Assembly (NCBI RefSeq): GCF_025770785.1
Contig: NZ_JANZLA010000001.1
Location: 558,001 to 622,000, forward strand
Length of the DNA stretch: 64,000 nt
Direction of reading: 5' to 3'
Origin: Cellulomonas sp. SG140
GTDB taxonomy: Bacteria > Actinomycetota > Actinomycetes > Actinomycetales > Cellulomonadaceae
The notes under the pieces are model-generated. The model searched no databases and was not told where the DNA came from. It was given only the letters and a program-made list of their open reading frames with translations. How positions within the stretch are numbered: position 1 is the stretch's first letter; the number at the start of each line of letters is the position of its first letter. This document shows positions 1 to 64,000 of this stretch, piece by piece. Made by a program: the position numbers and the translations under genes.

Positions 1-305
1 GTCCACAGGGCGGGAGATGACGACCTTGCCCGCCCACGCCGCAGCGCAGGATGACGCACACCCAACGGGCGATCCTACGCCATCGGCCGCACCCCGGGAA
101 ACCAGCCCGTTGAGAGCCCCGGCACACCCGTCGCGCGGCATCCGGTGACGGGTACGCCGGGGCGCGCCGTGCCGTCCGGCACGGGCTGCCGCAGGGTCCC
201 GGGCACGACGGTGCCCCCGGGGAGGAGGGTCCCCAGGGGCACTGTCGGGCACGGACCGGTGGCGAGCCGCCCACCCCGGTCAGGAGAGGTGCAGCGCCGC
301 CGGAC
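1..305. other. Intergenic stretch, no gene seen
   Basis: No open frame here has a recognisable protein family or a convincing ribosome site. The part nearest the surface-protein gene holds a GC hairpin that probably ends that transcript (listed separately). In related actinobacteria infA and rpmJ lie on this side of map, so the left edge is probably the space before those genes; that is inference. Confidence 0.5.
211..242 (-). terminator. Hairpin after the LAxTG surface-protein gene
   Basis: The arms at 211-222 and 231-242 pair over 12 bp with one mismatch around an 8-nt loop. The hairpin lies about 65 nt past the stop of the minus-strand surface-protein gene. There is no clear U-tract, which is common for GC-rich actinobacterial terminators. 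Confidence 0.45.
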
Positions 306-1301
306 TCATCGCATCGCGCCGCGGCGACGCAGCACCAGCAGAAGCACCCCGGCCGCCACGAGCAGGACGGCTGCGACGGCGACGCCGATCGGCGCCGCAC
401 CGGTCTGGGCCAACGAACCCTTCCGGTCCTCGGCTGCCAGCACGGCGCTGACGACCTGTGGGCTGGCGCTCTGGGTGGAGTCCGGTGCGGACAGCACGAC
501 GTCGACGACGTCCTGCGAGGGAGAGACGCTCGGCTTCGGCGTCGCGACCGGTGCGGCTGTGGCACTCGGGGTCGCCGCAGGCGCGACCGTCGCGGCCGGG
601 GAGGCCGTGGGCGACGTCGTGGCCGCACGGCTCGGGCCGGTGGAGGGAGTCGTCTGGACCGGCGACGGGGTCTCGGTCGGGACGACGACGGGAGCAGCGG
701 GCACCTTCGGCGTGGCGGTCGGCGTCGGCGTGGGGGTCGGGACGGCCGTGGCCGCGGCGCACGCGGGGACCTGGACGAGCTTGTCCAGGGTCCAGTGCTG
801 CGCGGCGAAGATCGGCGGCCAGCCGATGGTCGCCTTCGGGTAGCTCGGCGCGGGGGTGCCGGTGAACAGCGACTGCGTCCCGTATGCCTGGTCCTCCTGC
901 ACGCCCCAGCCGGAGCCGCACAGCTCGATCCCCTCTGCGGCCAGTGCGGTGCGCACCTGGTCAAGGCTCAACGGGCGGTACTCGGCACCGGACCAGGTCG
1001 CCACCAGGTACTGCTGCGTCGAGTTGTCCCAGGACGCCGGTCGGCTGGCGTCGCGCTTGCGGTACACGTACGCACCGGTCGCGGTCGCGGGTGCGACGTG
1101 CGAACCACCACGCTGGGGGAACGGATGCGCGGGGACTCCCTGGGACTCGTCCTGCCCACCACCGCCCGCATCCACGCAGCTGGCCGCGGCCGACGCACCC
1201 GTGGCGAGGCCGATCATCATCACCGTCCCGGTGAGCACGGCCGCTGCTGCCCTGAGGCCGCGGCGCGAGACGGAGCTTCCATGACGAGAACTGCGCAGCA
1301 T
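306..1301 (-). CDS. Sortase-anchored secreted protein (LAxTG motif)
   Basis: This 331-residue protein is exported and probably linked to the cell wall. It has an N-terminal basic stretch followed by a hydrophobic signal segment ending near ASAAA (about residues 18-40). A globular region of about 140 residues with four cysteines follows; I do not recognise this domain. Next is a linker of about 110 residues rich in Pro, Thr, Ser and Ala. The C-terminus is a textbook sorting signal: LAQTG, a hydrophobic helix, then RRRGAMR. LAxTG signals are typical substrates of class E sortases in high-GC actinobacteria. No sortase gene is in the window. The gene lies behind map but is separated from it by a hairpin, so it is probably transcribed alone. 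The function beyond surface display is unknown. Confidence 0.75.
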   Translation of the reverse strand: MLRSSRHGSSVSRRGLRAAAAVLTGTVMMIGLATGASAAASCVDAGGGGQDESQGVPAHPFPQRGGSHVAPATATGAYVYRKRDASRPASWDNSTQQYLVATWSGAEYRPLSLDQVRTALAAEGIELCGSGWGVQEDQAYGTQSLFTGTPAPSYPKATIGWPPIFAAQHWTLDKLVQVPACAAATAVPTPTPTPTATPKVPAAPVVVPTETPSPVQTTPSTGPSRAATTSPTASPAATVAPAATPSATAAPVATPKPSVSPSQDVVDVVLSAPDSTQSASPQVVSAVLAAEDRKGSLAQTGAAPIGVAVAAVLLVAAGVLLLVLRRRGAMR

Positions 1302-1492
1302 GGTCCACCCATCGATGCGGGCAGGCGTCAGCGCTCAGGCACCTGCCAGGGAACGCGAGCACCAGTGCCGCCGCGTGCGTACCGCACGCGCTCGCGCCCC
1401 CTGGCCCGTGGCGGGATCCTTCCCGCGCGAGCGACCATATCGGACATAACGGACCGATGTGGGCAATTCACAGCCGTGACCTGCATCGACGG
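1302..1492 (-). promoter_or_regulatory. Upstream region of the surface-protein gene
   Basis: This gap is locally AT-richer than its surroundings. On the minus strand it carries TATG-type hexamers around 1430-1450 (for example TATGGT, complement of 1435-1440) that could be -10 elements. It also has a TGTG-N7-CACA dyad at about 1457-1471. No -35 match is convincing, so this is only a likely promoter region. Confidence 0.3.
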
Positions 1493-1528
1493 GAACGCCA
1501 CCCGATCAGGTGATCCGACCGGGCGTTC
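1493..1528 (-). terminator. Terminator of the secY-adk-map operon
   Basis: The hairpin begins directly after the map stop codon. On the minus strand GAACG plus CCCGGTC pairs with GATCGGG plus CGTTC, with a three-base bulge. Its position exactly at the end of map supports a terminator. Confidence 0.6.
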
Positions 1529-2350
1529 TCAGACCAGCGCCGCGGTCCGTACTCCCCGCTCGCCGAGACGAGCCGCGCCGCCGTCCTCGGCCGTGAGCAC
1601 CCAGAGGCCGCCCTCCAGCACCGCGACGGTGTGCTCCCAGTGCGCTGCCCGGGACCCGTCGTCCGTCACCACCGTCCACCCGTCCGCGAGCTCGTGCGTG
1701 TCACCCGAGCCGCGGGTCAACATCGGCTCGACGGCCAGCACCATGCCGGACCTGAGCCGGTGCCCTCTGGGTCGCAACCGGTAGTTCGGAACGTCGGGTG
1801 GCTGGTGCATCGCGGTGCCGATGCCGTGCCCGACGTAGTCCTCCACGATCCCGTAGCGCACCGGGCCGGAGTCGACCAGGTCCTCCACGGCTTCCCCGAC
1901 CACGGCGATGCGGTCCCCGCCGGCCAGAGCGGCGATGCCTGCCCACATCGCCGCCTCGGTCGTCGCGACCAGCGCCTCGTCGGCGGGATCTCCGTCGCCG
2001 ACGACCGCGCTGAAGGCACTGTCCCCGTGCCATCCGTCCACGATCGCGCCGCAGTCGACGGACACGACGTCGCCGGAGCGGACCACCCGTTCCCCCGGGA
2101 TGCCGTGGACCACCTCGTCGTTCACCGAGACGCAGATGGTCGCCGGGTACCCCTCGTACCCGAGGAACGACGGCGTCGCACCCGACGCGGCGATCACCCG
2201 TGCCGCCACCGCGTCGAGCTGGCCGGTGGTCGCACCGGGTACGAGCGCGGCCCGTACCTCCGCCAGCGCCGCGGCGACGACGAGCCCCGCGCGCCTCATG
2301 GCGCGCACGTCGTCGAGCGACTTGAGCTCGATCCGCTCCCGGCCGGCCAC
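1529..2350 (-). CDS. map: Methionine aminopeptidase, type I
   Basis: It removes the N-terminal formyl-free methionine from nascent proteins in the cytoplasm. The 273-residue sequence shows the pita-bread fold signature and the five metal ligands: two Asp in VDCGAIVDGWHGDSA, His in GHGIGTAMHQPP, Glu in LAVEPML and Glu in WEHTVAVLEG. The length is normal for a type I enzyme without the zinc-finger extension. The GTG start lies 5 nt after the adk stop. No strong ribosome site precedes it, so translation is probably coupled to adk. The order secY-adk-map is conserved across bacteria. Confidence 0.93.
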   Translation of the reverse strand: MAGRERIELKSLDDVRAMRRAGLVVAAALAEVRAALVPGATTGQLDAVAARVIAASGATPSFLGYEGYPATICVSVNDEVVHGIPGERVVRSGDVVSVDCGAIVDGWHGDSAFSAVVGDGDPADEALVATTEAAMWAGIAALAGGDRIAVVGEAVEDLVDSGPVRYGIVEDYVGHGIGTAMHQPPDVPNYRLRPRGHRLRSGMVLAVEPMLTRGSGDTHELADGWTVVTDDGSRAAHWEHTVAVLEGGLWVLTAEDGGAARLGERGVRTAALV

Positions 2351-2355
2351 GCCGG

Positions 2356-2937
2356 TCAGTGACGCAGGGCCGGCTCGATCGCCGCGAGCAGGCGGTCGGT
2401 CACCTCGTCGATCTCGCCCAGCCCGTCGACGCGCACCAGGAGCCCACGGTCGGCGTACACGCCCGAGAGCGGAGCCGTCTGGTCGGCGTAGACGTCGAGC
2501 CTGTGCCGGATCACGTCCTCCGTGTCGTCCACCCGGCCCTCGATCTGAGCGCGCTTCAGCAGACGCTCGACGACGACGTCGGCATCGGCGGTGATCTCCA
2601 CGACAACGTCGAGAGCGCGCCCGGCGTCGGCCAGGATCGCGTCGAGCGCGTCCACCTGGGCCAGGTTCCGCGGGTAGCCGTCGAGCAGGAACCCGTCGGC
2701 CGCGTCGGGCTCCGCGAGGCGGGAACGGACCAGCTCGTCGGTCAGCTCGTCCGGGACGAGCGCACCCACGGAGGTGTACTCCACGACCCGTCGCCCGAGC
2801 TCGGTCCCGCCCTTGATGTTGCTGCGGAAGATGTCGCCCGTGGAGATCGCCGGGACGCCGAGCTTGTCGCAGATACGTGCGGCCTGGGTGCCCTTGCCAG
2901 CACCGGGAGGACCGAACAGGACCAGGCGGACGCTCAC
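2356..2937 (-). CDS. adk: Adenylate kinase
   Basis: It interconverts ATP plus AMP and two ADP in the cytoplasm. The P-loop GPPGAGKGTQ is at residues 9-18. The AMP-binding segment contains STGDIFRSNI, and the DGYPRNLAQ signature is present. At 193 residues it is the short-lid form usual in actinobacteria: the zinc or long LID insertion is absent. Its GTG start overlaps the secY stop as GTGA, so the two are translationally coupled. Confidence 0.95.
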   Translation of the reverse strand: MSVRLVLFGPPGAGKGTQAARICDKLGVPAISTGDIFRSNIKGGTELGRRVVEYTSVGALVPDELTDELVRSRLAEPDAADGFLLDGYPRNLAQVDALDAILADAGRALDVVVEITADADVVVERLLKRAQIEGRVDDTEDVIRHRLDVYADQTAPLSGVYADRGLLVRVDGLGEIDEVTDRLLAAIEPALRH

Positions 2938-4229
2938 CGCAGGAACCCTTCGTAGTGCCGCTGCTGCAGCTGGGACTCGATCTGCTTCACCGTCTCCAGG
3001 CCGACACCCACGATGATCAGGATCGACGAGCCACCGAACGGGATGTTGCCCCCGACCTTCATCAGGGCGAACGCCACGGTCGGGACCAGCGCGACGAATG
3101 CCAGGTAGATCGAGCCCGGAGCCGTGATGCGGGTGATGACGTAGTCGAGGTACTCAGCCGTCGGACGTCCGGCACGGATGCCGGGGATGAAGCCGCCGTA
3201 CTTCTTCATGTTGTCCGCGACCTCGTCCGGGTTGAACGTGATCGCCGTGTAGAAGTAGCAGAAGAAGATGATCAGCAGCGTGTAGATCACCATGTGCAAC
3301 GGGGCGCTTGAGCTGGCGAGGTACTTGCCGACCCACTTCACCCAGCCGGTCGTCTGGTTGCCGAACTGGGCCAGGAGCACCGGCACCTGCAGCAGCGACG
3401 ACGCGAAGATGATCGGGATCACACCGGACATGTTGATCTTGATCGGGATGTACGTGCTGGAGCCGCCGTACATCTTCCGGCCGACCATCCGCTTGGCGTA
3501 CTGCACCGGGATGCGCCGCTGGGACTGCTCGACGAAGACGACGAGCGCGATGACCAGCACGATGATCGCGAGCACCACGATGAACTTGCTCACGCCACCG
3601 TTGCCGCCGGCGATCGACCACATGTTCGAGGGGAACCGCGCGGCGATCGAGGTGAAGATCAGCAGGGACATGCCGTTGCCGACGCCCCGCTCCGTGATCA
3701 GCTCGCCGAGCCACATGATCAGGCCGGTGCCGGCGGTCATCGTGATGACCATGACGAGCATGGTCACCCAGCTGCTGTTGGGGATCACGCTCTGCGTGCA
3801 GCCCTGGAACAGGTTGCCGGACCGGGCGACCGCGATGATCGTCGTCGACTGCAGGATCGCCAGGCCGATGGTGAGGTACCGGGTGTACTGGGTGAGCCGC
3901 GACTGACCCGCCTGGCCCTCTTGGTACAGCTCCTCGAACTTGGGGATCACCACGCGCAGCAGCTGCACGATGATGCTCGCGGTGATGTAGGGCATGATCC
4001 CGAGCGAGAACACCGACAGCTGGAGCAGCGCTCCGCCGCTGAACAGGTTGACGATGCCGAGCAGGTCGTTGCTGGCCGTCTGCTTGATGCAGGCCTGGAC
4101 GTTGGGGTACGACACCCCGGGCGTCGGGAGGAACGACCCGATCCGGAACACCACCATGATCGCGATGGTGAAGAGCAGCTTGCGCCGCAGGTCGGGCGTA
4201 CGGAACGCCCGCACGAATGCGCTGAGCAC
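2934..4229 (-). CDS. secY: Protein translocase subunit SecY
   Basis: This is the central channel of the Sec translocon in the inner membrane. The roughly 430-residue sequence has ten predicted membrane helices and opens with the family N-terminus VLSAFVRAFRTPDLRRKLLF. The GTG at 4229 is chosen because an ideal AGGAGG ribosome site lies 3-8 nt upstream; an in-frame GTG at 4244 would put that site inside the coding sequence. SecE is encoded far away beside nusG, as usual. The gene is separated from rplO by a long hairpin and has a structured leader, so secY-adk-map may form its own transcription unit. Confidence 0.95.
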   Translation of the reverse strand: MLSAFVRAFRTPDLRRKLLFTIAIMVVFRIGSFLPTPGVSYPNVQACIKQTASNDLLGIVNLFSGGALLQLSVFSLGIMPYITASIIVQLLRVVIPKFEELYQEGQAGQSRLTQYTRYLTIGLAILQSTTIIAVARSGNLFQGCTQSVIPNSSWVTMLVMVITMTAGTGLIMWLGELITERGVGNGMSLLIFTSIAARFPSNMWSIAGGNGGVSKFIVVLAIIVLVIALVVFVEQSQRRIPVQYAKRMVGRKMYGGSSTYIPIKINMSGVIPIIFASSLLQVPVLLAQFGNQTTGWVKWVGKYLASSSAPLHMVIYTLLIIFFCYFYTAITFNPDEVADNMKKYGGFIPGIRAGRPTAEYLDYVITRITAPGSIYLAFVALVPTVAFALMKVGGNIPFGGSSILIIVGVGLETVKQIESQLQQRHYEGFLR

Positions 4230-4265
4230 CTGTCCTCCTGGCACCGCCCGTCGGCGGCATCTCGT

Positions 4266-4310
4266 CCGGCCGGAGCACTCCGGCCGGGCCGCCTGCGACG
4301 CGTCGCAGGC
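4266..4310 (-). promoter_or_regulatory. Two perfect palindromes in the secY leader
   Basis: The stretch 4291-4310 is a perfect 20-bp palindrome (GCCTGCGACG followed by its reverse complement). The stretch 4266-4287 is a second inverted repeat with 10-bp arms (CCGGCCGGAG) around two bases. Both lie between a possible -10 element (TAGGGT, complement of about 4321-4326) and the secY ribosome site. They could form hairpins in the leader RNA or bind a protein as DNA. Neither has a known name to me. Confidence 0.55.
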
Positions 4311-4342
4311 ACCTGGGGAACCCTAACGGATGGCCCAGGGTG

Positions 4343-4390
4343 CCGGAACGGGGCCGGTGAGCGAGGGTCTCGCCACCGGCCCCGTTCCGG
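4343..4390 (-). terminator. Long hairpin between rplO and secY
   Basis: Arms 4343-4359 and 4374-4390 pair perfectly over 17 bp (CCGGAACGGGGCCGGTG). They enclose a further 5-bp stem (GCGAG/CTCGC) with a GGT loop and one bulged base. It begins 6 nt after the rplO stop, so it looks like the terminator of the spc operon. Read-through may still feed secY. Confidence 0.7.
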
Positions 4391-4396
4391 GTCGAA

Positions 4397-5107
4397 TCAG
4401 TCCTGCGCGACGCTCCCGCCGGCAGCGACGATCTTGTCCTTCGCCGACGCGGACAGGGCGTCCACGGCCACGGAGACCTTCACCGTCAGCTCGCCGTCGC
4501 CAAGCACCTTGACCGGCTTGCCCTTGCGGACAGCACCCTTGGCCACCAGGTCCGCGACGGTGACGTCGCCCCCGTCCGGGTAGAGCTCCGAGAGGCGGTC
4601 GAGGTTGACCACCTGGTACTCGACGCGGAACGGGTTGGTGAACCCGCGCAGCTTGGGCAGGCGCATGTGCATCGGCATCTGGCCGCCCTCGAACCGCTCG
4701 GGCACCTGGTAGCGGGCCTTCGTGCCCTTGGTGCCACGACCGGCGGACTTGCCCTTGGACGCCTCACCACGACCCACACGCGTCTTGGCCGTCTTGGCGC
4801 CCGGGGCCGGCCGCAGGTGGTGCACGCGCAGCGTGCCACCGGCACCCGGGACGGCGGCGGCCTCAGCGGCCTCCTTCGCCGCGGCCGAGACCACGGGAGT
4901 CGCCTTGGCCTTCGCCGGAGCCTTGGCGACCTTCTCGGTCTTCTCGGTCTTCTCGGCCTTGGCGGCCTTGGCCGCTGCGGGCTTCTCGGCGGCAGGCTTC
5001 TCAGCCGCTGCCTTCGACGCCTTGGCAGGGGCGGCCTTCGCCGCCGCAGCCTTCTTCGCCGGGGCCTTCGCCTCGGTCGTCTCGTCGGCCTTCTTCTCGT
5101 CGGCCAT
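4397..5107 (-). CDS. rplO: 50S ribosomal protein L15 with long Ala/Lys-rich N-terminal tail
   Basis: The last 145 or so residues are a normal L15, beginning [20 protein letters not shown] and containing the glycine-rich [17 protein letters not shown] loop. About 90 extra residues precede it, built almost only from Ala, Lys, Glu and Pro ([27 protein letters not shown] types), like histone H1 or HU tails. The reading frame is unbroken, and a GTG at 5113 overlapping the rpmD stop or the ATG at 5107 serves as start. The ATG lies 10 nt from AGGAGG. L15 normally has about 147 residues, so the tail is an addition. It may contact rRNA or other nucleic acid, which is inference. Confidence 0.9.
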
Positions 5108-5109
5108 GG

Positions 5110-5292
5110 TCACTCGACCTCCTCGACCGCGACGAGGTGCGTCACCGTACGGACCATGCCGCGGATCTCGGGACGGTCCTCCTTGACGACCACGTCACCG
5201 ATCCGCTTCAGGCCCAGGGTGCGCAGCGTGTCGCGCTGGTTCTGCTTGCCGCCGATGGCGGACCTGGTCTGGGTCACCTTGAGTCGTGCCAT
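5110..5292 (-). CDS. rpmD: 50S ribosomal protein L30
   Basis: The 60-residue protein (starts [15 protein letters not shown]) is of normal length for bacterial L30, a small large-subunit protein. Its ATG overlaps the rpsE stop as ATGA, and its own stop overlaps the upstream GTG candidate of rplO. It is part of the spc operon order rpsE-rpmD-rplO. Confidence 0.95.
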
Positions 5293-5939
5293 CACGCACC
5301 GACCTTCGCGGCCGTCGCAGCGGCACGACCGGCGGCCTGCGCCCGCAGGAGCGGGGCCGGCACGACGTGCTCGAGGGCGAGCCCGCGGCGCGCTGCCACG
5401 GCGGCCGGCTCCTCGAGGCCGCGCAGGGCGGCGACGGTCGCGTGCACGATGTTGATGGAGTTGGACGACCCGAGCGACTTGCTCAGCACGTCGTGGATGC
5501 CGGCGCACTCGAGCACCGCGCGCACCGGACCACCGGCGATCACACCGGTACCCGGAGAAGCGGGACGCAGGAAGACGACACCGGCAGCGGCCTCACCCTG
5601 GACGGGGTGCGGGATGGTGCCCTGGATGCGCGGGACGCGGAAGAAGTTCTTCTTCGCCTCCTCGACGCCCTTGGCGATCGCCGCGGGCACCTCCTTGGCC
5701 TTGCCGTAGCCGACGCCGACGGTGCCGTCGCCGTCGCCCACCACGACCAGCGCGGTGAAGCTGAAGCGACGACCGCCCTTGACGACCTTGGCGACACGGT
5801 TGATCGTCACGACGCGCTCGACGAACGCGCTCTTCTCAGCGGCGTCCTGCCGACGGCCGCCGTCCCGGCGGCCACCATCGCGGCGGTCGCCGCCGGCGCC
5901 ACCCTGGGCACCGGTGTTGCTGCGTGCAGGTGCAGCCAT
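5292..5939 (-). CDS. rpsE: 30S ribosomal protein S5
   Basis: S5 lies at the decoding-site shoulder of the small subunit and affects fidelity. The core begins near [18 protein letters not shown] and carries the double-stranded-RNA-binding-like fold and the GYGKAKEVP motif. The N-terminal 35 or so residues are a Gly/Arg/Asp-rich extension common in actinobacterial S5. It has 215 residues in all. rplR lies 37 nt upstream in the operon. Confidence 0.95.
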
Positions 5940-5976
5940 CAGTGGATCCTCTTCTTCGTCTGGACGTGCGTCGTGG

Positions 5977-6348
5977 TCACAGCGTCAGGCCTCCCTCGCG
6001 GGCACCGTCGGCGACCGCGGCCACGCGACCGTGGTACTTGTTGCCGCCGCGGTCGAACACGACCGCCTCGATGCCGGCGGCCTTCGCACGCTCGGCGATG
6101 AGCTCGCCGACCTTGCGGGCCTTGGCCGACTTGTCGCCCTCGGCGCCGCGGAGGTCGACCTCGAGGGTCGACGCGGAGACGAGCGTCCGGCCCACGGCGT
6201 CGTCCACGACCTGGGCCGTGATGTGACGCGTGGAGCGGGTGACGACGAGGCGCGGACGTGCGGCCGTGCCGACGACCTTCTTGCGCAGGCGCAGGTGACG
6301 GCGCTTGCGCGCGATCGCCTTGCCCTTGCCCTTGATGCTGATCGCCAT
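5977..6348 (-). CDS. rplR: 50S ribosomal protein L18
   Basis: This 5S rRNA-binding protein has 123 residues and begins with a basic [19 protein letters not shown] stretch. It is followed by the L18 core with [11 protein letters not shown] and [16 protein letters not shown]. It starts at an ATG 3 nt after the rplF stop, which suggests coupled translation. Confidence 0.95.
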
Positions 6349-6351
6349 GGC

Positions 6352-6891
6352 TTACTTCCCAGCCTTTCCGACCTTGCGCCGCACGACCTCGTCCGCGTAC
6401 TTGACGCCCTTGCCCTTGTACGGCTCGGGCTTGCGGATCTTGCGGATGTTCGCGGCGACCTCGCCCACCTGCTGCTTGTCGATGCCCGTCACCGTGAACT
6501 TGGTGGGGGTCTCGACCGAGAAGGTGATGCCATCCGGAGGCTCGACCGTGACCGGGTGGCTGAAGCCCAGGGCGAACTCGAGGTTCGAGCCCTTGGCCTG
6601 CACGCGGTAACCGGTACCGACGATCTCGAGCTTCTTGCTGTAGCCGTCCGTCACGCCGACGACCATGTTGGCCAGGAGCGTGCGGGTGAGGCCGTGCAGC
6701 GAGCGCGAGGCGCGCTCGTCGTCAGGCCGGGACACCACGAGGGCGCCGGCGTCGTCGCGCGCCACCTGGATGGGCGCCGCGACGGTGTGGACCAGCGAAC
6801 CCTTGGGACCGTTGACGGTCACCACGGCGCCGTCGATGTCGACCTGGACGCCGGCCGGGACCGGGACGGGGATCCTGCCGATACGAGACAT
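6352..6891 (-). CDS. rplF: 50S ribosomal protein L6
   Basis: L6 lies near the factor-binding site of the large subunit. The 179-residue sequence starts [15 protein letters not shown], the usual actinobacterial N-terminus. This defines the start; a longer open frame upstream has no family match. The C-terminal signature [14 protein letters not shown] is present. Confidence 0.96.
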
Positions 6892-6916
6892 GGGCTTCTC
6901 CTCTCCGTCTCTGTCG

Positions 6917-7315
6917 TTACCAGACGTAGGCGAGGACTTCCCCACCCACGCCCTTCTTGGCGGCCTGCTTGTCCGTCAGCAGCCCGGACGACGTGGACAG
7001 GATCGCCACGCCCAGGCCGCCGAGCACCTTCGGCAGGTTGGTCGACTTGGCGTACACGCGCAGGCCCGGCTTGGACACGCGCTTGACGCCGGCCAGCGCA
7101 CGCTCGCGGTGCGGGCCGTACTTCAGGGTCACGACGAGGTTCTTGCCCACCTCGGCGTCCTCGACGGTCCAGCCGGCGATGTAGCCCTCGGCCTGCAGGA
7201 TCTCGGCGATGTGCGACTTCAGCTTCGAGAACGGGATGCTCACCGAGTCGTGGTGCGCGGAGTTGGCGTTGCGCAGCCGCGTCAGGAAGTCGGCGATCGG
7301 GTCGGTCATGGTCAT
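6917..7315 (-). CDS. rpsH: 30S ribosomal protein S8
   Basis: The 132-residue protein starts [20 protein letters not shown]. It contains the C-terminal signature [12 protein letters not shown] that contacts helix 21 of 16S rRNA. In E. coli S8 is the spc-operon repressor. Whether it regulates here is unknown, but an unusually perfect hairpin lies just upstream, between rpsZ and rpsH. Confidence 0.96.
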
Positions 7316-7343
7316 GGGGCGTCGCCCCTCTCTCGCCGGGGTA

Positions 7344-7371
7344 TCCCGGTCCCGCCGTTGCGGGACCGGGA
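7344..7371 (-). promoter_or_regulatory. Perfect hairpin between rpsZ and rpsH
   Basis: Arms of 12 bp (TCCCGGTCCCGC at 7344-7355 and its complement at 7360-7371) close on a CGTT loop. It is inside the spc operon, about 30 nt past the rpsZ stop and 29 nt before the rpsH start. It could act as an attenuator, an RNA-processing or stability element, or a repressor site. Confidence 0.5.
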
Positions 7372-7401
7372 CCTACCGACGTCTGTCTCCTACAGGGTTC
7401 G

Positions 7402-7587
7402 TTACCAGCTGCTCTTGGTGACGCCGGGCAGCTCGCCGCGGTGCGCCATCTCGCGCACGCAGATCCGGCACAGGCCGAACTTGCGGTACACCGAGCGGGG
7501 GCGGCCGCAGCGCTGGCAGCGGTTGTAGCCACGCACACCGAACTTCGGCGTGGCGTTCGCCTTGTTGACGAGGGCGGTCTTCGCCAT
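7402..7587 (-). CDS. rpsZ: 30S ribosomal protein S14, zinc type
   Basis: This is the short 61-residue zinc-ribbon form of S14. The four ligands are visible: Cys24, Cys27, Cys40 and Cys43 in CQRC and CRIC. It sits between rplE and rpsH, the standard spc position of the C+ form. Zinc-free S14 paralogues are usually encoded elsewhere in actinobacteria; none is in this window. Confidence 0.96.
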
Positions 7588-7588
7588 G

Positions 7589-8161
7589 TCAGTCCTCCTT
7601 GAACGGGAAGCCGAGGGCCTTGAGGAACGCGCGTCCCTCGTCGTCCGTGGTGGCCGTGGTGACGACCGTGATGTCCATGCCGCGCACGCGGTCGATGTTG
7701 TCCTGGTCGATCTCGTGGAACACCGACTGCTCGGTCAGCCCGAACGTGTAGTTGCCGTGACCGTCGAACTGCTTGGCCGACAGCCCGCGGAAGTCGCGGA
7801 TGCGCGGCAGCGCGATCGACAGCAGGCGGTCGAGGAACTCCCAGGCCCGGTCGCCGCGCAGCGTGACGTGCGCGCCGATCGGCATGCCCTCACGCAGCTT
7901 GAACTGCGCGATCGAGGTGCGCGACTTGGTCACCTGGGGCTTCTGGCCGGTGATGGCGGTGAGGTCGCGGACGGCTCCGTCGATCAGCTTGGAGTCCCGC
8001 GCGGCCTCGCCGACGCCCATGTTCACGACGACCTTGACGAGGCGCGCGACCTGGTTGACGTTCTCGTGGCCGAACTGCTTGAGCAGCGCGTCACGGATCT
8101 CGGCGTTGTAGCGCGCCTTCAGCCGCGGCTGTGCCGGCGCGTCGATGGTGGTCTGCGTCAT
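7589..8161 (-). CDS. rplE: 50S ribosomal protein L5
   Basis: It binds 5S rRNA and the P-site tRNA. The 190-residue sequence has the L5 signature [19 protein letters not shown] and [19 protein letters not shown]. The start ATG shares its A with the rplX stop (TGATG), so translation is coupled. rpsZ follows after 1 nt. Confidence 0.96.
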
Positions 8162-8502
8162 CAGATGTCCTTACCGGAGCGCTTGGCCACGCGGACGCGG
8201 ACCGTACGGGTGCGACCGTCACGCTCGACCTGCTCGGTGCGGTAGCCCACCCGGGTGCCCTTCTTGGTCTCCGGGTCGACCAGCATCACGTTGCTGATGT
8301 GGATGGGAGCCTCGACGGTCTCGATGCCACCCGTCCGGGTGCCGCGCTGGGTCTGGCCGGCCTTGACGTGCTTTGTCACCCGCTGCACGCCCTCGACGAC
8401 CACACGCTGCGTCTCGACGAGAACCTCGAGGACCCGACCCTGCTGGCCCTTGTCCCGGCCCGAGATGACGACGACGAGGTCGCCCTTCTTGATCTTGGCC
8501 AT
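8161..8502 (-). CDS. rplX: 50S ribosomal protein L24
   Basis: This early assembly-initiation protein of the large subunit has 113 residues. The KOW motif is near the N-terminus ([20 protein letters not shown]). It follows rplN after 2 nt and overlaps rplE by one base. Confidence 0.95.
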
Positions 8503-8504
8503 GG

Positions 8505-8873
8505 TCAGAGCACCTCCGGCGCCAGCGAGATGATCTTCATGAACTTCTTGTCGCGGAGCTCGCGACCGACCGGACCGAAGATGCGGGTGCCGCGGGGCTC
8601 CCCGTCGTTCTTCAGGATCACCGCCGCGTTCTCGTCGAACTTGATGTACGAGCCGTCGGCGCGACGGCGCTCCTTGCGGGTGCGGACGACGACCGCCTTG
8701 ACGACGTCGCCCTTCTTCACGTTCCCGCCCGGGATCGCGTCCTTCACCGTGGCGACGATGACGTCACCGATGCCGGCGTACCGGCGACCGGACCCGCCGA
8801 GCACACGGATGCACAAGATCTCCTTGGCACCCGTGTTGTCGGCGACGCGCAGCCGCGTCTCCTGCTGGATCAT
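8505..8873 (-). CDS. rplN: 50S ribosomal protein L14
   Basis: The 122-residue protein starts [18 protein letters not shown], the near-universal L14 N-terminus. It is the first gene of the spc operon. A 130-nt gap with compound inverted repeats separates it from rpsQ, the last gene of the S10 operon. Confidence 0.97.
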
Positions 8874-8945
8874 CTACCTGCTCCTGTCGTCTGGCGGGTT
8901 CTCGCCGCCCGGTCTCCCGGACGGACGAGCCTGGCCGAACGGATA

Positions 8946-8992
8946 GTTGCCGTGGTGCACACGTCGCGGACCGGGGTCCGCCCGTGGGCAAC
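8946..8992 (-). promoter_or_regulatory. Compound inverted repeat between rpsQ and rplN
   Basis: Outer arms GTTGCC (8946-8951) and GGCAAC (8987-8992) flank an inner 7-bp stem (GCGGACC 8966-8972 with GGTCCGC 8975-8981). The element begins about 12 nt past the rpsQ stop and is the only sizeable gap between the S10 and spc genes. It could be a partial terminator, a processing site or the spc leader. A TATCCG hexamer just downstream has no good -35 partner. Confidence 0.4.
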
Positions 8993-9003
8993 TGCCTGTC
9001 TGC

Positions 9004-9294
9004 TTACTTGGCCTTCTCGAGGACCTCGACCACGCGCCACCGCTTGGTGGCCGACAGCGGACGCGTCTCCATGATGAGCACGAGGTCGCCGATGCCCGCC
9101 GAGCTGAGCTCGTCGTGCGCCTTCACCTTGCTCGTACGCCGCATGACCTTGCCGTAGAGCGGGTGCTTGACCCGGTCCTCGACCTCGACCACGACGGTCT
9201 TCTCCATCTTGTCGCTGACGACGTAGCCCCGGCGCGTCTTGCGGTACGCGCGGTGCTCGGACGTCGCCGTCGTCGACTCGTTCTTGGTGCTCAT
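9004..9294 (-). CDS. rpsQ: 30S ribosomal protein S17
   Basis: The 96-residue small-subunit assembly protein shows the OB-fold signature [18 protein letters not shown] and KHPLYGK. A short Ser/Thr-rich leader of about 15 residues precedes the core, as in other actinobacteria. It is the last gene of the S10 operon; rpmC lies 7 nt upstream. Confidence 0.96.
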
Positions 9295-9301
9295 GCGATC
9301 C

Positions 9302-9541
9302 TCACTCGCTCGGGCTCGGGGCGGTCCGGATGCCGAGCTCGCGCTCGCGCAGGATCGTGTAGATCCGCGCGATGTCGCGGCGGACGGCCTTGAGCCGACC
9401 GTGGCTCTCCAGCTGGCCCGTGGCCGACTGGAAGCGGAGGTTGAACAGCTCCTCCTTGGCCTTCTTCAGCTCGGCGACGAGACGCTCGTCGTCGTAGCCG
9501 TCCAGCTCGCTCGGCGCGAGGTCCTTGGTTCCGACGGCCAT
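9302..9541 (-). CDS. rpmC: 50S ribosomal protein L29
   Basis: L29 sits at the exit tunnel near the trigger-factor and SRP docking site. The 79-residue helical-hairpin protein has the family motif [20 protein letters not shown]. Its ATG shares a base with the rplP stop (TGATG). Confidence 0.95.
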
Positions 9542-9960
9542 CAGCTGGCACCTCCCTCGCGGACCAGGAAACGGGTCTTCATCGGGAGCTTGTGCTGCGC
9601 GCGGCGCATGGCCTCACGAGCGAGCTCCTCGGGGACCCCGGCCAGCTCGAAGAGCACGCGGCCGGGCTTGACGTTGGCGATCCACCACTCCGGCGAGCCC
9701 TTGCCGGAACCCATGCGGGTCTCGGCGGGCTTCTTGGTGAGCGGCCGGTCCGGGTACACGTTGATCCAGACCTTGCCGCCACGCTTGATGTGGCGGGTCA
9801 TGGCGATACGAGCAGCCTCGATCTGCCGGTTGGTGACGTAGGCGGGCTCGAGAGCCTGGATGCCGAAGTCGCCGAAGGCGATGGACGTGCCACCGGTCGC
9901 GGCGCCGGAGCGCCCGGGGTGGTGCTGCTTGCGGTGCTTCAGCCTGCGCGGGACGAGCAC
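9541..9960 (-). CDS. rplP: 50S ribosomal protein L16
   Basis: It organises the A-site tRNA region of the large subunit. The 139-residue sequence starts at GTG with [19 protein letters not shown], the standard N-terminus. It contains [19 protein letters not shown]. It follows rpsC by 3 nt. Confidence 0.97.
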
Positions 9961-9963
9961 GGC

Positions 9964-10779
9964 TCAGGCCTCCGTTCCGGTCTCAGGGGTGGTGTCCGAC
10001 GACGGGGCGTCCGACTGCTCGGAGCGCTCCGGCCGACGGGCGCCGGCACGCGGGCCGCGCTCGGGACGGTCGCCCCGGTCGCCGCGCGGACCACGGGACG
10101 GGCGGGGAGCCGCCGTCGCCTGCTCGCGGGCGAACTCCTTCTCGGTCATGTCGCCCTTGTAGACCCAGACCTTCACGCCGATGCGGCCGAAGGTGGTGCG
10201 GGCCTCGTGGAAGCCGTAGTCGATGTTGGCGCGCAGCGTGTGCAGCGGCACCCGACCCTCGCGGTAGAACTCCGTGCGGCTCATCTCCGCACCGCCGAGG
10301 CGGCCGGAGACCTGCACGCGGATGCCCTTCGCACCGGCGCGCTGGGCGGACTGGATGCCCTTGCGCATGGCGCGACGGAACGACACGCGGCTGGCGAGCT
10401 GCTCGGCGATGCCCTGCGCGACCAGCTGAGCCTCGATCTCGGCGTTCTTGACCTCGAGGATGTTGAGCTGCACCTGCTTGCCGGTGAGCTTCTCCAGCTC
10501 TCCGCGGATGCGGTCGGCCTCCGCGCCACGACGCCCGATGACGATGCCAGGGCGGGCGGTGTGGATGTCGACGCGGACCCGGTCACGGGTGCGCTCGATC
10601 TCGACCTTGGCGATGCCGGCGCGCTCGAGGCCCGTCGACATCAGCTTGCGGATCTGCACGTCCTCGCGCACGTAGTCGCGGTAGCGCTGACCGGTCTTGG
10701 TCGAGTCGGCGAACCACCGCGAGCGGTGGTCGGTCGTGATGCCCAGGCGGTACCCGAGCGGGTTGACCTTCTGTCCCAC
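9964..10779 (-). CDS. rpsC: 30S ribosomal protein S3
   Basis: S3 forms part of the mRNA entry channel. It starts [20 protein letters not shown], has the KH domain ([20 protein letters not shown]), and totals 271 residues. The last 55 or so residues are a low-complexity Arg/Gly/Pro then Ser/Thr/Glu tail, longer than the E. coli form but common in actinobacteria. The GTG start overlaps the rplV stop (TAGTG). Confidence 0.96.
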
Positions 10780-11165
10780 TATCGGGCCCGTCCCTTCGTG
10801 CTCTGTGCCGTCGCCTGCTCGCGCTCGGCGACCACCACGGTGATGTGGCTCGTGCGCTTGAGGATGCGGCCGGCACGACCCTGCGCGCGCGGCCGGAACC
10901 GCTTCATCGTCGGGCCCTCGTCCACGAAGATCTCGGAGACGTAGAGGTTCGCCTCGTCGAGCCGCGTGCTCGCTCGCTTGGCGCCCTCGACCGCGTTCGC
11001 GATCGCCGACTCCACGGTCTTGAGGACCGGCTGTGCCGCGACCTGCGGGGCGAACCGCAGCACGGCCACCGCCTCGCTGGCCTGCTTGCCACGGACGAGG
11101 TCCACGACGCGCCGGGCCTTCTGGGGCGTGACGCGGACGAACCGCGCCTTCGCCATGGCTTCCAT
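10779..11165 (-). CDS. rplV: 50S ribosomal protein L22
   Basis: Its beta-hairpin lines the exit tunnel. The 128-residue protein shows [19 protein letters not shown] and the C-terminal [21 protein letters not shown]. The start at 11165 has AGGA about 6 nt upstream. A second in-frame ATG three codons later is possible. Confidence 0.95.
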
Positions 11166-11218
11166 CGCTGTCCTGCCTTCTGTCTGCGCCGTCAGGGCGT
11201 CGTCACCGACCCGGGGGG

Positions 11219-11500
11219 TCAGCGGCGACGGCCCTTCCGGTCGTCCTTCTCGTGGCCGCGGAACGTCCGCGTGGGGGCGAACTCGCCGAGCTTGTGGCCG
11301 ACCATCGACTCGGTGACGAACACCGGCGTGTGCTTGCGGCCGTCGTGCACGGCGAAGGTGTGGCCGAGGAACTCGGGCGTGATGACCGAGCGGCGCGACC
11401 ACGTCTTGATGACGTTCTTGGTGCCCGCCGTGTTCTGGACGTCGACCTTCTTCTGCAGGTGGCCGTCGACGAACGGGCCCTTCTTCAGGCTGCGTGGCAT
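11219..11500 (-). CDS. rpsS: 30S ribosomal protein S19
   Basis: This small-subunit head protein has 93 residues, starts [19 protein letters not shown], and carries [19 protein letters not shown]. Family length and sequence are normal. It sits between rplB and rplV in the S10 order. Confidence 0.97.
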
Positions 11501-11512
11501 CTCAGGCTCCTA

Positions 11513-12349
11513 TCAGCGCTTCTTGCCGGTGCGCCGACGGCGCACGATGAGCTTGTCGCTCGGCTTGTTCGGACGACGGGTACGACCCTCGGGCTGGCCC
11601 CAGGGGCTGACCGGGTGACGGCCACCGGACGTCTTGCCCTCACCACCACCGTGCGGGTGGTCGATCGGGTTCATCGCGACACCGCGGACGGTCGGGCGCT
11701 TGCCCTTCCAGCGCATGCGGCCGGCCTTGCCCCAGTTGATGTTCGACTGCTCGGCGTTGCCGACCTCGCCGATCGTCGCGCGGCAGCGCAGGTCGACGTT
11801 GCGGATCTCGCCGGACGGCATGCGCAGCTGGGCGTACGGCCCGTCCTTGGCGACGAGCTGCACCGAGGCACCCGCGGAGCGGGCGATCTTCGCGCCGCCG
11901 CCGGGCCGCAGCTCGATGGCGTGGATGATCGTGCCGGTGGGGATGTTGCGCAGCGGCAGGTTGTTGCCCGGCTTGATGTCCGCCGTGGCACCGGCCTCGA
12001 CGAGGTCGCCCTGGTTCAGCCGGTTCGGCGCGAGGATGTAGCGCTTCTCGCCGTCGGCGTAGTGCAGGAGCGCGATGCGCGCCGTGCGGTTGGGGTCGTA
12101 CTCGATGTGCGCGACCTTGGCCGGCACGCCGTCCTTGTCGTGGCGACGGAAGTCGATCACCCGGTACGCCCGCTTGTGACCGCCGCCGTGGTGGCGGGTC
12201 GTCACGCGACCGGTCGAGTTGCGACCGCCCGACTTGGTCAGCGGACGGACCAGCGACTTCTCCGGCTCGGAGCGCGTCAGCTCGACGAAGTCGGCCACGC
12301 TCGAGCCACGACGGCCCGGCGTCGTCGGCTTGTACTTACGGATTCCCAT
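11513..12349 (-). CDS. rplB: 50S ribosomal protein L2
   Basis: L2 is needed for subunit joining and the peptidyl-transferase centre. The 278-residue sequence starts [20 protein letters not shown] and includes the essential [18 protein letters not shown] segment with its conserved His. The longer open frame upstream is not part of the family. Confidence 0.97.
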
Positions 12350-12371
12350 GTCAGTAGTCCTCTCGGGCCGC

Positions 12372-12674
12372 TCAGCCGACCGGTCCGCCGAAGATGTCGA
12401 TCGAACCCTCGCGGAGGGTGACGACCGCACGCTTCGTGGCCTTGCGACGACCGATGCCGAACCGGGTCCGGCGGGCCTTGCCCTGCCGGTTGGCGGTGTT
12501 GACCGAGTCGACCTTGACGCCGAAGACCTGCTCGACGGCGATCTTGATCTCGGTCTTGTTGGCGCGCGGGTCGACGAGGAACGTGTACTTGCCCTCGTCG
12601 AGCAGGCCGTAGCTCTTCTCCGAGACCACCGGGGCGATCAGGATGTCGCGCGGGTCCTTGCCGACGGTGCTCAC
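12372..12674 (-). CDS. rplW: 50S ribosomal protein L23
   Basis: L23 docks trigger factor and SRP at the tunnel exit. The 100-residue protein uses a GTG start that overlaps the rplD stop as GTGA. It reads [20 protein letters not shown] and ends with the beta-rich core. Read-through from the longer frame upstream is a shadow. Confidence 0.95.
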
Positions 12675-13336
12675 TTGGTCTCCTCCTTGGCGGCCGCGGT
12701 GCCGGCGAGGAACGCGTCGAGCGCACCCTGCGTGAACACCACGTCGTCGCTGACGAGCACGTCGTAGGTGTTCAGCTGGTCGGAGACCAGCAGGTGCACC
12801 CGCTCGACGTTGCGCAGCGACTTCCACGTGATCTCGTCGGCCCGCTCCACGACCACCAGGACGTTCTTGCGGCCCGACAGGTTGTCGAGGACCTTGATGG
12901 CGGCCTTGGTCGACGGCGCCTCGCCCGGGGCGAACCCGGTGACGACGTGCACACGACCCGCACGGGCGCGGTCCGAGAGAGCACCGCGGAGCGCCGCGGC
13001 CTTCATCTTCTTCGGGGTCCGCTGGCTGTAGTCACGCGGCTGCGGGCCGTGGACGGTGCCACCGCCGGCGAACTGCGGCGCACGCGTCGAGCCCTGACGG
13101 GCACGGCCGGTGCCCTTCTGCTTGTACGGCTTCTTGCCACCACCGGACACCTCGCCACGAGTCTTCGTGGCGTGCGTGCCCTGGCGTGCCGCCGCGAGCT
13201 GCGCGACGACGACCTGGTGGATCAGCGGGACGTTGGTCTGCACGTCGAAGACGGTGCCGGGCAGGTCGGCCGTGCCGGCCTTGTTGCCCTCGGCGTCCAG
13301 GACGTCGACGGTCAGCGTGTCACTCATCGTGGTCAC
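12671..13336 (-). CDS. rplD: 50S ribosomal protein L4
   Basis: L4 reaches into the exit tunnel; in E. coli it also represses the S10 operon. The 221-residue sequence carries the tunnel loop [20 protein letters not shown] and the [19 protein letters not shown] segment. Start choice lies between GTG at 13336, which overlaps the rplC stop as GTGA and has GAAGG at good spacing, and ATG at 13327. The GTG is preferred. Confidence 0.95.
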
Positions 13337-13992
13337 GCACCCTTCACAGCGGTACGCACGAGGACCACGCCGCCCTTGGGGCCGGGGACGGCGCCCTTGA
13401 CGAGCAGCAGACCCCTCTCGGCGTCGACCGCGTGCACGGTCAGGTTCTGAACGGTCTGACGGGCGTTGCCCATCCGGCCGGCCATCCGCATGCCCTTGAA
13501 CACGCGCGACGGGGTGGACGCCCCGCCGATCGAGCCCGGCTTGCGGTGGTTGCGGTGCGAACCGTGGGAAGCGCTGACGCCCTTGAAGCCGTGACGCTTC
13601 ATCACACCGGCGGTGCCCTTGCCCTTGGTGGTGCCGGAGACGTCCACCGACTGGCCCGCCTCGAAGGCGGTCGCGGTCAGCTCCTGGCCGACCGAGTAGT
13701 CGGCGGCGTCCGCCGTGCGGATCTCGGCCACGTGCCGGCGGGGGGTGACCCCGGCCTTCTCGAAGTGGCCCTTGAGCGGCTTGGTGACCTTGCGCGGGTC
13801 GATCTGGCCGTAGGCCAGCTGCACCGCGACGTAGCCGTCGGCCTCAGCGGAGCGCACCTGCGTCACGACGTTCGTACCGACCTCGACGACCGTGACGGGG
13901 ACGAGGCGGCCTGCCGCGTCCCACACCTGGGTCATGCCGAGCTTGGTGCCGAGCAGCGCCGTGACCGGGCGAGCGGTCTGCTGGGTTGCCAT
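13333..13992 (-). CDS. rplC: 50S ribosomal protein L3
   Basis: L3 is an assembly initiator near the peptidyl-transferase centre. The 219-residue protein contains [15 protein letters not shown] and the conserved loop [20 protein letters not shown]. It stands second in the S10 operon, 22 nt behind rpsJ. Confidence 0.97.
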
Positions 13993-14014
13993 GAAGATCA
14001 GTCCTTCCCAGCGA

Positions 14015-14323
14015 TCAGAGCTTGATCTCGATGTTCACGTCCGCAGGCAGGTCGAGACGCATGAGCGAGTCGACGGCCTTCGGCGTGGGGTCGATGATGT
14101 CGATCAGCCGCTTGTGCGTGCGCATCTCGAAGTGCTCGCGGCTGTCCTTGTACTTGTGGGGCGACCGGATGACGCAGAAGACGTTCTTCTCCGTCGGCAG
14201 CGGCACCGGGCCCACGACCTGCGCACCAGCTCGGGTCACCGTGTCGACGATCTTGCGCGCCGAGCTGTCGATGACCTCGTGGTCGTAGGACTTGAGCCGG
14301 ATGCGGATCTTCTGTCCCGCCAT
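14015..14323 (-). CDS. rpsJ: 30S ribosomal protein S10 (NusE)
   Basis: The 102-residue protein starts [19 protein letters not shown] and has the full S10 sequence. It also acts as the NusE antitermination partner of NusB and NusG. The only start matching the family is the ATG at 14323; upstream frames are not homologous. It is the first gene of the S10 operon. Confidence 0.97.
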
Positions 14324-14379
14324 GGCGTCGTCTACTTCTCTCTCTTCGAAACCGGTCCGTCCGACCCCCGCACTCGGGC

Positions 14380-14398
14380 GTGTCGCCTTGAGCGACAC
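14380..14398 (-). promoter_or_regulatory. Small hairpin in the S10 operon leader
   Basis: Arms of 7 bp (GTGTCGC and GCGACAC) surround a CTTGA loop about 60 nt before the rpsJ start. It lies in the mRNA leader if transcription begins at the promoter proposed at 14551-14580. It could be a structural or regulatory element; there is no direct evidence for its role. Confidence 0.35.
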
Positions 14399-14550
14399 AC
14401 TCTCGCGCTGCGCACCGTCAGGTACGAGGTCAGTGGTTGCGGTCGAGCCCCTCACCGCCGGGTGACCCCGGGGTCCGTGGGCTCTCCACGTCGTCGCGCC
14501 CACCTGTCTGCGGCGCGCGAACGCACCACACCCCAGCGGGCAACCCCGAC

Positions 14551-14580
14551 AGTCTGCCAGACGGTCGGCCGATTGGCCAA
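14551..14580 (-). promoter_or_regulatory. Possible S10 operon promoter
   Basis: On the minus strand TTGGCC (complement of 14575-14580) and CAGACT (complement of 14551-14556) are separated by 18 bp. This gives a leader of about 220 nt before rpsJ. It is the best sigma-70 type match in the 450-nt gap between rpsJ and tuf, but not a strong one. The remainder of the gap shows no gene. Confidence 0.35.
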
Positions 14581-14709
14581 ACCCGGGTCGATGACGACCG
14601 CGTCACACCCGACCCGGCCCCACCTCCGCCGCGCCGCCACGAGCGGGCGGCACGTCCTGCGGCCACGGATCCAGGAGGCGTTCCCGTGCGGAGCGCCGCG
14701 TGAGGATGC

Positions 14710-14748
14710 CGAAGGGCCCGGGTGCGGTGTGCGCACCCGGGCCCTTCG
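14710..14748 (-). terminator. Terminator of the str operon (after tuf)
   Basis: A perfect 17-bp stem (CGAAGGGCCCGGGTGCG, 14710-14726, with its complement at 14732-14748) and a 5-nt loop lie 27 nt past the tuf stop. This is one of the clearest terminators in the window. Confidence 0.85.
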
Positions 14749-14775
14749 TGGAACAGCTGCCCCGAGGGGCTCGGA

Positions 14776-15969
<1,194 letters not shown>

Positions 15970-16070
15970 TGGGTGTCCTCCTCAGGACTTGGTAGAGATT
16001 GCCCGTCGTCGCCTACGAACGGTAGCCGACGAGCGTGCGGTCCTCCGGGTCGGGTGTGTTGCTGGTACTG

Positions 16071-16087
16071 CGAGGGGTCGACCCTCG
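16071..16087 (-). promoter_or_regulatory. Small hairpin after fusA
   Basis: CGAGGG and CCCTCG pair around GTCGA, directly after the fusA stop. At only 6 bp it is too weak for a full terminator, so it may be an RNA-stability or processing element between fusA and tuf. Confidence 0.3.
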
Positions 16088-16091
16088 GGAC

Positions 16092-18194
<2,103 letters not shown>

Positions 18195-18278
18195 GTTGTG
18201 TACGCCCCTTGTCGGTTGGCTCGGGTGGTCGGGCGGGGCGGCAGCCACGTGGGCCGCCGCCCCCCGACCCGCCGGTTG

Positions 18279-18749
18279 TTACCAGCGGTAGTGCGCGAAG
18301 GCGCGGTTGGACTCGGCCATCTTGTGCATGTCCTCGCGGCGCTTGACCGCGGCACCGAGGCCGTTCGATGCGTCCAGGATCTCGTTCATGAGGCGCTCGG
18401 TCATCGTCTTCTCGCGACGGGCGCGGGAGAAGTCGGTGAGCCAGCGCAGGGCCAGGGTGGTGGCGCGCACCGGGCGCACCTCGACCGGGACCTGGTAGGT
18501 GGCACCGCCGACACGACGGGACTTGACCTCGAGCGCGGGGCGCACGTTGTCGAGCGCGCGCTTCAGCACGACGACCGGGTCGCCGGAGGTCTTCTCGCGG
18601 ACGCCCTCGAGGGCGCCGTACACGATGGACTCCGCGACGGTCTTCTTGCCGTCCAGCAGCACCTTGTTGATGAGCTGGGTGACGACGGGAGACCCGTAGA
18701 CCGGGTCGACGACGAGCGGCCGACGGGGGGCCGGACCCTTGCGAGGCAT
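18279..18749 (-). CDS. rpsG: 30S ribosomal protein S7
   Basis: This is the primary head-assembly protein of the small subunit. The 156-residue sequence starts [20 protein letters not shown] and ends [14 protein letters not shown], both typical. The gene follows rpsL by 5 nt. In E. coli S7 represses the str operon; no such evidence is visible here. Confidence 0.97.
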
Positions 18750-18754
18750 TGGAC

Positions 18755-19123
<369 letters not shown>

Positions 19124-19411
19124 TGCGTCTCCGTCTGTCGATGGATCTCTGGTCGACCGGACCCGTCACCCAGGACGGCCGGCAGGTTCCCGGATCGACG
19201 CTCGTCGCGCGACTACCCCGGCTGGTCTAGCGTCCCGCACCGACCCCCGCGCCCGGGCGTGTCGACCCGGTCCTCCGCGGCGCGGGCCAGGACGGGGTCC
19301 TGGTCGGTCGTGACGGTCGGGCTGTCACCCGGTGCCGCTGCCACCGCCTCGGAGCTGGTCCGAATCAGCGGCGCGATGCGTGCACGCACAAGGGCCCGAC
19401 GACGCGGGCAC
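19124..19411 (-). other. Leader of the str operon
   Basis: This untranslated stretch lies between rpsL and the promoter proposed just upstream. No open frame or strong conserved hairpin is obvious. A TAGACC hexamer at about 19225-19230 on the minus strand could be a second, weaker start point, but lacks a -35 partner. Confidence 0.4.
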
Positions 19412-19419
19412 GGTGTCCC

Positions 19420-19448
19420 AGGCTACCCGGCGGTCGAACAGGCGTCAA
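19420..19448 (-). promoter_or_regulatory. Promoter of the str operon
   Basis: On the minus strand TTGACG (complement of 19443-19448) and TAGCCT (complement of 19420-19425) are spaced by exactly 17 bp. This is a near-consensus vegetative promoter. Transcription would begin near 19412, between the rpoC terminator and rpsL. Confidence 0.75.
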
Positions 19449-19500
19449 AGCAGCACGTGGGACGACGTGCGGTCAGCCCTACCTCCGTGCTGCAGGTGCG

Positions 19501-19536
19501 CCGAGGGGCCCACCGGCGAACCGGCAGGCCCCTCGG
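19501..19536 (-). terminator. Terminator of rpoBC
   Basis: Arms CCGAGGGGCC (19501-19510) and GGCCCCTCGG (19527-19536) form a 10-bp stem with an additional inner CCGG/CCGG pairing. It starts 15 nt past the rpoC stop. Confidence 0.8.
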
Positions 19537-19551
19537 GCGATGCGATCGACG

Positions 19552-23421
<3,870 letters not shown>

Positions 23422-23499
23422 GGGGTCCTACTTCCTTCGCATGCCGGCCTCGCGGTGTGCGGGCCGACGGACGGAATGGTGCAAGGGGTGCGGGCTGAC

Positions 23500-23527
23500 G
23501 GTGCGGGCCCCGTGAGGGACCCGCACC
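23500..23527 (-). promoter_or_regulatory. Strong hairpin between rpoB and rpoC
   Basis: Arms of 12 bp (23500-23511 and 23516-23527, one G-U pair) close on a 4-nt loop, 10 nt after the rpoB stop. The strength equals that of the terminators in this window, yet rpoC must be expressed with rpoB. An attenuator or processing signal is more likely than full termination. Confidence 0.55.
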
Positions 23528-23537
23528 GGGCTCGTCG

Positions 23538-26500
23538 TCAGATCTCTTCGACGCTGCTCGCGTTGGGGCGCCGGGACAGGTCGATGCCGAGCTCCTCCGC
23601 CGCGCGGTAGACCTCGTCGTCGTTCTCCTTCATGTCGATGGAGACGCCGTCCGAGGACAGCACCTCGACGTTCAGGCAGAGCGACTGCATCTCCTTGAGC
23701 AGCACCTTGAACGACTCCGGGATGCCCGAGTCGGGGATGTTCTCGCCCTTGACGATGGCCTCGTAGACCTTCACGCGGCCCGGGACGTCGTCGGACTTGA
23801 TGGTGAGCAGCTCCTGCAGCGTGTACGCGGCGCCGTACGCCTCGAGCGCCCACACCTCCATCTCGCCGAACCGCTGGCCACCGAACTGGGCCTTACCGCC
23901 CAGGGGCTGCTGCGTGATCATCGAGTACGGACCGGTCGAACGGGCGTGGATCTTGTCGTCGACCAGGTGGTGCAGCTTGAGGATGTACATGTAGCCGACG
24001 GCCACCGGGTCCGGGAACGGCTCACCGGAACGGCCGTCGAACAGCCGCGCCTTGCCGTCGTGGCCGACCATCCGCTCGCCGTCGCGGTTCGGCAGCGTCG
24101 AGCCGAGCAGACCGGTGAGGGTCTCCTCCGGCACGCCGTCGAACACCGGCGTGGCGACCGGGGTGCCGGGCGCGGACTTCGCCGCGATCGCCGGGACCTC
24201 GTCGCGCCACTGGACGTCGCCCTCGGCGAGCGAGATGTCCCAGCCCTGCTTGGCGATCCACCCGAGGTGGACCTCCAGCACCTGGCCGACGTTCATGCGG
24301 CCCGGCACACCCATCGGGTTGAGGACGATGTCGACCGGCGTCCCGTCCTCGAGGAACGGCATGTCCTCGGGGGGCAGGATGATCGAGATGACGCCCTTGT
24401 TGCCGTGACGGCCGGCCAGCTTGTCACCGGCGGTGATCTTGCGGCGCTGGGCGATGTACACCCGGACCAGCTCGTTCACGCCGGCGGGCAGCTCGTCGCC
24501 GTCCTCGCGGTTGAAGGTGCGCACCTCGATGACGGTGCCGGACTCGCCGTGCGGCACCTTCAGGGAGGTGTCGCGCACCTCGCGGGCCTTCTCGCCGAAG
24601 ATCGCGCGCAGCAGGCGCTCCTCCGGGGTCAGCTCCGTCTCGCCCTTGGGGGTGACCTTGCCGACCAGGATGTCGCCGGCGTTCACCTCGGCGCCGATGC
24701 GGATGATGCCCCGCTCGTCGAGGTCGGCCAGCACCTCCTCGGAGACGTTCGGGATGTCCCGCGTGATCTCCTCGGGGCCCAGCTTGGTGTCGCGGGCGTC
24801 GACCTCGTGCTCCTCGATGTGGATCGAGGAGAGCACGTCCTCCTGCACCAGGCGCTGGCTCAGGATGATCGCGTCCTCGTAGTTGTGGCCCTCCCACGAC
24901 ATGAACGCGACCAGCAGGTTGCGGCCGAGCGCGAGCTCGCCGCCGTCGGTCGCCGGGCCGTCGGCCAGCACGGAGCCGGCCTCGACGCGGTCGCCCTCGT
25001 TGACCAGGACGCGCTGGTTGTAGCTGGTGCCCTGGTTCGAACGACGGAACTTCGCCACGCGGTAGGAACCGGTGGTCGCGTCGTCGTGCGCGATGGTGAT
25101 CAGGTCGGCCGAGACCTCCGAGACCACACCGGGCTTCTCGGACACGATGACGTCGCCCGCGTCGACCGCCGCGCGCCACTCCATGCCGGTGCCGACCAGC
25201 GGCGCCTCGGAGCGGACCAGCGGCACGGCCTGACGCTGCATGTTCGCGCCCATGAGGGCACGGTTGGCGTCGTCGTGCTCGAGGAACGGGATCAGCGCGG
25301 TGGCCACGGAGACCATCTGCCGGGGGGAGACGTCCATGTAGTCGACGTTCTCGCCGGCGACGTACTCGATCTCGCCGCCCTTGACGCGGACCAGCACGCG
25401 CTCCTCGGCGAACGTGTTGTCCGCCTTCAGCTCGGCGTTGGCCTGCGCGATGACGTGGCGGTCCTCGTCGTCGGCGGTGAGGTAGTGCACCTCGTCCGTG
25501 ACGACGCCGTTGACGACCTTGCGGTACGGGGTCTCGACGAAGCCGAACGGGTTGATCCGGCCGTAGGTCGCCAGCGAGCCGATCAGACCGATGTTCGGAC
25601 CCTCAGGGGTCTCGATCGGGCACATGCGGCCGTAGTGCGACGGGTGGACGTCACGGACCTCCATGCCGGCGCGGTCGCGGGACAGACCACCCGGGCCCAG
25701 GGCCGACAGGCGACGCTTGTGCGTCAGGCCGGCGAGGGGGTTGTTCTGGTCCATGAACTGCGACAGCTGGCTGGTGCCGAAGAACTCCTTGATGGAGGCG
25801 ACGACAGGCCGGATGTTGATCAGGGTCTGCGGCGTGATCGCCTCGACGTCCTGGGTGGTCATCCGCTCGCGGACGACGCGCTCCATCCGGGACAGGCCCG
25901 TGCGGACCTGGTTCTGGATCAGCTCGCCGACGGCACGGATGCGGCGGTTGCCGAAGTGGTCGATGTCGTCCGTCTCGACGCGGACCTCGATCGCCTCGCC
26001 GTTGCGCACGCCCGCCATCGAGGTGCGGTCGATGTGCAGGCTGGCCAGGTACTTGATCGTCGCGACGATGTCCTCGCGGGACAGCACCGAGTCGCTCAGC
26101 GCGGCGTCGCGGCCCAGCTTCTTGTTCAGCTTGTAGCGGCCGACCTTCGCCAGGTCGTAGCGCTTGGGGTTGAAGTAGAAGTTGTCCAGCAGCGCGCGGC
26201 CGGCCTCGACCGTCGGCGGCTCGCCCGGGCGGATCTTGCGGTACAGGTCGAGCAGGGACTCGTCCTGCGTCTGCACGTGGTCCTTGTCCAGGGTGTCGAG
26301 CACCGCCGGGAAGTCCGCGAACTCGGCGCGGATCTCGGAGTCCGTCATGCCGAGCGCCTTGAGCAGCACCGTGGCGTTCTGCTTGCGCTTGCGGTCGACG
26401 CGCACACCGACGTTGTCGCGCTTGTCGATCTCGAACTCGAGCCAGGCCCCGCGGCTCGGGATCATCTTGGCGGTGAGCACGTCCTTGTCGCTGGTCTTGT

Positions 26501-27044
26501 CGGCCACGCGCTCGAAGTACACGCCCGGGGAGCGGACCAGCTGGGAGACGACGACACGCTCGGTGCCGTTGATGATGAACGTGCCCTTGTCGGTCATCAG
26601 CGGGAAGTCGCCCATGAACACGGTCTGGCTCTTGATCTCACCAGTCGTGTAGTTGACGAACTCCGCCGTGACGAACAGCGGTGCGGCGAAGGTGAAGTCC
26701 TTCTCCTTGCACTCGTCGGCCGTGTACTTCGCCGGCTCGAAGCGGTGCTCGCGGAAGGAGAGGGACATCGAACCGCCGAAGTCCTCGATCGGAGAGATCT
26801 CCTCGAAGATCTCCTCGAGACCGGCGGTCTGCGGGACGTCCTGACGTCCCGTCTCGAGCGCGGCGGCCACCCGGGCCTGCCAGCGCTCGTTGCCGAGCAG
26901 CCAGTCGAAGCTCTCGGTCTGCAGCCCGAGCAGGTCCGGTACCTCGAGGGGCTCGGAGATCCTGGCGAAGGAGATGCGGCGAGAAGCGGTGCGAGTGGCG
27001 ATGGCGTCGGCGGAGGGTGCAGAAGGGGTGCGCGAGGCAGCCAA
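23538..27044 (-). CDS. rpoB: RNA polymerase beta subunit
   Basis: This core RNA polymerase subunit has 1168 residues. The start is set at TTG 27044: it gives the known actinobacterial N-terminus ([20 protein letters not shown]) and has GGAAGGA a few bases upstream; 67 upstream codons have no homology. The rifampicin region reads [20 protein letters not shown] with no classical resistance change, so sensitivity is expected. It has its own promoter in the gap to rplL. Confidence 0.98.
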
Positions 27045-27195
27045 GAGGGGTCCTTCCCTGCGGATCGAGTGCACGCTGCGCCGGTCCCGGCGAGATACGA
27101 CCCCCCGGCCTCGGAACCACCCGGCGTCGCGCACGAACGACGAAAGGAAGGCTCGGGTTATACGGGATCGCGGACACAGGCCAGCGCAAAGCGCG

Positions 27196-27224
27196 AGCAT
27201 ACTCGCTTCGGCGCGCGCCGTCCA
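27196..27224 (-). promoter_or_regulatory. Promoter of rpoBC
   Basis: On the minus strand TGGACG (complement of 27219-27224) and TATGCT (complement of 27196-27201) are spaced by 17 bp. This predicts a leader of about 145 nt before rpoB. A second hexamer TATAAC (complement of 27157-27162) could be an additional start. The rest of the 27045-27505 gap shows no gene. Confidence 0.65.
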
Positions 27225-27505
27225 GCAGCGCACTCCCTCGTCCACTCTCCGGCCGCTGCCCCGCGACCGACCACCACGCCCCCGGCCCGATCGGCCGTGG
27301 ACCTCAGGACACCGACGCCGGCGCCGTTGCCGTCCCCCCGCTGTCCCGCATGCTCACTCCTCGTGCTTCCCGGCGGGCGAGCCCGACGGGTGCGGCCCGG
27401 TGAGCCGTGAGGCCCGGTCCGGTGTCGCCGCGGCCCATGATGGCACACGACGGTCCGCGTCGCCGCAGGCGCCCCTCGATCGGTGGACAGGAACGCCGGG
27501 CACGA

Positions 27506-27541
27506 CGAGGGCCCGCCCCCATGTGCGGGGACGGGCCCTCG
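27506..27541 (-). terminator. Terminator of rplJL
   Basis: Arms CGAGGGCCCG (27506-27515) and CGGGCCCTCG (27532-27541) continue into an inner run of C pairing with G. It lies 40 nt past rplL. It explains why rpoB needs a separate promoter, though read-through is possible. Confidence 0.75.
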
Positions 27542-27581
27542 TGCTGTCGGCGGCCGCGTCAGCGCGCGACCGCCGCGGGGG

Positions 27582-27971
27582 TCACTTGACCGAGACGGTC
27601 GCGCCAGCGCCCTCGAGGGCGGCGACGGCCTTGTCCGCGGCCTCCTTGTTGACACCCTCGAGAACCGGCTTCGGGGCGCCGTCGACGAGGTCCTTGGCCT
27701 CCTTCAGGCCGAGGCTCGTCAGGGCGCGCACCTCCTTGATGACCTGGATCTTCTTGTCGCCGACGGTCTCGAGGACGACGTCGAAGGAGGTCTTCTCCTC
27801 GACCTCCTCGGCCTCGGCGGCACCACCGGCGGCCGGCGCGGACGCGACGGCGACGGGGGCGGCGGCGGTGACCTCGAAGGTCTCCTCGAACGCCTTGACG
27901 AACTCGGACAGCTCGATGAGCGTGAGCTCCTTGAACGCGTCGATGAGCTCGGCGGTGGACAGCTTCGCCAT
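27582..27971 (-). CDS. rplL: 50S ribosomal protein L7/L12
   Basis: This is the flexible stalk protein that recruits translation GTPases. The 129-residue protein has the N-terminal dimerisation helix, an Ala/Gly-rich hinge ([19 protein letters not shown]) and the C-terminal domain ending GATVSVK. It is normally present in several copies per ribosome and made in excess over L10. A hairpin lies between rplJ and rplL. Confidence 0.97.
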
Positions 27972-27996
27972 GGTGGCGGTTCCTTCCGTGTGGGCC

Positions 27997-28017
27997 CGCC
28001 GGTCGCGGCGACCGGCG
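27997..28017 (-). promoter_or_regulatory. Hairpin between rplJ and rplL
   Basis: Arms CGCCGGTC (27997-28004) and GACCGGCG (28010-28017) close on a 5-nt loop in the 84-nt space between the two genes. It may protect or separate the rplL message, which is needed at higher level than rplJ. The role is inferred. Confidence 0.4.
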
Positions 28018-28055
28018 GTGATGCTGGGGTTACGGGGTACGGCCGGAGCGGAAGC

Positions 28056-28589
28056 TCAGGCCGCGGACTGCTCGGACTCGTCGCGCTTGGCGCGCAGGGC
28101 CTCGACGGTGCGGACGGCCTGGGCCGCCGGCGCCGTGAACAGGTAAGCGGCCTGGTAGAGCTTGGCCTTCATCGCGCCGGCCGCCTTGGCCAGCAGAACC
28201 TCGCGGGACTCGAGGTCCGCGAGCTTGGTGACGTCCGCCGCGGTCAGGGCGCGGCCGTCGAGGACGCCCCCCTTGATGACCAGGGCGGGGTTCGCCTTGG
28301 CGAAGTCACGCAGACCCTTGGCGGTCGCAACCGGGTCACCGGTGACGAAGGCGATGGCGGACGGGCCCTTCAGCTCGTCCGCGATCCCCTCGACACCGGC
28401 CTCCTTGGCCGCGATCGCGGTCAGCGTGTTCTTCACCACGGCGTAGTTCGCGTTACCGCTGAGCGCCTTACGCAGCTGCTTGAGCTGCGCGACGGTGAGC
28501 CCGCGGTACTCGGTCAGCAGGGCCGCGTTCGACCCACGGAACTGCTCCGTGAGCTCTGCGACCGCGGCTGCCTTGTCCGGCCTCGCCAT
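28056..28589 (-). CDS. rplJ: 50S ribosomal protein L10
   Basis: This is the stalk base protein carrying L7/L12 dimers. The 177-residue sequence starts [20 protein letters not shown] and ends in the helical L12-binding tail. The start is fixed by the family N-terminus; upstream frames have no match. The L10-L12 complex commonly represses its own mRNA through a leader structure, and a 200-nt structured leader is present here. Confidence 0.96.
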
Positions 28590-28790
28590 GACGATCCTTC
28601 CGATGGTGGTGCCGCCGGTCTCCAGACGCACGACGAGCCCCGGCGCAGGCGCGGGGCTCGGACGGACTGCGCGCACGACGGCGCGGGACCGGGAACACTC
28701 ACCTGCGCCGGTCTCCGCGTGAGCGGGACTTCGGACGACGGGTCGGTCCCGCGAGGCGGGCACGACGAGCCGACGACCGGCGGTCTTGGG
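28590..28790 (-). promoter_or_regulatory. L10 leader region
   Basis: The untranslated leader of rplJ contains a 9-bp hairpin (CGAGCCCCG 28634-28642 with CGGGGCTCG 28652-28660, 9-nt loop) about 45 nt before the start codon. Autoregulatory L10 leaders are known in this position in bacteria. I cannot confirm the L10-binding kink-turn by eye. Confidence 0.45.
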
Positions 28791-28797
28791 CGCGTCA

Positions 28798-28826
28798 ACG
28801 GTACGGCACGGTGCGGTGACAGCCAA
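28798..28826 (-). promoter_or_regulatory. Promoter of rplJL
   Basis: On the minus strand TTGGCT (complement of 28821-28826) and TACCGT (complement of 28798-28803) are spaced by 17 bp. It sits immediately behind the CHAT gene, so rplJL is uncoupled from rplKA by its own promoter. Confidence 0.65.
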
Positions 28827-28828
28827 AT

Positions 28829-28846
28829 CCCGGCCGTCCGGCCGGG
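28829..28846 (-). terminator. Hairpin after the CHAT gene
   Basis: CCCGGCCG and CGGCCGGG (8 bp) are followed on the minus strand by ATTTGG, giving a short U run. It begins 12 nt past the CHAT stop and directly precedes the -35 element of rplJL. Confidence 0.5.
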
Positions 28847-28857
28847 TGATGCGGGGT

Positions 28858-31485
28858 TCAGACGGGGGCGCCGAACACCTGCAGCGGGACGTGCCGGCCG
28901 GTGGCAGCCAGGTCCTCGGCCGTGGCCCGGGCCAGGGCCGGGGCGATCGGCTCCCCGTCGCGGAGCAGCTGGTGCGCGCGCGTCATCACCCGGATCGCCG
29001 TGTCGTCGGGCAGCGGCGCCGTCGCGGCGACCACGGCACCGACACCCGTCCGCAGCAGCACGCTCGCCATGCCGAGGGCCTCGCCGCCGGCGCGCACGCT
29101 CGTACGGCCGACCTCGCACGACGAGAGGACCACCAGGTGCGGTGGGCTGCCGCCGGCGTCGAGCTCGTGCGCGAACAGCGGACCGTCGGCCAGGCGGACC
29201 GAGGAGAACAGCGGGTTGTCCGGCTCGTGCCGGCCGTGGGCGGCCAGGTGCACGATTCCCGGGGACCCGAGCAGCTCCACCATCCGCCCCACGGTCGCCT
29301 GCTCCCCGACCAGCGCGTTCGCGGACGGCCACAGGCCCGCGACCCGGCGGGCCTCGTCCTCGCCGTGCACCAGGCCCGGTCCCGCCGCGGCGGTCACCCG
29401 TTCCGGACGGCGCGGCGCGCCGCCCGCATGCGTGAGCCAGTGGCGCACCGAGGGCGCCACGACCGTCGGCAGACCACGCCGCGTCGGCAGCATCGCCCAG
29501 GGCACCAGGCCGAGCCACCCTCCGGCGACGACGACCAGCTCGGCACCGCCCTCGTCGACCACCGCGCCCAGCCTGCGCTGCAGCGCCTCGAGCCCCTCGG
29601 CCAGGGACCGGGCGGCCGCCGCGCGCAGGTCGCGCGGCACGAGGGGGTTCGCCAGCACCTCCAGGTCCGCGTGCACCCGGTGCACGTGCTCCCGCAACGG
29701 CGCGGCGTCGCCGAGCCTGCGAAGACGGAGGCCCGACGCGTCGGCACGCACCCCGAGCACCTCGCCGCGGTGCTCGACCACGTCCACCAGGACCGCACCG
29801 GGGCGGTCGGAGAGCGCGCGCCGCACCTCCGCCGACCGGGCCGCACGGTCGTCCGCCAGACGCCCCTGCTCGTGCCACGAGCGCGCCAGGATCTCGTGCT
29901 GCAGGCGGCGGCTGTCGGCCAGCAGCCGGTCACGTCCCGGGTCGCTGGCCGGACGGCCCTGGAGGTTGCGGTTCTCGGCGACCAGCTGGCGCAGCTCGGT
30001 GAGCAGCGTCGCGGTGACGGGGTCCTCCGGTGGCGTGACCCGCGGTGTGCCTCCGATCACCGCACGCACACGCTCCACCGCGTCCAGCACGGATCCCGGG
30101 CGGCCGGTGGCGGTGGCGAGCTGAAGGTCCAGGTCGGCCAGGGCGGTGCCGTGCACCGCGCCGGCCGTGCGCAGGTCGAGCGAGCCGAACCGGGCCCGGT
30201 GCACGCGCAGGTCCCGCTGGCCGGCGCGCACGTCGCGGACCGCGGCCTCGCGCCGGCCTGCCGCGAGCTGGAGGAGGGCTCGGACACGGCGCGCCTGGAG
30301 CCGTACGGCGATCGGCGCCTCGACCGGCACGGGGCCGAGCAGCTCGAGGGTCGCCGCCGGGTCCTCGCAGGCACCGCGGGCGAGATCCGCCTCGACCCGG
30401 AGGCACGCGGCACTGAGCGCCCACAGCGGTCGCCCGGTCTGCCGGCACAGCTCCTCGACGCGGGCGGCCCGGCGCGACACCGAGGCCCACCGTCGACGCA
30501 GCGCGGCGTCGCGCGAGGGTTCCGCGGCCAGGAGAGCCGCGTCGGCCTGCAGCTCGCCGAGCGTCGCCCGCACCACCCACGTCTCGTCGCCCCTGCGGCG
30601 GAAGAGGTGCCGAGCCGCGGCCGCGTGCTGCCGAGCCGCCGCCGAGTCGCCACGCACGGCCGCGCACTCCGCCCGGCCCAGCTCGCACTCCCCCACGTCG
30701 TGCGGCAGGTGCTGGTCCGCGAACTGGGCGGCCGCCTCCGCGAAGGTGCGGTCCGCGACCTGGACCAGGCCCGCCTCGAGCAGCACGAGAGCGCGGTCGA
30801 GGAGCGCGATGGGCCACTGACCCGGCATCGTGCGGGCGGCCGCCTCCATCCGCGCGAGCGCCTGCGGCAGCCGACCGGCGTAGAGCTCCAGGTGGCCGCG
30901 GTTGTGCTCGGCCTTGAACTGCAGGCGGGCGAACCCCTCGGCACGCGCCCGCCGAGCGCACTCGGCGTAGTCCGCACGCGCCTGCGCGAGCTCGCGACGC
31001 TCGGCGTGGGCGACGCCGCGGTTCAGCAGCATGCGGCAGGCGTCCAGCGGCTCGGCGTCGGCGATGTGCGTCACAGCGGTGTCCAGCCAGGTCAGCGCCT
31101 CGTCGAGCCGACCCGCGCGCAGCGCGAGCAGACCGTGCAGGCCGGCCACCGCGGGCCGTAGCCCCGGCCACCCGGCGCCCGACGCCTGCGACCGGTGGCC
31201 GGCCTGGGCCTCCACCATCTCGTCGAGCCGCTCGACCGGGGCGTCGGCGCTGCCCTGCGTCTCGAACTCGCTGCGTGCGAGCTCCATCAACGCCCAGGCG
31301 CGCACGCGGACCACGTCCGGGTCCCCGTCCGGAACGGTGTCCAGCGCCCGAAGCACCGGGAGCAGACGACGGCGGGCTCGTGCCGGCCGGCCCTCGGCGT
31401 TCTCCTGTTCCGCCTCCCGCACGCGCAGCGTCAGCTCCGCCAGGTCCGGCGACCCGGCCTGCGCCGGGGCACCGGTGGGGCACAT
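28858..31485 (-). CDS. TPR-CHAT caspase-like protease
   Basis: This 875-residue protein has no signal peptide. The first 550 or so residues are Ala/Arg/Leu-rich helical repeats of TPR type. The last 260 or so form a CHAT domain (caspase HetF associated with TPRs). The catalytic pair is visible: His750 in [10 protein letters not shown] and Cys790 in VVLSSCEVG, followed by [24 protein letters not shown] proteins are cysteine peptidases of the caspase fold that usually act on a specific partner after activation. It is the third gene of an operon: its ATG is 4 nt past the stop of the 167-residue protein, which overlaps the sigma-factor gene. That partner is therefore a plausible substrate (inference). 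Confidence 0.85.
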
Positions 31486-31489
31486 CCGG

Positions 31490-31993
31490 CTACAGCTCGA
31501 TCTGCGGGGTCACGATCGGCACGGTGGGCTCGGCCGGACGGCGCAGGACGAACCTCGCCGGTCCGCGCTCCACGTCCGAGAACGAGAACCGGCCGTCCGC
31601 GTTCGAGCTGGTCACGACGACGTCGCCGTGCTGGTGCAGCTCGACCGTCAGCAGTCCCGCCGGGGCGGCCCAGCCGTCCACCCGCAACCGGTCCCCCTCC
31701 GGGTGCACGGAGACCATCACCGTCAGGACGTCGGTGGTGAAGGTGATGGTGCCGGCCTCGATGCTGGTCTCGTCGGCGCGCACGGCGCCTGCCGCCTCGC
31801 CGACCAGGTGCAGCTCGGCCACCTCGGCGTGCAGCGCCTCGACGGTCAGCGCGATGCCGATCCGTTCCACCAGGCCGGCCGGGACGGGGTCGACCGCGTC
31901 GACCAGGGCGTCGAGCCGGCGCAGCACCTCGAGGTCGAGCTCGTCGAGCGGGGCGTCGGCGAGTGCCTCGAGGTCACGGCCGTCGGCGTTCAC
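31490..31993 (-). CDS. Small acidic/beta-sandwich protein linking sigma factor and CHAT protease
   Basis: This 167-residue protein starts at a GTG whose GTGA overlaps the stop of the sigma-factor gene. The first 70 or so residues are acidic and probably helical (DLEALADAPLDELDLEVLRR, then LVERIGIALTVEALHAEVAEL). Residues 80-155 are beta-rich and resemble a carboxypeptidase-regulatory or transthyretin-like module (TITFTTDVLTVMVSV; NADGRFSFSDVERGPARFVL). There is no signal peptide or membrane helix. I do not recognise a named family. Position and coupling suggest a partner of the sigma factor, perhaps an anti-sigma-like adaptor or the CHAT substrate. The frame also extends upstream into the sigma gene, but only the GTG start fits. 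Confidence 0.7.
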   Translation of the reverse strand: MNADGRDLEALADAPLDELDLEVLRRLDALVDAVDPVPAGLVERIGIALTVEALHAEVAELHLVGEAAGAVRADETSIEAGTITFTTDVLTVMVSVHPEGDRLRVDGWAAPAGLLTVELHQHGDVVVTSSNADGRFSFSDVERGPARFVLRRPAEPTVPIVTPQIEL

Positions 31994-32622
31994 ACCAGGC
32001 TCCACGTGGGATCGGAGGTGAGCGCCTGGCGGAGCTTGGCCAGGCAGCGACCGCGCGTCGGCCCGATGCTCCCGACCGGCATGCCGAGGGAACGGGACAC
32101 GACGGCGTAGTCGGGTCGGTCGACCGTCGCCACCAGCCCGAGCAGCTGCCGGCAACGCTCGGGGAGCTCCCGCACGTGCCGCCACAGCGCCCGGTCGCGC
32201 TCGTCCCGCACGGCGACGACGTCGGGCAGCTGGTCCGCAGGGGCGGCGAGCCAGTCGGTCACCGTCTCGTCCTGCTGCTGGCGCACCAGGTCGTCGCGGC
32301 TGCGGCGGACCGCCCGCCATGCCGCCCGGCGCGCGGTGACGAGCATCCACTGCAGCGTGGCGCGGGGGTCGCGGATCGTCTCGATGTCGCGCACCAGCGT
32401 GAGCCACACGTTCTGGACGACGTCCTGAGCCTGCTCCGGATCCGCACCCTGCGCGCGCACCGTGTGCCACAGCAAGGGCGTCATCACCTCGACGAGCTCG
32501 GCGAGCGGGGCACGGTCACCGGCGCGATAGGCGAGCACGGCGTGCGCCGCACGGAGCGCGAGCCCCTGCTCGTGGTCGCGGAGCCCGGCCTCGACCGGTC
32601 CCACCACCTCGTCACTCATCAT
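31990..32622 (-). CDS. Sigma-70 family (ECF-like) RNA polymerase sigma factor
   Basis: The 210-residue protein has only regions 2 and 4. Region 2 includes AQDVVQNVWLTLVRDIETIR and LQWMLVTARRAAWRAVRRSR. Region 4 is near the C-terminus (LPERCRQLLGLVATVDRPDY, then VGSIGPTRGRCLAKLRQAL). It would direct RNA polymerase to a set of promoters that cannot be told from here. Two adjacent ATGs are possible; the second (32619) has the better spacing to GAGGGG. No transmembrane anti-sigma gene follows. Instead the operon continues with the 167-residue protein and the CHAT protease. The promoter in front looks vegetative, with no ECF-type GGAAC box. Confidence 0.88.
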   Translation of the reverse strand: MMSDEVVGPVEAGLRDHEQGLALRAAHAVLAYRAGDRAPLAELVEVMTPLLWHTVRAQGADPEQAQDVVQNVWLTLVRDIETIRDPRATLQWMLVTARRAAWRAVRRSRDDLVRQQQDETVTDWLAAPADQLPDVVAVRDERDRALWRHVRELPERCRQLLGLVATVDRPDYAVVSRSLGMPVGSIGPTRGRCLAKLRQALTSDPTWSLV

Positions 32623-32667
32623 CGACCCCTCGCACGTGTCCTCGGCGGGTGGCCGCCCCTGCCGTGC

Positions 32668-32697
32668 AGACTAGGACGACCCGGACAACCCCGACAA
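32668..32697 (-). promoter_or_regulatory. Promoter of the sigma-CHAT operon
   Basis: On the minus strand TTGTCG (complement of 32692-32697) and TAGTCT (complement of 32668-32673) are spaced by 18 bp. It predicts a 40-nt leader with the GAGGGG ribosome site. The divergent protease gene begins about 220 nt away. No second clear promoter is seen for that gene in 32698-32919. Confidence 0.55.
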
Positions 32698-32919
32698 GGA
32701 CGCAAGGGACCTCCGGCCCGTCGCGGTGCCCGCTCGCGACGGCGTCGACGTCCCCCACGTCCAGCCGCGTCGAACGTCAGGAGCGGCCGCGTCGCACGCA
32801 GATACACGACGCGGCGATCCCGCCCGCGAAACGGCCCTGTATCTGGCACGCCGCGGGATGCTCCTGTCGATCGCGTGGCGCCCCCGAGCCGCGCCTGAGC
32901 CATGAGGAGTGCGTACCCC

Positions 32920-34668
32920 ATGACCGCACCGGAGCGACCAGTGCCCTCGAGCCCGTCGCCGACCGTCGCTGCCCCGTCGGCGGCCGCCGAGCCGCCGGGG
33001 CGCGCCGAGCTGCGGCCGGTGAAGCGCGCAGCGGAGGACGCGCTGCTCGCGCGACCTGGCGTCGTCGGCGTCGACATCGCGGAGAAGCTCACCGGTGGCC
33101 GACCCTCCGGCGTGCTGGCGATCGTGGTCCACGTCGAGGTGAAGCGTGGCGCCGACGAGCTCGGCCCCGGGGAGCGCATCCCCGAGCAGATCGAGGGCGT
33201 GCCGACCGACGTCGTGGTGCACCACGTCGGGCTCGAGCCGACGGCGCCCCCGCCGGTCAGCCCGGAGCGGTTCCGGCCCCTCGCCGGCGGCATGTCGATC
33301 GGCCCCCTGGACCCCGTCACGCTGCCGTCCGACGAGGGCGCCCGGCTCCGGTCCGTGAACGGCACGCTCGGGCTGCTGGTGACCGAGCCCGGGACGGACC
33401 GCACGCTGGCCCTGACGAACTGGCACGTGGCCGCCGGTGACGGCCTCGAGGACGTCGGCAGCGCCTGGGTGCAGCCGGCGGTCGCCGACGGCGGGTCCCG
33501 GGCCGACCGGTTCGGCTCGCTGGCGCGTGGCGTGCTGACGGAACGCGTCGACGCGGCCGTGGTCGCCCTCGCACCGGGAGCGCGGTGGACGCCCGCCGTC
33601 GTCGGCATCGGAGCCGTGACCGGCTGGGCCTACGCGGAGGTCGGCACAACCGTGCGCAAGCACGGACGCACCACGGGTCTGACGTCCGGCGTGGTCGCGT
33701 CGACCGACCTGACCGTCAAGGTCGACTTCGGCCCCGGCACGGGGCCGAAGATCCTCCGCGACCAGCTGCGGATCGAACCGGCGCCGGGCACCTCGCGGTT
33801 CTCGGCCGGCGGCGACTCCGGCTCGGCCGTGGTGGACCTGCAGGGCCGGGTGGTCGGGCTGCACTGGTCCGCCGAGGACGACGGCAGCTTCGCCGTGTCC
33901 AGCCCCATCGACGTGGTCCTGGCGACGCTCGGCGTCCAGGTGGCCACGCCGGCATCAGTCGCAGCGACCGCCGCGCGTCGCGCCGCGCAGGCCCGGCTGG
34001 TGGCGTCGATCCGGCGGGACGTCCTGCTGCCGCCGATCGAGGCGGCGTTCGGGATGGGTGGCGGCGGAGCGCGTCCGACGGCACCCGGAGGCGGTGCGGC
34101 CACGGACGGTGTGCGTACCGGAGGTCCAGGGGCGGCGCCGGCGGCCCGAGTCAGCGCCGCGTCGACCGGGGAGGACGTGACGTCGGCCGTGCGACCGGAG
34201 GCCGCGACGGAACCCTTCACCGAACCGTTCACGGAGCCCTTCACCGAACCGTTCACCGAGTCAACGGCCCAGCCGTTCACCGAGCCGTTCACCGAGCCGT
34301 TCACGGAACCGTTCACGGAACCCTTCACCGAGGCCGCGGCCCAACCGTTCACCGAGCCCTTCACGGAACCGTTCACGGAGCCCTTCACCGAGCCGTTCAC
34401 CGAGGCCGCGGCCCAGCCGTTCACCGAGCCGTTCACGGAACCGGTCTCCGACGCGGCGGCTCAGCCGTTCACCGAACCCTTCACGGAGCCGTTCACCGAA
34501 CCGGTCGCCGCCACGGTCACGGAACCGTTCACCGAACCGTTCACCGAGGCCTCGGGTGTGTGGGCCGCCGACCCCGCCGTCCGCGCACGCGCCGTCGCCA
34601 CGCTGCGGCTGCGCCGGGCGTTCTGGGAGGGCTGGATGGCGGGCCTGCGACAGAGCCGGCGTCGATGA
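32920..34668 (+). CDS. Cytoplasmic trypsin-like serine protease with TEPF repeat tail
   Basis: The 582-residue protein starts at ATG 32920, with GAGGAG 10 nt upstream; an ATG six codons earlier lacks a ribosome site. Residues 25-110 form a conserved N-terminal module often seen before bacterial trypsin-like domains (PGVVGVDIAEK, LAIVVHVEVK, GVPTDVV). The protease domain follows with a complete triad: His169 in TNWHV, Asp211 in RVDAAVVAL and Ser300 in GGDSGSAVV. Residues 430-543 are about 21 TEPF-like units. The last 35 residues are a basic helix (RAVATLRLRRAFWEGWMAGL). There is no signal peptide, so it acts inside the cell. It is divergent from the sigma-CHAT operon and probably belongs to the same system. 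Confidence 0.8.
   Translation: MTAPERPVPSSPSPTVAAPSAAAEPPGRAELRPVKRAAEDALLARPGVVGVDIAEKLTGGRPSGVLAIVVHVEVKRGADELGPGERIPEQIEGVPTDVVVHHVGLEPTAPPPVSPERFRPLAGGMSIGPLDPVTLPSDEGARLRSVNGTLGLLVTEPGTDRTLALTNWHVAAGDGLEDVGSAWVQPAVADGGSRADRFGSLARGVLTERVDAAVVALAPGARWTPAVVGIGAVTGWAYAEVGTTVRKHGRTTGLTSGVVASTDLTVKVDFGPGTGPKILRDQLRIEPAPGTSRFSAGGDSGSAVVDLQGRVVGLHWSAEDDGSFAVSSPIDVVLATLGVQVATPASVAATAARRAAQARLVASIRRDVLLPPIEAAFGMGGGGARPTAPGGGAATDGVRTGGPGAAPAARVSAASTGEDVTSAVRPEAATEPFTEPFTEPFTEPFTESTAQPFTEPFTEPFTEPFTEPFTEAAAQPFTEPFTEPFTEPFTEPFTEAAAQPFTEPFTEPVSDAAAQPFTEPFTEPFTEPVAATVTEPFTEPFTEASGVWAADPAVRARAVATLRLRRAFWEGWMAGLRQSRRR
34207..34548 (+). repeat. Coding 12-bp repeat array (TEPF units)
   Basis: The DNA is built from 12-bp units of the type TTCACCGAACCG with synonymous changes. 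Four units followed by TEAAAQPF (or TESTAQPF) make a higher-order block of 24 residues (72 bp), clear for the first three blocks and partial after. All units keep frame. Such an array can change length by slippage or recombination. Confidence 0.9.
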
Positions 34669-34710
34669 CGGTCCCGCCGCACCGCCACCCACGCTGACCG
34701 TCGTGATGGC

Positions 34711-34775
34711 GGAACGGCCCCGCAGGGGGAGGTCGTTCCGGCACCACGAGCACCGCCCGCCGCCACGCGGCGGGC
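34711..34775 (+). terminator. Hairpins after the trypsin-like protease gene
   Basis: A first imperfect hairpin has arms GGAACG and CGTTCC (34711-34716 and 34734-34739). A second, perfect 9-bp stem (GCCCGCCGC 34755-34763 with GCGGCGGGC 34767-34775) has a 3-nt loop. They follow the stop of the plus-strand protease by 43 and 87 nt. Confidence 0.5.
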
Positions 34776-34808
34776 ATCCCGGGCGGGCGGAGGGCCGTCC
34801 GGGAACGA

Positions 34809-34840
34809 CGAAGGCCCGGTCCCTGCGGACCGGGCCTTCG
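34809..34840 (-). terminator. Terminator after rplA (possibly bidirectional)
   Basis: A perfect 13-bp stem (CGAAGGCCCGGTC with its complement, 6-nt loop) lies 24 nt past the rplA stop. Being nearly symmetric, it could also stop transcripts from the convergent protease gene. It insulates rplKA from the inserted cassette. Confidence 0.75.
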
Positions 34841-34864
34841 TTCGTGCTGCGGGGAGGGCGACCG

Positions 34865-35581
34865 TCAGGCCGCGTCCTCCTCCGTGAGCCGACGCGTCTT
34901 GTTCTGGTCGAGCGGGATGCCCGGGCCGTTCGTCGTCGACATCGTCGCCTTGGAGATGTACCGACCCTTCGAGGCGGCCGGCTTGAGCCGGAGGATCTCC
35001 TCGAGCGCCGCGGCGTAGTTCTCCACCAGCTGCACGTCGGTGAACGACGTCTTGCCGATGATGAAGTTGAGGTTCGCGTGACGGTCCACGCGGAACTCGA
35101 TCTTGCCGCCCTTGATGTCGGACACGGCCTTGGCCACGTCCATCGTCACGGTGCCGGTCTTCGGGTTCGGCATCAGGCCACGCGGACCCAGCACCTTGCC
35201 CAGTCGGCCGACCTTGCCCATCAGGTCCGGCGTCGCCACGGCGGCGTCGAAGTCGGTGTAGCCACCGGCGACCTTCTCGATCAGCTCGTCGCCGCCGACC
35301 TCGTCGGCACCCGCGGCGCGCGCCTGCTCGGCACGCTCACCGACGGCGAACACGACGACGCGAGCCGTCTTGCCGGTGCCGTTCGGCAGGTTCACCGTGC
35401 CACGGACCATCTGGTCCGCCTTGCGCGGGTCGACACCGAGGCGGAACGCGACCTCGACGGTGGACGGGTAGGACGTCGTCGACGTCTCCTTCGCCAGCCG
35501 CACCGCCTCGAGGGGGCTGTAGATGCGACCGGCCTCGATCTTCTCGAGAGCGGCGCGGTACTTCTTGCTGTGCTTGGCCAT
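34865..35581 (-). CDS. rplA: 50S ribosomal protein L1
   Basis: This L1-stalk protein acts in E-site tRNA release; in many bacteria it also represses rplKA translation. The 238-residue sequence starts [20 protein letters not shown] and has [18 protein letters not shown]. The order rplK-rplA is normal, but the next genes on this strand are not rplJL: a foreign cassette lies between. Confidence 0.97.
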
Positions 35582-35655
35582 CTGCTTCTCCTTGTTCAGC
35601 AGTCGTGGTCGACGGGCCGCACAGGGCCCTGCCACTGGTGTGACGTGCCGGGGGC

Positions 35656-36087
35656 TCAGCCCTCGACGCGGATGCCCATCGAGCGGGCGGTGCCGGCGAT
35701 GATCTTCGCGGCGGCGTCCAGGTCGTTCGCGTTGAGGTCCTCCAGCTTGGTGCTGGCGATCTCGCGGACCTGGGCGTTGGTCAGGGTGGCCACCTTGGTG
35801 GTGTGCGGCGTCGGCGAGCCCTTGGCCACACCGGCGGCCTTCTTGATCAGCTCGGCGGCCGGCGGGGTCTTGGTGACGAAGGTGAACGAGCGGTCCTCGT
35901 ACACCGTGATCTCGACCGGGATGACGTTGCCGCGCTGCGACTCGGTCGCCGCGTTGTAGGCCTTGCAGAACTCCATGATGTTCACGCCGTGCTGACCGAG
36001 CGCCGGGCCGATGGGCGGGGCGGGGGTGGCAGCACCAGCGTTGATCTGGAGCTTGATGAGGCCGGTGACCTTCTTCTTCGGGGGCAT
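35656..36087 (-). CDS. rplK: 50S ribosomal protein L11
   Basis: It forms the thiostrepton-binding GTPase centre with 23S rRNA. The 143-residue protein starts [20 protein letters not shown]. It has [20 protein letters not shown] and the C-terminal RNA-binding domain ending GIRVEG. Confidence 0.97.
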
Positions 36088-36181
36088 TGCAGTCCGTTCT
36101 GGTCGTGGGCCGACGCCGTGGGCGATGACCCGGTTGCACTGCCGCGCGGCGAGCGCCGCCCGGCGGGATCAGGGGTGCAGG

Positions 36182-37006
36182 TCAGATCTTGGAGACCTGG
36201 CTGAAGGAGAGCTCGACAGGGGTCTCGCGGCCGAACAGCGAGACGAGCACCTTGAGCTTCTGGTTCTCGGGGTTGATCTCGGAGATCGTCGCCGGCAGCG
36301 TGTCGAACGGGCCGCCGTCGGTGACGGTGACGGACTCGCCGACGGTGAAGTCCACCTGCACCGGCGCCGCAGCCTTGGCTGCCTTCGCCGCGGCCGGGGC
36401 TGCCGGCTGCAGGCTGGGCGCGAGCATCGAGAAGACCTCGGACTGCGTCAGCGGCACGGGCTGGTGGGTGTGGCCGACGAACCCGGTGACGCCGGGGGTG
36501 TGGCGCACGGCGCCCCACGACTCGTCCGTCAGGTCCATGCGCACCAGGACGTAGCCGGGGATCCGGACGCGCTTGACGACCTTGCGCTGCGCGTTCTTGA
36601 TCTCCACGACCTCCTCCATGGGGACCTCCACCTGGTAGATGAAGTCCTCCATGTTGAGGCTCTGGGTGCGGTTCTCCAGGTTCGTCTTCACGCGGTTCTC
36701 GTAGCCCGCGTACGAGTGGATGACGTACCAGTCACCGGGGAGCCGGCGGAGCTTGGCCTTGAACGCGGCGACGGGGTCCTCGTCGGGGTCCGGCTCGTCC
36801 TCGTCGGACGCCAGGTCCTCGTCGGGCTCCGCGGCCTCGTCCTGCTCGGCCTCGTCCTGCTCGAGCTCGTCCTGGACCGGCGCCTCGTCCGCGTCCGTGC
36901 TGGACGGAGCCACGTCCGACGTCCCCTCGACGGCCTCGACCGACTCGAGGGCGTCCTCGAGCTCGGCCTCGGCGCCCGGGGTGGGCTGCGGCGACTCCTG
37001 CGACAC
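36182..37006 (-). CDS. nusG: Transcription antitermination factor NusG
   Basis: It links RNA polymerase with Rho or the ribosome. The NGN domain begins near [18 protein letters not shown] and the C-terminal KOW domain near [18 protein letters not shown]. About 80 acidic residues (Asp/Glu-rich, [11 protein letters not shown]) precede it, an extension seen in actinobacterial NusG. An Ala/Lys linker ([14 protein letters not shown]) separates the domains. The GTG at 37006 is preferred for its ribosome site. A longer frame from 37051 has none. Confidence 0.95.
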
Positions 37007-37067
37007 GTGCGAACCTGCTTCCTGCTCGGGGACGAACTGACGGGACCTCACGGGTCCCGGTGGGCGG

Positions 37068-37349
37068 TCAGCCGCCGAACACCCAGAAGGTGAGCTGGCC
37101 GGCGCCGAAGTCGACGACCGTGATGAAGGCCATCACGATCACGACGAACGCGATCACGACCATCGTGTAGGTGCCCAGCTCGGAGCGGGTGGGCCAGACC
37201 ACCTTCTTCAGCTCGGCGACCACCTGGCGCCAGAAAAGGGCGATGCGGGCGAAGAGCCCACGACGCTCCGCGCCGGCGCGAGTGCTCGGTGCCGTGCTGC
37301 GGCGCGGCGCCTTGCCCTCGGACGCAGCCGCGGGTGCGGGTTCGCTCAC
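37068..37349 (-). CDS. secE: Protein translocase subunit SecE
   Basis: This small essential partner of SecY has 93 residues. The N-terminal 40 or so residues are polar. The conserved amphipathic segment [20 protein letters not shown] is followed by a single membrane helix ending TFWVFGG. The start is GTG. It stands between tRNA-Trp and nusG as in most actinobacteria. Confidence 0.96.
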
Positions 37350-37499
37350 GTCTGGCCTCTCCCTCTCATGACGGACGTCGCTGGCGCCGAGCCGGACATC
37401 CGTCGCGCGTCACGTCCCGGAGGGACCTGACGGCTGCGGTGCCGGCGTGACCCGCTGGACCGTCCGGCAGACCTGCTCGCGATCGGATGACCGCTTGCG

Positions 37500-37572
37500 C
37501 AGGGCAGACAGGACTCGAACCTGCAACCTGCGGTTTTGGAGACCGCTGCGCTACCAATTGCGCCACTGCCCT
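37500..37572 (-). tRNA. tRNA-Trp (CCA)
   Basis: The minus-strand sequence folds into a full cloverleaf. The acceptor stem is AGGGCAG with CTGCCCT, with a D-arm after TGGCGCA, anticodon loop CTCCAAA (anticodon CCA), T-arm with GGTTCGAGTCC, and discriminator G as expected for Trp. No CCA is encoded. The tRNA-Trp-secE-nusG order is typical. Confidence 0.95.
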
Positions 37573-37655
37573 ACGGTCGTTCGACGTCCGGCACGTGCGA
37601 TCGGTTCCCGCCGAGGGCGCAACTGATCATGACGGACGTCAACCGCCGGGGGCCC

Positions 37656-37685
37656 ACTGTACGCGACCGTGGACGCCCGGTCGAA
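37656..37685 (-). promoter_or_regulatory. Possible promoter of tRNA-Trp-secE-nusG
   Basis: On the minus strand TTCGAC (complement of 37680-37685) and TACAGT (complement of 37656-37661) are spaced by 18 bp. This leaves a 5' trailer of about 75 nt to the tRNA. Confidence 0.4.
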
Positions 37686-37714
37686 CCGCCCCCGGTCCGC
37701 GCGATGATGGCCCG

Positions 37715-38938
37715 GTGAGCCAGCAGACCTCGTCCCCCCGCCCCCGCGTGTCCGCCCGGGTCGGCGCCATCGCCGAGTCCGCCACCCTCGCCGTCGACGC
37801 CCGCGCCAAGGCGCTCAAGGCGGCCGGCCGGCCCGTGATCGGCTTCGGTGCCGGCGAGCCGGACTTCCCGACGCCCCAGCCGATCGTCGAGGCGGCGATC
37901 GCCGCGGCCGCCGATCCCCGCAACCACCGGTACACGCCCGCCGCGGGTCTGCCGGAGCTGCGCGAGGCGATCGCGGCCAAGACGCTGCGCGACTCCGGCT
38001 ACGAGGTGCGCCCGGCGGACGTGCTGGTCACCAACGGCGGCAAGCAGGCGGTGTTCCAGGCGTTCGCGACGATCGTCGACCCCGGTGACGAGGTGCTGCT
38101 GCCCGCGCCGTACTGGACCACCTACCCCGAGGCGATCCGCCTGGCGGGCGGCGTGCCGGTGGAGGTGTTCGCTGACACGGACGCCGGGTACCTGGTCACG
38201 GTCGAGCAGCTCGAGGCGGCGCGGACCGAGCGCACCAAGGCGCTGCTGTTCTGCTCGCCGTCCAACCCGACCGGCGCGGTGTACTCCCCCGAGCAGACCG
38301 AGGAGATCGGCCGCTGGGCTCTCGAGCACGGCATCTGGGTGATCACGGACGAGATCTACGAGCACCTCACCTACGACCACTCGGTGTTCACCCCGATCGT
38401 GCGCGTGGTGCCCGAGCTGGCCGACACGACGATCGTGCTGAACGGCGTCGCCAAGACCTACGCGATGACCGGTTGGCGCGTGGGCTGGATGATCGGCCCG
38501 TCGGACGTCGTGAAGGCCGCGACCAACCTGCAGTCGCACCTGACGTCGAACGTGGCGAACGTGTCGCAGCGCGCGGCGATCGCGGCGCTCACCGGCGACC
38601 TGTCGGCGGTCGAGGCGATGCGGTCCGCGTTCGACCGACGGCGCCGGACGATGGTGTCGATGCTCGAGCAGATCGACGGCGTGCGGATCCCCGCCCCGCA
38701 GGGGGCGTTCTACGCCTACCCGTCGGTCAAGGGTGTGCTGGGCCGGACGATCCGCGGCGTCACGCCGGCGACGTCCGCCGAGCTGGCGGCGCTGATCCTC
38801 GACCAGGTCGAGGTCGCGGTGGTGCCGGGCGAGGCGTTCGGGCCGTCGGGGTACCTGCGGCTGTCGTACGCGCTGGGCGACGACGACCTGGTGGAGGGCG
38901 TCGGCCGGATCGTGTCCCTGCTGGGCGAGGCGAGCTGA
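37715..38938 (+). CDS. aspC: Pyridoxal-phosphate aspartate/aromatic aminotransferase, class I
   Basis: It transfers amino groups between aspartate (or related donors) and 2-oxoglutarate. The 407-residue class-I fold has [20 protein letters not shown] and the PLP-lysine in [17 protein letters not shown]. The start is GTG 37715; a GATGAT hexamer 6 nt before it could be a -10 box of a leaderless message. It is divergent from tRNA-Trp. Substrate preference cannot be read from the sequence. Confidence 0.85.
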
Positions 38939-38992
38939 TCCGCGGGGTGCGCGGAGGGCCGACGCTCGCCGCGCACCACGACGGACCGGCCC

Positions 38993-39010
38993 GTCCACCG
39001 ATCGGTGGAC
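38993..39010 (+). promoter_or_regulatory. 18-bp perfect palindrome upstream of the ABC exporter
   Basis: GTCCACCG, AT, CGGTGGAC form a perfect dyad. With only two bases between the arms it is a poor RNA hairpin and looks more like a DNA operator. A TAGGGC hexamer follows 3 nt later. The downstream two-component regulator or an unlinked repressor could bind here. Confidence 0.5.
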
Positions 39011-39053
39011 CCGTAGGGCGGTGACCCGGCCGTCGCGGCCGGGGTCTCCCGGC

Positions 39054-39069
39054 GACCACGCTCGTGGTC
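39054..39069 (+). promoter_or_regulatory. 16-bp palindrome abutting the ABC ATPase start
   Basis: GACCACG, CT, CGTGGTC is a perfect dyad ending at the base before the ATG at 39070. It would overlap the place of a ribosome site, and none is visible. It may act as an operator or as translational control. Confidence 0.45.
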
Positions 39070-40019
<950 letters not shown>

Positions 40020-40023
<4 letters not shown>

Positions 40024-40874
40024 GCGCGCTCCCCGTACCGACCGACCGCGCGGCGGCCGTCACGACCCCTCCCCTGCCCGGTGTGCTGCGCCTGGGCCTG
40101 GTCCGTGCCGGGTACGAGCTGCGGGCCTACGCCCGCGAGCGCGACGCGGTGGCGTTCATCTTCCTGTACCCGGTGGTGATGCTCGGCATCTTCGCGACGG
40201 TGTTCGGCCGGGACGGCGGCACCGTCGGTCCGGTCAGCTTCGCCCAGTACTTCCTGCCCGGCATGGTGGCGACCGGCGTGATGCTGTCGAGCTTCCAGAA
40301 CCTGGCGACGTTCGTCGCCGTCGAGCGCGACGAGGGCGCCCTCAAGCGCCTGCGCGGCACCCCCCTGCCGGCCGCGTCGTACTTCCTCGGCAAGGTGGGG
40401 CAGGTGCTGGTGACGGCCCTGCTGCAGACGGCGCTGCTGATCGGCGCGGCTGCCCTGCTGTGGGACGTGCCGCTGCCGAGCGACGCCGGCCGCTGGCTGA
40501 CCTTCGCGTGGGTGTTCGTGCTCGGTACGGCCACCGGGTCGGTGTGCGGGGTCGCGTTCTCCTCGGTGCCGAGGTCCGGCCGGTCCGCGAGCGCCGTGGT
40601 GGTGCCGATCGTGCTGGTGCTGCAGTTCGTCTCCGGCGTGTTCTTCCAGTACGACCAGCTGCCGACGTGGATGCAGGACGTCGCGTCGGTGTTCCCGCTG
40701 AAGTGGATGGCGCAGGGCATGCGGTCGGTGTTCCTGCCGGACGGTGCGCTGTCGATGGAGCCGTCCGGCTCCTGGCAGCACGGGCCTGCCGCGGCGGTGC
40801 TCGCCGCCTGGCTGGTGCTGGGCCTGGTGCTCGGCGGCCGGCGGTTCCGGTGGCTGCGGCGGGACGACGGATGA
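40020..40874 (+). CDS. ABC-2 type exporter, membrane subunit
   Basis: The 284-residue permease has about six membrane helices and the ABC-2 pattern (YPVVMLGIFATVFG, SSFQNLATFVAVERDEGALK, RLRGTPLPAASYFLGK). It pairs with the ATPase to export an unknown substrate. A strong hairpin follows, separating the exporter from the sensor kinase behind it. Confidence 0.85.
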
Positions 40875-40890
40875 CGGTTGCACCTGGCGA

Positions 40891-40931
40891 CGCCGGGGTC
40901 GGTCCGCGCGAGGTGCGGACCGACCCCGGCG
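40891..40931 (+). terminator. Perfect 17-bp hairpin between exporter and sensor kinase
   Basis: Arms 40891-40907 and 40915-40931 (CGCCGGGGTCGGTCCGC with its complement) pair fully around a 7-nt loop, 16 nt past the permease stop. It supports a break in transcription here, and argues against the ATG that overlaps the permease stop as the kinase start. Confidence 0.65.
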
Positions 40932-40993
40932 TGGCGCGCGCGTGGTCCTCCAGGGCGTCGTGGTGGCTGCGGGGTCTGTGGGAGGGTCGGGCC

Positions 40994-42286
40994 ATGCCAG
41001 CGCAGCTGCCGCACGAGGCGGTGAGCGGCCCGACCACGGTCGCGCAGCGGGTCGACCGCGCGGTGCGCCGGCTCAGCGGCTGGGACGCGCTGTTCTTCGC
41101 GCTGACCGCGGTCGCGGCCGTCGCGATCGTCGTCTCGGGGCCCGCCGGTTCGCGGACGTGGTGGGCCCTGGGCGTGATCCTCGCGCTGGTCACGGCATAC
41201 GTGCTGGTCGGCCGGGCGGCGATGGACGGCCGGCACCCCGGCCGGGCGGACGCCTACCTCGCGCTGCTGCTGCCGCTGACGGCGGTCTCCACCGCCCTGA
41301 CCAGCGCCGGGTTCGTGCTGCTGTTCGTCGCCTATACCCAGATCTGGTTCTTCAGCCGGAGCCGGTTGCGGGGCGCCGTGTGGTGCACCGGCCTGACAGT
41401 GGTGGTGATCGCGGCCGCGACCGTGGCCGCCGGGGGCTGGCGGGACGATCTGGTCGGCTTCGCCGCGCAGATGCTGGCCAGCCTGGTGTTCAGCATCGTG
41501 CTCGGCCTGTGGATCACCATGACGGCCGAGCAGAGCGAGGAGCGGGCCGAGCTGCTGCGGCGCCTCGAGGCGGCCCAGGCCGAGCTGGCGGCGACCCACC
41601 ACGCGGCGGGCGTGGTGGCCGAGCGGCAGCGGCTGGCGCAGGAGATCCACGACACGCTCGCCCAGGGGTTCACCTCCGTGGTGATGCTCGCGCAGACCAC
41701 GCAGGCGGAGCTCGACCGGGGTCGACCCGAGGCGGCGCGGACCCGGGTGACCCAGATCGAGCAGGTCGCGCGGGACAACCTCGCCGAGGCGCGCAGCCTG
41801 GTCGCCGCCTTCGGGCCGGCCGGGCTGCGGGACGCCTCGCTGGGCGAGGCGCTGGTCCGGCTGACCGAGCGGTTCTCCGCGGAGGCCGACGTGCAGGTGC
41901 GGCTGGTCGGGGACCGCACCGCCGGTGACGACCTGCCGCGCGAGGCGCAGGTGGTGCTGCTCCGCGCGGCGCAGGAGGCCCTGGCCAACGTCCGCAAGCA
42001 CGCTGCCGCGAGCACCGTGACGCTCGAGCTGGTGCCGTCCCACGGCGAGGTGCGGCTCGAGGTGGTGGACGACGGTCGCGGGCTGCCCGCCGGCACCACC
42101 GAGGGGAACGGGCTGCGCGGCATGCGGGAACGCGTGCGCGAGGGCGGCGGCTCGCTCGACGTCGGAGCGGGACCGGCGGGTGGGACGCGCGTCGCGGTGA
42201 CGGTGCCGGACGGGACGGCGAACGAACGACCGCCGGCACGCGGGCTCGGACCCGCACCGCAACGAGCTGAGCAGGAGGTTCCGTGA
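40994..42286 (+). CDS. Sensor histidine kinase (HisKA_3, NarL-type partner)
   Basis: This is a membrane sensor of about 430 residues. Roughly five membrane helices lie at residues 30-180. Then come a coiled segment and the dimerisation domain with phospho-acceptor His219 in RLAQEIHDTLAQ. The HATPase follows with N-box ALANVRKHA, then DDGRG and GNGLRGMRERV. The start at 40994 has GGAGGG at 7-nt spacing. An ATG overlapping the permease stop (40871) is in frame, but a strong hairpin lies between. The response regulator overlaps by GTGA. Confidence 0.87.
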   Translation: MPAQLPHEAVSGPTTVAQRVDRAVRRLSGWDALFFALTAVAAVAIVVSGPAGSRTWWALGVILALVTAYVLVGRAAMDGRHPGRADAYLALLLPLTAVSTALTSAGFVLLFVAYTQIWFFSRSRLRGAVWCTGLTVVVIAAATVAAGGWRDDLVGFAAQMLASLVFSIVLGLWITMTAEQSEERAELLRRLEAAQAELAATHHAAGVVAERQRLAQEIHDTLAQGFTSVVMLAQTTQAELDRGRPEAARTRVTQIEQVARDNLAEARSLVAAFGPAGLRDASLGEALVRLTERFSAEADVQVRLVGDRTAGDDLPREAQVVLLRAAQEALANVRKHAAASTVTLELVPSHGEVRLEVVDDGRGLPAGTTEGNGLRGMRERVREGGGSLDVGAGPAGGTRVAVTVPDGTANERPPARGLGPAPQRAEQEVP

Positions 42287-42906
42287 TCCGCGTCCTGATC
42301 GCCGACGACCACCCGGTGGTGCGCTCCGGCCTGGCAGGCATGCTCGGTGTCGAGCCGGACGTCGAGGTGGTCGGCGAGGCGTCCGACGGCGAGGAGGCCG
42401 TGGCGCTCGCCACCGGGTTGCGTCCGGACCTGGTGCTGATGGACCTGCGGATGCCGCGGATGGACGGAGCCGAGGCGACCGCTCGCATCGCGCGGGAGGT
42501 GCCCGGCGTGCACGTGCTGGTGCTCACCACGTACGAGACGGACACCGACATCCTGCGCGCCGTCGAGGCGGGCGCGACCGGGTACCTGCTGAAGGACACC
42601 CCGCGCGACCAGCTCGTCGCCGGCCTGCGGGCCGCTGCTCGTGGCGAGTCGGCGCTGTCCCCGTCCGTCGCCCGCCGGCTGGTGCAGCAGCTGCGCGGCG
42701 GCGACGAGCGCCTGACGGCCCGTGAGCAGGAGGTGCTGGCGCTGGTGGCCCGGGGGCTGTCGAACGTCGCCATCGGACGCGAGCTCTACATCACCGAGGC
42801 GACCGTGAAGACGCACCTGCTGCGCGCCTTCGCCAAGCTCGGTGTCGACGACCGGACGCGCGCCGTCACGGTGGCGATCGAGCGCGGCATCCTGCCGGGG
42901 GCATGA
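42283..42906 (+). CDS. Response regulator, NarL/LuxR family
   Basis: The 207-residue protein has a receiver domain with phospho-acceptor Asp54 in LVLMDLRMP, DDH at 8-10 and Lys in LLKDTP. The C-terminal LuxR helix-turn-helix is LTAREQEVLALVARGLSNVA. It partners the overlapping kinase gene and probably controls the ABC exporter in front; the palindromes before the ATPase gene are candidate sites. Confidence 0.92.
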   Translation: MIRVLIADDHPVVRSGLAGMLGVEPDVEVVGEASDGEEAVALATGLRPDLVLMDLRMPRMDGAEATARIAREVPGVHVLVLTTYETDTDILRAVEAGATGYLLKDTPRDQLVAGLRAAARGESALSPSVARRLVQQLRGGDERLTAREQEVLALVARGLSNVAIGRELYITEATVKTHLLRAFAKLGVDDRTRAVTVAIERGILPGA

Positions 42907-42936
42907 CCTGCGTCCGCCCCGACGGCGGGCGCCACG

Positions 42937-42967
42937 TAGGGTGACGGGCATGCTGGAGGCCCGCTGA
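42937..42967 (+). promoter_or_regulatory. Leaderless promoter and five-codon mini-ORF before the deaminase
   Basis: TAGGGT (42937-42942) lies 7 nt before ATG 42950. This matches actinobacterial -10 spacing for a leaderless message. The ATG opens a mini-ORF encoding MLEAR, then TGA. The GGAGG inside it sits 4 nt before the proposed CTG start of the deaminase, and the TGA overlaps that CTG (CTGA). This suggests termination-reinitiation coupling. Confidence 0.45.
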
Positions 42968-44004
42968 GCACCGAGAGCGGGCGCGACCTGCGGGCCCTGC
43001 CCAAGGCGCACCTGCACCTGCACTTCACCGGGTCGATGCGCTCGGCCACGTTGACGGACATGGCGGCCCGCCGCGGCATCGTCCTGCCCGACCTGCTGCA
43101 GGAGGGCGAGCGGGTGCACGTGCCGGCCGACGAACGCGGCTGGTTCCGGTTCCAGCGGCTCTACGACGCGGCGCGTGCGTGCGTGCGCTCCGAGGCGGAC
43201 ATGCGGCGGATCGTCGACGAGGCCGCCGCGGACGATGCCGCCGAGGGCTCGGGACGGCTCGAGATCCAGGTGGACCCCACGTCCTACGCCCCGTTCGTCG
43301 GCGGCCTGACCCCGGCCCTGGAGATCGTGCTCGACGAGGCCCGGGCGGCCTCCGCCCGGCACGGTGTGGAGGTGGCCGTCGTCGTCGCCGCGTCGCGGCT
43401 GCGCCACCCGCTCGACGCCCGCACCCTGGCCCGGCTGGCCGCGAGGCACGCCGGTGAGGGGCCGGGCGAGGTGGTGGGGTTCGGGCTGTCGAACGACGAG
43501 CGCCGGGGCGACACCTCCGCGTTCGCGCCGGCGTTCGCCATCGCGCGCCACGCAGGCCTCGCCTCGGTGCCGCACGGCGGTGAGCTGCTGGGGCCCACCC
43601 ACGTCGACCAGGTGCTGGACCAGCTCGAGCCGGACCGGCTGGGGCACGGCGTCCGTTCCGTCGAGGACCCCGCGGTGCTGGAGCGCGTGCTCGAGTCGGG
43701 CGTGGCGCTGGAGGTCTGCCCGGCGTCCAACGTCTCGCTCGGCATCTACGCCACGTCGGCGGACGTGCCGCTGCGCGCCCTGGCGCAGGCGGGCGCGCAG
43801 GTGGCGCTCGGTGCGGACGACCCGCTGCTGTTCCGGTCGCGGCTGGTGGAGCAGTACCGGACGGCCCGCGAGGTGCACGGGTTCACCGACACGGAGCTCG
43901 CTCAGCTGGCCCGGGGGTCGATCCTGGCCAGCCGCGCGTCGGCGACGACGAAGGACCGGCTGCTGGCCGGCGTGGACGACTGGCTCGCGACCCCGGCGGG
44001 CTGA
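42964..44004 (+). CDS. Adenosine deaminase-like metal-dependent hydrolase
   Basis: It probably deaminates adenosine or a related purine or aminodeoxy substrate. The metal ligands begin with HLHLHFTGS, which lies before the first ATG of the frame (43036). Any protein starting there would lack the site. The only fitting start is CTG 42964 with GGAGG upstream, giving 346 residues. Further motifs are VGFGLSNDE, SVPHGGE, LGHGVRS, EVCPASNVSLGIY and LGADDPLLF. Some differ from canonical adenosine deaminase (TDDP is ADDP), so the true substrate may vary. It is convergent with murB. Confidence 0.75.
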   Translation: MSTESGRDLRALPKAHLHLHFTGSMRSATLTDMAARRGIVLPDLLQEGERVHVPADERGWFRFQRLYDAARACVRSEADMRRIVDEAAADDAAEGSGRLEIQVDPTSYAPFVGGLTPALEIVLDEARAASARHGVEVAVVVAASRLRHPLDARTLARLAARHAGEGPGEVVGFGLSNDERRGDTSAFAPAFAIARHAGLASVPHGGELLGPTHVDQVLDQLEPDRLGHGVRSVEDPAVLERVLESGVALEVCPASNVSLGIYATSADVPLRALAQAGAQVALGADDPLLFRSRLVEQYRTAREVHGFTDTELAQLARGSILASRASATTKDRLLAGVDDWLATPAG

Positions 44005-44023
44005 CCCGCGCGACGGCCGGCGG

Positions 44024-45181
44024 TCAGAGCGCCGCGCCCACCAGTACCGGCTCCGGCTCCAGCACCACGCCGAAACGCCGCGCCACGCCGTCCCGGACGG
44101 TGCGAGCCAGCGCCAGCAGGTCCGCAGCCGTCGCGCCGCCACGGTTGGTCAGCGCCAGCACGTGCTTGCCGGAGAGCCGCGCGGGACCGTCACCGAACCC
44201 CTTCGCGAAGCCGGCGTGGTCGATCAGCCACGCGGCGCTCGTCTTGACGCCGCCAGGCACACCGTCCCGCGTGCCGTCGTCCGGCAGCGGGAACCGCGGG
44301 GCGTCCGGCGGCAGCTGCGCCGCCTGCTCGGGCGTCAGCAGCGGGTTGGTGAAGAAGGACCCGGCGCTCCACGTGTCGTGGTCGGACGGGTCCAGCACCA
44401 TGCCCTTTCCCGCGCGCAGGCTCAGCACGGCCTTGCGCACGTCGGCCAGCGGGGCACGCTCACCGAGCTCGACGCCGAGCGTCCGCGCCAGCTCGGCGTA
44501 CGCGATCGGAGCCGACAGCGCGCCCTGCCGCAGCTGGAGCGTGACGTCGAGCACGACGTAGCGGGGGGTGGGCCACCACGGCGCCCCGGGGTCCTCGTCG
44601 GACGGTGCCGCACGCATGGACCGCTTGAGCAGCGAGCTGCGGTAGGACAGCTGCAGGTCGGACAGCGCGAGCGTGCGGACCCGGCCGCGCGCCCGGTCCC
44701 ACGTGCGCACGCTGGCGATCGTCTGGGCGACCTCCTGCCCGTAGGCCCCGATGTTCTGCACCGGTGCGGCACCGACGGAGCCGGGGATGCCGGAAAGCGC
44801 CTCGATCCCGTAGAGCCGGTGCTCACCAGCGAACGCGACGACCTCGTCCCACGGCTGACCGGCTGGCAGCTGGTACGTCACCCCGGCGCACGCGGAGTGG
44901 TCCGGGACGTCGATGCCGGTGCGGACGTCGCGCACGACGACGCCGTCGAACCCCTCGTCGGCCACCAGCAGGTTGGACCCGCCGCCGACGACCAGCAGCG
45001 GCTCGCCGGCCTCGTCCGCGGTCCGTACGGCGTCGATCAGCTCCGCCTCCGTGGCCGTCTCCACGTAGCGGGCGGCGGGGCCACCGACGCGCAGCGTGGT
45101 GAGGTCCGCCAGCGTCGGCACCGGTGCCGGACCGTCCTGCGCGGGCTCGCTGGCGGACGTGGTGGTCGGCTCGGCAGTCAC
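44024..45181 (-). CDS. murB: UDP-N-acetylenolpyruvoylglucosamine reductase
   Basis: This FAD enzyme makes UDP-N-acetylmuramate for peptidoglycan. The 385-residue sequence has LRVGGPA, VVGGGSNLLV, IEALSGIPGSVGAAPVQNIGA and the catalytic YGQEV region. The Ser acid is in AGSFFTNP, and the C-terminal Glu is in LEPEPVLVG. The GTG start lies 6 nt after a TAGCCT -10 element, so it is probably leaderless. The 15-bp repeats begin just behind this element. Confidence 0.93.
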   Translation of the reverse strand: MTAEPTTTSASEPAQDGPAPVPTLADLTTLRVGGPAARYVETATEAELIDAVRTADEAGEPLLVVGGGSNLLVADEGFDGVVVRDVRTGIDVPDHSACAGVTYQLPAGQPWDEVVAFAGEHRLYGIEALSGIPGSVGAAPVQNIGAYGQEVAQTIASVRTWDRARGRVRTLALSDLQLSYRSSLLKRSMRAAPSDEDPGAPWWPTPRYVVLDVTLQLRQGALSAPIAYAELARTLGVELGERAPLADVRKAVLSLRAGKGMVLDPSDHDTWSAGSFFTNPLLTPEQAAQLPPDAPRFPLPDDGTRDGVPGGVKTSAAWLIDHAGFAKGFGDGPARLSGKHVLALTNRGGATAADLLALARTVRDGVARRFGVVLEPEPVLVGAAL

Positions 45182-45187
45182 TCGGCC

Positions 45188-45193
45188 AGGCTA
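45188..45193 (-). promoter_or_regulatory. Leaderless -10 element of murB
   Basis: TAGCCT on the minus strand stands exactly 6 nt before the GTG start. No ribosome site precedes the start, consistent with leaderless translation. The -35 region falls inside the 15-bp tandem repeats. Confidence 0.55.
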
Positions 45194-45195
45194 AG

Positions 45196-45280
45196 CCCGG
45201 TCGTGCTTGGCCCGGTCGCGCTGGGCCCGGTCGAGCTGGGTCCGGTCGCGCTAGGCCCGGTCGTGCTGGGCCCGGTCGCG
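45196..45280. repeat. 15-bp tandem repeat overlapping an MFS gene end and the murB promoter
   Basis: About 5.6 copies of CCCGGTCGTGCTGGG with small variations. The left copies cover the -35 region of murB; the right copies encode the last residues of the upstream MFS protein. Period 15 keeps the coding frame, so copy-number change would alter the spacing before murB as well as the MFS tail. Confidence 0.85.
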
Positions 45281-46579
45281 ACGCAGGGGTGCCGCGGCAC
45301 CCATCACGGCCAGGCTCAGTGCGACGGGCACCAGGATCGCCAGCAGTGCGTGCCGGTAGCCGACGTGCTGCGCCAGGAGCCCGAGCAGCGGTGGGCCGCC
45401 GAGGAAGGCGGAGTAGCCGATGGTCGACACGACGCTCACGCGCGCCGGTGCCCGCCGCGGGTCGTCGGCGGCCGCGCTCATCCCGACCGGGAAGCCGAGC
45501 GCGGCGCCCATGCCCCACGCGACGATGCCCACCATCGCCAGCCACAACGGGCCCACCAGGCCGAAGACGGCGAGACCGACCAGCGCCAGCCCGGCGCACA
45601 GCCGCAGCACCGTCACGCGTCCGAACCGGTCCAGCAACGGGGTGCCGAACATGCGCATGGCCGTCATCGCCGTCACGAAGATCCCGAACGCCAGCGCGCC
45701 CACCGCGTGGCTGGTGCGGAACCCGTCGACCACCGACAGGCTCGCCCAGTCGTTGGCGGCACCCTCGGTCAGCGCCGCGGCGAGCACCACCAGGCCGATG
45801 AGCAGCGTCCGGGGCTCCGCCCAGGCGGCCAGGGCTCCGCGTGCGCCGCGCGGTGCACTGACGGCCGGGTCGGCCACCAGGTCCACAGGCTGCTCGACGA
45901 CGGCGGTCGCCGCGCGCGAGCCGGTCGTCGGACCGGCGACGTCGGCATCCGGCACGGCGTCCCCCGGCCGCTCCGGCCGCATGAGGTGGTCGGCGTGCCC
46001 GGTCGGCAGGAAGCGCCGCACCGCCACGGCGACGAGGACCGTGCTGACCACCATCACGGCCGGCAGGTGCGTCACCACCGGCACGTGGGCCTCGGCTGCA
46101 ACCGCGGCGATCCCGGCCGCCGCCATCGTCCCGAAGGAGAAGCCTGCGTGGTACCGCGGCATGACGGTGCGGCCCAGCCGCTGCTCCACCAGGGCGCCCT
46201 CGAGGTTCATCGAGGCGTCCCACACGCCGGCACCCACGCCCACCAGGACCAGCCCCGCGACCACCAGCGGGACCAGCCGCTGCTGCACGCCCACCGAGGA
46301 GAGCACGAAGCCGGCCGCGTTGACCACCGCGAACACCATGACCGTCCGGCGGGCGCCGAGCCGCTCGACCACCATGCCGGACAGCGGGAGCGACAGCAGC
46401 GAGCCGATGGAGGCGACGAGCAGCAGCAGACCCATCCGGTCGGGCGAGAACCCCAGGCCGTCACGGATGGCCGGCATGCGCGACGCCCAGCTGGCGAAGT
46501 TCACGCCGCTGAGCGTGAACACCGCCGCCACCGCCCACGACGCGGCGCGGACCGAACGGTCGGGTGCAGGGGTGCTCAT
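45251..46579 (-). CDS. MFS transporter (YbjJ-like), copy 1
   Basis: This 12-helix major facilitator protein has 442 residues and resembles the YbjJ family (GVWDASMNLEGALVEQRLGR; MPRYHAGFSFG). The start at 46579 has GGAGAG upstream. The central loop is Pro/Ala-rich. It is a paralogue of the next gene and follows it by 75 nt. It ends within the 15-bp repeats. The substrate is unknown, and sugar or drug export is possible. Confidence 0.82.
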   Translation of the reverse strand: MSTPAPDRSVRAASWAVAAVFTLSGVNFASWASRMPAIRDGLGFSPDRMGLLLLVASIGSLLSLPLSGMVVERLGARRTVMVFAVVNAAGFVLSSVGVQQRLVPLVVAGLVLVGVGAGVWDASMNLEGALVEQRLGRTVMPRYHAGFSFGTMAAAGIAAVAAEAHVPVVTHLPAVMVVSTVLVAVAVRRFLPTGHADHLMRPERPGDAVPDADVAGPTTGSRAATAVVEQPVDLVADPAVSAPRGARGALAAWAEPRTLLIGLVVLAAALTEGAANDWASLSVVDGFRTSHAVGALAFGIFVTAMTAMRMFGTPLLDRFGRVTVLRLCAGLALVGLAVFGLVGPLWLAMVGIVAWGMGAALGFPVGMSAAADDPRRAPARVSVVSTIGYSAFLGGPPLLGLLAQHVGYRHALLAILVPVALSLAVMGAAAPLRRDRAQHDRA

Positions 46580-46654
46580 CGTCAGCTCTCCACGGGGGTC
46601 TCGGGCATCCTCACGCATCGGCGCAGCAGTGACCAGGCTCGGATCAGGCCGCGG

Positions 46655-48034
46655 TCAGCGTGAGCCGGCGGGCTCGGGCAGGGCGGCGGCACCGGTCGGC
46701 AGTCCCGCCACGGACGGTTCCACCACGGACGGTTCCACCACGGGCAGCAGGTCCGCGGCCGGTCCGGGACGCGCGGCCGGCACCGCGGCCGGCACCACGG
46801 TCGGCACCGTCGCCGGTAACGGTGCGCGCAGCCGGGCGACCTGGCGGGACACCGAGACGCTGGCCACCATCGCGACGACGACGAGCAGCAGCATGTGCCG
46901 CGCGCCCATCGTCTCGGCGGCGAGGCCCAGCAGGGGCGGCGCCGCGATCGAGGCGCCCGACGCGAAGGTGGAGACGAGCGCGACGCGGGCAGCCGCCCGC
47001 CGGGGGTCGTCGGACGCGGCCGCGATGCCGATCGGCACGGCGAGCGCGGCGCCGAAGCCCCAGGCCACCACACCGAGGCAGGCCAGCGGCAGGGACGGTG
47101 CGAGCCCGAACGCCAGCAGCCCGACGAGGGACACGAGGCCGGAGGTCCGCAGCACGACCACCCGGCCGAACCGGTCGATCAACCGCGTGCCGAGCAGCCG
47201 GACCACGGTCATGGCGGCCACGAACAGGCCGAGCACCACGCCGCCCATCGACTCCGGCTCGCGGAAGCCGTCCACCACGGCCAGGGACAGCCAGGTGTTC
47301 GCCGAGCCCTCGGACAACGAGGCCGCCAGCACCACCACGCCGATCAGCACGGTGCGCCGCTCCGTCCACGCCGACAGCGCGGAGCCGAGCCGTCCACCGC
47401 TGGTCCCTGCCACCGGACGCTGCGCGGCGGCCAGCTCGTCGGCCGCCGGCTCGAGCACGACGCCACGCACGGACGCCAGCCTCCAGACCACCGCCACCGC
47501 GGCGACCGCCGTCAGCTGCGCCGTGACGGAGACGCCGAGCCGCGAGGCGAGCGCCCCGCCCGCCGAGCCGGCGACGGCCCCCACGGAGAAGCCGGCGTGG
47601 AAGTGCGGGATCACGGTGCGGCCCATCGCACGCTCGATCCGGGCGGACTCGAGGTTGAACACCATGTTGGCGAGCGACACGCCGACGCCGTTGAGGAAGA
47701 TCCCCACCGCGAGCACGGCCGCCGAACCGACGCCCGGCCCGATGCCCATCAGGGCGTAGCCCGCACCGAGCACCCCGGTGGACAGCACCAGCGACCGCCT
47801 GCTGCCGATGCGCTGCACCAGCACGCCGGACGCCATGACGGTCAGCAGGGCGCCGACGGACCCGACCAGCAGGAGCGCCCCCAGCGTCGCGGTGGACAGG
47901 TGCAGCTGGTCGCGGACCGCCGGGATGCGCGCCAGCCAGCCGGACGTCATCAGGCCCATCAGCACGTAGCAGCCGATCAGCAGCAGGCGCGCACGGGGGA
48001 CGGGGCCGGTCCGGGATCGGCGGGCGTGCAGCAC
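46655..48034 (-). CDS. MFS transporter (YbjJ-like), copy 2
   Basis: It has 459 residues, about 12 helices, and shares the FNLESARIERAMGRTVIPHF signature with copy 1, so the pair arose by tandem duplication. GTG start with GGAG at 8-nt spacing. The C-terminal 60 residues are an Ala/Pro/Val tail. Its promoter region contains LacI-type palindromes, so it is the likely regulated target of the divergent LacI protein. Confidence 0.83.
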   Translation of the reverse strand: MLHARRSRTGPVPRARLLLIGCYVLMGLMTSGWLARIPAVRDQLHLSTATLGALLLVGSVGALLTVMASGVLVQRIGSRRSLVLSTGVLGAGYALMGIGPGVGSAAVLAVGIFLNGVGVSLANMVFNLESARIERAMGRTVIPHFHAGFSVGAVAGSAGGALASRLGVSVTAQLTAVAAVAVVWRLASVRGVVLEPAADELAAAQRPVAGTSGGRLGSALSAWTERRTVLIGVVVLAASLSEGSANTWLSLAVVDGFREPESMGGVVLGLFVAAMTVVRLLGTRLIDRFGRVVVLRTSGLVSLVGLLAFGLAPSLPLACLGVVAWGFGAALAVPIGIAAASDDPRRAAARVALVSTFASGASIAAPPLLGLAAETMGARHMLLLVVVAMVASVSVSRQVARLRAPLPATVPTVVPAAVPAARPGPAADLLPVVEPSVVEPSVAGLPTGAAALPEPAGSR

Positions 48035-48086
48035 GGCGAGGACTCCAGGTGACGACGACGAGGGACGGGTCCGGCGCCGCGAGCGG

Positions 48087-48100
48087 TCGAATCGATTCGA
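48087..48100. promoter_or_regulatory. LacI-type operator, proximal to MFS
   Basis: TCGAATCGATTCGA is a perfect 14-bp palindrome with a central CG, as in many LacI-family operators. It lies 53 bp before the MFS start. Confidence 0.7.
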
Positions 48101-48119
48101 TCGGAACCCACAGAGCCTG

Positions 48120-48133
48120 TCGAATCGATTTGA
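48120..48133. promoter_or_regulatory. LacI-type operator, second copy
   Basis: TCGAATCGATTTGA differs from the first site in one base. Centres are 33 bp apart, about three helical turns, so two LacI dimers could bind the same DNA face. Confidence 0.65.
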
Positions 48134-48272
48134 GGACGGGCGCCATTTTGGCCGGTACGCTGACCGACGTCAACCAGGTGGCCGCCTCGGTGACCCCGAA
48201 GCGCGGTGCCACCAGCGGCCTCATCTGCCCGGCGACGCGCCCCGGCAGGCGACCGACGAGAAGGAGAGCGCC

Positions 48273-49337
48273 CTGTCCTCCCAGCGGCCCACGCTCGCCG
48301 ACGTCGCGGCCTCCGCCGGGGTCTCGGTGTCCACCGCCTCGCTGGCGTTCTCCGGTGCCGGCCCGATCGCGGCGGCCACCCGGCAGCGGGTGCTCGACGC
48401 CGCGCAGGCGCTCGGCTACGCCGGTCCGAACCCGCTCGGCCGGCAGCTGCGCCGCGGACGCTCCGGCATCGTCGGGGTGATCGTCGGGGACGCACTGCGG
48501 CGCGCGTTCCGGGACCCCGTGTCCATCCAGGTGCTCGACGGGATCACCAGCACCCTGGGCCCGATGGGTCTGGGCGTGCTGCTGATCGCCGGCCCGCACG
48601 ACCCGACCGACCCGCCGGTGGACCCCCTGGTGGAGCTCGCGGCGATGGACGTCGCGGTGATGATGTGGGGCGGGACCACGGACGACCCGGTGCTGAGCGC
48701 GCTGCGCCGCCGCGGCATCCCGACGGTGCTGGTCGAGGGCAGCCGCCACCCCGACATCTCGGTGATCGGCATCGCGGACCGTGCCGGCATCGCGGACGTC
48801 ACGCGCCAGCTGCTGGGCCTGGGCCACACGCGCATCGCCACCGTGACGCTGCCCTTCACCAACGACCGCTCCGAGGGGCTGGTCGACGCCGCCCGGCTCG
48901 ACGCCTTGGAGTGGGAGCTGACCCGACGTCGGCTCGACGGCGTCTTCGACGCCGGTGTCCAGCCCGTCGCCATCTGGGAGACGCCCGCCTCGCTCGTCGA
49001 GCACGGAGCCACCGCGGCGCGCGCCCTGCTGGCCGGCCCGGACCGGCCGACCGCCGTGGTGTGCCAGTCGGACCTGCTCGCGGCCGGCGTCGTGCTGGGC
49101 GCCCGCGAGCTCGGCCTGCAGGTACCCCAGGACGTCTCCGTCGTCGGGTTCGACGGGCTCGACCTCCCCTGGTTCAAGCCGGACGTGCTGACGTCGGTCG
49201 CACAGCCGCTCGCCGAGAAGGGGCGGGCCGTCGGTCGGGAGGTCGCGAGGCTGCTCGAGGGCGAGCCGCCGCAGTCGCTGGACCTGCCGGTCGAGCTGGT
49301 GTGGGGCACCACGGCGGGGCCCGCACCGACGGCCTGA
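48273..49337 (+). CDS. LacI family transcriptional regulator
   Basis: The 354-residue repressor has helix-turn-helix PTLADVAASAGVSVSTASLAF, then the periplasmic-binding-like core ending in DVSVVGFDGLDLPWF. No ATG, GTG or TTG lies before the helix-turn-helix in frame. The CTG at 48273, 6 nt behind AAGGAG, is the probable start. A start at GTG 48327 would lose half of the DNA-binding domain. It probably controls the divergent MFS genes through the two palindromes, in response to a sugar. Confidence 0.85.
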   Translation: MSSQRPTLADVAASAGVSVSTASLAFSGAGPIAAATRQRVLDAAQALGYAGPNPLGRQLRRGRSGIVGVIVGDALRRAFRDPVSIQVLDGITSTLGPMGLGVLLIAGPHDPTDPPVDPLVELAAMDVAVMMWGGTTDDPVLSALRRRGIPTVLVEGSRHPDISVIGIADRAGIADVTRQLLGLGHTRIATVTLPFTNDRSEGLVDAARLDALEWELTRRRLDGVFDAGVQPVAIWETPASLVEHGATAARALLAGPDRPTAVVCQSDLLAAGVVLGARELGLQVPQDVSVVGFDGLDLPWFKPDVLTSVAQPLAEKGRAVGREVARLLEGEPPQSLDLPVELVWGTTAGPAPTA

Positions 49338-49364
49338 CGCGCCGCCGACGGACCGCTCCGGCCG

Positions 49365-49790
49365 TCAGCCCAGCCGCACCAGCACCTGCGCCTTGCCGAG
49401 CACCCGGGTGCCCAGGGCGCTGACCTGCAGGTCGATGCGCGCCGTCCCGGCCTCCGCGTCGAGGCCGCCCACCGTCGCGACCACCTCGACCTCGGCCTCA
49501 CCGGGGTCCGGCACCGGGATCGGGCGGGTGAACCGCACCTGGTAGTCGAGCACCGCACCGGGGTCGCCCAGCCAGTCGACGACGACGCCGACGGCGGCAC
49601 CCATGGTCCACATGCCGTGGGCGATCACGCCCGGAAGGCCGACGGACGTGGCGAACCGCTCGTTCCAGTGGATCGGGTTGAAGTCACCGCTCGCACCGGC
49701 GTACCGCACCAGCCGGGACCGGTCGACGGTCCGCGTACCGCGAGCGACCTCCTGGCCGACGGACAGGTCGGCGAGCACCGGGAGCGCCAT
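49365..49790 (-). CDS. MaoC-type dehydratase, HadB-like
   Basis: The 141-residue hot-dog fold protein has hydratase-2 features: GASGDFNPIHWNERFA carries the catalytic Asp/His, followed by VIAHGMWTMG. It corresponds in position and sequence to mycobacterial HadB, the catalytic half of a (3R)-hydroxyacyl-ACP dehydratase. ATGA overlap with the partner gene. This organism probably has no mycolic acids, so the role may be in ordinary fatty-acid or polyketide metabolism. Confidence 0.82.
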   Translation of the reverse strand: MALPVLADLSVGQEVARGTRTVDRSRLVRYAGASGDFNPIHWNERFATSVGLPGVIAHGMWTMGAAVGVVVDWLGDPGAVLDYQVRFTRPIPVPDPGEAEVEVVATVGGLDAEAGTARIDLQVSALGTRVLGKAQVLVRLG

Positions 49791-50239
49791 CAGCCCTCCT
49801 CCGGTCGCACCGCGAGCGTGGAGACGACCGTCGCGACGGCCTCGCCGTCCTCGGCCGCGATCTCCGCGCGCGTGGTCACCATCGCCAGCCCGGCGCGCTC
49901 GGTGATCGAGTCGACGTGCAGCGTGGTCACCAGCCGGTCTCCCGCGTGGATCGGCCGGTGGTGCGTGAACCGCTCGTCGGCGTGCACCACACGGCTGAAG
50001 TCGACGCCGGCCGCAGGGTCGCGCACGTACTGGGCCTCGGCCCGCTGGGCGATCACCACGGCGAACGTCGGCGGGGCCACCACGTCGGGGTGGCCCAGCG
50101 CCTGCGCCGCCGCCGGGTCGGTGTACGCCGGGTGGTCGGCGCCCACGGCCTCGGCGAACTCCGCGAGCTTCTCCCGGCCCACCTCGTACACGGGACCGGC
50201 CGGGTACATCCGGCCGGCGTACGACGCGTCGACGGGCAC
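49790..50239 (-). CDS. MaoC N-terminal-like dehydratase, HadA-like
   Basis: The 149-residue protein has the stabilising, non-catalytic type of hot-dog domain: YEVGREKLAEFAEAVG, then APPTFAVVI and HHRPIHAGDRL. GTG 50239, 5 nt after the rpmG stop, is the best start, although a CTG overlaps that stop. The rpmG-HadA-HadB arrangement is conserved in actinobacteria including mycobacteria. Confidence 0.78.
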   Translation of the reverse strand: MPVDASYAGRMYPAGPVYEVGREKLAEFAEAVGADHPAYTDPAAAQALGHPDVVAPPTFAVVIAQRAEAQYVRDPAAGVDFSRVVHADERFTHHRPIHAGDRLVTTLHVDSITERAGLAMVTTRAEIAAEDGEAVATVVSTLAVRPEEG

Positions 50240-50244
50240 GAAGG

Positions 50245-50415
50245 TCAGCGGGTCTCGCGGTGGACGGTGTGCCGACCGTCGCGCGGGCAGTACTTCTTCA
50301 GCTCGAGCCGGTCGGGGTCGTTCCGGCGGTTCTTCTTGGTGATGTAGTTGCGCTCCTTGCACTCCGTGCAGGCGAGCGTGATCTTCGGACGGATGTCCTG
50401 GGCCTTGCTGGCCAT
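50245..50415 (-). CDS. rpmG: 50S ribosomal protein L33 (incomplete zinc ribbon)
   Basis: The 56-residue protein starts [20 protein letters not shown]. Cys16, Cys19 and Cys43 of the zinc ribbon are present, but the fourth ligand position is Asp46 (CPRD). Full C+ forms have CPxC there. It may bind zinc weakly or not at all. Confidence 0.95.
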
Positions 50416-50623
50416 GGTGCTGCCACCCTCTCGCGTGGTTACCCGACGCACGACGAGCGGCCGGGAAGCTGACAGCGGCGGGGTACCCGCACGCTGGACC
50501 CGTCAATGTTACGGCATGCCCGGGCCTTCGGCCGACGCCTGGTCTCCTTCCACCGACGGCGCCCGACGCGGCCGGTCCCGCGCTGCCGAGAGCGCCACGC
50601 CGTCGGGCGCCCGACGGGAGAAG

Positions 50624-51802
50624 ATGTCGCCGATGCTCCTCGACCTCGTGCTCGCGCTGATCCTCCTCGCCACGCTGCTGGGAGGCTTCGGCCGCGGCCT
50701 GCTGGCCACGCTCGGCGGGCTGCTCGGCCTCGTCGCCGGCGGTGCCGCCGCGTACTGGGTGGTCCCCCTGGTCAACGACTGGGCGCCGGCCCGTTGGCGG
50801 GCCGCGCTGGTGGTCCTGACGGCCGTCCTGCTGCCGCTGCTCGGGTCGTCGGTCGGCGCGCGCATCGGGCACGCGCTGCGCCGCGGCGTCGACCGGACAC
50901 GGCTGGCCGTGGTCGACCGGCTGCTCGGCGCGGTCGCCAGCGTCGTCGTGATGGCGCTGGCGATGGCGTTCGTCGGGTCGGCGATCGCCGCGACCGGCGT
51001 CCCGGTGCTGGCGCCCGCGATCGCCTCGTCGTCGGTGCTCCGCACGATCGACCGCCTGACGCCCGCACCCGTGACCCGCACCCTGGCGCAGCTGCGCGGT
51101 GCCGTGCTGCACTCCGGCCTGCCCCAGCTCGGCGACCTGCTGGGCCCGCAGCCGTCGCCCACCGTGCCGTCGGTGGACCTGTCCGCCGCACCGCTCGCAC
51201 AGGCGTCCAAGGCGGTGGCCCGCATCCAGGGCACCGCGTACGCGTGCGGCATCAGCTCCAGCGGCTCAGGGTTCGTCGTCGCCCCGGACCGGCTGGTGAC
51301 CAACGCGCACGTCGTCGCCGGGGTGGACAAGCCCGTCGTCGAGCTGCCCGGCCAGCGCGCGAAGGTGGGGCGCGTGGTCTACCTCGACCCGGTGAACGAC
51401 CTCGCGGTGATCGCGGTCGACCGCCTCGGCGTCGCGCCCCTCCCCATCGTGCCGACGCTCAGTCGCGACGCCGTCGCGGTGGTGCAGGGCTACCCCTACG
51501 GCGGCCCGCTGACGTCCGGCGGCGCCCGCGTGCTGGCCGTGAGCACCGCCAAGGTGCCGGACATCCACGGGCAGGGCGACTCCGAGCGGGAGATCTACGC
51601 GCTGGCCGCCGTGGTGCGGCCCGGGAACTCCGGCGGACCGCTGCTGACCACCGACGGGAAGGTGGCGGGCATCGTCTTCGCCCGCTCGGACTCCAACCCC
51701 GACCTGGCGTACGCGATGACGCCGACCGAGCTGCTGCCCGTGGTCGCGCGCGCCCCGGGCCTCAGTGCGACGGTCCCCTCGGGCGCCTGCACCACCGGCT
51801 GA
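50624..51802 (+). CDS. marP: MarP-like CvpA-trypsin membrane protease
   Basis: The 392-residue protein has four N-terminal membrane helices of the CvpA type (residues 1-120), then a periplasmic trypsin-like domain with a complete triad: His229 in TNAHVVAG, Asp259 in DPVNDLAVI and Ser336 in PGNSGGPL. The architecture and length match mycobacterial MarP, which handles acid and oxidative stress. The start at 50624 follows GGGAG closely; ATG 50633 is an alternative. Confidence 0.85.
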   Translation: MSPMLLDLVLALILLATLLGGFGRGLLATLGGLLGLVAGGAAAYWVVPLVNDWAPARWRAALVVLTAVLLPLLGSSVGARIGHALRRGVDRTRLAVVDRLLGAVASVVVMALAMAFVGSAIAATGVPVLAPAIASSSVLRTIDRLTPAPVTRTLAQLRGAVLHSGLPQLGDLLGPQPSPTVPSVDLSAAPLAQASKAVARIQGTAYACGISSSGSGFVVAPDRLVTNAHVVAGVDKPVVELPGQRAKVGRVVYLDPVNDLAVIAVDRLGVAPLPIVPTLSRDAVAVVQGYPYGGPLTSGGARVLAVSTAKVPDIHGQGDSEREIYALAAVVRPGNSGGPLLTTDGKVAGIVFARSDSNPDLAYAMTPTELLPVVARAPGLSATVPSGACTTG

Positions 51803-51820
51803 GCGCACCTACGCACGGAT

Positions 51821-51854
51821 GCGGTGCACCGGGGCGGTGCACCGGGTGCACCGC
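51821..51854 (+). repeat. Three copies of the palindrome GGTGCACC
   Basis: GGTGCACC occurs at 51823-51830, 51836-51843 and 51845-51852. The outer two extend to a perfect 10-bp inverted repeat (GCGGTGCACC and GGTGCACCGC). It follows the protease stop by 19 nt and could be a terminator with alternative pairings, or protein-binding sites. Confidence 0.5.
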
Positions 51855-51873
51855 GTGACCGACAGACGACAAG

Positions 51874-51900
51874 GGCCCGGGTTCCGAGGAACTCCGGGCC
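51874..51900 (-). terminator. Terminator after tRNA-Met
   Basis: GGCCCGG plus GTTC pairs with GAAC plus CCGGGCC with one bulged base and a CGAG loop. It lies 10 nt past the tRNA 3' end on the minus strand and could also end the convergent protease transcript. Confidence 0.55.
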
Positions 51901-51910
51901 TGCCGTGCCG

Positions 51911-51984
51911 TAGCGGGAGCGGGACTCGAACCCGCGACACCACGATTATGAGCCGTGTGCTCTAACCACCTGAGCTACCCCGCC
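51911..51984 (-). tRNA. tRNA-Met (CAT), elongator
   Basis: The cloverleaf has acceptor GGCGGGG with TCCCGCT (G-U pairs at both ends), anticodon loop CTCATAA, T-loop TTCGAGT and discriminator A. A paired position 1-72 indicates the elongator, not the initiator. An Ile-CAT (lysidine) identity is less likely by sequence. No CCA is encoded. Confidence 0.9.
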
Positions 51985-52037
51985 GCGCCGGTGGTGCGGC
52001 CAGCCGCCGAGGCGGCTTGACCGGCAACACACCAGAG

Positions 52038-52110
52038 AGCCCCGAAAGGGAATCGAACCCTTGACCTTCTCCTTACCATGGAGACGCTCTGCCGACTGAG
52101 CTATCGGGGC
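52038..52110 (-). tRNA. tRNA-Thr (GGT)
   Basis: The acceptor stem is GCCCCGA with TCGGGGC, the anticodon stem TCTCC/GGAGA with loop ATGGTAA, and the T-arm AGGGTTCGATTCCCT. Anticodon GGT reads ACC and ACU. It lies 53 nt before tRNA-Met on the same strand, probably in one transcript. Confidence 0.93.
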
Positions 52111-52270
52111 GGCGCGGATCAGAGTACACGGCGGGCCGGGGGCGGCGAAATCGCGGGCCCACGCGGCGAGCGCCGTGCCACGCGGCCCGCTCGCGCCCAC
52201 GTCCGGCCTGCCGGCGGGACGCCGGCGCTGCCTCTCCGGCCGCGTCCGACGAGCCGGCTCCGACATGCGG

Positions 52271-52304
52271 ACGGGGCGCCCTCTCCGCGGAGAAGACGCC
52301 CCGT
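52271..52304 (-). terminator. Terminator after tRNA-Tyr
   Basis: Arms ACGGGGCG (52271-52278) and CGCCCCGT (52297-52304) enclose an inner palindrome CTCCGCGGAG. It starts 8 nt past the tRNA-Tyr 3' end. Confidence 0.65.
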
Positions 52305-52311
52305 CCGTGCG

Positions 52312-52393
52312 TGGCGGGTGAGGGATTCGAACCCCCGTAGGCGTTGCCAGCTGATTTACAGTCAGCCCCCTTTGGCCACTCGGGTAACCCGCC
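52312..52393 (-). tRNA. tRNA-Tyr (GTA)
   Basis: This 82-nt class II tRNA has acceptor GGCGGGT with ACCCGCC, anticodon loop CTGTAAA (anticodon GTA), a long variable arm, the T-arm GGGGGTTCGAATCCCTC region and discriminator A. It has its own terminator, so it is separate from the Thr-Met pair. Confidence 0.94.
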
Positions 52394-52547
52394 TCGGCCA
52401 ACCCGTCCCCGCCGCCCACCCTGACCCCGAAGGACCGTCCGGGCGAGCCGACGCGAACGCGCGGATGGAAGGATAGCAACTCGCGAGGGCCACCCGGTCC
52501 AGGGGTGGACGACGACGGCGCCCAGGGGGCGCGAGGGAGGCACAGCG

Positions 52548-53045
52548 ATGGCGAACGAGTCGTCGTTCGACGTGGTGAGCAAGGTCGACCGGCAGGAGGT
52601 CGACAACGCGCTCAACCAGGCCGCGAAGGAGATCGCCCAGCGGTACGACTTCAAGGGCGTCGGCGCCTCGATCGCCTGGAGCGGCGAGACCATCGTGCTG
52701 GTCGCCAACTCGGCCGACCGGGTCCGGGCGGTGCTCGACGTCTTCGAGACCAAGCTGATCAAGCGCGGCATCTCGCTGAAGTCGCTCGACCTCGGCGACG
52801 GCGAGCCGAAGCCGTCCGGCAAGGAGTACCGCCTGGTCACCTCGATCAAGGAGGGCCTGTCCTCGGAGGTGGCCAAGCAGCTGGCCAAGCTGGTGCGGGA
52901 CGAGGGCCCGAAGGGCGTCAAGACGCAGATCCAGGGTGACGAGCTGCGGGTCTCCGCCAAGAGCCGGGACGACCTCCAGGCGACGATCGCGCTGCTCAAG
53001 GGCGCGGACGTGGACGCCGCCCTGCAGTTCGTCAACTACCGCTGA
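52548..53045 (+). CDS. YajQ family nucleotide-binding protein
   Basis: The 165-residue protein starts [20 protein letters not shown], with GGAGG at 7-nt spacing. It has two ferredoxin-like halves ([27 protein letters not shown]). YajQ proteins bind nucleotides; some bind cyclic di-GMP. The physiological role here is unknown. Confidence 0.95.
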
Positions 53046-53087
53046 CGGAGGCCGCCGTTCCTGCCGCGCCGAGGTCGGTGACGGGCC

Positions 53088-53678
53088 TCAGGCGGCCGGC
53101 AGACCTGCGGCGGCGCGGGCCGCTGCCTCGATGCGCGCGGAGTACGCCGCCCACTCCTGCGCGGTGCGCCCGGGGATGTTCGGGTCGTCGGGCTTCATGC
53201 CGACTCGCCCGTCGAGCGTCTCGCGCAGGATGTCCGCCTGGCCGGCGTGCCGGGACGTGTCGACGATCACGTGCACGGCGATGCGGTGCAGGGTCACGTC
53301 CTGGTGGCCGGGCCGCCACCACGGCACCACGCCGGGGGCGTCCAGCGGCAACTCCGTCAGCGTCGCGTCCGCCTGCTGCGCGGAGTACCGGTGCAGCTCC
53401 AGGATCGCCTCGCGGGACTCGTCCGCCTGCGCCCACATGTCGTCGTCGGGGTCGCCGCCCGCGCGCTCGTACGGCGCCAGCCGTCCCTGCGGCCGCCCGA
53501 ACACGGTGGTGAAGTACCCCAGCTGGATCCAGGCCACGTGCTTGACCAGGCCGAGCAGGTTGGTGCCGGTGGGTGTCAGGGGTCGACGTACGGCGTACTC
53601 GTCGAGCCCGTCGAGCTTGCCCACCAGGCTGGTGCGCTGCTCGTCCAGGTAGTGCCGGAGGGCGTCCTTGGGGTCCAT
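53088..53678 (-). CDS. DinB/DUF664 family protein
   Basis: The 196-residue four-helix protein belongs to the DinB-like superfamily as DUF664: DPKDALRHYLDEQRTSL, PTGTNLLGLVKHVAWIQLGY, with metal-ligand-type His residues in the helices (KHVAWI; HRIAVHVIVDTSRHAGQ). Substrates may be thiols such as mycothiol, by family analogy. The ATG 53678 matches the family start and follows CAGACT by 7 nt, so it may be leaderless. Confidence 0.82.
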   Translation of the reverse strand: MDPKDALRHYLDEQRTSLVGKLDGLDEYAVRRPLTPTGTNLLGLVKHVAWIQLGYFTTVFGRPQGRLAPYERAGGDPDDDMWAQADESREAILELHRYSAQQADATLTELPLDAPGVVPWWRPGHQDVTLHRIAVHVIVDTSRHAGQADILRETLDGRVGMKPDDPNIPGRTAQEWAAYSARIEAAARAAAGLPAA

Positions 53679-53685
53679 GAGCGGC

Positions 53686-53691
53686 AGTCTG
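53686..53691 (-). promoter_or_regulatory. Possible -10 of the DinB-like gene
   Basis: CAGACT on the minus strand lies 7 nt before the ATG, a leaderless arrangement. No -35 is clear. Confidence 0.35.
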
Positions 53692-53757
53692 CCGGTGAGG
53701 TCCGACACCTGCGCCTGCGGGCGTCTCCCGCCTGCGGCCCTGACGCCGCGCGACGGC

Positions 53758-54642
53758 TCAGTACCGGGTGATCGGCCCCTGGTTGCCGGCCATCGCCTCG
53801 AGGCGGGCGATCCGCTCGGCCATCGGCGGGTGGGTGGCGAACATCTTCGCCACGCCGGCGCCCCGGAACGGGTTGGCGATCATCAGGTGCGAGACGTCGA
53901 CCAGCTTCTGGTCCTGCGGCAGCGGGCGGGCGTTGGTGCCCACCTCGAGCTTGCGCAGGGCCGACGCCAGGGCCAGCGGGTCGCCGGTGAGCGACGAGCC
54001 GTCCTCGTCGGCGTCGTACTCGCGGGTGCGGCTGATCGCCAGCTGGATCATCGTGGCGGCCAGCGGCGCCAGCAGCACCATCACCAGACCCGCGATCGGG
54101 TTGCCGCCGCGGTCCCGGTCGGAGCCGCCGCCGAAGAACAGGGCGAACTGGGCCAGTGACGTGATCACGCCGGCCACGGCGGCCGCGACCGACGACGTGA
54201 GGATGTCGCGGTTGTAGACGTGCATCAGCTCGTGGCCCAGCACGCCGCGCAGCTCGCGCTCGTCGAGCATCCCGAGGATGCCCTCCGTGCAGCAGACTGC
54301 CGCGTGCGCCGGGTCACGGCCGGTGGCGAAGGCGTTCGGGGACGACGTCGGCGAGACGTACAGCCGCGGCATCGGCTGCCGGGCCTTGGTCGACAGCTCC
54401 CGCACGATCCGGTACATGCCCGGCTGCTCGAGCTCGCTGACCGGGCGGGCGCGCATGGCCCGGATCGCGATCTTGTCCGACGCCCAGTAGCTGTACGCGG
54501 TGCTGAGCAGACCGATCGCGGTGAACAGCAGGAGGAAGCGCGGCGTGCCGCGGCCCAGCAGCCAGCCGATGCCGAGCAGCAGCGCCCACATGCCGCCGAA
54601 CAGCGCGGTGGTCTTCAGACCGTTGAAGTGCCGATGACTCAT
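53758..54642 (-). CDS. htpX: Zinc metalloprotease HtpX
   Basis: This membrane-bound M48 protease handles damaged membrane proteins. It has 294 residues from ATG 54642. There are two N-terminal helices, then HELMH at 137-141, a second helix pair, and the third ligand Glu in RTREYDADEDG. Family N-terminus HFNGLKTTALFGGMW fixes the start; an upstream frame extension is not homologous. Confidence 0.94.
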   Translation of the reverse strand: MSHRHFNGLKTTALFGGMWALLLGIGWLLGRGTPRFLLLFTAIGLLSTAYSYWASDKIAIRAMRARPVSELEQPGMYRIVRELSTKARQPMPRLYVSPTSSPNAFATGRDPAHAAVCCTEGILGMLDERELRGVLGHELMHVYNRDILTSSVAAAVAGVITSLAQFALFFGGGSDRDRGGNPIAGLVMVLLAPLAATMIQLAISRTREYDADEDGSSLTGDPLALASALRKLEVGTNARPLPQDQKLVDVSHLMIANPFRGAGVAKMFATHPPMAERIARLEAMAGNQGPITRY

Positions 54643-54786
54643 GGTGGCGTCGAGCTCCTGATCCGTGCACGGCGCCGGGCGGCCCCTACGGGCCGACGCG
54701 TACCGGCGTCCTGTGCCTGACAACGCCCGCTCCGCTCGCGGCGTTCCCGAGGCGCCGCCCCGGGGCAGCGCAGGGCACCGCAGCCG

Positions 54787-56157
54787 TCAGCCGCGCCGAC
54801 CCAGCGAGACGTCCACCATCTCCTCGCGAGGCACGACCTTGACCCGCTCCCGGCCCTGCACCTCGCCGAGCGCCCGCTCGTACGCGTCCAGCAGCTGCCA
54901 CCCGGACCACTCGATCGCGTCGACGCCGCGCTCGTCGAGCAGCTTGGTGACCGCCTGCGGGTCGCGCTCCGTCGCCGCGGGCAGCAGCTCCGCCTCGGCG
55001 TCCTCGCGCAGGTGCGCGATCGTCTCCGTCGCGTCCGACTTGGTGTGCCCGATCAGGCCGACCGGACCCCGCTTGATCCAGCCGGTGGTGTAGAGGCCGG
55101 GCAGCGGCTCACCGCCCTCGTCGACCACCCGGCCCTCACGGTTGGGGATCACCCCGCCCGCCTCGTCGAAGGGCAGGTCCGGGAGCGGCGAGCCGAAGTA
55201 GCCGACGGCGCGGTAGACGGCCTGCACCGGCCAGTCGGTGGTCCGTCCGGTCCCGGTGACGTTGCCGTCGCCGTTCAACGCCGTGCGCTCGGTCCGCAGG
55301 CCGACGACGTGGCCGTCCTCCCCCAGCACCTCGACCGGCCGCTGCAGGAAGTGCAGGTGGATCCGGCGGCTCGCCGTCAGGTCCTCCGGCTCCTTCAGGG
55401 TCCAGTCGGTGAGGGTCTTGACCACCTGCTTGGTCTGGTTCGAGGAGTGGATGGCCGCCATCGACCCCTCGTCGAAGTCGAAGTCCTCCGGGTAGACGAT
55501 CACGTCGACGTCCGGCACGTGGCCGAGCTCGCGCAGCTCCAGCGGGGAGAACTTCACCTGTGCCGGACCGCGGCGCGCGAACACGTGCACGTCCGTGACG
55601 GGGCTGGCCAGGAGCCCCTCGTAGACGTTCGGCGGCACCTCCGTCGGCAGCAGGTCCTCGGGGTGCTTGGCGAGGATGCGGGCCACGTCGAGCGCGACGT
55701 TGCCAGCACCGATCACGGCGACCTCGCGGGCCTCCAGCGGCCAGGTGCGCGGGACGTCCGGGTGCCCGTCGTACCAGGAGACGAAGTCGGCGGCGCCGTA
55801 CGAGCCGACCAGGTCGACGCCGGGCACGCGCAGCGCGGCGTCCCGGATCGCACCGGTGGCGAAGATCACCGCGTCGTAGTGCTGCCGCAGGTCCTCCAGC
55901 GTGAGGTCGGTGCCGTAGTCGACGTCCGCCAGCAGCCGGATGTCACCGCGCTCCAGCACCTTGTGCAGCGCGACGATGATCTGCTTGATGCGCGGGTGGT
56001 CGGGTGCCACGCCGTAGCGCACGAGCCCGAACGGGGCCGGCAGCCGCTCGATCAGGTCGATGCTGACGTCGAGGCCCGAGCGGGCGAGGATGTCGGACGC
56101 GTAGATACCGGCGGGCCCGGCGCCGACGACGGCGACGCGCAAGGGCGTGGTGGTCAC
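54787..56157 (-). CDS. fprA: Ferredoxin/flavin NADP reductase (FprA type)
   Basis: This adrenodoxin-reductase-like flavoprotein has 456 residues, the same as mycobacterial FprA. The FAD motif VVGAGPAGIYASDIL is at residues 9-23, the NADP motif VIGAGNVALDVARIL in the middle, and TGWIKRGPVGLIG near the C-terminus. The start is GTG 56157, giving TTTPLRVAVVG. A TAGACT -10 lies about 45 nt upstream. It transfers electrons between NADPH and ferredoxin. Confidence 0.9.
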   Translation of the reverse strand: MTTTPLRVAVVGAGPAGIYASDILARSGLDVSIDLIERLPAPFGLVRYGVAPDHPRIKQIIVALHKVLERGDIRLLADVDYGTDLTLEDLRQHYDAVIFATGAIRDAALRVPGVDLVGSYGAADFVSWYDGHPDVPRTWPLEAREVAVIGAGNVALDVARILAKHPEDLLPTEVPPNVYEGLLASPVTDVHVFARRGPAQVKFSPLELRELGHVPDVDVIVYPEDFDFDEGSMAAIHSSNQTKQVVKTLTDWTLKEPEDLTASRRIHLHFLQRPVEVLGEDGHVVGLRTERTALNGDGNVTGTGRTTDWPVQAVYRAVGYFGSPLPDLPFDEAGGVIPNREGRVVDEGGEPLPGLYTTGWIKRGPVGLIGHTKSDATETIAHLREDAEAELLPAATERDPQAVTKLLDERGVDAIEWSGWQLLDAYERALGEVQGRERVKVVPREEMVDVSLGRRG

Positions 56158-56201
56158 GGGACGAAGGGACCTTCCGCGAGGGGGTTCGGTAGCTGCCGGC
56201 C

Positions 56202-56207
56202 AGTCTA
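56202..56207 (-). promoter_or_regulatory. Possible -10 of fprA
   Basis: TAGACT on the minus strand precedes the gene by a leader of about 40 nt that contains GGAAGG. No clear -35. Confidence 0.4.
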
Positions 56208-56283
56208 GGCGGGACGCCCTCGGCGCCCGCCAGCACGTCTCGCATCCGGACGGACGCACGGCGTGGATGTCGGCGGCGCCACC

Positions 56284-56289
56284 TACAGT
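56284..56289 (+). promoter_or_regulatory. Leaderless -10 of the RarD gene
   Basis: TACAGT lies 6 nt before GTG 56296, the typical leaderless spacing. This supports that start over the in-frame GTG at 56263. Confidence 0.5.
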
Positions 56290-56295
56290 CAGCCG

Positions 56296-57291
56296 GTGGC
56301 CGACGAGCGGACGACCCCTGCCCCGACCGACGGAACCAGCCCCGCAGCCCGCCCCGGCCGCGGCGGCCTGGCGGCCGGCATCGGCGCCTACCTGCTGTGG
56401 GGTGGGCTGCCGCTCTACTTCCCGCTGCTCCAGCCGTCCGGCGCGGTCGAGATCATCGCCCACCGCGTGGTGTGGTCCCTGCTCTTCTGCCTCCTGCTGC
56501 TAGTCGCCACCCGCAGCTGGCGGCCCTTCGCCGAGCTGCTGCGCCGACCGCGCACGCTGGCCACGCTCGGGGTCGCCGCGGTGATGCTGGCGATCAACTG
56601 GCTGGTGTTCGTCTACGGCATCCTCACCGACCAGGTGGTGGACGACGCGCTGGGGTACTTCATCAACCCGCTGGTGACCGTGGGCCTCGCGGTGCTGGTG
56701 CTGCGGGAGCGGCTGCGCCGGGTGCAGTGGGCGGCGCTGGCGTTCGGCGCGGCCGCCGTGGTGGTGATCACCGTCGGCTACGGGCGGGTGCCGTGGATCG
56801 CCCTCTCGCTGACGGCGAGCTTCGCGCTGTACGGGCTGATCAAGAAGCAGGTGGGCCGGTCCGTCGGCGCCCTGCCGGGCCTCGCGGCCGAGACGTTGGT
56901 GCTCACCCCGGTGGCCGCCGGCTACCTGGTGTGGCTGCAGGTGGCCGGCACCGGCTCGTTCACCGGGCACGGCGGCTGGCACGCCGCGGCCCTCGCCTCC
57001 GCCGGCGTGGTGACGGCCGTCCCGCTGCTGCTGTTCAACAGCGCCGCCCGCCGGCTGCCGCTGTCCGTGATCGGGCTGCTGCAGTACCTGACGCCCGTGC
57101 TGCAGTTCCTCACCGGCGTGCTGCTGCTGCACGAGCACATGCCGCCCGCGCGGTGGTGGGGCTTCGGGCTCGTGTGGGTCGCGCTGGTGATGCTGGCGGT
57201 GGACGGTCTGCGGCACCGGCGGACGCAGGTGCTCGAAGCCCGGGCGGCCGTGGACGCGAGCGGGGACTGCGAGGCGGTCGCGGGGCGCTGA
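56296..57291 (+). CDS. rarD: EamA family transporter RarD
   Basis: This ten-helix drug/metabolite transporter has about 331 residues. Diagnostic parts: AYLLWGGLPLYFPLL, IIAHRVVWSL, NWLVFVYGILTDQVVDDALGYF, NPLVTVGLAVL and PLLLFNSAARRLPLSVIGLL. It may export amino acids or drugs, and the substrate is unknown. Convergent with the PP2C gene. Confidence 0.88.
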   Translation: MADERTTPAPTDGTSPAARPGRGGLAAGIGAYLLWGGLPLYFPLLQPSGAVEIIAHRVVWSLLFCLLLLVATRSWRPFAELLRRPRTLATLGVAAVMLAINWLVFVYGILTDQVVDDALGYFINPLVTVGLAVLVLRERLRRVQWAALAFGAAAVVVITVGYGRVPWIALSLTASFALYGLIKKQVGRSVGALPGLAAETLVLTPVAAGYLVWLQVAGTGSFTGHGGWHAAALASAGVVTAVPLLLFNSAARRLPLSVIGLLQYLTPVLQFLTGVLLLHEHMPPARWWGFGLVWVALVMLAVDGLRHRRTQVLEARAAVDASGDCEAVAGR

Positions 57292-57321
57292 CGGCGCACC
57301 GTGGCCCGAGGACCGGCGGGC

Positions 57322-58068
57322 TCAGCCGACGACGTCGACGACGACGACCGTGACGTTGTCCCGGGCGCCGACGGCCAGCGCCGCGGCGACCAGGGCGTCC
57401 GCCGCCTGCTGCGCGTCGGGGTGCGCCCGCAGCTCCGCCTGGATCCGGGCGTCCGGCAGCGCCTCCGACAACCCGTCGCTGCACACGACGATGCGCTCCG
57501 TGGGGCTGACTGGAAGCGCGAACACGTCCGGCTCGACGTCCGGAGAGCCACCGCCGAGGACTCGCGTCACCACGTGCCGCTCAGGGTGCCGCGGCACGTC
57601 CTGCGGGTCGAGGAAACCGGTGGCCACCAGCTCCGCCACCCGCGAGTGGTCGGTGGTCAGCTGCTCGAGGACGCCGCCCACCATCCGGTAGGTGCGCGAG
57701 TCGCCGACGTTGAGCACCAGCCAGCACGGCAGCCCGTCGCGCTCGCTCAGCACCACGCCGGACACCGTCGTGCCGGGGCGCCGCTCACCACCGACCGGCA
57801 GCGCACGCACCCGCTCGTGCGCCGTGCGCAGCGCCGCGCGCACGTCGTCCTCGTCGGGAGTGCCGCCCGTGAGGCTGCCCAAGGACTCGACGGCCGTCGC
57901 GCTGGCCACCTCGCCCGCCTCGTGCCCACCCATGCCGTCGGCGACCAGGTACACGCCGTCATCGGCACGGTACGAGTCCTCGTTGTCCAGGCGACCGCCT
58001 CGGTGGCTGGCGGCGCCCACCCGCACCGTCGGACCGCCCTCCCGGGGCGCCGGGTCAGCTGCGCTCAT
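57322..58068 (-). CDS. PP2C-type serine/threonine protein phosphatase
   Basis: The 248-residue cytoplasmic phosphatase has the PP2C metal motifs: NEDSYRADD, LVADGMGGHEAGE, LNVGDSRTYR, VVCSDGLSE and GARDNVTVVVVDV. Unlike PstP it has no membrane helix. The ATG at 58068 has GGAG at 8-nt spacing. A TATGCT hexamer at about 58106-58111 (complement) could be its -10. No kinase gene is nearby. Confidence 0.9.
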   Translation of the reverse strand: MSAADPAPREGGPTVRVGAASHRGGRLDNEDSYRADDGVYLVADGMGGHEAGEVASATAVESLGSLTGGTPDEDDVRAALRTAHERVRALPVGGERRPGTTVSGVVLSERDGLPCWLVLNVGDSRTYRMVGGVLEQLTTDHSRVAELVATGFLDPQDVPRHPERHVVTRVLGGGSPDVEPDVFALPVSPTERIVVCSDGLSEALPDARIQAELRAHPDAQQAADALVAAALAVGARDNVTVVVVDVVG

Positions 58069-58182
58069 GCGGTCTTCTCCGACGACGACCAGGTGGACGT
58101 CGGTCAGCATAGCGAGGGCCGGACGGACCGCTGACCACCCGATGACCGGCCCGTGACGGTGCTCGGCCGGCCGCTCCCCCGT

Positions 58183-58218
58183 CGCCCGGTCCGCGCCGCA
58201 GCAACGCCCGACCGGGCG
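58183..58218 (-). terminator. Possible terminator of the polyprenyl synthase gene
   Basis: Arms CGCCCGGT (58183-58190) and ACCGGGCG (58211-58218) pair 10 nt past the stop. The loop is 20 nt, so it is only moderately convincing. Confidence 0.4.
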
Positions 58219-58227
58219 CTGGACAGC

Positions 58228-59235
58228 TCAGGCCGCGCGGTCCACCAGCGCGTCGGCGAACTGCACCAGGGACTCCTTGACGGGGCCGTCCGGCAGCGGT
58301 GCGAGCTCCGCCACGGCGGCACGCGCCACGGCGACGGCGCGCTGCCGCGTCTCCTCCACCACCGGGTGCCGTGCGAGGGTCGCCACCGCGGCCGCCAGCC
58401 GGTCGTCGTCCGACAGGTCCGAGTCAAGCAGGGCCACCGCCGCACGGTCCTCGTCGGTGGCGTCGGGGCCTGCCGCCCGCGCGCGCAGCAGCAGCACCGG
58501 CATGGTCGGCACGCCGTCACGCAGGTCGGTGCCGGGCGTCTTGCCGCTGAGCGACCCGTCGGAGGTCAGGTCCAGCACGTCGTCGGCCAGCTGGAACGCC
58601 AGGCCGATCAGCTCCCCGAACCGGCCCACGGTCGCGACCACCTCCGGCGAGCAGCCCGACAGCATCGCGCCGAACTGCGCCGAGGTCGCGATCAGGGACG
58701 CCGTCTTGTCGGCGAGCACCTGCAGGTAGTGCTCGACCGGGTCCTCTTCCGTCGCCGGCCCGACCGTCTCGTGCATCTGACCCATGCAGAGCCGGACGAA
58801 CGTGTCCGCCTGCAGGGTCAGCGCCGGCTGACCGAGGTGCGCGACCACCTGGGACGCCCGGGCGAACAGCAGGTCGCCCGTGAGGATGGCGATCGAGTTG
58901 CCCCACACCTCGTGGGCGGCGGGAGCGCCACGACGCAGCGGAGCGTCGTCCATCACGTCGTCGTGGTACAGCGACGCGAGGTGGGTCAGCTCGACCACCA
59001 CGGCGCCGTCGATCACCTGCGGGCGGTCGGCGTCGCCCAGCTCCGCCGTCAGCAGCGTCAGCAGGGGACGCAGCCGCTTGCCGCCGGCCGAGACCAGGTG
59101 CGTGCTGGTGGCGCCGACCAGCAGGTCGGTGGTCGCCACCGCCTCACGCAGGCGCGCCTCGACCGTGCCGAGCCGCTCCGTCAGTCGCGCGGAGAGCTCG
59201 GGGTCGGCGAGGGCGAAGGCCGTCGTCGTCGTCAC
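58228..59235 (-). CDS. Trans-polyprenyl diphosphate synthase
   Basis: It elongates prenyl diphosphates for the menaquinone side chain, judged by its position next to nuoN. The 335-residue protein has both aspartate-rich motifs, LYHDDVMDDAPLRRG and QLADDVLDLTSD, and AGGKRLRP. The GTG start is 6 nt after TAGGTT, so the message is probably leaderless. Product length cannot be fixed by eye. Confidence 0.88.
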   Translation of the reverse strand: MTTTTAFALADPELSARLTERLGTVEARLREAVATTDLLVGATSTHLVSAGGKRLRPLLTLLTAELGDADRPQVIDGAVVVELTHLASLYHDDVMDDAPLRRGAPAAHEVWGNSIAILTGDLLFARASQVVAHLGQPALTLQADTFVRLCMGQMHETVGPATEEDPVEHYLQVLADKTASLIATSAQFGAMLSGCSPEVVATVGRFGELIGLAFQLADDVLDLTSDGSLSGKTPGTDLRDGVPTMPVLLLRARAAGPDATDEDRAAVALLDSDLSDDDRLAAAVATLARHPVVEETRQRAVAVARAAVAELAPLPDGPVKESLVQFADALVDRAA

Positions 59236-59241
59236 GGGATG

Positions 59242-59247
59242 AACCTA
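59242..59247 (-). promoter_or_regulatory. Leaderless -10 of the polyprenyl synthase gene
   Basis: TAGGTT on the minus strand sits exactly 6 nt before the GTG start. It separates this gene's transcription from nuoN, only 50 nt upstream. Confidence 0.55.
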
Positions 59248-59285
59248 TCTTCCGGACCCGGTGGCGGCGCAGCGGCGGACAGCCG

Positions 59286-61004
59286 TCACTGCAGGAACCG
59301 CGCCACCGCGTCGACCAGGTCGAGCACCGGGGTGGGGAACACGCCGAGCAGCACGGTGCCGACGGCGCAGACCGCGATGGCGATCGCCGCGAAGCCCTCG
59401 GACCGGACGACGACGGTTGCGGTGGCCCGCTCGGTGAGCGTCGGGGCCACGGCGACGGCCGTGGCGGTGCCGCCGCCGGCGACGTCGGTCGTGAGCAGCT
59501 CGTCGGTCGCGGCCGCGGGCACGGCCTCCCCGCCAGCGACCGCCGTGTCCTCGACCGCCGCCGCAGCCGTCTCCTCGTGCGCCGCCGTGAAGAACATCAG
59601 CACGATGATCCGGACGTAGAAGAACGCGGCAGCCGCCGAGGCGAGCACACCGATCAGCGCCAGGGGCCAGGCGCCGCCGGCCACCGCCGCGGAGAACACC
59701 GCGAACTTCCCCATGAAGCCGGCCGTCAGCGGGATGCCGGCGAACGACAGCAGGAAGAGCGTGAAGGTCAGCGCCAGCAGCGGGTGCGACCGGCCGAGAC
59801 CGGCCCACTGGGACAGCGCCGTCGCCTCACCCGTGATCGAGTCGCCGCTGCGCTCCCGCACCAGCGAGACGATCGCGAACGCGCCGACCGTCGCGAGGCC
59901 GTAGGCCAGCAGGTAGAACAGCACCCCGCCGATGCCGCGCTGGTGCAGCGCCACCACGCCGGTGAGCACGAAGCCCGCGTGCGCGATCGAGGAGTAGGCG
60001 AGCAGCCGCTTCACGTCGTTCTGCACCAGGCCGGCGACCGTGCCGACCACCATCGTGGCGATCGCGACGATCCACAGCAGGGCGCCGAGGTCCCACTTCA
60101 TCCCGGGCAGCATCGCGTAGACGATCCGCAGGATCGCGCCGAACGCGGCCACCTTGGTGCACGCGGCCATGAACCCGGTGATAGGGGTCGGGGCGCCCTG
60201 GTAGACGTCCGGGGTCCACATGTGGAACGGCACCGCACCGACCTTGAACAGCAGGCCCGCGAACAGCAGCACCGTGCCGACCAGCAGCAGGCCCTCGGTG
60301 CCGCCGGGCGTGCCGGTCGCGGCCGTGATGTCGGCGTACCGGATCGAGCCGCTGTAGCCGTACAGCAGCACGATGCCGAAGAGCAGCAGCGCCGAGGCGA
60401 ACGCGCCGAGCAGGAAGTACTTCATCGACGCCTCCTGGGACAGGAGACGGCGGCGACGCGCCATGCCGGACAGCAGGTACAGCGGCAGCGACAGCACCTC
60501 GAGCGCGACGAAGAGCGTCAGCAGGTCACCCGCGGCCGGGAACACCATCATCCCGCCGAGGGCGAACAGCGTCAGCGGGTAGACCTCGGTCTGCGACAGC
60601 CCGGCGCGGCGCGCCTGCTCCTCGTAGTCCGAGCCCGGGACGGCCGCGGCCAGGGGCGCGAACGAGTCCTCGCCGGTCTGCGTCCGGTCCGCGATCACCA
60701 GGACGGACAGCAGGCCGAGCAGCGCCAGCGTGGCCCACAGCACCAGCGTCGGGCCGTCGACCAGCAGCGAGCCGCCGAGCACGACGGTGCCGCCGGAGCG
60801 GTGCACCCCGCCCCACAGGGCGGCGACGGCGACCAGCGCACCGGCCGTGGCGGCGATCGCGAGGGCGACCTGCGTGGTGCGGCGGAGGCGGTCGGGCACG
60901 AAGGCCTCGACCAGCACACCGACCACGGCGGCGCCCAGCACGACGACCACCGGGGCGAGCGCCGTCCAGGCGACGCTCGGCGCGGTGAAGGCAGCGGCGA
61001 TCAC
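59286..61004 (-). CDS. nuoN: NADH-quinone oxidoreductase subunit N
   Basis: This antiporter-like membrane subunit of complex I pumps protons. It has 572 residues from a GTG overlapping the nuoM stop (GTGA). The family parts are LTLFVALEVLSLPLYLLSG, KYFLLGAFASALLLFGI, LFKVGAVPFHMWTPDVYQGA and NDVKRLLAYSSIAHAGF. An Ala/Glu-rich insertion lies near residues 470-530. It ends the nuo operon. Confidence 0.96.
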   Translation of the reverse strand: MIAAAFTAPSVAWTALAPVVVVLGAAVVGVLVEAFVPDRLRRTTQVALAIAATAGALVAVAALWGGVHRSGGTVVLGGSLLVDGPTLVLWATLALLGLLSVLVIADRTQTGEDSFAPLAAAVPGSDYEEQARRAGLSQTEVYPLTLFALGGMMVFPAAGDLLTLFVALEVLSLPLYLLSGMARRRRLLSQEASMKYFLLGAFASALLLFGIVLLYGYSGSIRYADITAATGTPGGTEGLLLVGTVLLFAGLLFKVGAVPFHMWTPDVYQGAPTPITGFMAACTKVAAFGAILRIVYAMLPGMKWDLGALLWIVAIATMVVGTVAGLVQNDVKRLLAYSSIAHAGFVLTGVVALHQRGIGGVLFYLLAYGLATVGAFAIVSLVRERSGDSITGEATALSQWAGLGRSHPLLALTFTLFLLSFAGIPLTAGFMGKFAVFSAAVAGGAWPLALIGVLASAAAAFFYVRIIVLMFFTAAHEETAAAAVEDTAVAGGEAVPAAATDELLTTDVAGGGTATAVAVAPTLTERATATVVVRSEGFAAIAIAVCAVGTVLLGVFPTPVLDLVDAVARFLQ

Positions 61005-62536
61005 TTGGCGGTCCCTTCGGATGCGACGGCCGGCAGGTCGGCGACGCCGACGTTCTGCACGGTGGTCTGCGCGGCTGGGCGGACCAGGTTCAGCGCGGGC
61101 CCGGGCAGGAAGCCGAGCACCAGCATGACGGCGACCAGCGGGCCGATCGCCCACCGCTCCACGGTGCTGACGTCCTTCATGGTGTCCAGTCCGGGCCGCA
61201 CGGGACCGGTGAACATCCGCTGGTAGGTCCACAGGATGTACAGCGCGGCGAGCACCACGCCGATGCTGGCGACCACCGCGGCGGCAGGCACCGCCGGGAA
61301 GCTGCCGACCAGCACCAGGAACTCGCTGACGAACGGTGACAGGCCCGGCAGCGCGAGCGCCGAGAGGCCGACCACCAGGAACAGGCCCGCGAGCACCGGG
61401 GTGACCCGCTGCAGCCCGCCGAAGTCGTCGATCCGCTGCGAGCCGCGGCGCGAGATCAGGAACCCGGCGAGCAGGAACAGGGCGCCGGTCGAGAACCCGT
61501 GGTTGACCATGTAGAACGACGAGCCGGCGACGGACGTCGACGTGAAGGCGAAGATGCCGAGCACGATGAAGCCGAAGTGGGACACCGACGTGTACGCCAC
61601 CAGGCGCAGCAGGTCGCGCTGGCCGATCGCCAGCAGGGCGCCGTACAGGATCGACACCACCGCCAGGACGATCACCACCGGTGCGGCCCAGCGCGAGGCG
61701 TTCGGGAAGAGCGGCAGGCAGAGCGTCAGCATCCCGAAGGTGCCCACCTTGTCCAGCACGCCGACCAGCAGCGTCGAGGTGCCGGCGGGCGCCTGCTCGG
61801 CGGCGTCGGGCAGCCAGGTGTGCACCGGGAACATCGGCGCCTTGATGGCGAACGCGACGAAGAACGCCACGAACAGCAGCCGCTCGGTGGTGGGGTCCAG
61901 GTGCAGGCCGACGAGGTTCTGCGTGAGGAAGCCTTGCGGACCGCCGGGGCCCTTGAGGTACAGCGCGATGACGCCGACCAGCATGACCAGCCCACCGGCG
62001 AGCGAGTACAGCAGGAACTTCACCGCGGCGTACCGGCGTCGGGGCCCGCCGTAGCTGCCGATCATGAAGTAGACCGGGATCAGCATCGCCTCGAACAGGA
62101 TGTAGAAGAGGAACACGTCGCGCGCGGCGAACACCGCGACGACGAACGCCTCGAGCGCCAGCACCAGCGCGAGGTAGCGACGCAGGCTGTTCGACGCGGA
62201 CGTCGTGCTGCCCTGCTCGTGCCAGGCGGCGAGCACCACCAGCGGCACCAGCAGCACCGACATGCCGATCAGCGCCAGCGCGACGCCGTTGACGCCGACC
62301 GCGTAGGAGACGCCGAACGCCGGGATCCAGCTGTGCACCTCGGTCAGCTGGTACTCACCGGCACGGTGGGTGTCGAAGGCGAGGAACGCCAGGCCGGTCA
62401 GCACCAGCTCGGCGATCGCGAAGGCCAGGGCCACCGGCCGGACGACGTTGCGCGGCGCGGCGGGCAGCACCCACAGCACGACGGCGCCGACCAGGGGCAG
62501 CAGCACCAGGACGGTGAGCCAGGGGAAGGAAGACAT
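61001..62536 (-). CDS. nuoM: NADH-quinone oxidoreductase subunit M
   Basis: The second antiporter-like complex I subunit has 511 residues, about 14 helices, starting MSSFPWLTVLVLLPLVGAVV. Characteristic parts: FYILFEAMLIPVYFMIGSYG, FVAFAIKAPMFPVHTWLPDA, VAYTSVSHFGFIVLG. The start has GGAG 11 nt upstream and follows nuoL by 17 nt. Upstream codons in the frame are shadow. Confidence 0.96.
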   Translation of the reverse strand: MSSFPWLTVLVLLPLVGAVVLWVLPAAPRNVVRPVALAFAIAELVLTGLAFLAFDTHRAGEYQLTEVHSWIPAFGVSYAVGVNGVALALIGMSVLLVPLVVLAAWHEQGSTTSASNSLRRYLALVLALEAFVVAVFAARDVFLFYILFEAMLIPVYFMIGSYGGPRRRYAAVKFLLYSLAGGLVMLVGVIALYLKGPGGPQGFLTQNLVGLHLDPTTERLLFVAFFVAFAIKAPMFPVHTWLPDAAEQAPAGTSTLLVGVLDKVGTFGMLTLCLPLFPNASRWAAPVVIVLAVVSILYGALLAIGQRDLLRLVAYTSVSHFGFIVLGIFAFTSTSVAGSSFYMVNHGFSTGALFLLAGFLISRRGSQRIDDFGGLQRVTPVLAGLFLVVGLSALALPGLSPFVSEFLVLVGSFPAVPAAAVVASIGVVLAALYILWTYQRMFTGPVRPGLDTMKDVSTVERWAIGPLVAVMLVLGFLPGPALNLVRPAAQTTVQNVGVADLPAVASEGTAK

Positions 62537-62553
62537 CGGTCGCTGCTCTCCCG

Positions 62554-64000
62554 TCAGCTCTGCAGGGCCAGGACGACGACCACCAGGGCGACCAGGCCCA
62601 GGAGCATCGTCGAGGCGTAGGAGCGGACGTAGCCGGTCTGTGGACGGCGGGCGAGGTCGCCGGTGGCGACCGTCCCCTTGGCGAGGCCGGACACGGCGCC
62701 GTCCACCAGGGCCCGGTCCCCGTACACGAGGGACCGGGTGAGCACCTGGCCGGGGACCACCAGCACGCCGTCGTTGACGACGTCCTGGTAGAGGTCCTTG
62801 CGGGCGGCCCGCGTGAGGGTGGTGCCGAGCGGCGGCGTGGTGGGCACCGCGGCGACGGCGTACCGGCGCCAGGCGATGACGACGCCGACCACGACGACCA
62901 GCAGGCTCAGCGCGACCAGCACCGGCGCGGGGATCACCGGCTCGGCGTGGTCGGTCGCGCCGACCGCCGGCTCCAGCCAGTGCGTGAACCGGGACCCGGT
63001 GGCGAGGATGCCACCGAGCGCCACCGAGCCGACGGCCAGGATGATCATCGGCACGGTCATCAGGGCCGGGGCCTCGTGCGGGTGCTGGTGCGACCCGTCG
63101 GCCTTGTCGGTCCACCGCTTGGTGCCCTCGAAGGTCATGAAGAACAGCCGGGCGATGTAGAACGCCGTGATCGCGGCGCCGAGCAACGCCACCGTGCCGA
63201 ACAGCCAGGCGCGCCACGGCTGGCCGTCCGTCGGCACGAACGCCGCCTCGATGATCGGGTCCTTGGAGAAGAACCCGGAGAACGGGAACATCCCGACGAT
63301 CGCCAGGGCACCGGCCATGAACGTCAGCCAGGTGATCTTCATCGAGCGCGCGAGGCCACCGAAGAACCGCATGTCCGTCTGGTCGTCCATCGCGTGCATC
63401 ACGGAACCGGCACCGAGGAACATGCCCGCCTTGAAGAAGCCGTGCGTCACCAGGTGCAGGATCGCGAACGCGTACCCGACCGGGCCGAGGCCGGCGGCCA
63501 GGATCATGTAGCCGATCTGGGACATCGTCGAGGCGGCCAGCGCCTTCTTGATGTCGTCCTTCGCGCAGCCGACGATCGCACCGAACAGCAGGCTGATCGC
63601 GCCGACGATCGTCACGACGAGCCGGGCCGTGGGCGCCGCGTCGAAGATCGCGTTGGACCGCACCACCAGGTAGACCCCGGCCGTGACCATGGTCGCCGCG
63701 TGGATCAGCGCGGACACCGGCGTCGGGCCGGCCATGGCGTCACCCAGCCAGGACTGCAGCGGGAACTGCGCCGACTTGCCGCACGCGGCGAGCAGCAGCA
63801 TCAGCCCGACGCCGGTCCAGAAGGCGGTGTCCTTCGACCCGGACGCCGCCGCGGCGTGCACCGTGGTGAAGTCCAGCGCACCGACCTTGGCGAAGATCAT
63901 GCCCATGCCGATGATCAGGCCCAGGTCGCCGATGCGGTTGGCGACGAACGCCTTCTTGCCGGCTACCGCGTAGTCGAGGCGGTAGTTCCAGAAGCTGATC
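62554..64000 (-). CDS. nuoL: NADH-quinone oxidoreductase subunit L (5' end outside window)
   Basis: This is the C-terminal 480 or so residues of the largest antiporter-like subunit. The frame remains open to the window edge, reading SFWNYRLDYAVAGKKAFVAN, so the start lies beyond. Seen are AKVGALDF, GKSAQFPLQSWLGDAMAGPTPVSALIHAATMVTAGVY-like parts and the long lateral helix near the end. Upstream nuo genes are expected to the right. Confidence 0.95.
   Translation of the reverse strand, partial: ISFWNYRLDYAVAGKKAFVANRIGDLGLIIGMGMIFAKVGALDFTTVHAAAASGSKDTAFWTGVGLMLLLAACGKSAQFPLQSWLGDAMAGPTPVSALIHAATMVTAGVYLVVRSNAIFDAAPTARLVVTIVGAISLLFGAIVGCAKDDIKKALAASTMSQIGYMILAAGLGPVGYAFAILHLVTHGFFKAGMFLGAGSVMHAMDDQTDMRFFGGLARSMKITWLTFMAGALAIVGMFPFSGFFSKDPIIEAAFVPTDGQPWRAWLFGTVALLGAAITAFYIARLFFMTFEGTKRWTDKADGSHQHPHEAPALMTVPMIILAVGSVALGGILATGSRFTHWLEPAVGATDHAEPVIPAPVLVALSLLVVVVGVVIAWRRYAVAAVPTTPPLGTTLTRAARKDLYQDVVNDGVLVVPGQVLTRSLVYGDRALVDGAVSGLAKGTVATGDLARRPQTGYVRSYASTMLLGLVALVVVVLALQS

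Follow-up and report, generated by a model that had tools for sequence, protein, structure and literature searches.

Between the ribosomal protein genes rplA and rplJ, Cellulomonas sp. SG140 carries an ECF sigma factor (SIG), a small protein (SML), a TPR-CHAT protease (CHAT) and a serine protease with a tandem peptide array. We give roughly even odds (about 0.5) to the reading that this locus is a sigma-factor switch run by two proteases, in which the array would dock the serine protease on the TPR-CHAT protein, upstream of SML and the sigma factor.

Organization of the Locus

The window, the whole stretch of DNA analysed, comprises 64,000 nt (positions 558,001 to 622,000, forward strand) of contig NZ_JANZLA010000001.1, assembly GCF_025770785.1; the GTDB lineage of its source is Actinomycetota; Actinomycetes; Actinomycetales; Cellulomonadaceae. 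Four open reading frames occupy 28858..34668, flanked by rplJ/rplL on one side and rplA/rplK on the other. The initial annotation had placed here an operon of SIG, SML and CHAT with a divergent trypsin-like protease (TRY), and all four frames were recovered. The operon is tight, with the SIG stop and the SML start overlapping in GTGA and a 4-nt gap separating SML from CHAT, both as annotated. Missing from that annotation were the run of 21 PFTE units in TRY, the replacement of TRY by a subtilisin in most family loci read, and the divergent pair of promoter-like motifs. The features are:

28858..31485, minus strand: TPR-CHAT protease (CHAT), 875 aa; TPR superhelix at about residues 15-480, CHAT domain at 635-856, H746/H750/C790
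30046..31443, minus strand: TPR half of the TPR-CHAT protein, residues 15-480; array-unit covariation at about 61-330; contains N155, K191 and N195
31490..31993, minus strand: SML, 167 aa, GTG start; C-terminal TPQIEL
31990..32622, minus strand: SIG, ECF sigma factor, 210 aa; TIGR02937, Sigma70_r2
32668..32697, minus strand: housekeeping-like promoter TTGTCG-N18-TAGTCT upstream of SIG; likeness in ten TRY-type loci judged by eye
32780..32806, minus strand: promoter-like motif TGTATCTGC...CTCC, directed at the SIG-SML-CHAT operon, with one departure from the strict motif
32838..32864, plus strand: promoter-like motif TGTATCTGG-N14-CTCC, facing TRY
32902..34668, plus strand: TRY, trypsin-fold protease, 588 aa; NWHVA 173, VDAAV 216, GGDSGS 303
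34213..34548, plus strand: peptide array of TRY, 21 PFTE units with short interruptions (residues 438-549), followed by an AFWEGWM tail

The largest 19-residue hydropathy means of the four proteins were 1.68 (in the CHAT domain, residue 803), 1.28, 0.69 and 1.58, and thus gave no clear pointer to a membrane helix in any of them.

Distribution of the Module

The module is also present in further genera, families and orders, which argues that it is more than a chance arrangement. CHAT was found in 67 of the 68 class genomes with SML versus 21 of the 178 without it, and SML adjoins a sigma gene in 42/42 family and 40/40 distant loci (stretches centred on SML). The co-occurrence that had been proposed as a check is thereby borne out for SIG, SML and CHAT.

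An anti-phage or abortive system appears improbable. Such a role would suit the caspase-like and trypsin-like proteases that the available passages of PMC7159879 and PMC8195603 place in bacterial conflict systems. Against it, PADLOC matched none of the four proteins, and 37/42 loci sit between rplA and rplJ (in distant loci, ribosomal neighbours were scored with rplA and rplJ profiles). Plasmid and phage matches were also few and partial: four plasmid records for CHAT, each covering no more than 80% of the protein, the top match lying in a record of 11.85 Mb that also holds the sole plasmid match of SML, and a single unannotated 7.5 kb faecal phage record, again for CHAT. On the same three grounds we rejected a mobile defence island, and neither the defence role suggested earlier nor a link with CRISPR found support.

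The TPR-CHAT Protease

The CHAT domain of the window protein scored 90.7 bits in Pfam (cut-off 24, E 1.5e-25). Residues H746, H750 and C790 did not vary across 38 aligned CHAT proteins, in agreement with the earlier designation of C790 as the CHAT cysteine. A search of the PDB with the CHAT profile (A2) returned 40 sequences at E up to 0.01, TPR, helical-repeat and designed proteins, with none named Csx29; this absence among the matches shown, in the PDB and structure searches alike, excludes nothing. One Rap-type chain matched the TPR part at E 1.1e-5, among many TPR proteins, while Rap/NprR/PlcR/AimR receptors otherwise matched it by fold likeness only. That likeness may reflect no more than a shared long TPR superhelix, and the score of LGN is higher. 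In Foldseek the first rank went to DdvA, an anti-sigma factor, followed by several separases (TM by query 0.19-0.30), a weak lead.

The Serine Protease

TRY matches Trypsin_2 at 27.7 bits, just over the Pfam cut-off of 27.6, with the His, Asp and Ser motifs present. Pattern searches of nine TRYs recovered GDSGS in 9/9, the His motif in at least 7/9 and the Asp motif in at least 4/9. In 30 of the 40 family loci read, the serine protease is instead a subtilisin (S8). All six S8s scanned contain a Peptidase_S8 domain, and GHGTF and SGTSF[AS] were each present in 31/31 and the Asp motif in 30/31.

Close relatives of TRY (E below 1e-70) occurred in only 10/121 family genomes, in each case next to SML; another 61 had nothing better than weak matches (E 5.7e-28 to 1e-10), so that a trypsin as conserved fourth gene was rejected. 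The idea of TRY as a partner of the operon gains from the promoter-like motif common to TRY and SIG-SML-CHAT, but it requires revision in that TRY is no constant member and stands in for a subtilisin.

The Peptide Array

Clear tandem arrays of one short peptide (PYTQPF, PFTQSH, YGDGVG, NPFTRS and others) were found in 37/63 S8s, between the N-terminal part and the catalytic domain, and in all ten TRYs of the window's clade. Units are uniform within an array despite differing codons, and they differ between lineages. By score, an array is lacking in 12/30 family S8s, some of which keep two degenerate copies, and in the distant TRY relative of L134.

Could the array be a low-complexity linker that arose by repeat expansion, its correlation with the TPR part being residual phylogeny? 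Tandem repeats readily expand, and the screen of 995 ORFs also detected four unrelated arrays, two with pS near 0.5. However, 41 of its 45 arrays belong to S8 or TRY, and over 47 arrays the mean unit-to-unit difference was 0.47 at synonymous versus 0.005 at non-synonymous sites, indicating that most copies are not recent. The very low pN is not taken as proof, since a detection score that favours self-similar arrays partly builds it in and since PFT served as the cutting point for the TRY units; the high pS is the informative part, even with the two unrelated arrays at a similar value. One of the 47 is an acidic stretch of L071 (pS and pN 0), which lies off the array site, and the interrupted TRY arrays of L034, L037 and L038 were read out of phase in the ORF screen, giving a falsely high pN. 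Given a TPR signal that lies above the simulated-tree null and has no counterpart in the CHAT half (below), we regard the linker explanation as improbable.

Covariation of the Array with the TPR Half

Changes in the array unit track the TPR half of the TPR-CHAT protein (simulated-tree P 0.005 overall and 0.010 within the family, where the partial signal is 0.62); in the same test they were not tracked by the CHAT domain, SML or SIG. The initial annotation had named the TPR or the trypsin part as the sensor of a signal. That role needs revision: most likely, the TPR part recognises the array carried by the serine protease. These simulated P values rest on one tree and one substitution model (simulated mean unit distance 0.68, observed 0.75) and are preferred to label-permutation P values, which ignore the tree. 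L071 was dropped from the set, those for L002, L044 and L045 were assigned manually as units, units longer than six residues were cut to six and a five-residue unit was padded. A per-column scan ranked window residue 198 first, and TPR columns made up 15 of the top 20 versus 427/778 overall, a modest excess.

Nearly all array systems retain two TPR asparagines, N155 and N195, whereas the three systems that have no serine protease lack them. Both are present in 13/13 array-less family CHATs, so that the array alone does not account for their conservation; for the ten distant systems that lack an array, a single deep lineage is possible and the alignment is less sure. K191 is Lys or Arg in only 25/35 S8-array proteins.

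Across the class, the S8 catalytic domain follows the unit more strongly than the TPR half does (0.45, P 0.0025, the lowest value that 400 simulations allow). This fits self-cleavage, in which the array would be a set of sites for (self-)processing of the serine protease that frees it from its N-terminal part or, in TRY, from the C-terminal tail. The location of the S8 array fits as well, many copies would make processing certain, and 31/37 units fit the form P-[F/Y/W/M/L], in a rotation chosen for that; P-F/Y would suit a subtilisin-like enzyme. Within the family, by contrast, the S8 catalytic domain shows no partial signal (0.07, P 0.61) against 0.62 for the TPR half, array-less S8s retain their triad motifs, and processing leaves unexplained the loss of the TPR asparagines where the protease or array is missing. 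We consider self-processing unlikely as the function of the array.

SIG, SML and Their Link to CHAT

Over residues 40-201, SIG reaches 50.5 bits against TIGR02937, whose cut-off is 42.9, and it matches Sigma70_r2 above cut-off (Pfam, 6e-8); no region-4 match was listed by Pfam, and the SIG profile (A3) matches solved ECF sigma factors. In SML, Pfam gave only a weak CarboxypepD_reg match, and neither Pfam nor NCBIfam recognised an anti-sigma domain. The predicted SML model has a helical N-terminal part, at low confidence, and a beta-sandwich C-terminal part, and searching the PDB with its fold gave nothing at E ≤ 0.001. Distances of SML and SIG are modestly linked, the two halves of SML giving partial values of 0.19 and 0.29. 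We infer that SML is a candidate anti-sigma factor.

Alternatively, CHAT might cleave SML upon a signal sensed by the TPR or trypsin part and so release the sigma factor, the array being a side feature. The available part of PMC10028731 describes such a system, in which the TPR-CHAT protein Csx29 cleaves Csx30 and CASP-sigma is released; the likeness drawn earlier is apt, the cast of proteins being similar. The invariant H/H/C residues and the adjacent or overlapping SIG, SML and CHAT genes speak for this alternative. On the other side, neither of the two PDB sequences hit by the SML profile (A1) at E up to 1 bears the name Csx30, the SML-CHAT domain link is weak (partial 0.19 for the N-terminal and 0.04 for the C-terminal half of SML), and 7/40 distant loci have SIG-SML without CHAT within the stretch. 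We rate it as falling somewhat short of even odds; CHAT cleavage of SML can also be accommodated by docking.

Promoter-Like Motifs

The motif TGTATCwGg-N14-CTCC faces both divergent transcripts, and strict matches lie near the genes in 27/83 loci (18/42 family, 9/41 distant). SIG is the putative reader of TGTATCwGG-N14-CTCC. A third relaxed match in the same genome is on contig 11, with no evident target.

Proposed Mechanism

In the preferred reading, the docking switch, the serine protease (mostly a subtilisin, in the window's clade a trypsin fold) would display many copies of one short peptide, on which the TPR superhelix of the TPR-CHAT protein would dock, making the array a lineage-specific password that ties both proteases together. 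A signal would trigger the serine protease and the dock would be cut or rearranged; the CHAT caspase would then act, SML would be taken off the sigma factor, and the freed sigma factor would transcribe the operon and the protease gene from the motif-bearing promoters. Which protein cuts which is conjectural.

More tentatively, and with doubt prevailing, the array may represent a bacterial peptide password: a lineage's own peptide, repeated in one protease and read by a caspase-like TPR receptor of the same operon, both changing together. Such a password would have crossed from a subtilisin to a trypsin fold with no relation to it; it would keep the pair specific and possibly free intracellular signal peptides, so as to control a sigma factor.

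If the switch is real, TPR-CHAT proteins coupled to sigma control would exist class-wide outside any known CRISPR locus, and TPR-CHAT proteases would be general switches. An array that changes fast yet stays uniform within each protein, and a receptor half that covaries with it, would offer a natural set of matched peptide-receptor pairs. The module also raises the question of what makes such specificity necessary within a single cell.

Comparison with Known Systems

The module was not found in print, in a search that did not include bioRxiv preprints and many subscription papers. In architecture its TPR-CHAT protein is similar to Csx29 of the type III-E CASP system; among the PDB matches to its profile none was named Csx29. 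As far as the available passages on Csx29/Csx30 go, it differs in that a second, serine protease with a peptide array belongs to the module, the identified neighbours in the family are ribosomal genes, and the SML profile returned no Csx30 match. The EACC2/TRADD-N/DUF1822 neighbourhood likewise unites a caspase domain, an ECF sigma gene and a TPR protein; other domains occur there, and the passages available name no subtilisin with an array. Bacterial conflict operons contain trypsin and subtilisin domains (in the part of PMC7159879 available), but there, as in the nuclease-protease pairs of the accessible part of PMC12799240, proteases accompany nucleases, whereas here they accompany a sigma factor. 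Unlike in the Rap/NprR/PlcR/AimR receptors, the TPR part is here joined to a CHAT domain, and its ligand would be an array inside a protease.

Gene content and distribution of the module

The four genes were arranged as the initial annotation had described: the ECF-type sigma factor gene (SIG, assigned by NCBIfam) overlaps that of its 167-residue small partner (SML) at GTGA, a 4-nt gap separates SML from the gene of the TPR-CHAT caspase-like protein (CHAT), and the trypsin-like protease gene (TRY) stands divergently. Pfam supported CHAT and Sigma70_r2 in the window proteins and placed Trypsin_2 narrowly above the cut-off in TRY. For SML it showed no more than a weak resemblance to a carboxypeptidase regulatory-like domain, which 33 of 39 relatives also show (E up to 0.1). 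Residues H746, H750 and C790 of CHAT are invariant among 38 aligned proteins, and the genome holds one CHAT match. PADLOC returned no match for the four proteins. SML ends in TPQIEL (window 31490-31510), where at least 90% of 39 relatives have the same T, P and E.

The module is conserved. Within Cellulomonadaceae, SML was present in 78 of 121 genomes and 17 of 25 genera. All 42 family loci examined (40 family stretches and two further ones) contained SIG, SML and CHAT, the last truncated by the contig end in two; rplA and rplJ flank both sides in 37, three others reach a contig end, and two (L002, L066) are sited elsewhere. The SML profile matched 53 of 248 genomes drawn from the order and 68 of 246 drawn from the class, and in the latter draw CHAT (E up to 1e-20) occurred in 67/68 SML-bearing versus 21/178 SML-lacking genomes. 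Across 40 distant stretches, which showed several gene orders and no match to rplA or rplJ profiles, SIG adjoined SML in 40, with CHAT in 33 and a subtilisin (S8) in 32. Seven of these pairs had no CHAT nearby (one has an uncounted 23-bit match at the edge), and all six of their genomes that were covered encode CHAT elsewhere; the SIG-SML pair therefore looks like the core of the module. These seven loci (L147, L152, L153, L155, L157, L163 and L165) also have no S8 nearby, and several share recurring neighbour genes. CHAT similarity spans a double-length stretch in L047 and L067, and an unannotated 7.5-kb faecal phage record (MT838002.1), which may be bacterial DNA, matched TPR-CHAT over 69% of the query.

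An exchangeable serine protease with a peptide array

The serine protease of the module is exchangeable. Of the 40 family loci, 30 have a subtilisin between SML and CHAT, eight have TRY and two (L043, L069) have neither; L001 and the window bear TRY in addition to these eight. Peptidase_S8 was recognized by Pfam in 6/6 subtilisins scanned. Ten of the 121 family genomes encode a close relative of TRY (E below 1e-70), always next to SML, and the distant locus L134 carries a TRY relative and S8 side by side.

Many of the S8s, and the TRYs of the window's clade, bear tandem copies of a short peptide. In S8 this array lies directly before the catalytic domain and repeats, 3-10 times, a unit that is usually six residues long (including PYTQPF, PFTQSH, PYTDPH, PYSTPL, NPFHST, YGDGVG, PYWDPV, NPYGTRT, NPFTRS and PFIETN). 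By repeat score it was present in 18/30 family and 18/32 distant proteins and in L002; among the other distant ones, L131, L145 and L150 have imperfect or spaced copies, L135 is cut off and ten have no array. In the window's clade, each of the ten TRYs carries a PFTE or PFTQ array towards the C-terminus, followed in most by an AFWxGY-like tail, and the window TRY has 21 units. The L134 TRY relative (11615-13228) has no array by repeat score; its C-terminal part shows a different, cysteine-bearing repetition (TRPxxC-like), and the adjoining S8 has a WGDGIG array. In L049 (1427-7108) and L051 (10983-16579), a tandem pair of TPR-CHAT genes lies next to an array-less S8.

Among 995 GC3-selected ORFs from the examined loci, 41 of 45 arrays belonged to S8 or TRY. 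Units within one array differed on average (47 arrays) by 0.47 at synonymous and 0.005 at non-synonymous sites, the latter value being partly built into the array search. The high synonymous difference shows that recent duplication does not account for most arrays; it may for those of L068 and L072 (0.05 and 0.07). The main rival to a docking function reads the array units as sites of self-cleavage; it seems to us rather unlikely, and the two could hold together.

Covariation of the array with the TPR region

For 37 S8-array loci, we related the distances between units to those of six protein parts, controlling in each case for the remaining five. Partial values were 0.45 for the S8 catalytic domain, 0.32 for TPR, -0.04 for the CHAT domain, -0.09 for the S8 N-terminal part, -0.10 for SML and -0.21 for SIG; within the family (18 loci), TPR reached 0.62 and all other parts 0.07 or less. 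The null expectation came from units simulated (400 times each) along a tree built from SML, SIG, the CHAT domain and the S8 catalytic domain; under it, P was 0.005 overall and 0.010 within the family for TPR, and 0.0025 and 0.61 for the S8 catalytic domain. In sliding windows, covariation was highest at TPR residues 61-330, with one further passing window in the family at 571-630.

TPR residues N155 and N195 (window CHAT numbering) occur in 10/10 TRY systems and in 33/35 and 34/35 S8-array systems, respectively, L144 being unaligned there and L151 having D at 155. Both are missing in 3/3 systems that lack a serine protease (L043, L069, L167) and in ten distant array-less S8 systems; they are kept in 13 array-less family proteins and in L131, L135, L145 and L150, which the residue table places among the array-less. 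In L043 and L069, SIG-SML-CHAT loci with neither protease, both asparagines are replaced. Position 191 is K or R in 10/10 TRY systems, 25/35 S8-array systems and 0/13 array-less family proteins. A slightly varied FKAxHNLGYLEFLAG segment, departing most strongly in the window protein ([15 protein letters not shown]), is common to TRY systems and many of the S8 systems whose units are of the P(F/Y)T kind. This would fit a trypsin that adopted a password which that TPR already recognized.

A structure model from three sequences was good for the TPR half and poor for the CHAT half. The TPR half matched LGN best, together with a set of structures that includes bacterial peptide receptors, a hint only, since long TPR superhelices resemble each other. 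The SML model has a confident C-terminal beta half and N-terminal helices without confidence; structure and profile comparison gave no good match among solved structures.

We propose as the likeliest reading, with a probability of about one half, that the array docks the serine protease onto TPR-CHAT, and that the docked pair would decide the fate of SML, a putative anti-sigma factor, and hence of sigma, presumably upon a signal. The conserved module, the array, its covariation and the promoter-like motif are observed; docking, cleavage, the role of SML and the signal are our interpretation. Cleavage of SML by CHAT itself is compatible with array docking, and we hold it as a tentative possibility.

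A promoter-like motif upstream of the module

The sequence TGTATCwGg, followed after 14-15 nt by CTCC, is a recurrent motif upstream of the module. The window has two copies:

32838-32864, plus strand, motif facing TRY
32806-32780, minus strand, motif facing the SIG operon, with one change

Counted as TGTATCnG-N12-17-CYCC in 83 loci, it matched 38 times versus 3.5 expected from shuffles of two-base blocks. Twenty-nine matches, in 27 loci, lay 20-500 nt ahead of a module gene in sense (SIG 21, S8 4, TRY 4); the remaining nine include one in L001 and one in L148 that face TRY and S8, respectively, just beyond the limits or start estimates. The 3.8-Mb genome itself has one strict and three relaxed matches, and none to the reversed control. 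These data suggest that SIG may control both the operon that encodes it and the gene of the protease. Ten TRY-type loci have, as judged by eye, a housekeeping-like promoter ahead of SIG.

The third relaxed match (contig 11, 335131-335155, L183) has no evident target gene. Motifs outside module genes (L141:13371, L144:4557, L139:4743, L146:4357, L170:1819) perhaps precede further regulon genes; that of L141 accompanies a 269-residue likely membrane protein.

Comparison with known systems

PMC8195603 mentions ECF sigma genes in the neighbourhood of caspases, with other domains. The literature searched, with many subscription papers and bioRxiv preprints outside its scope, yielded no paper on this module. 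According to PMC10028731, Csx30 binds and inhibits CASP-sigma and Csx29 cleaves Csx30, a similar cast of proteins; an SML profile search of the PDB found no homology to Csx30. Given this likeness and the literature result, we class the module among the protease-controlled sigma switches, a sort already known; of its peptide array we know no earlier example.
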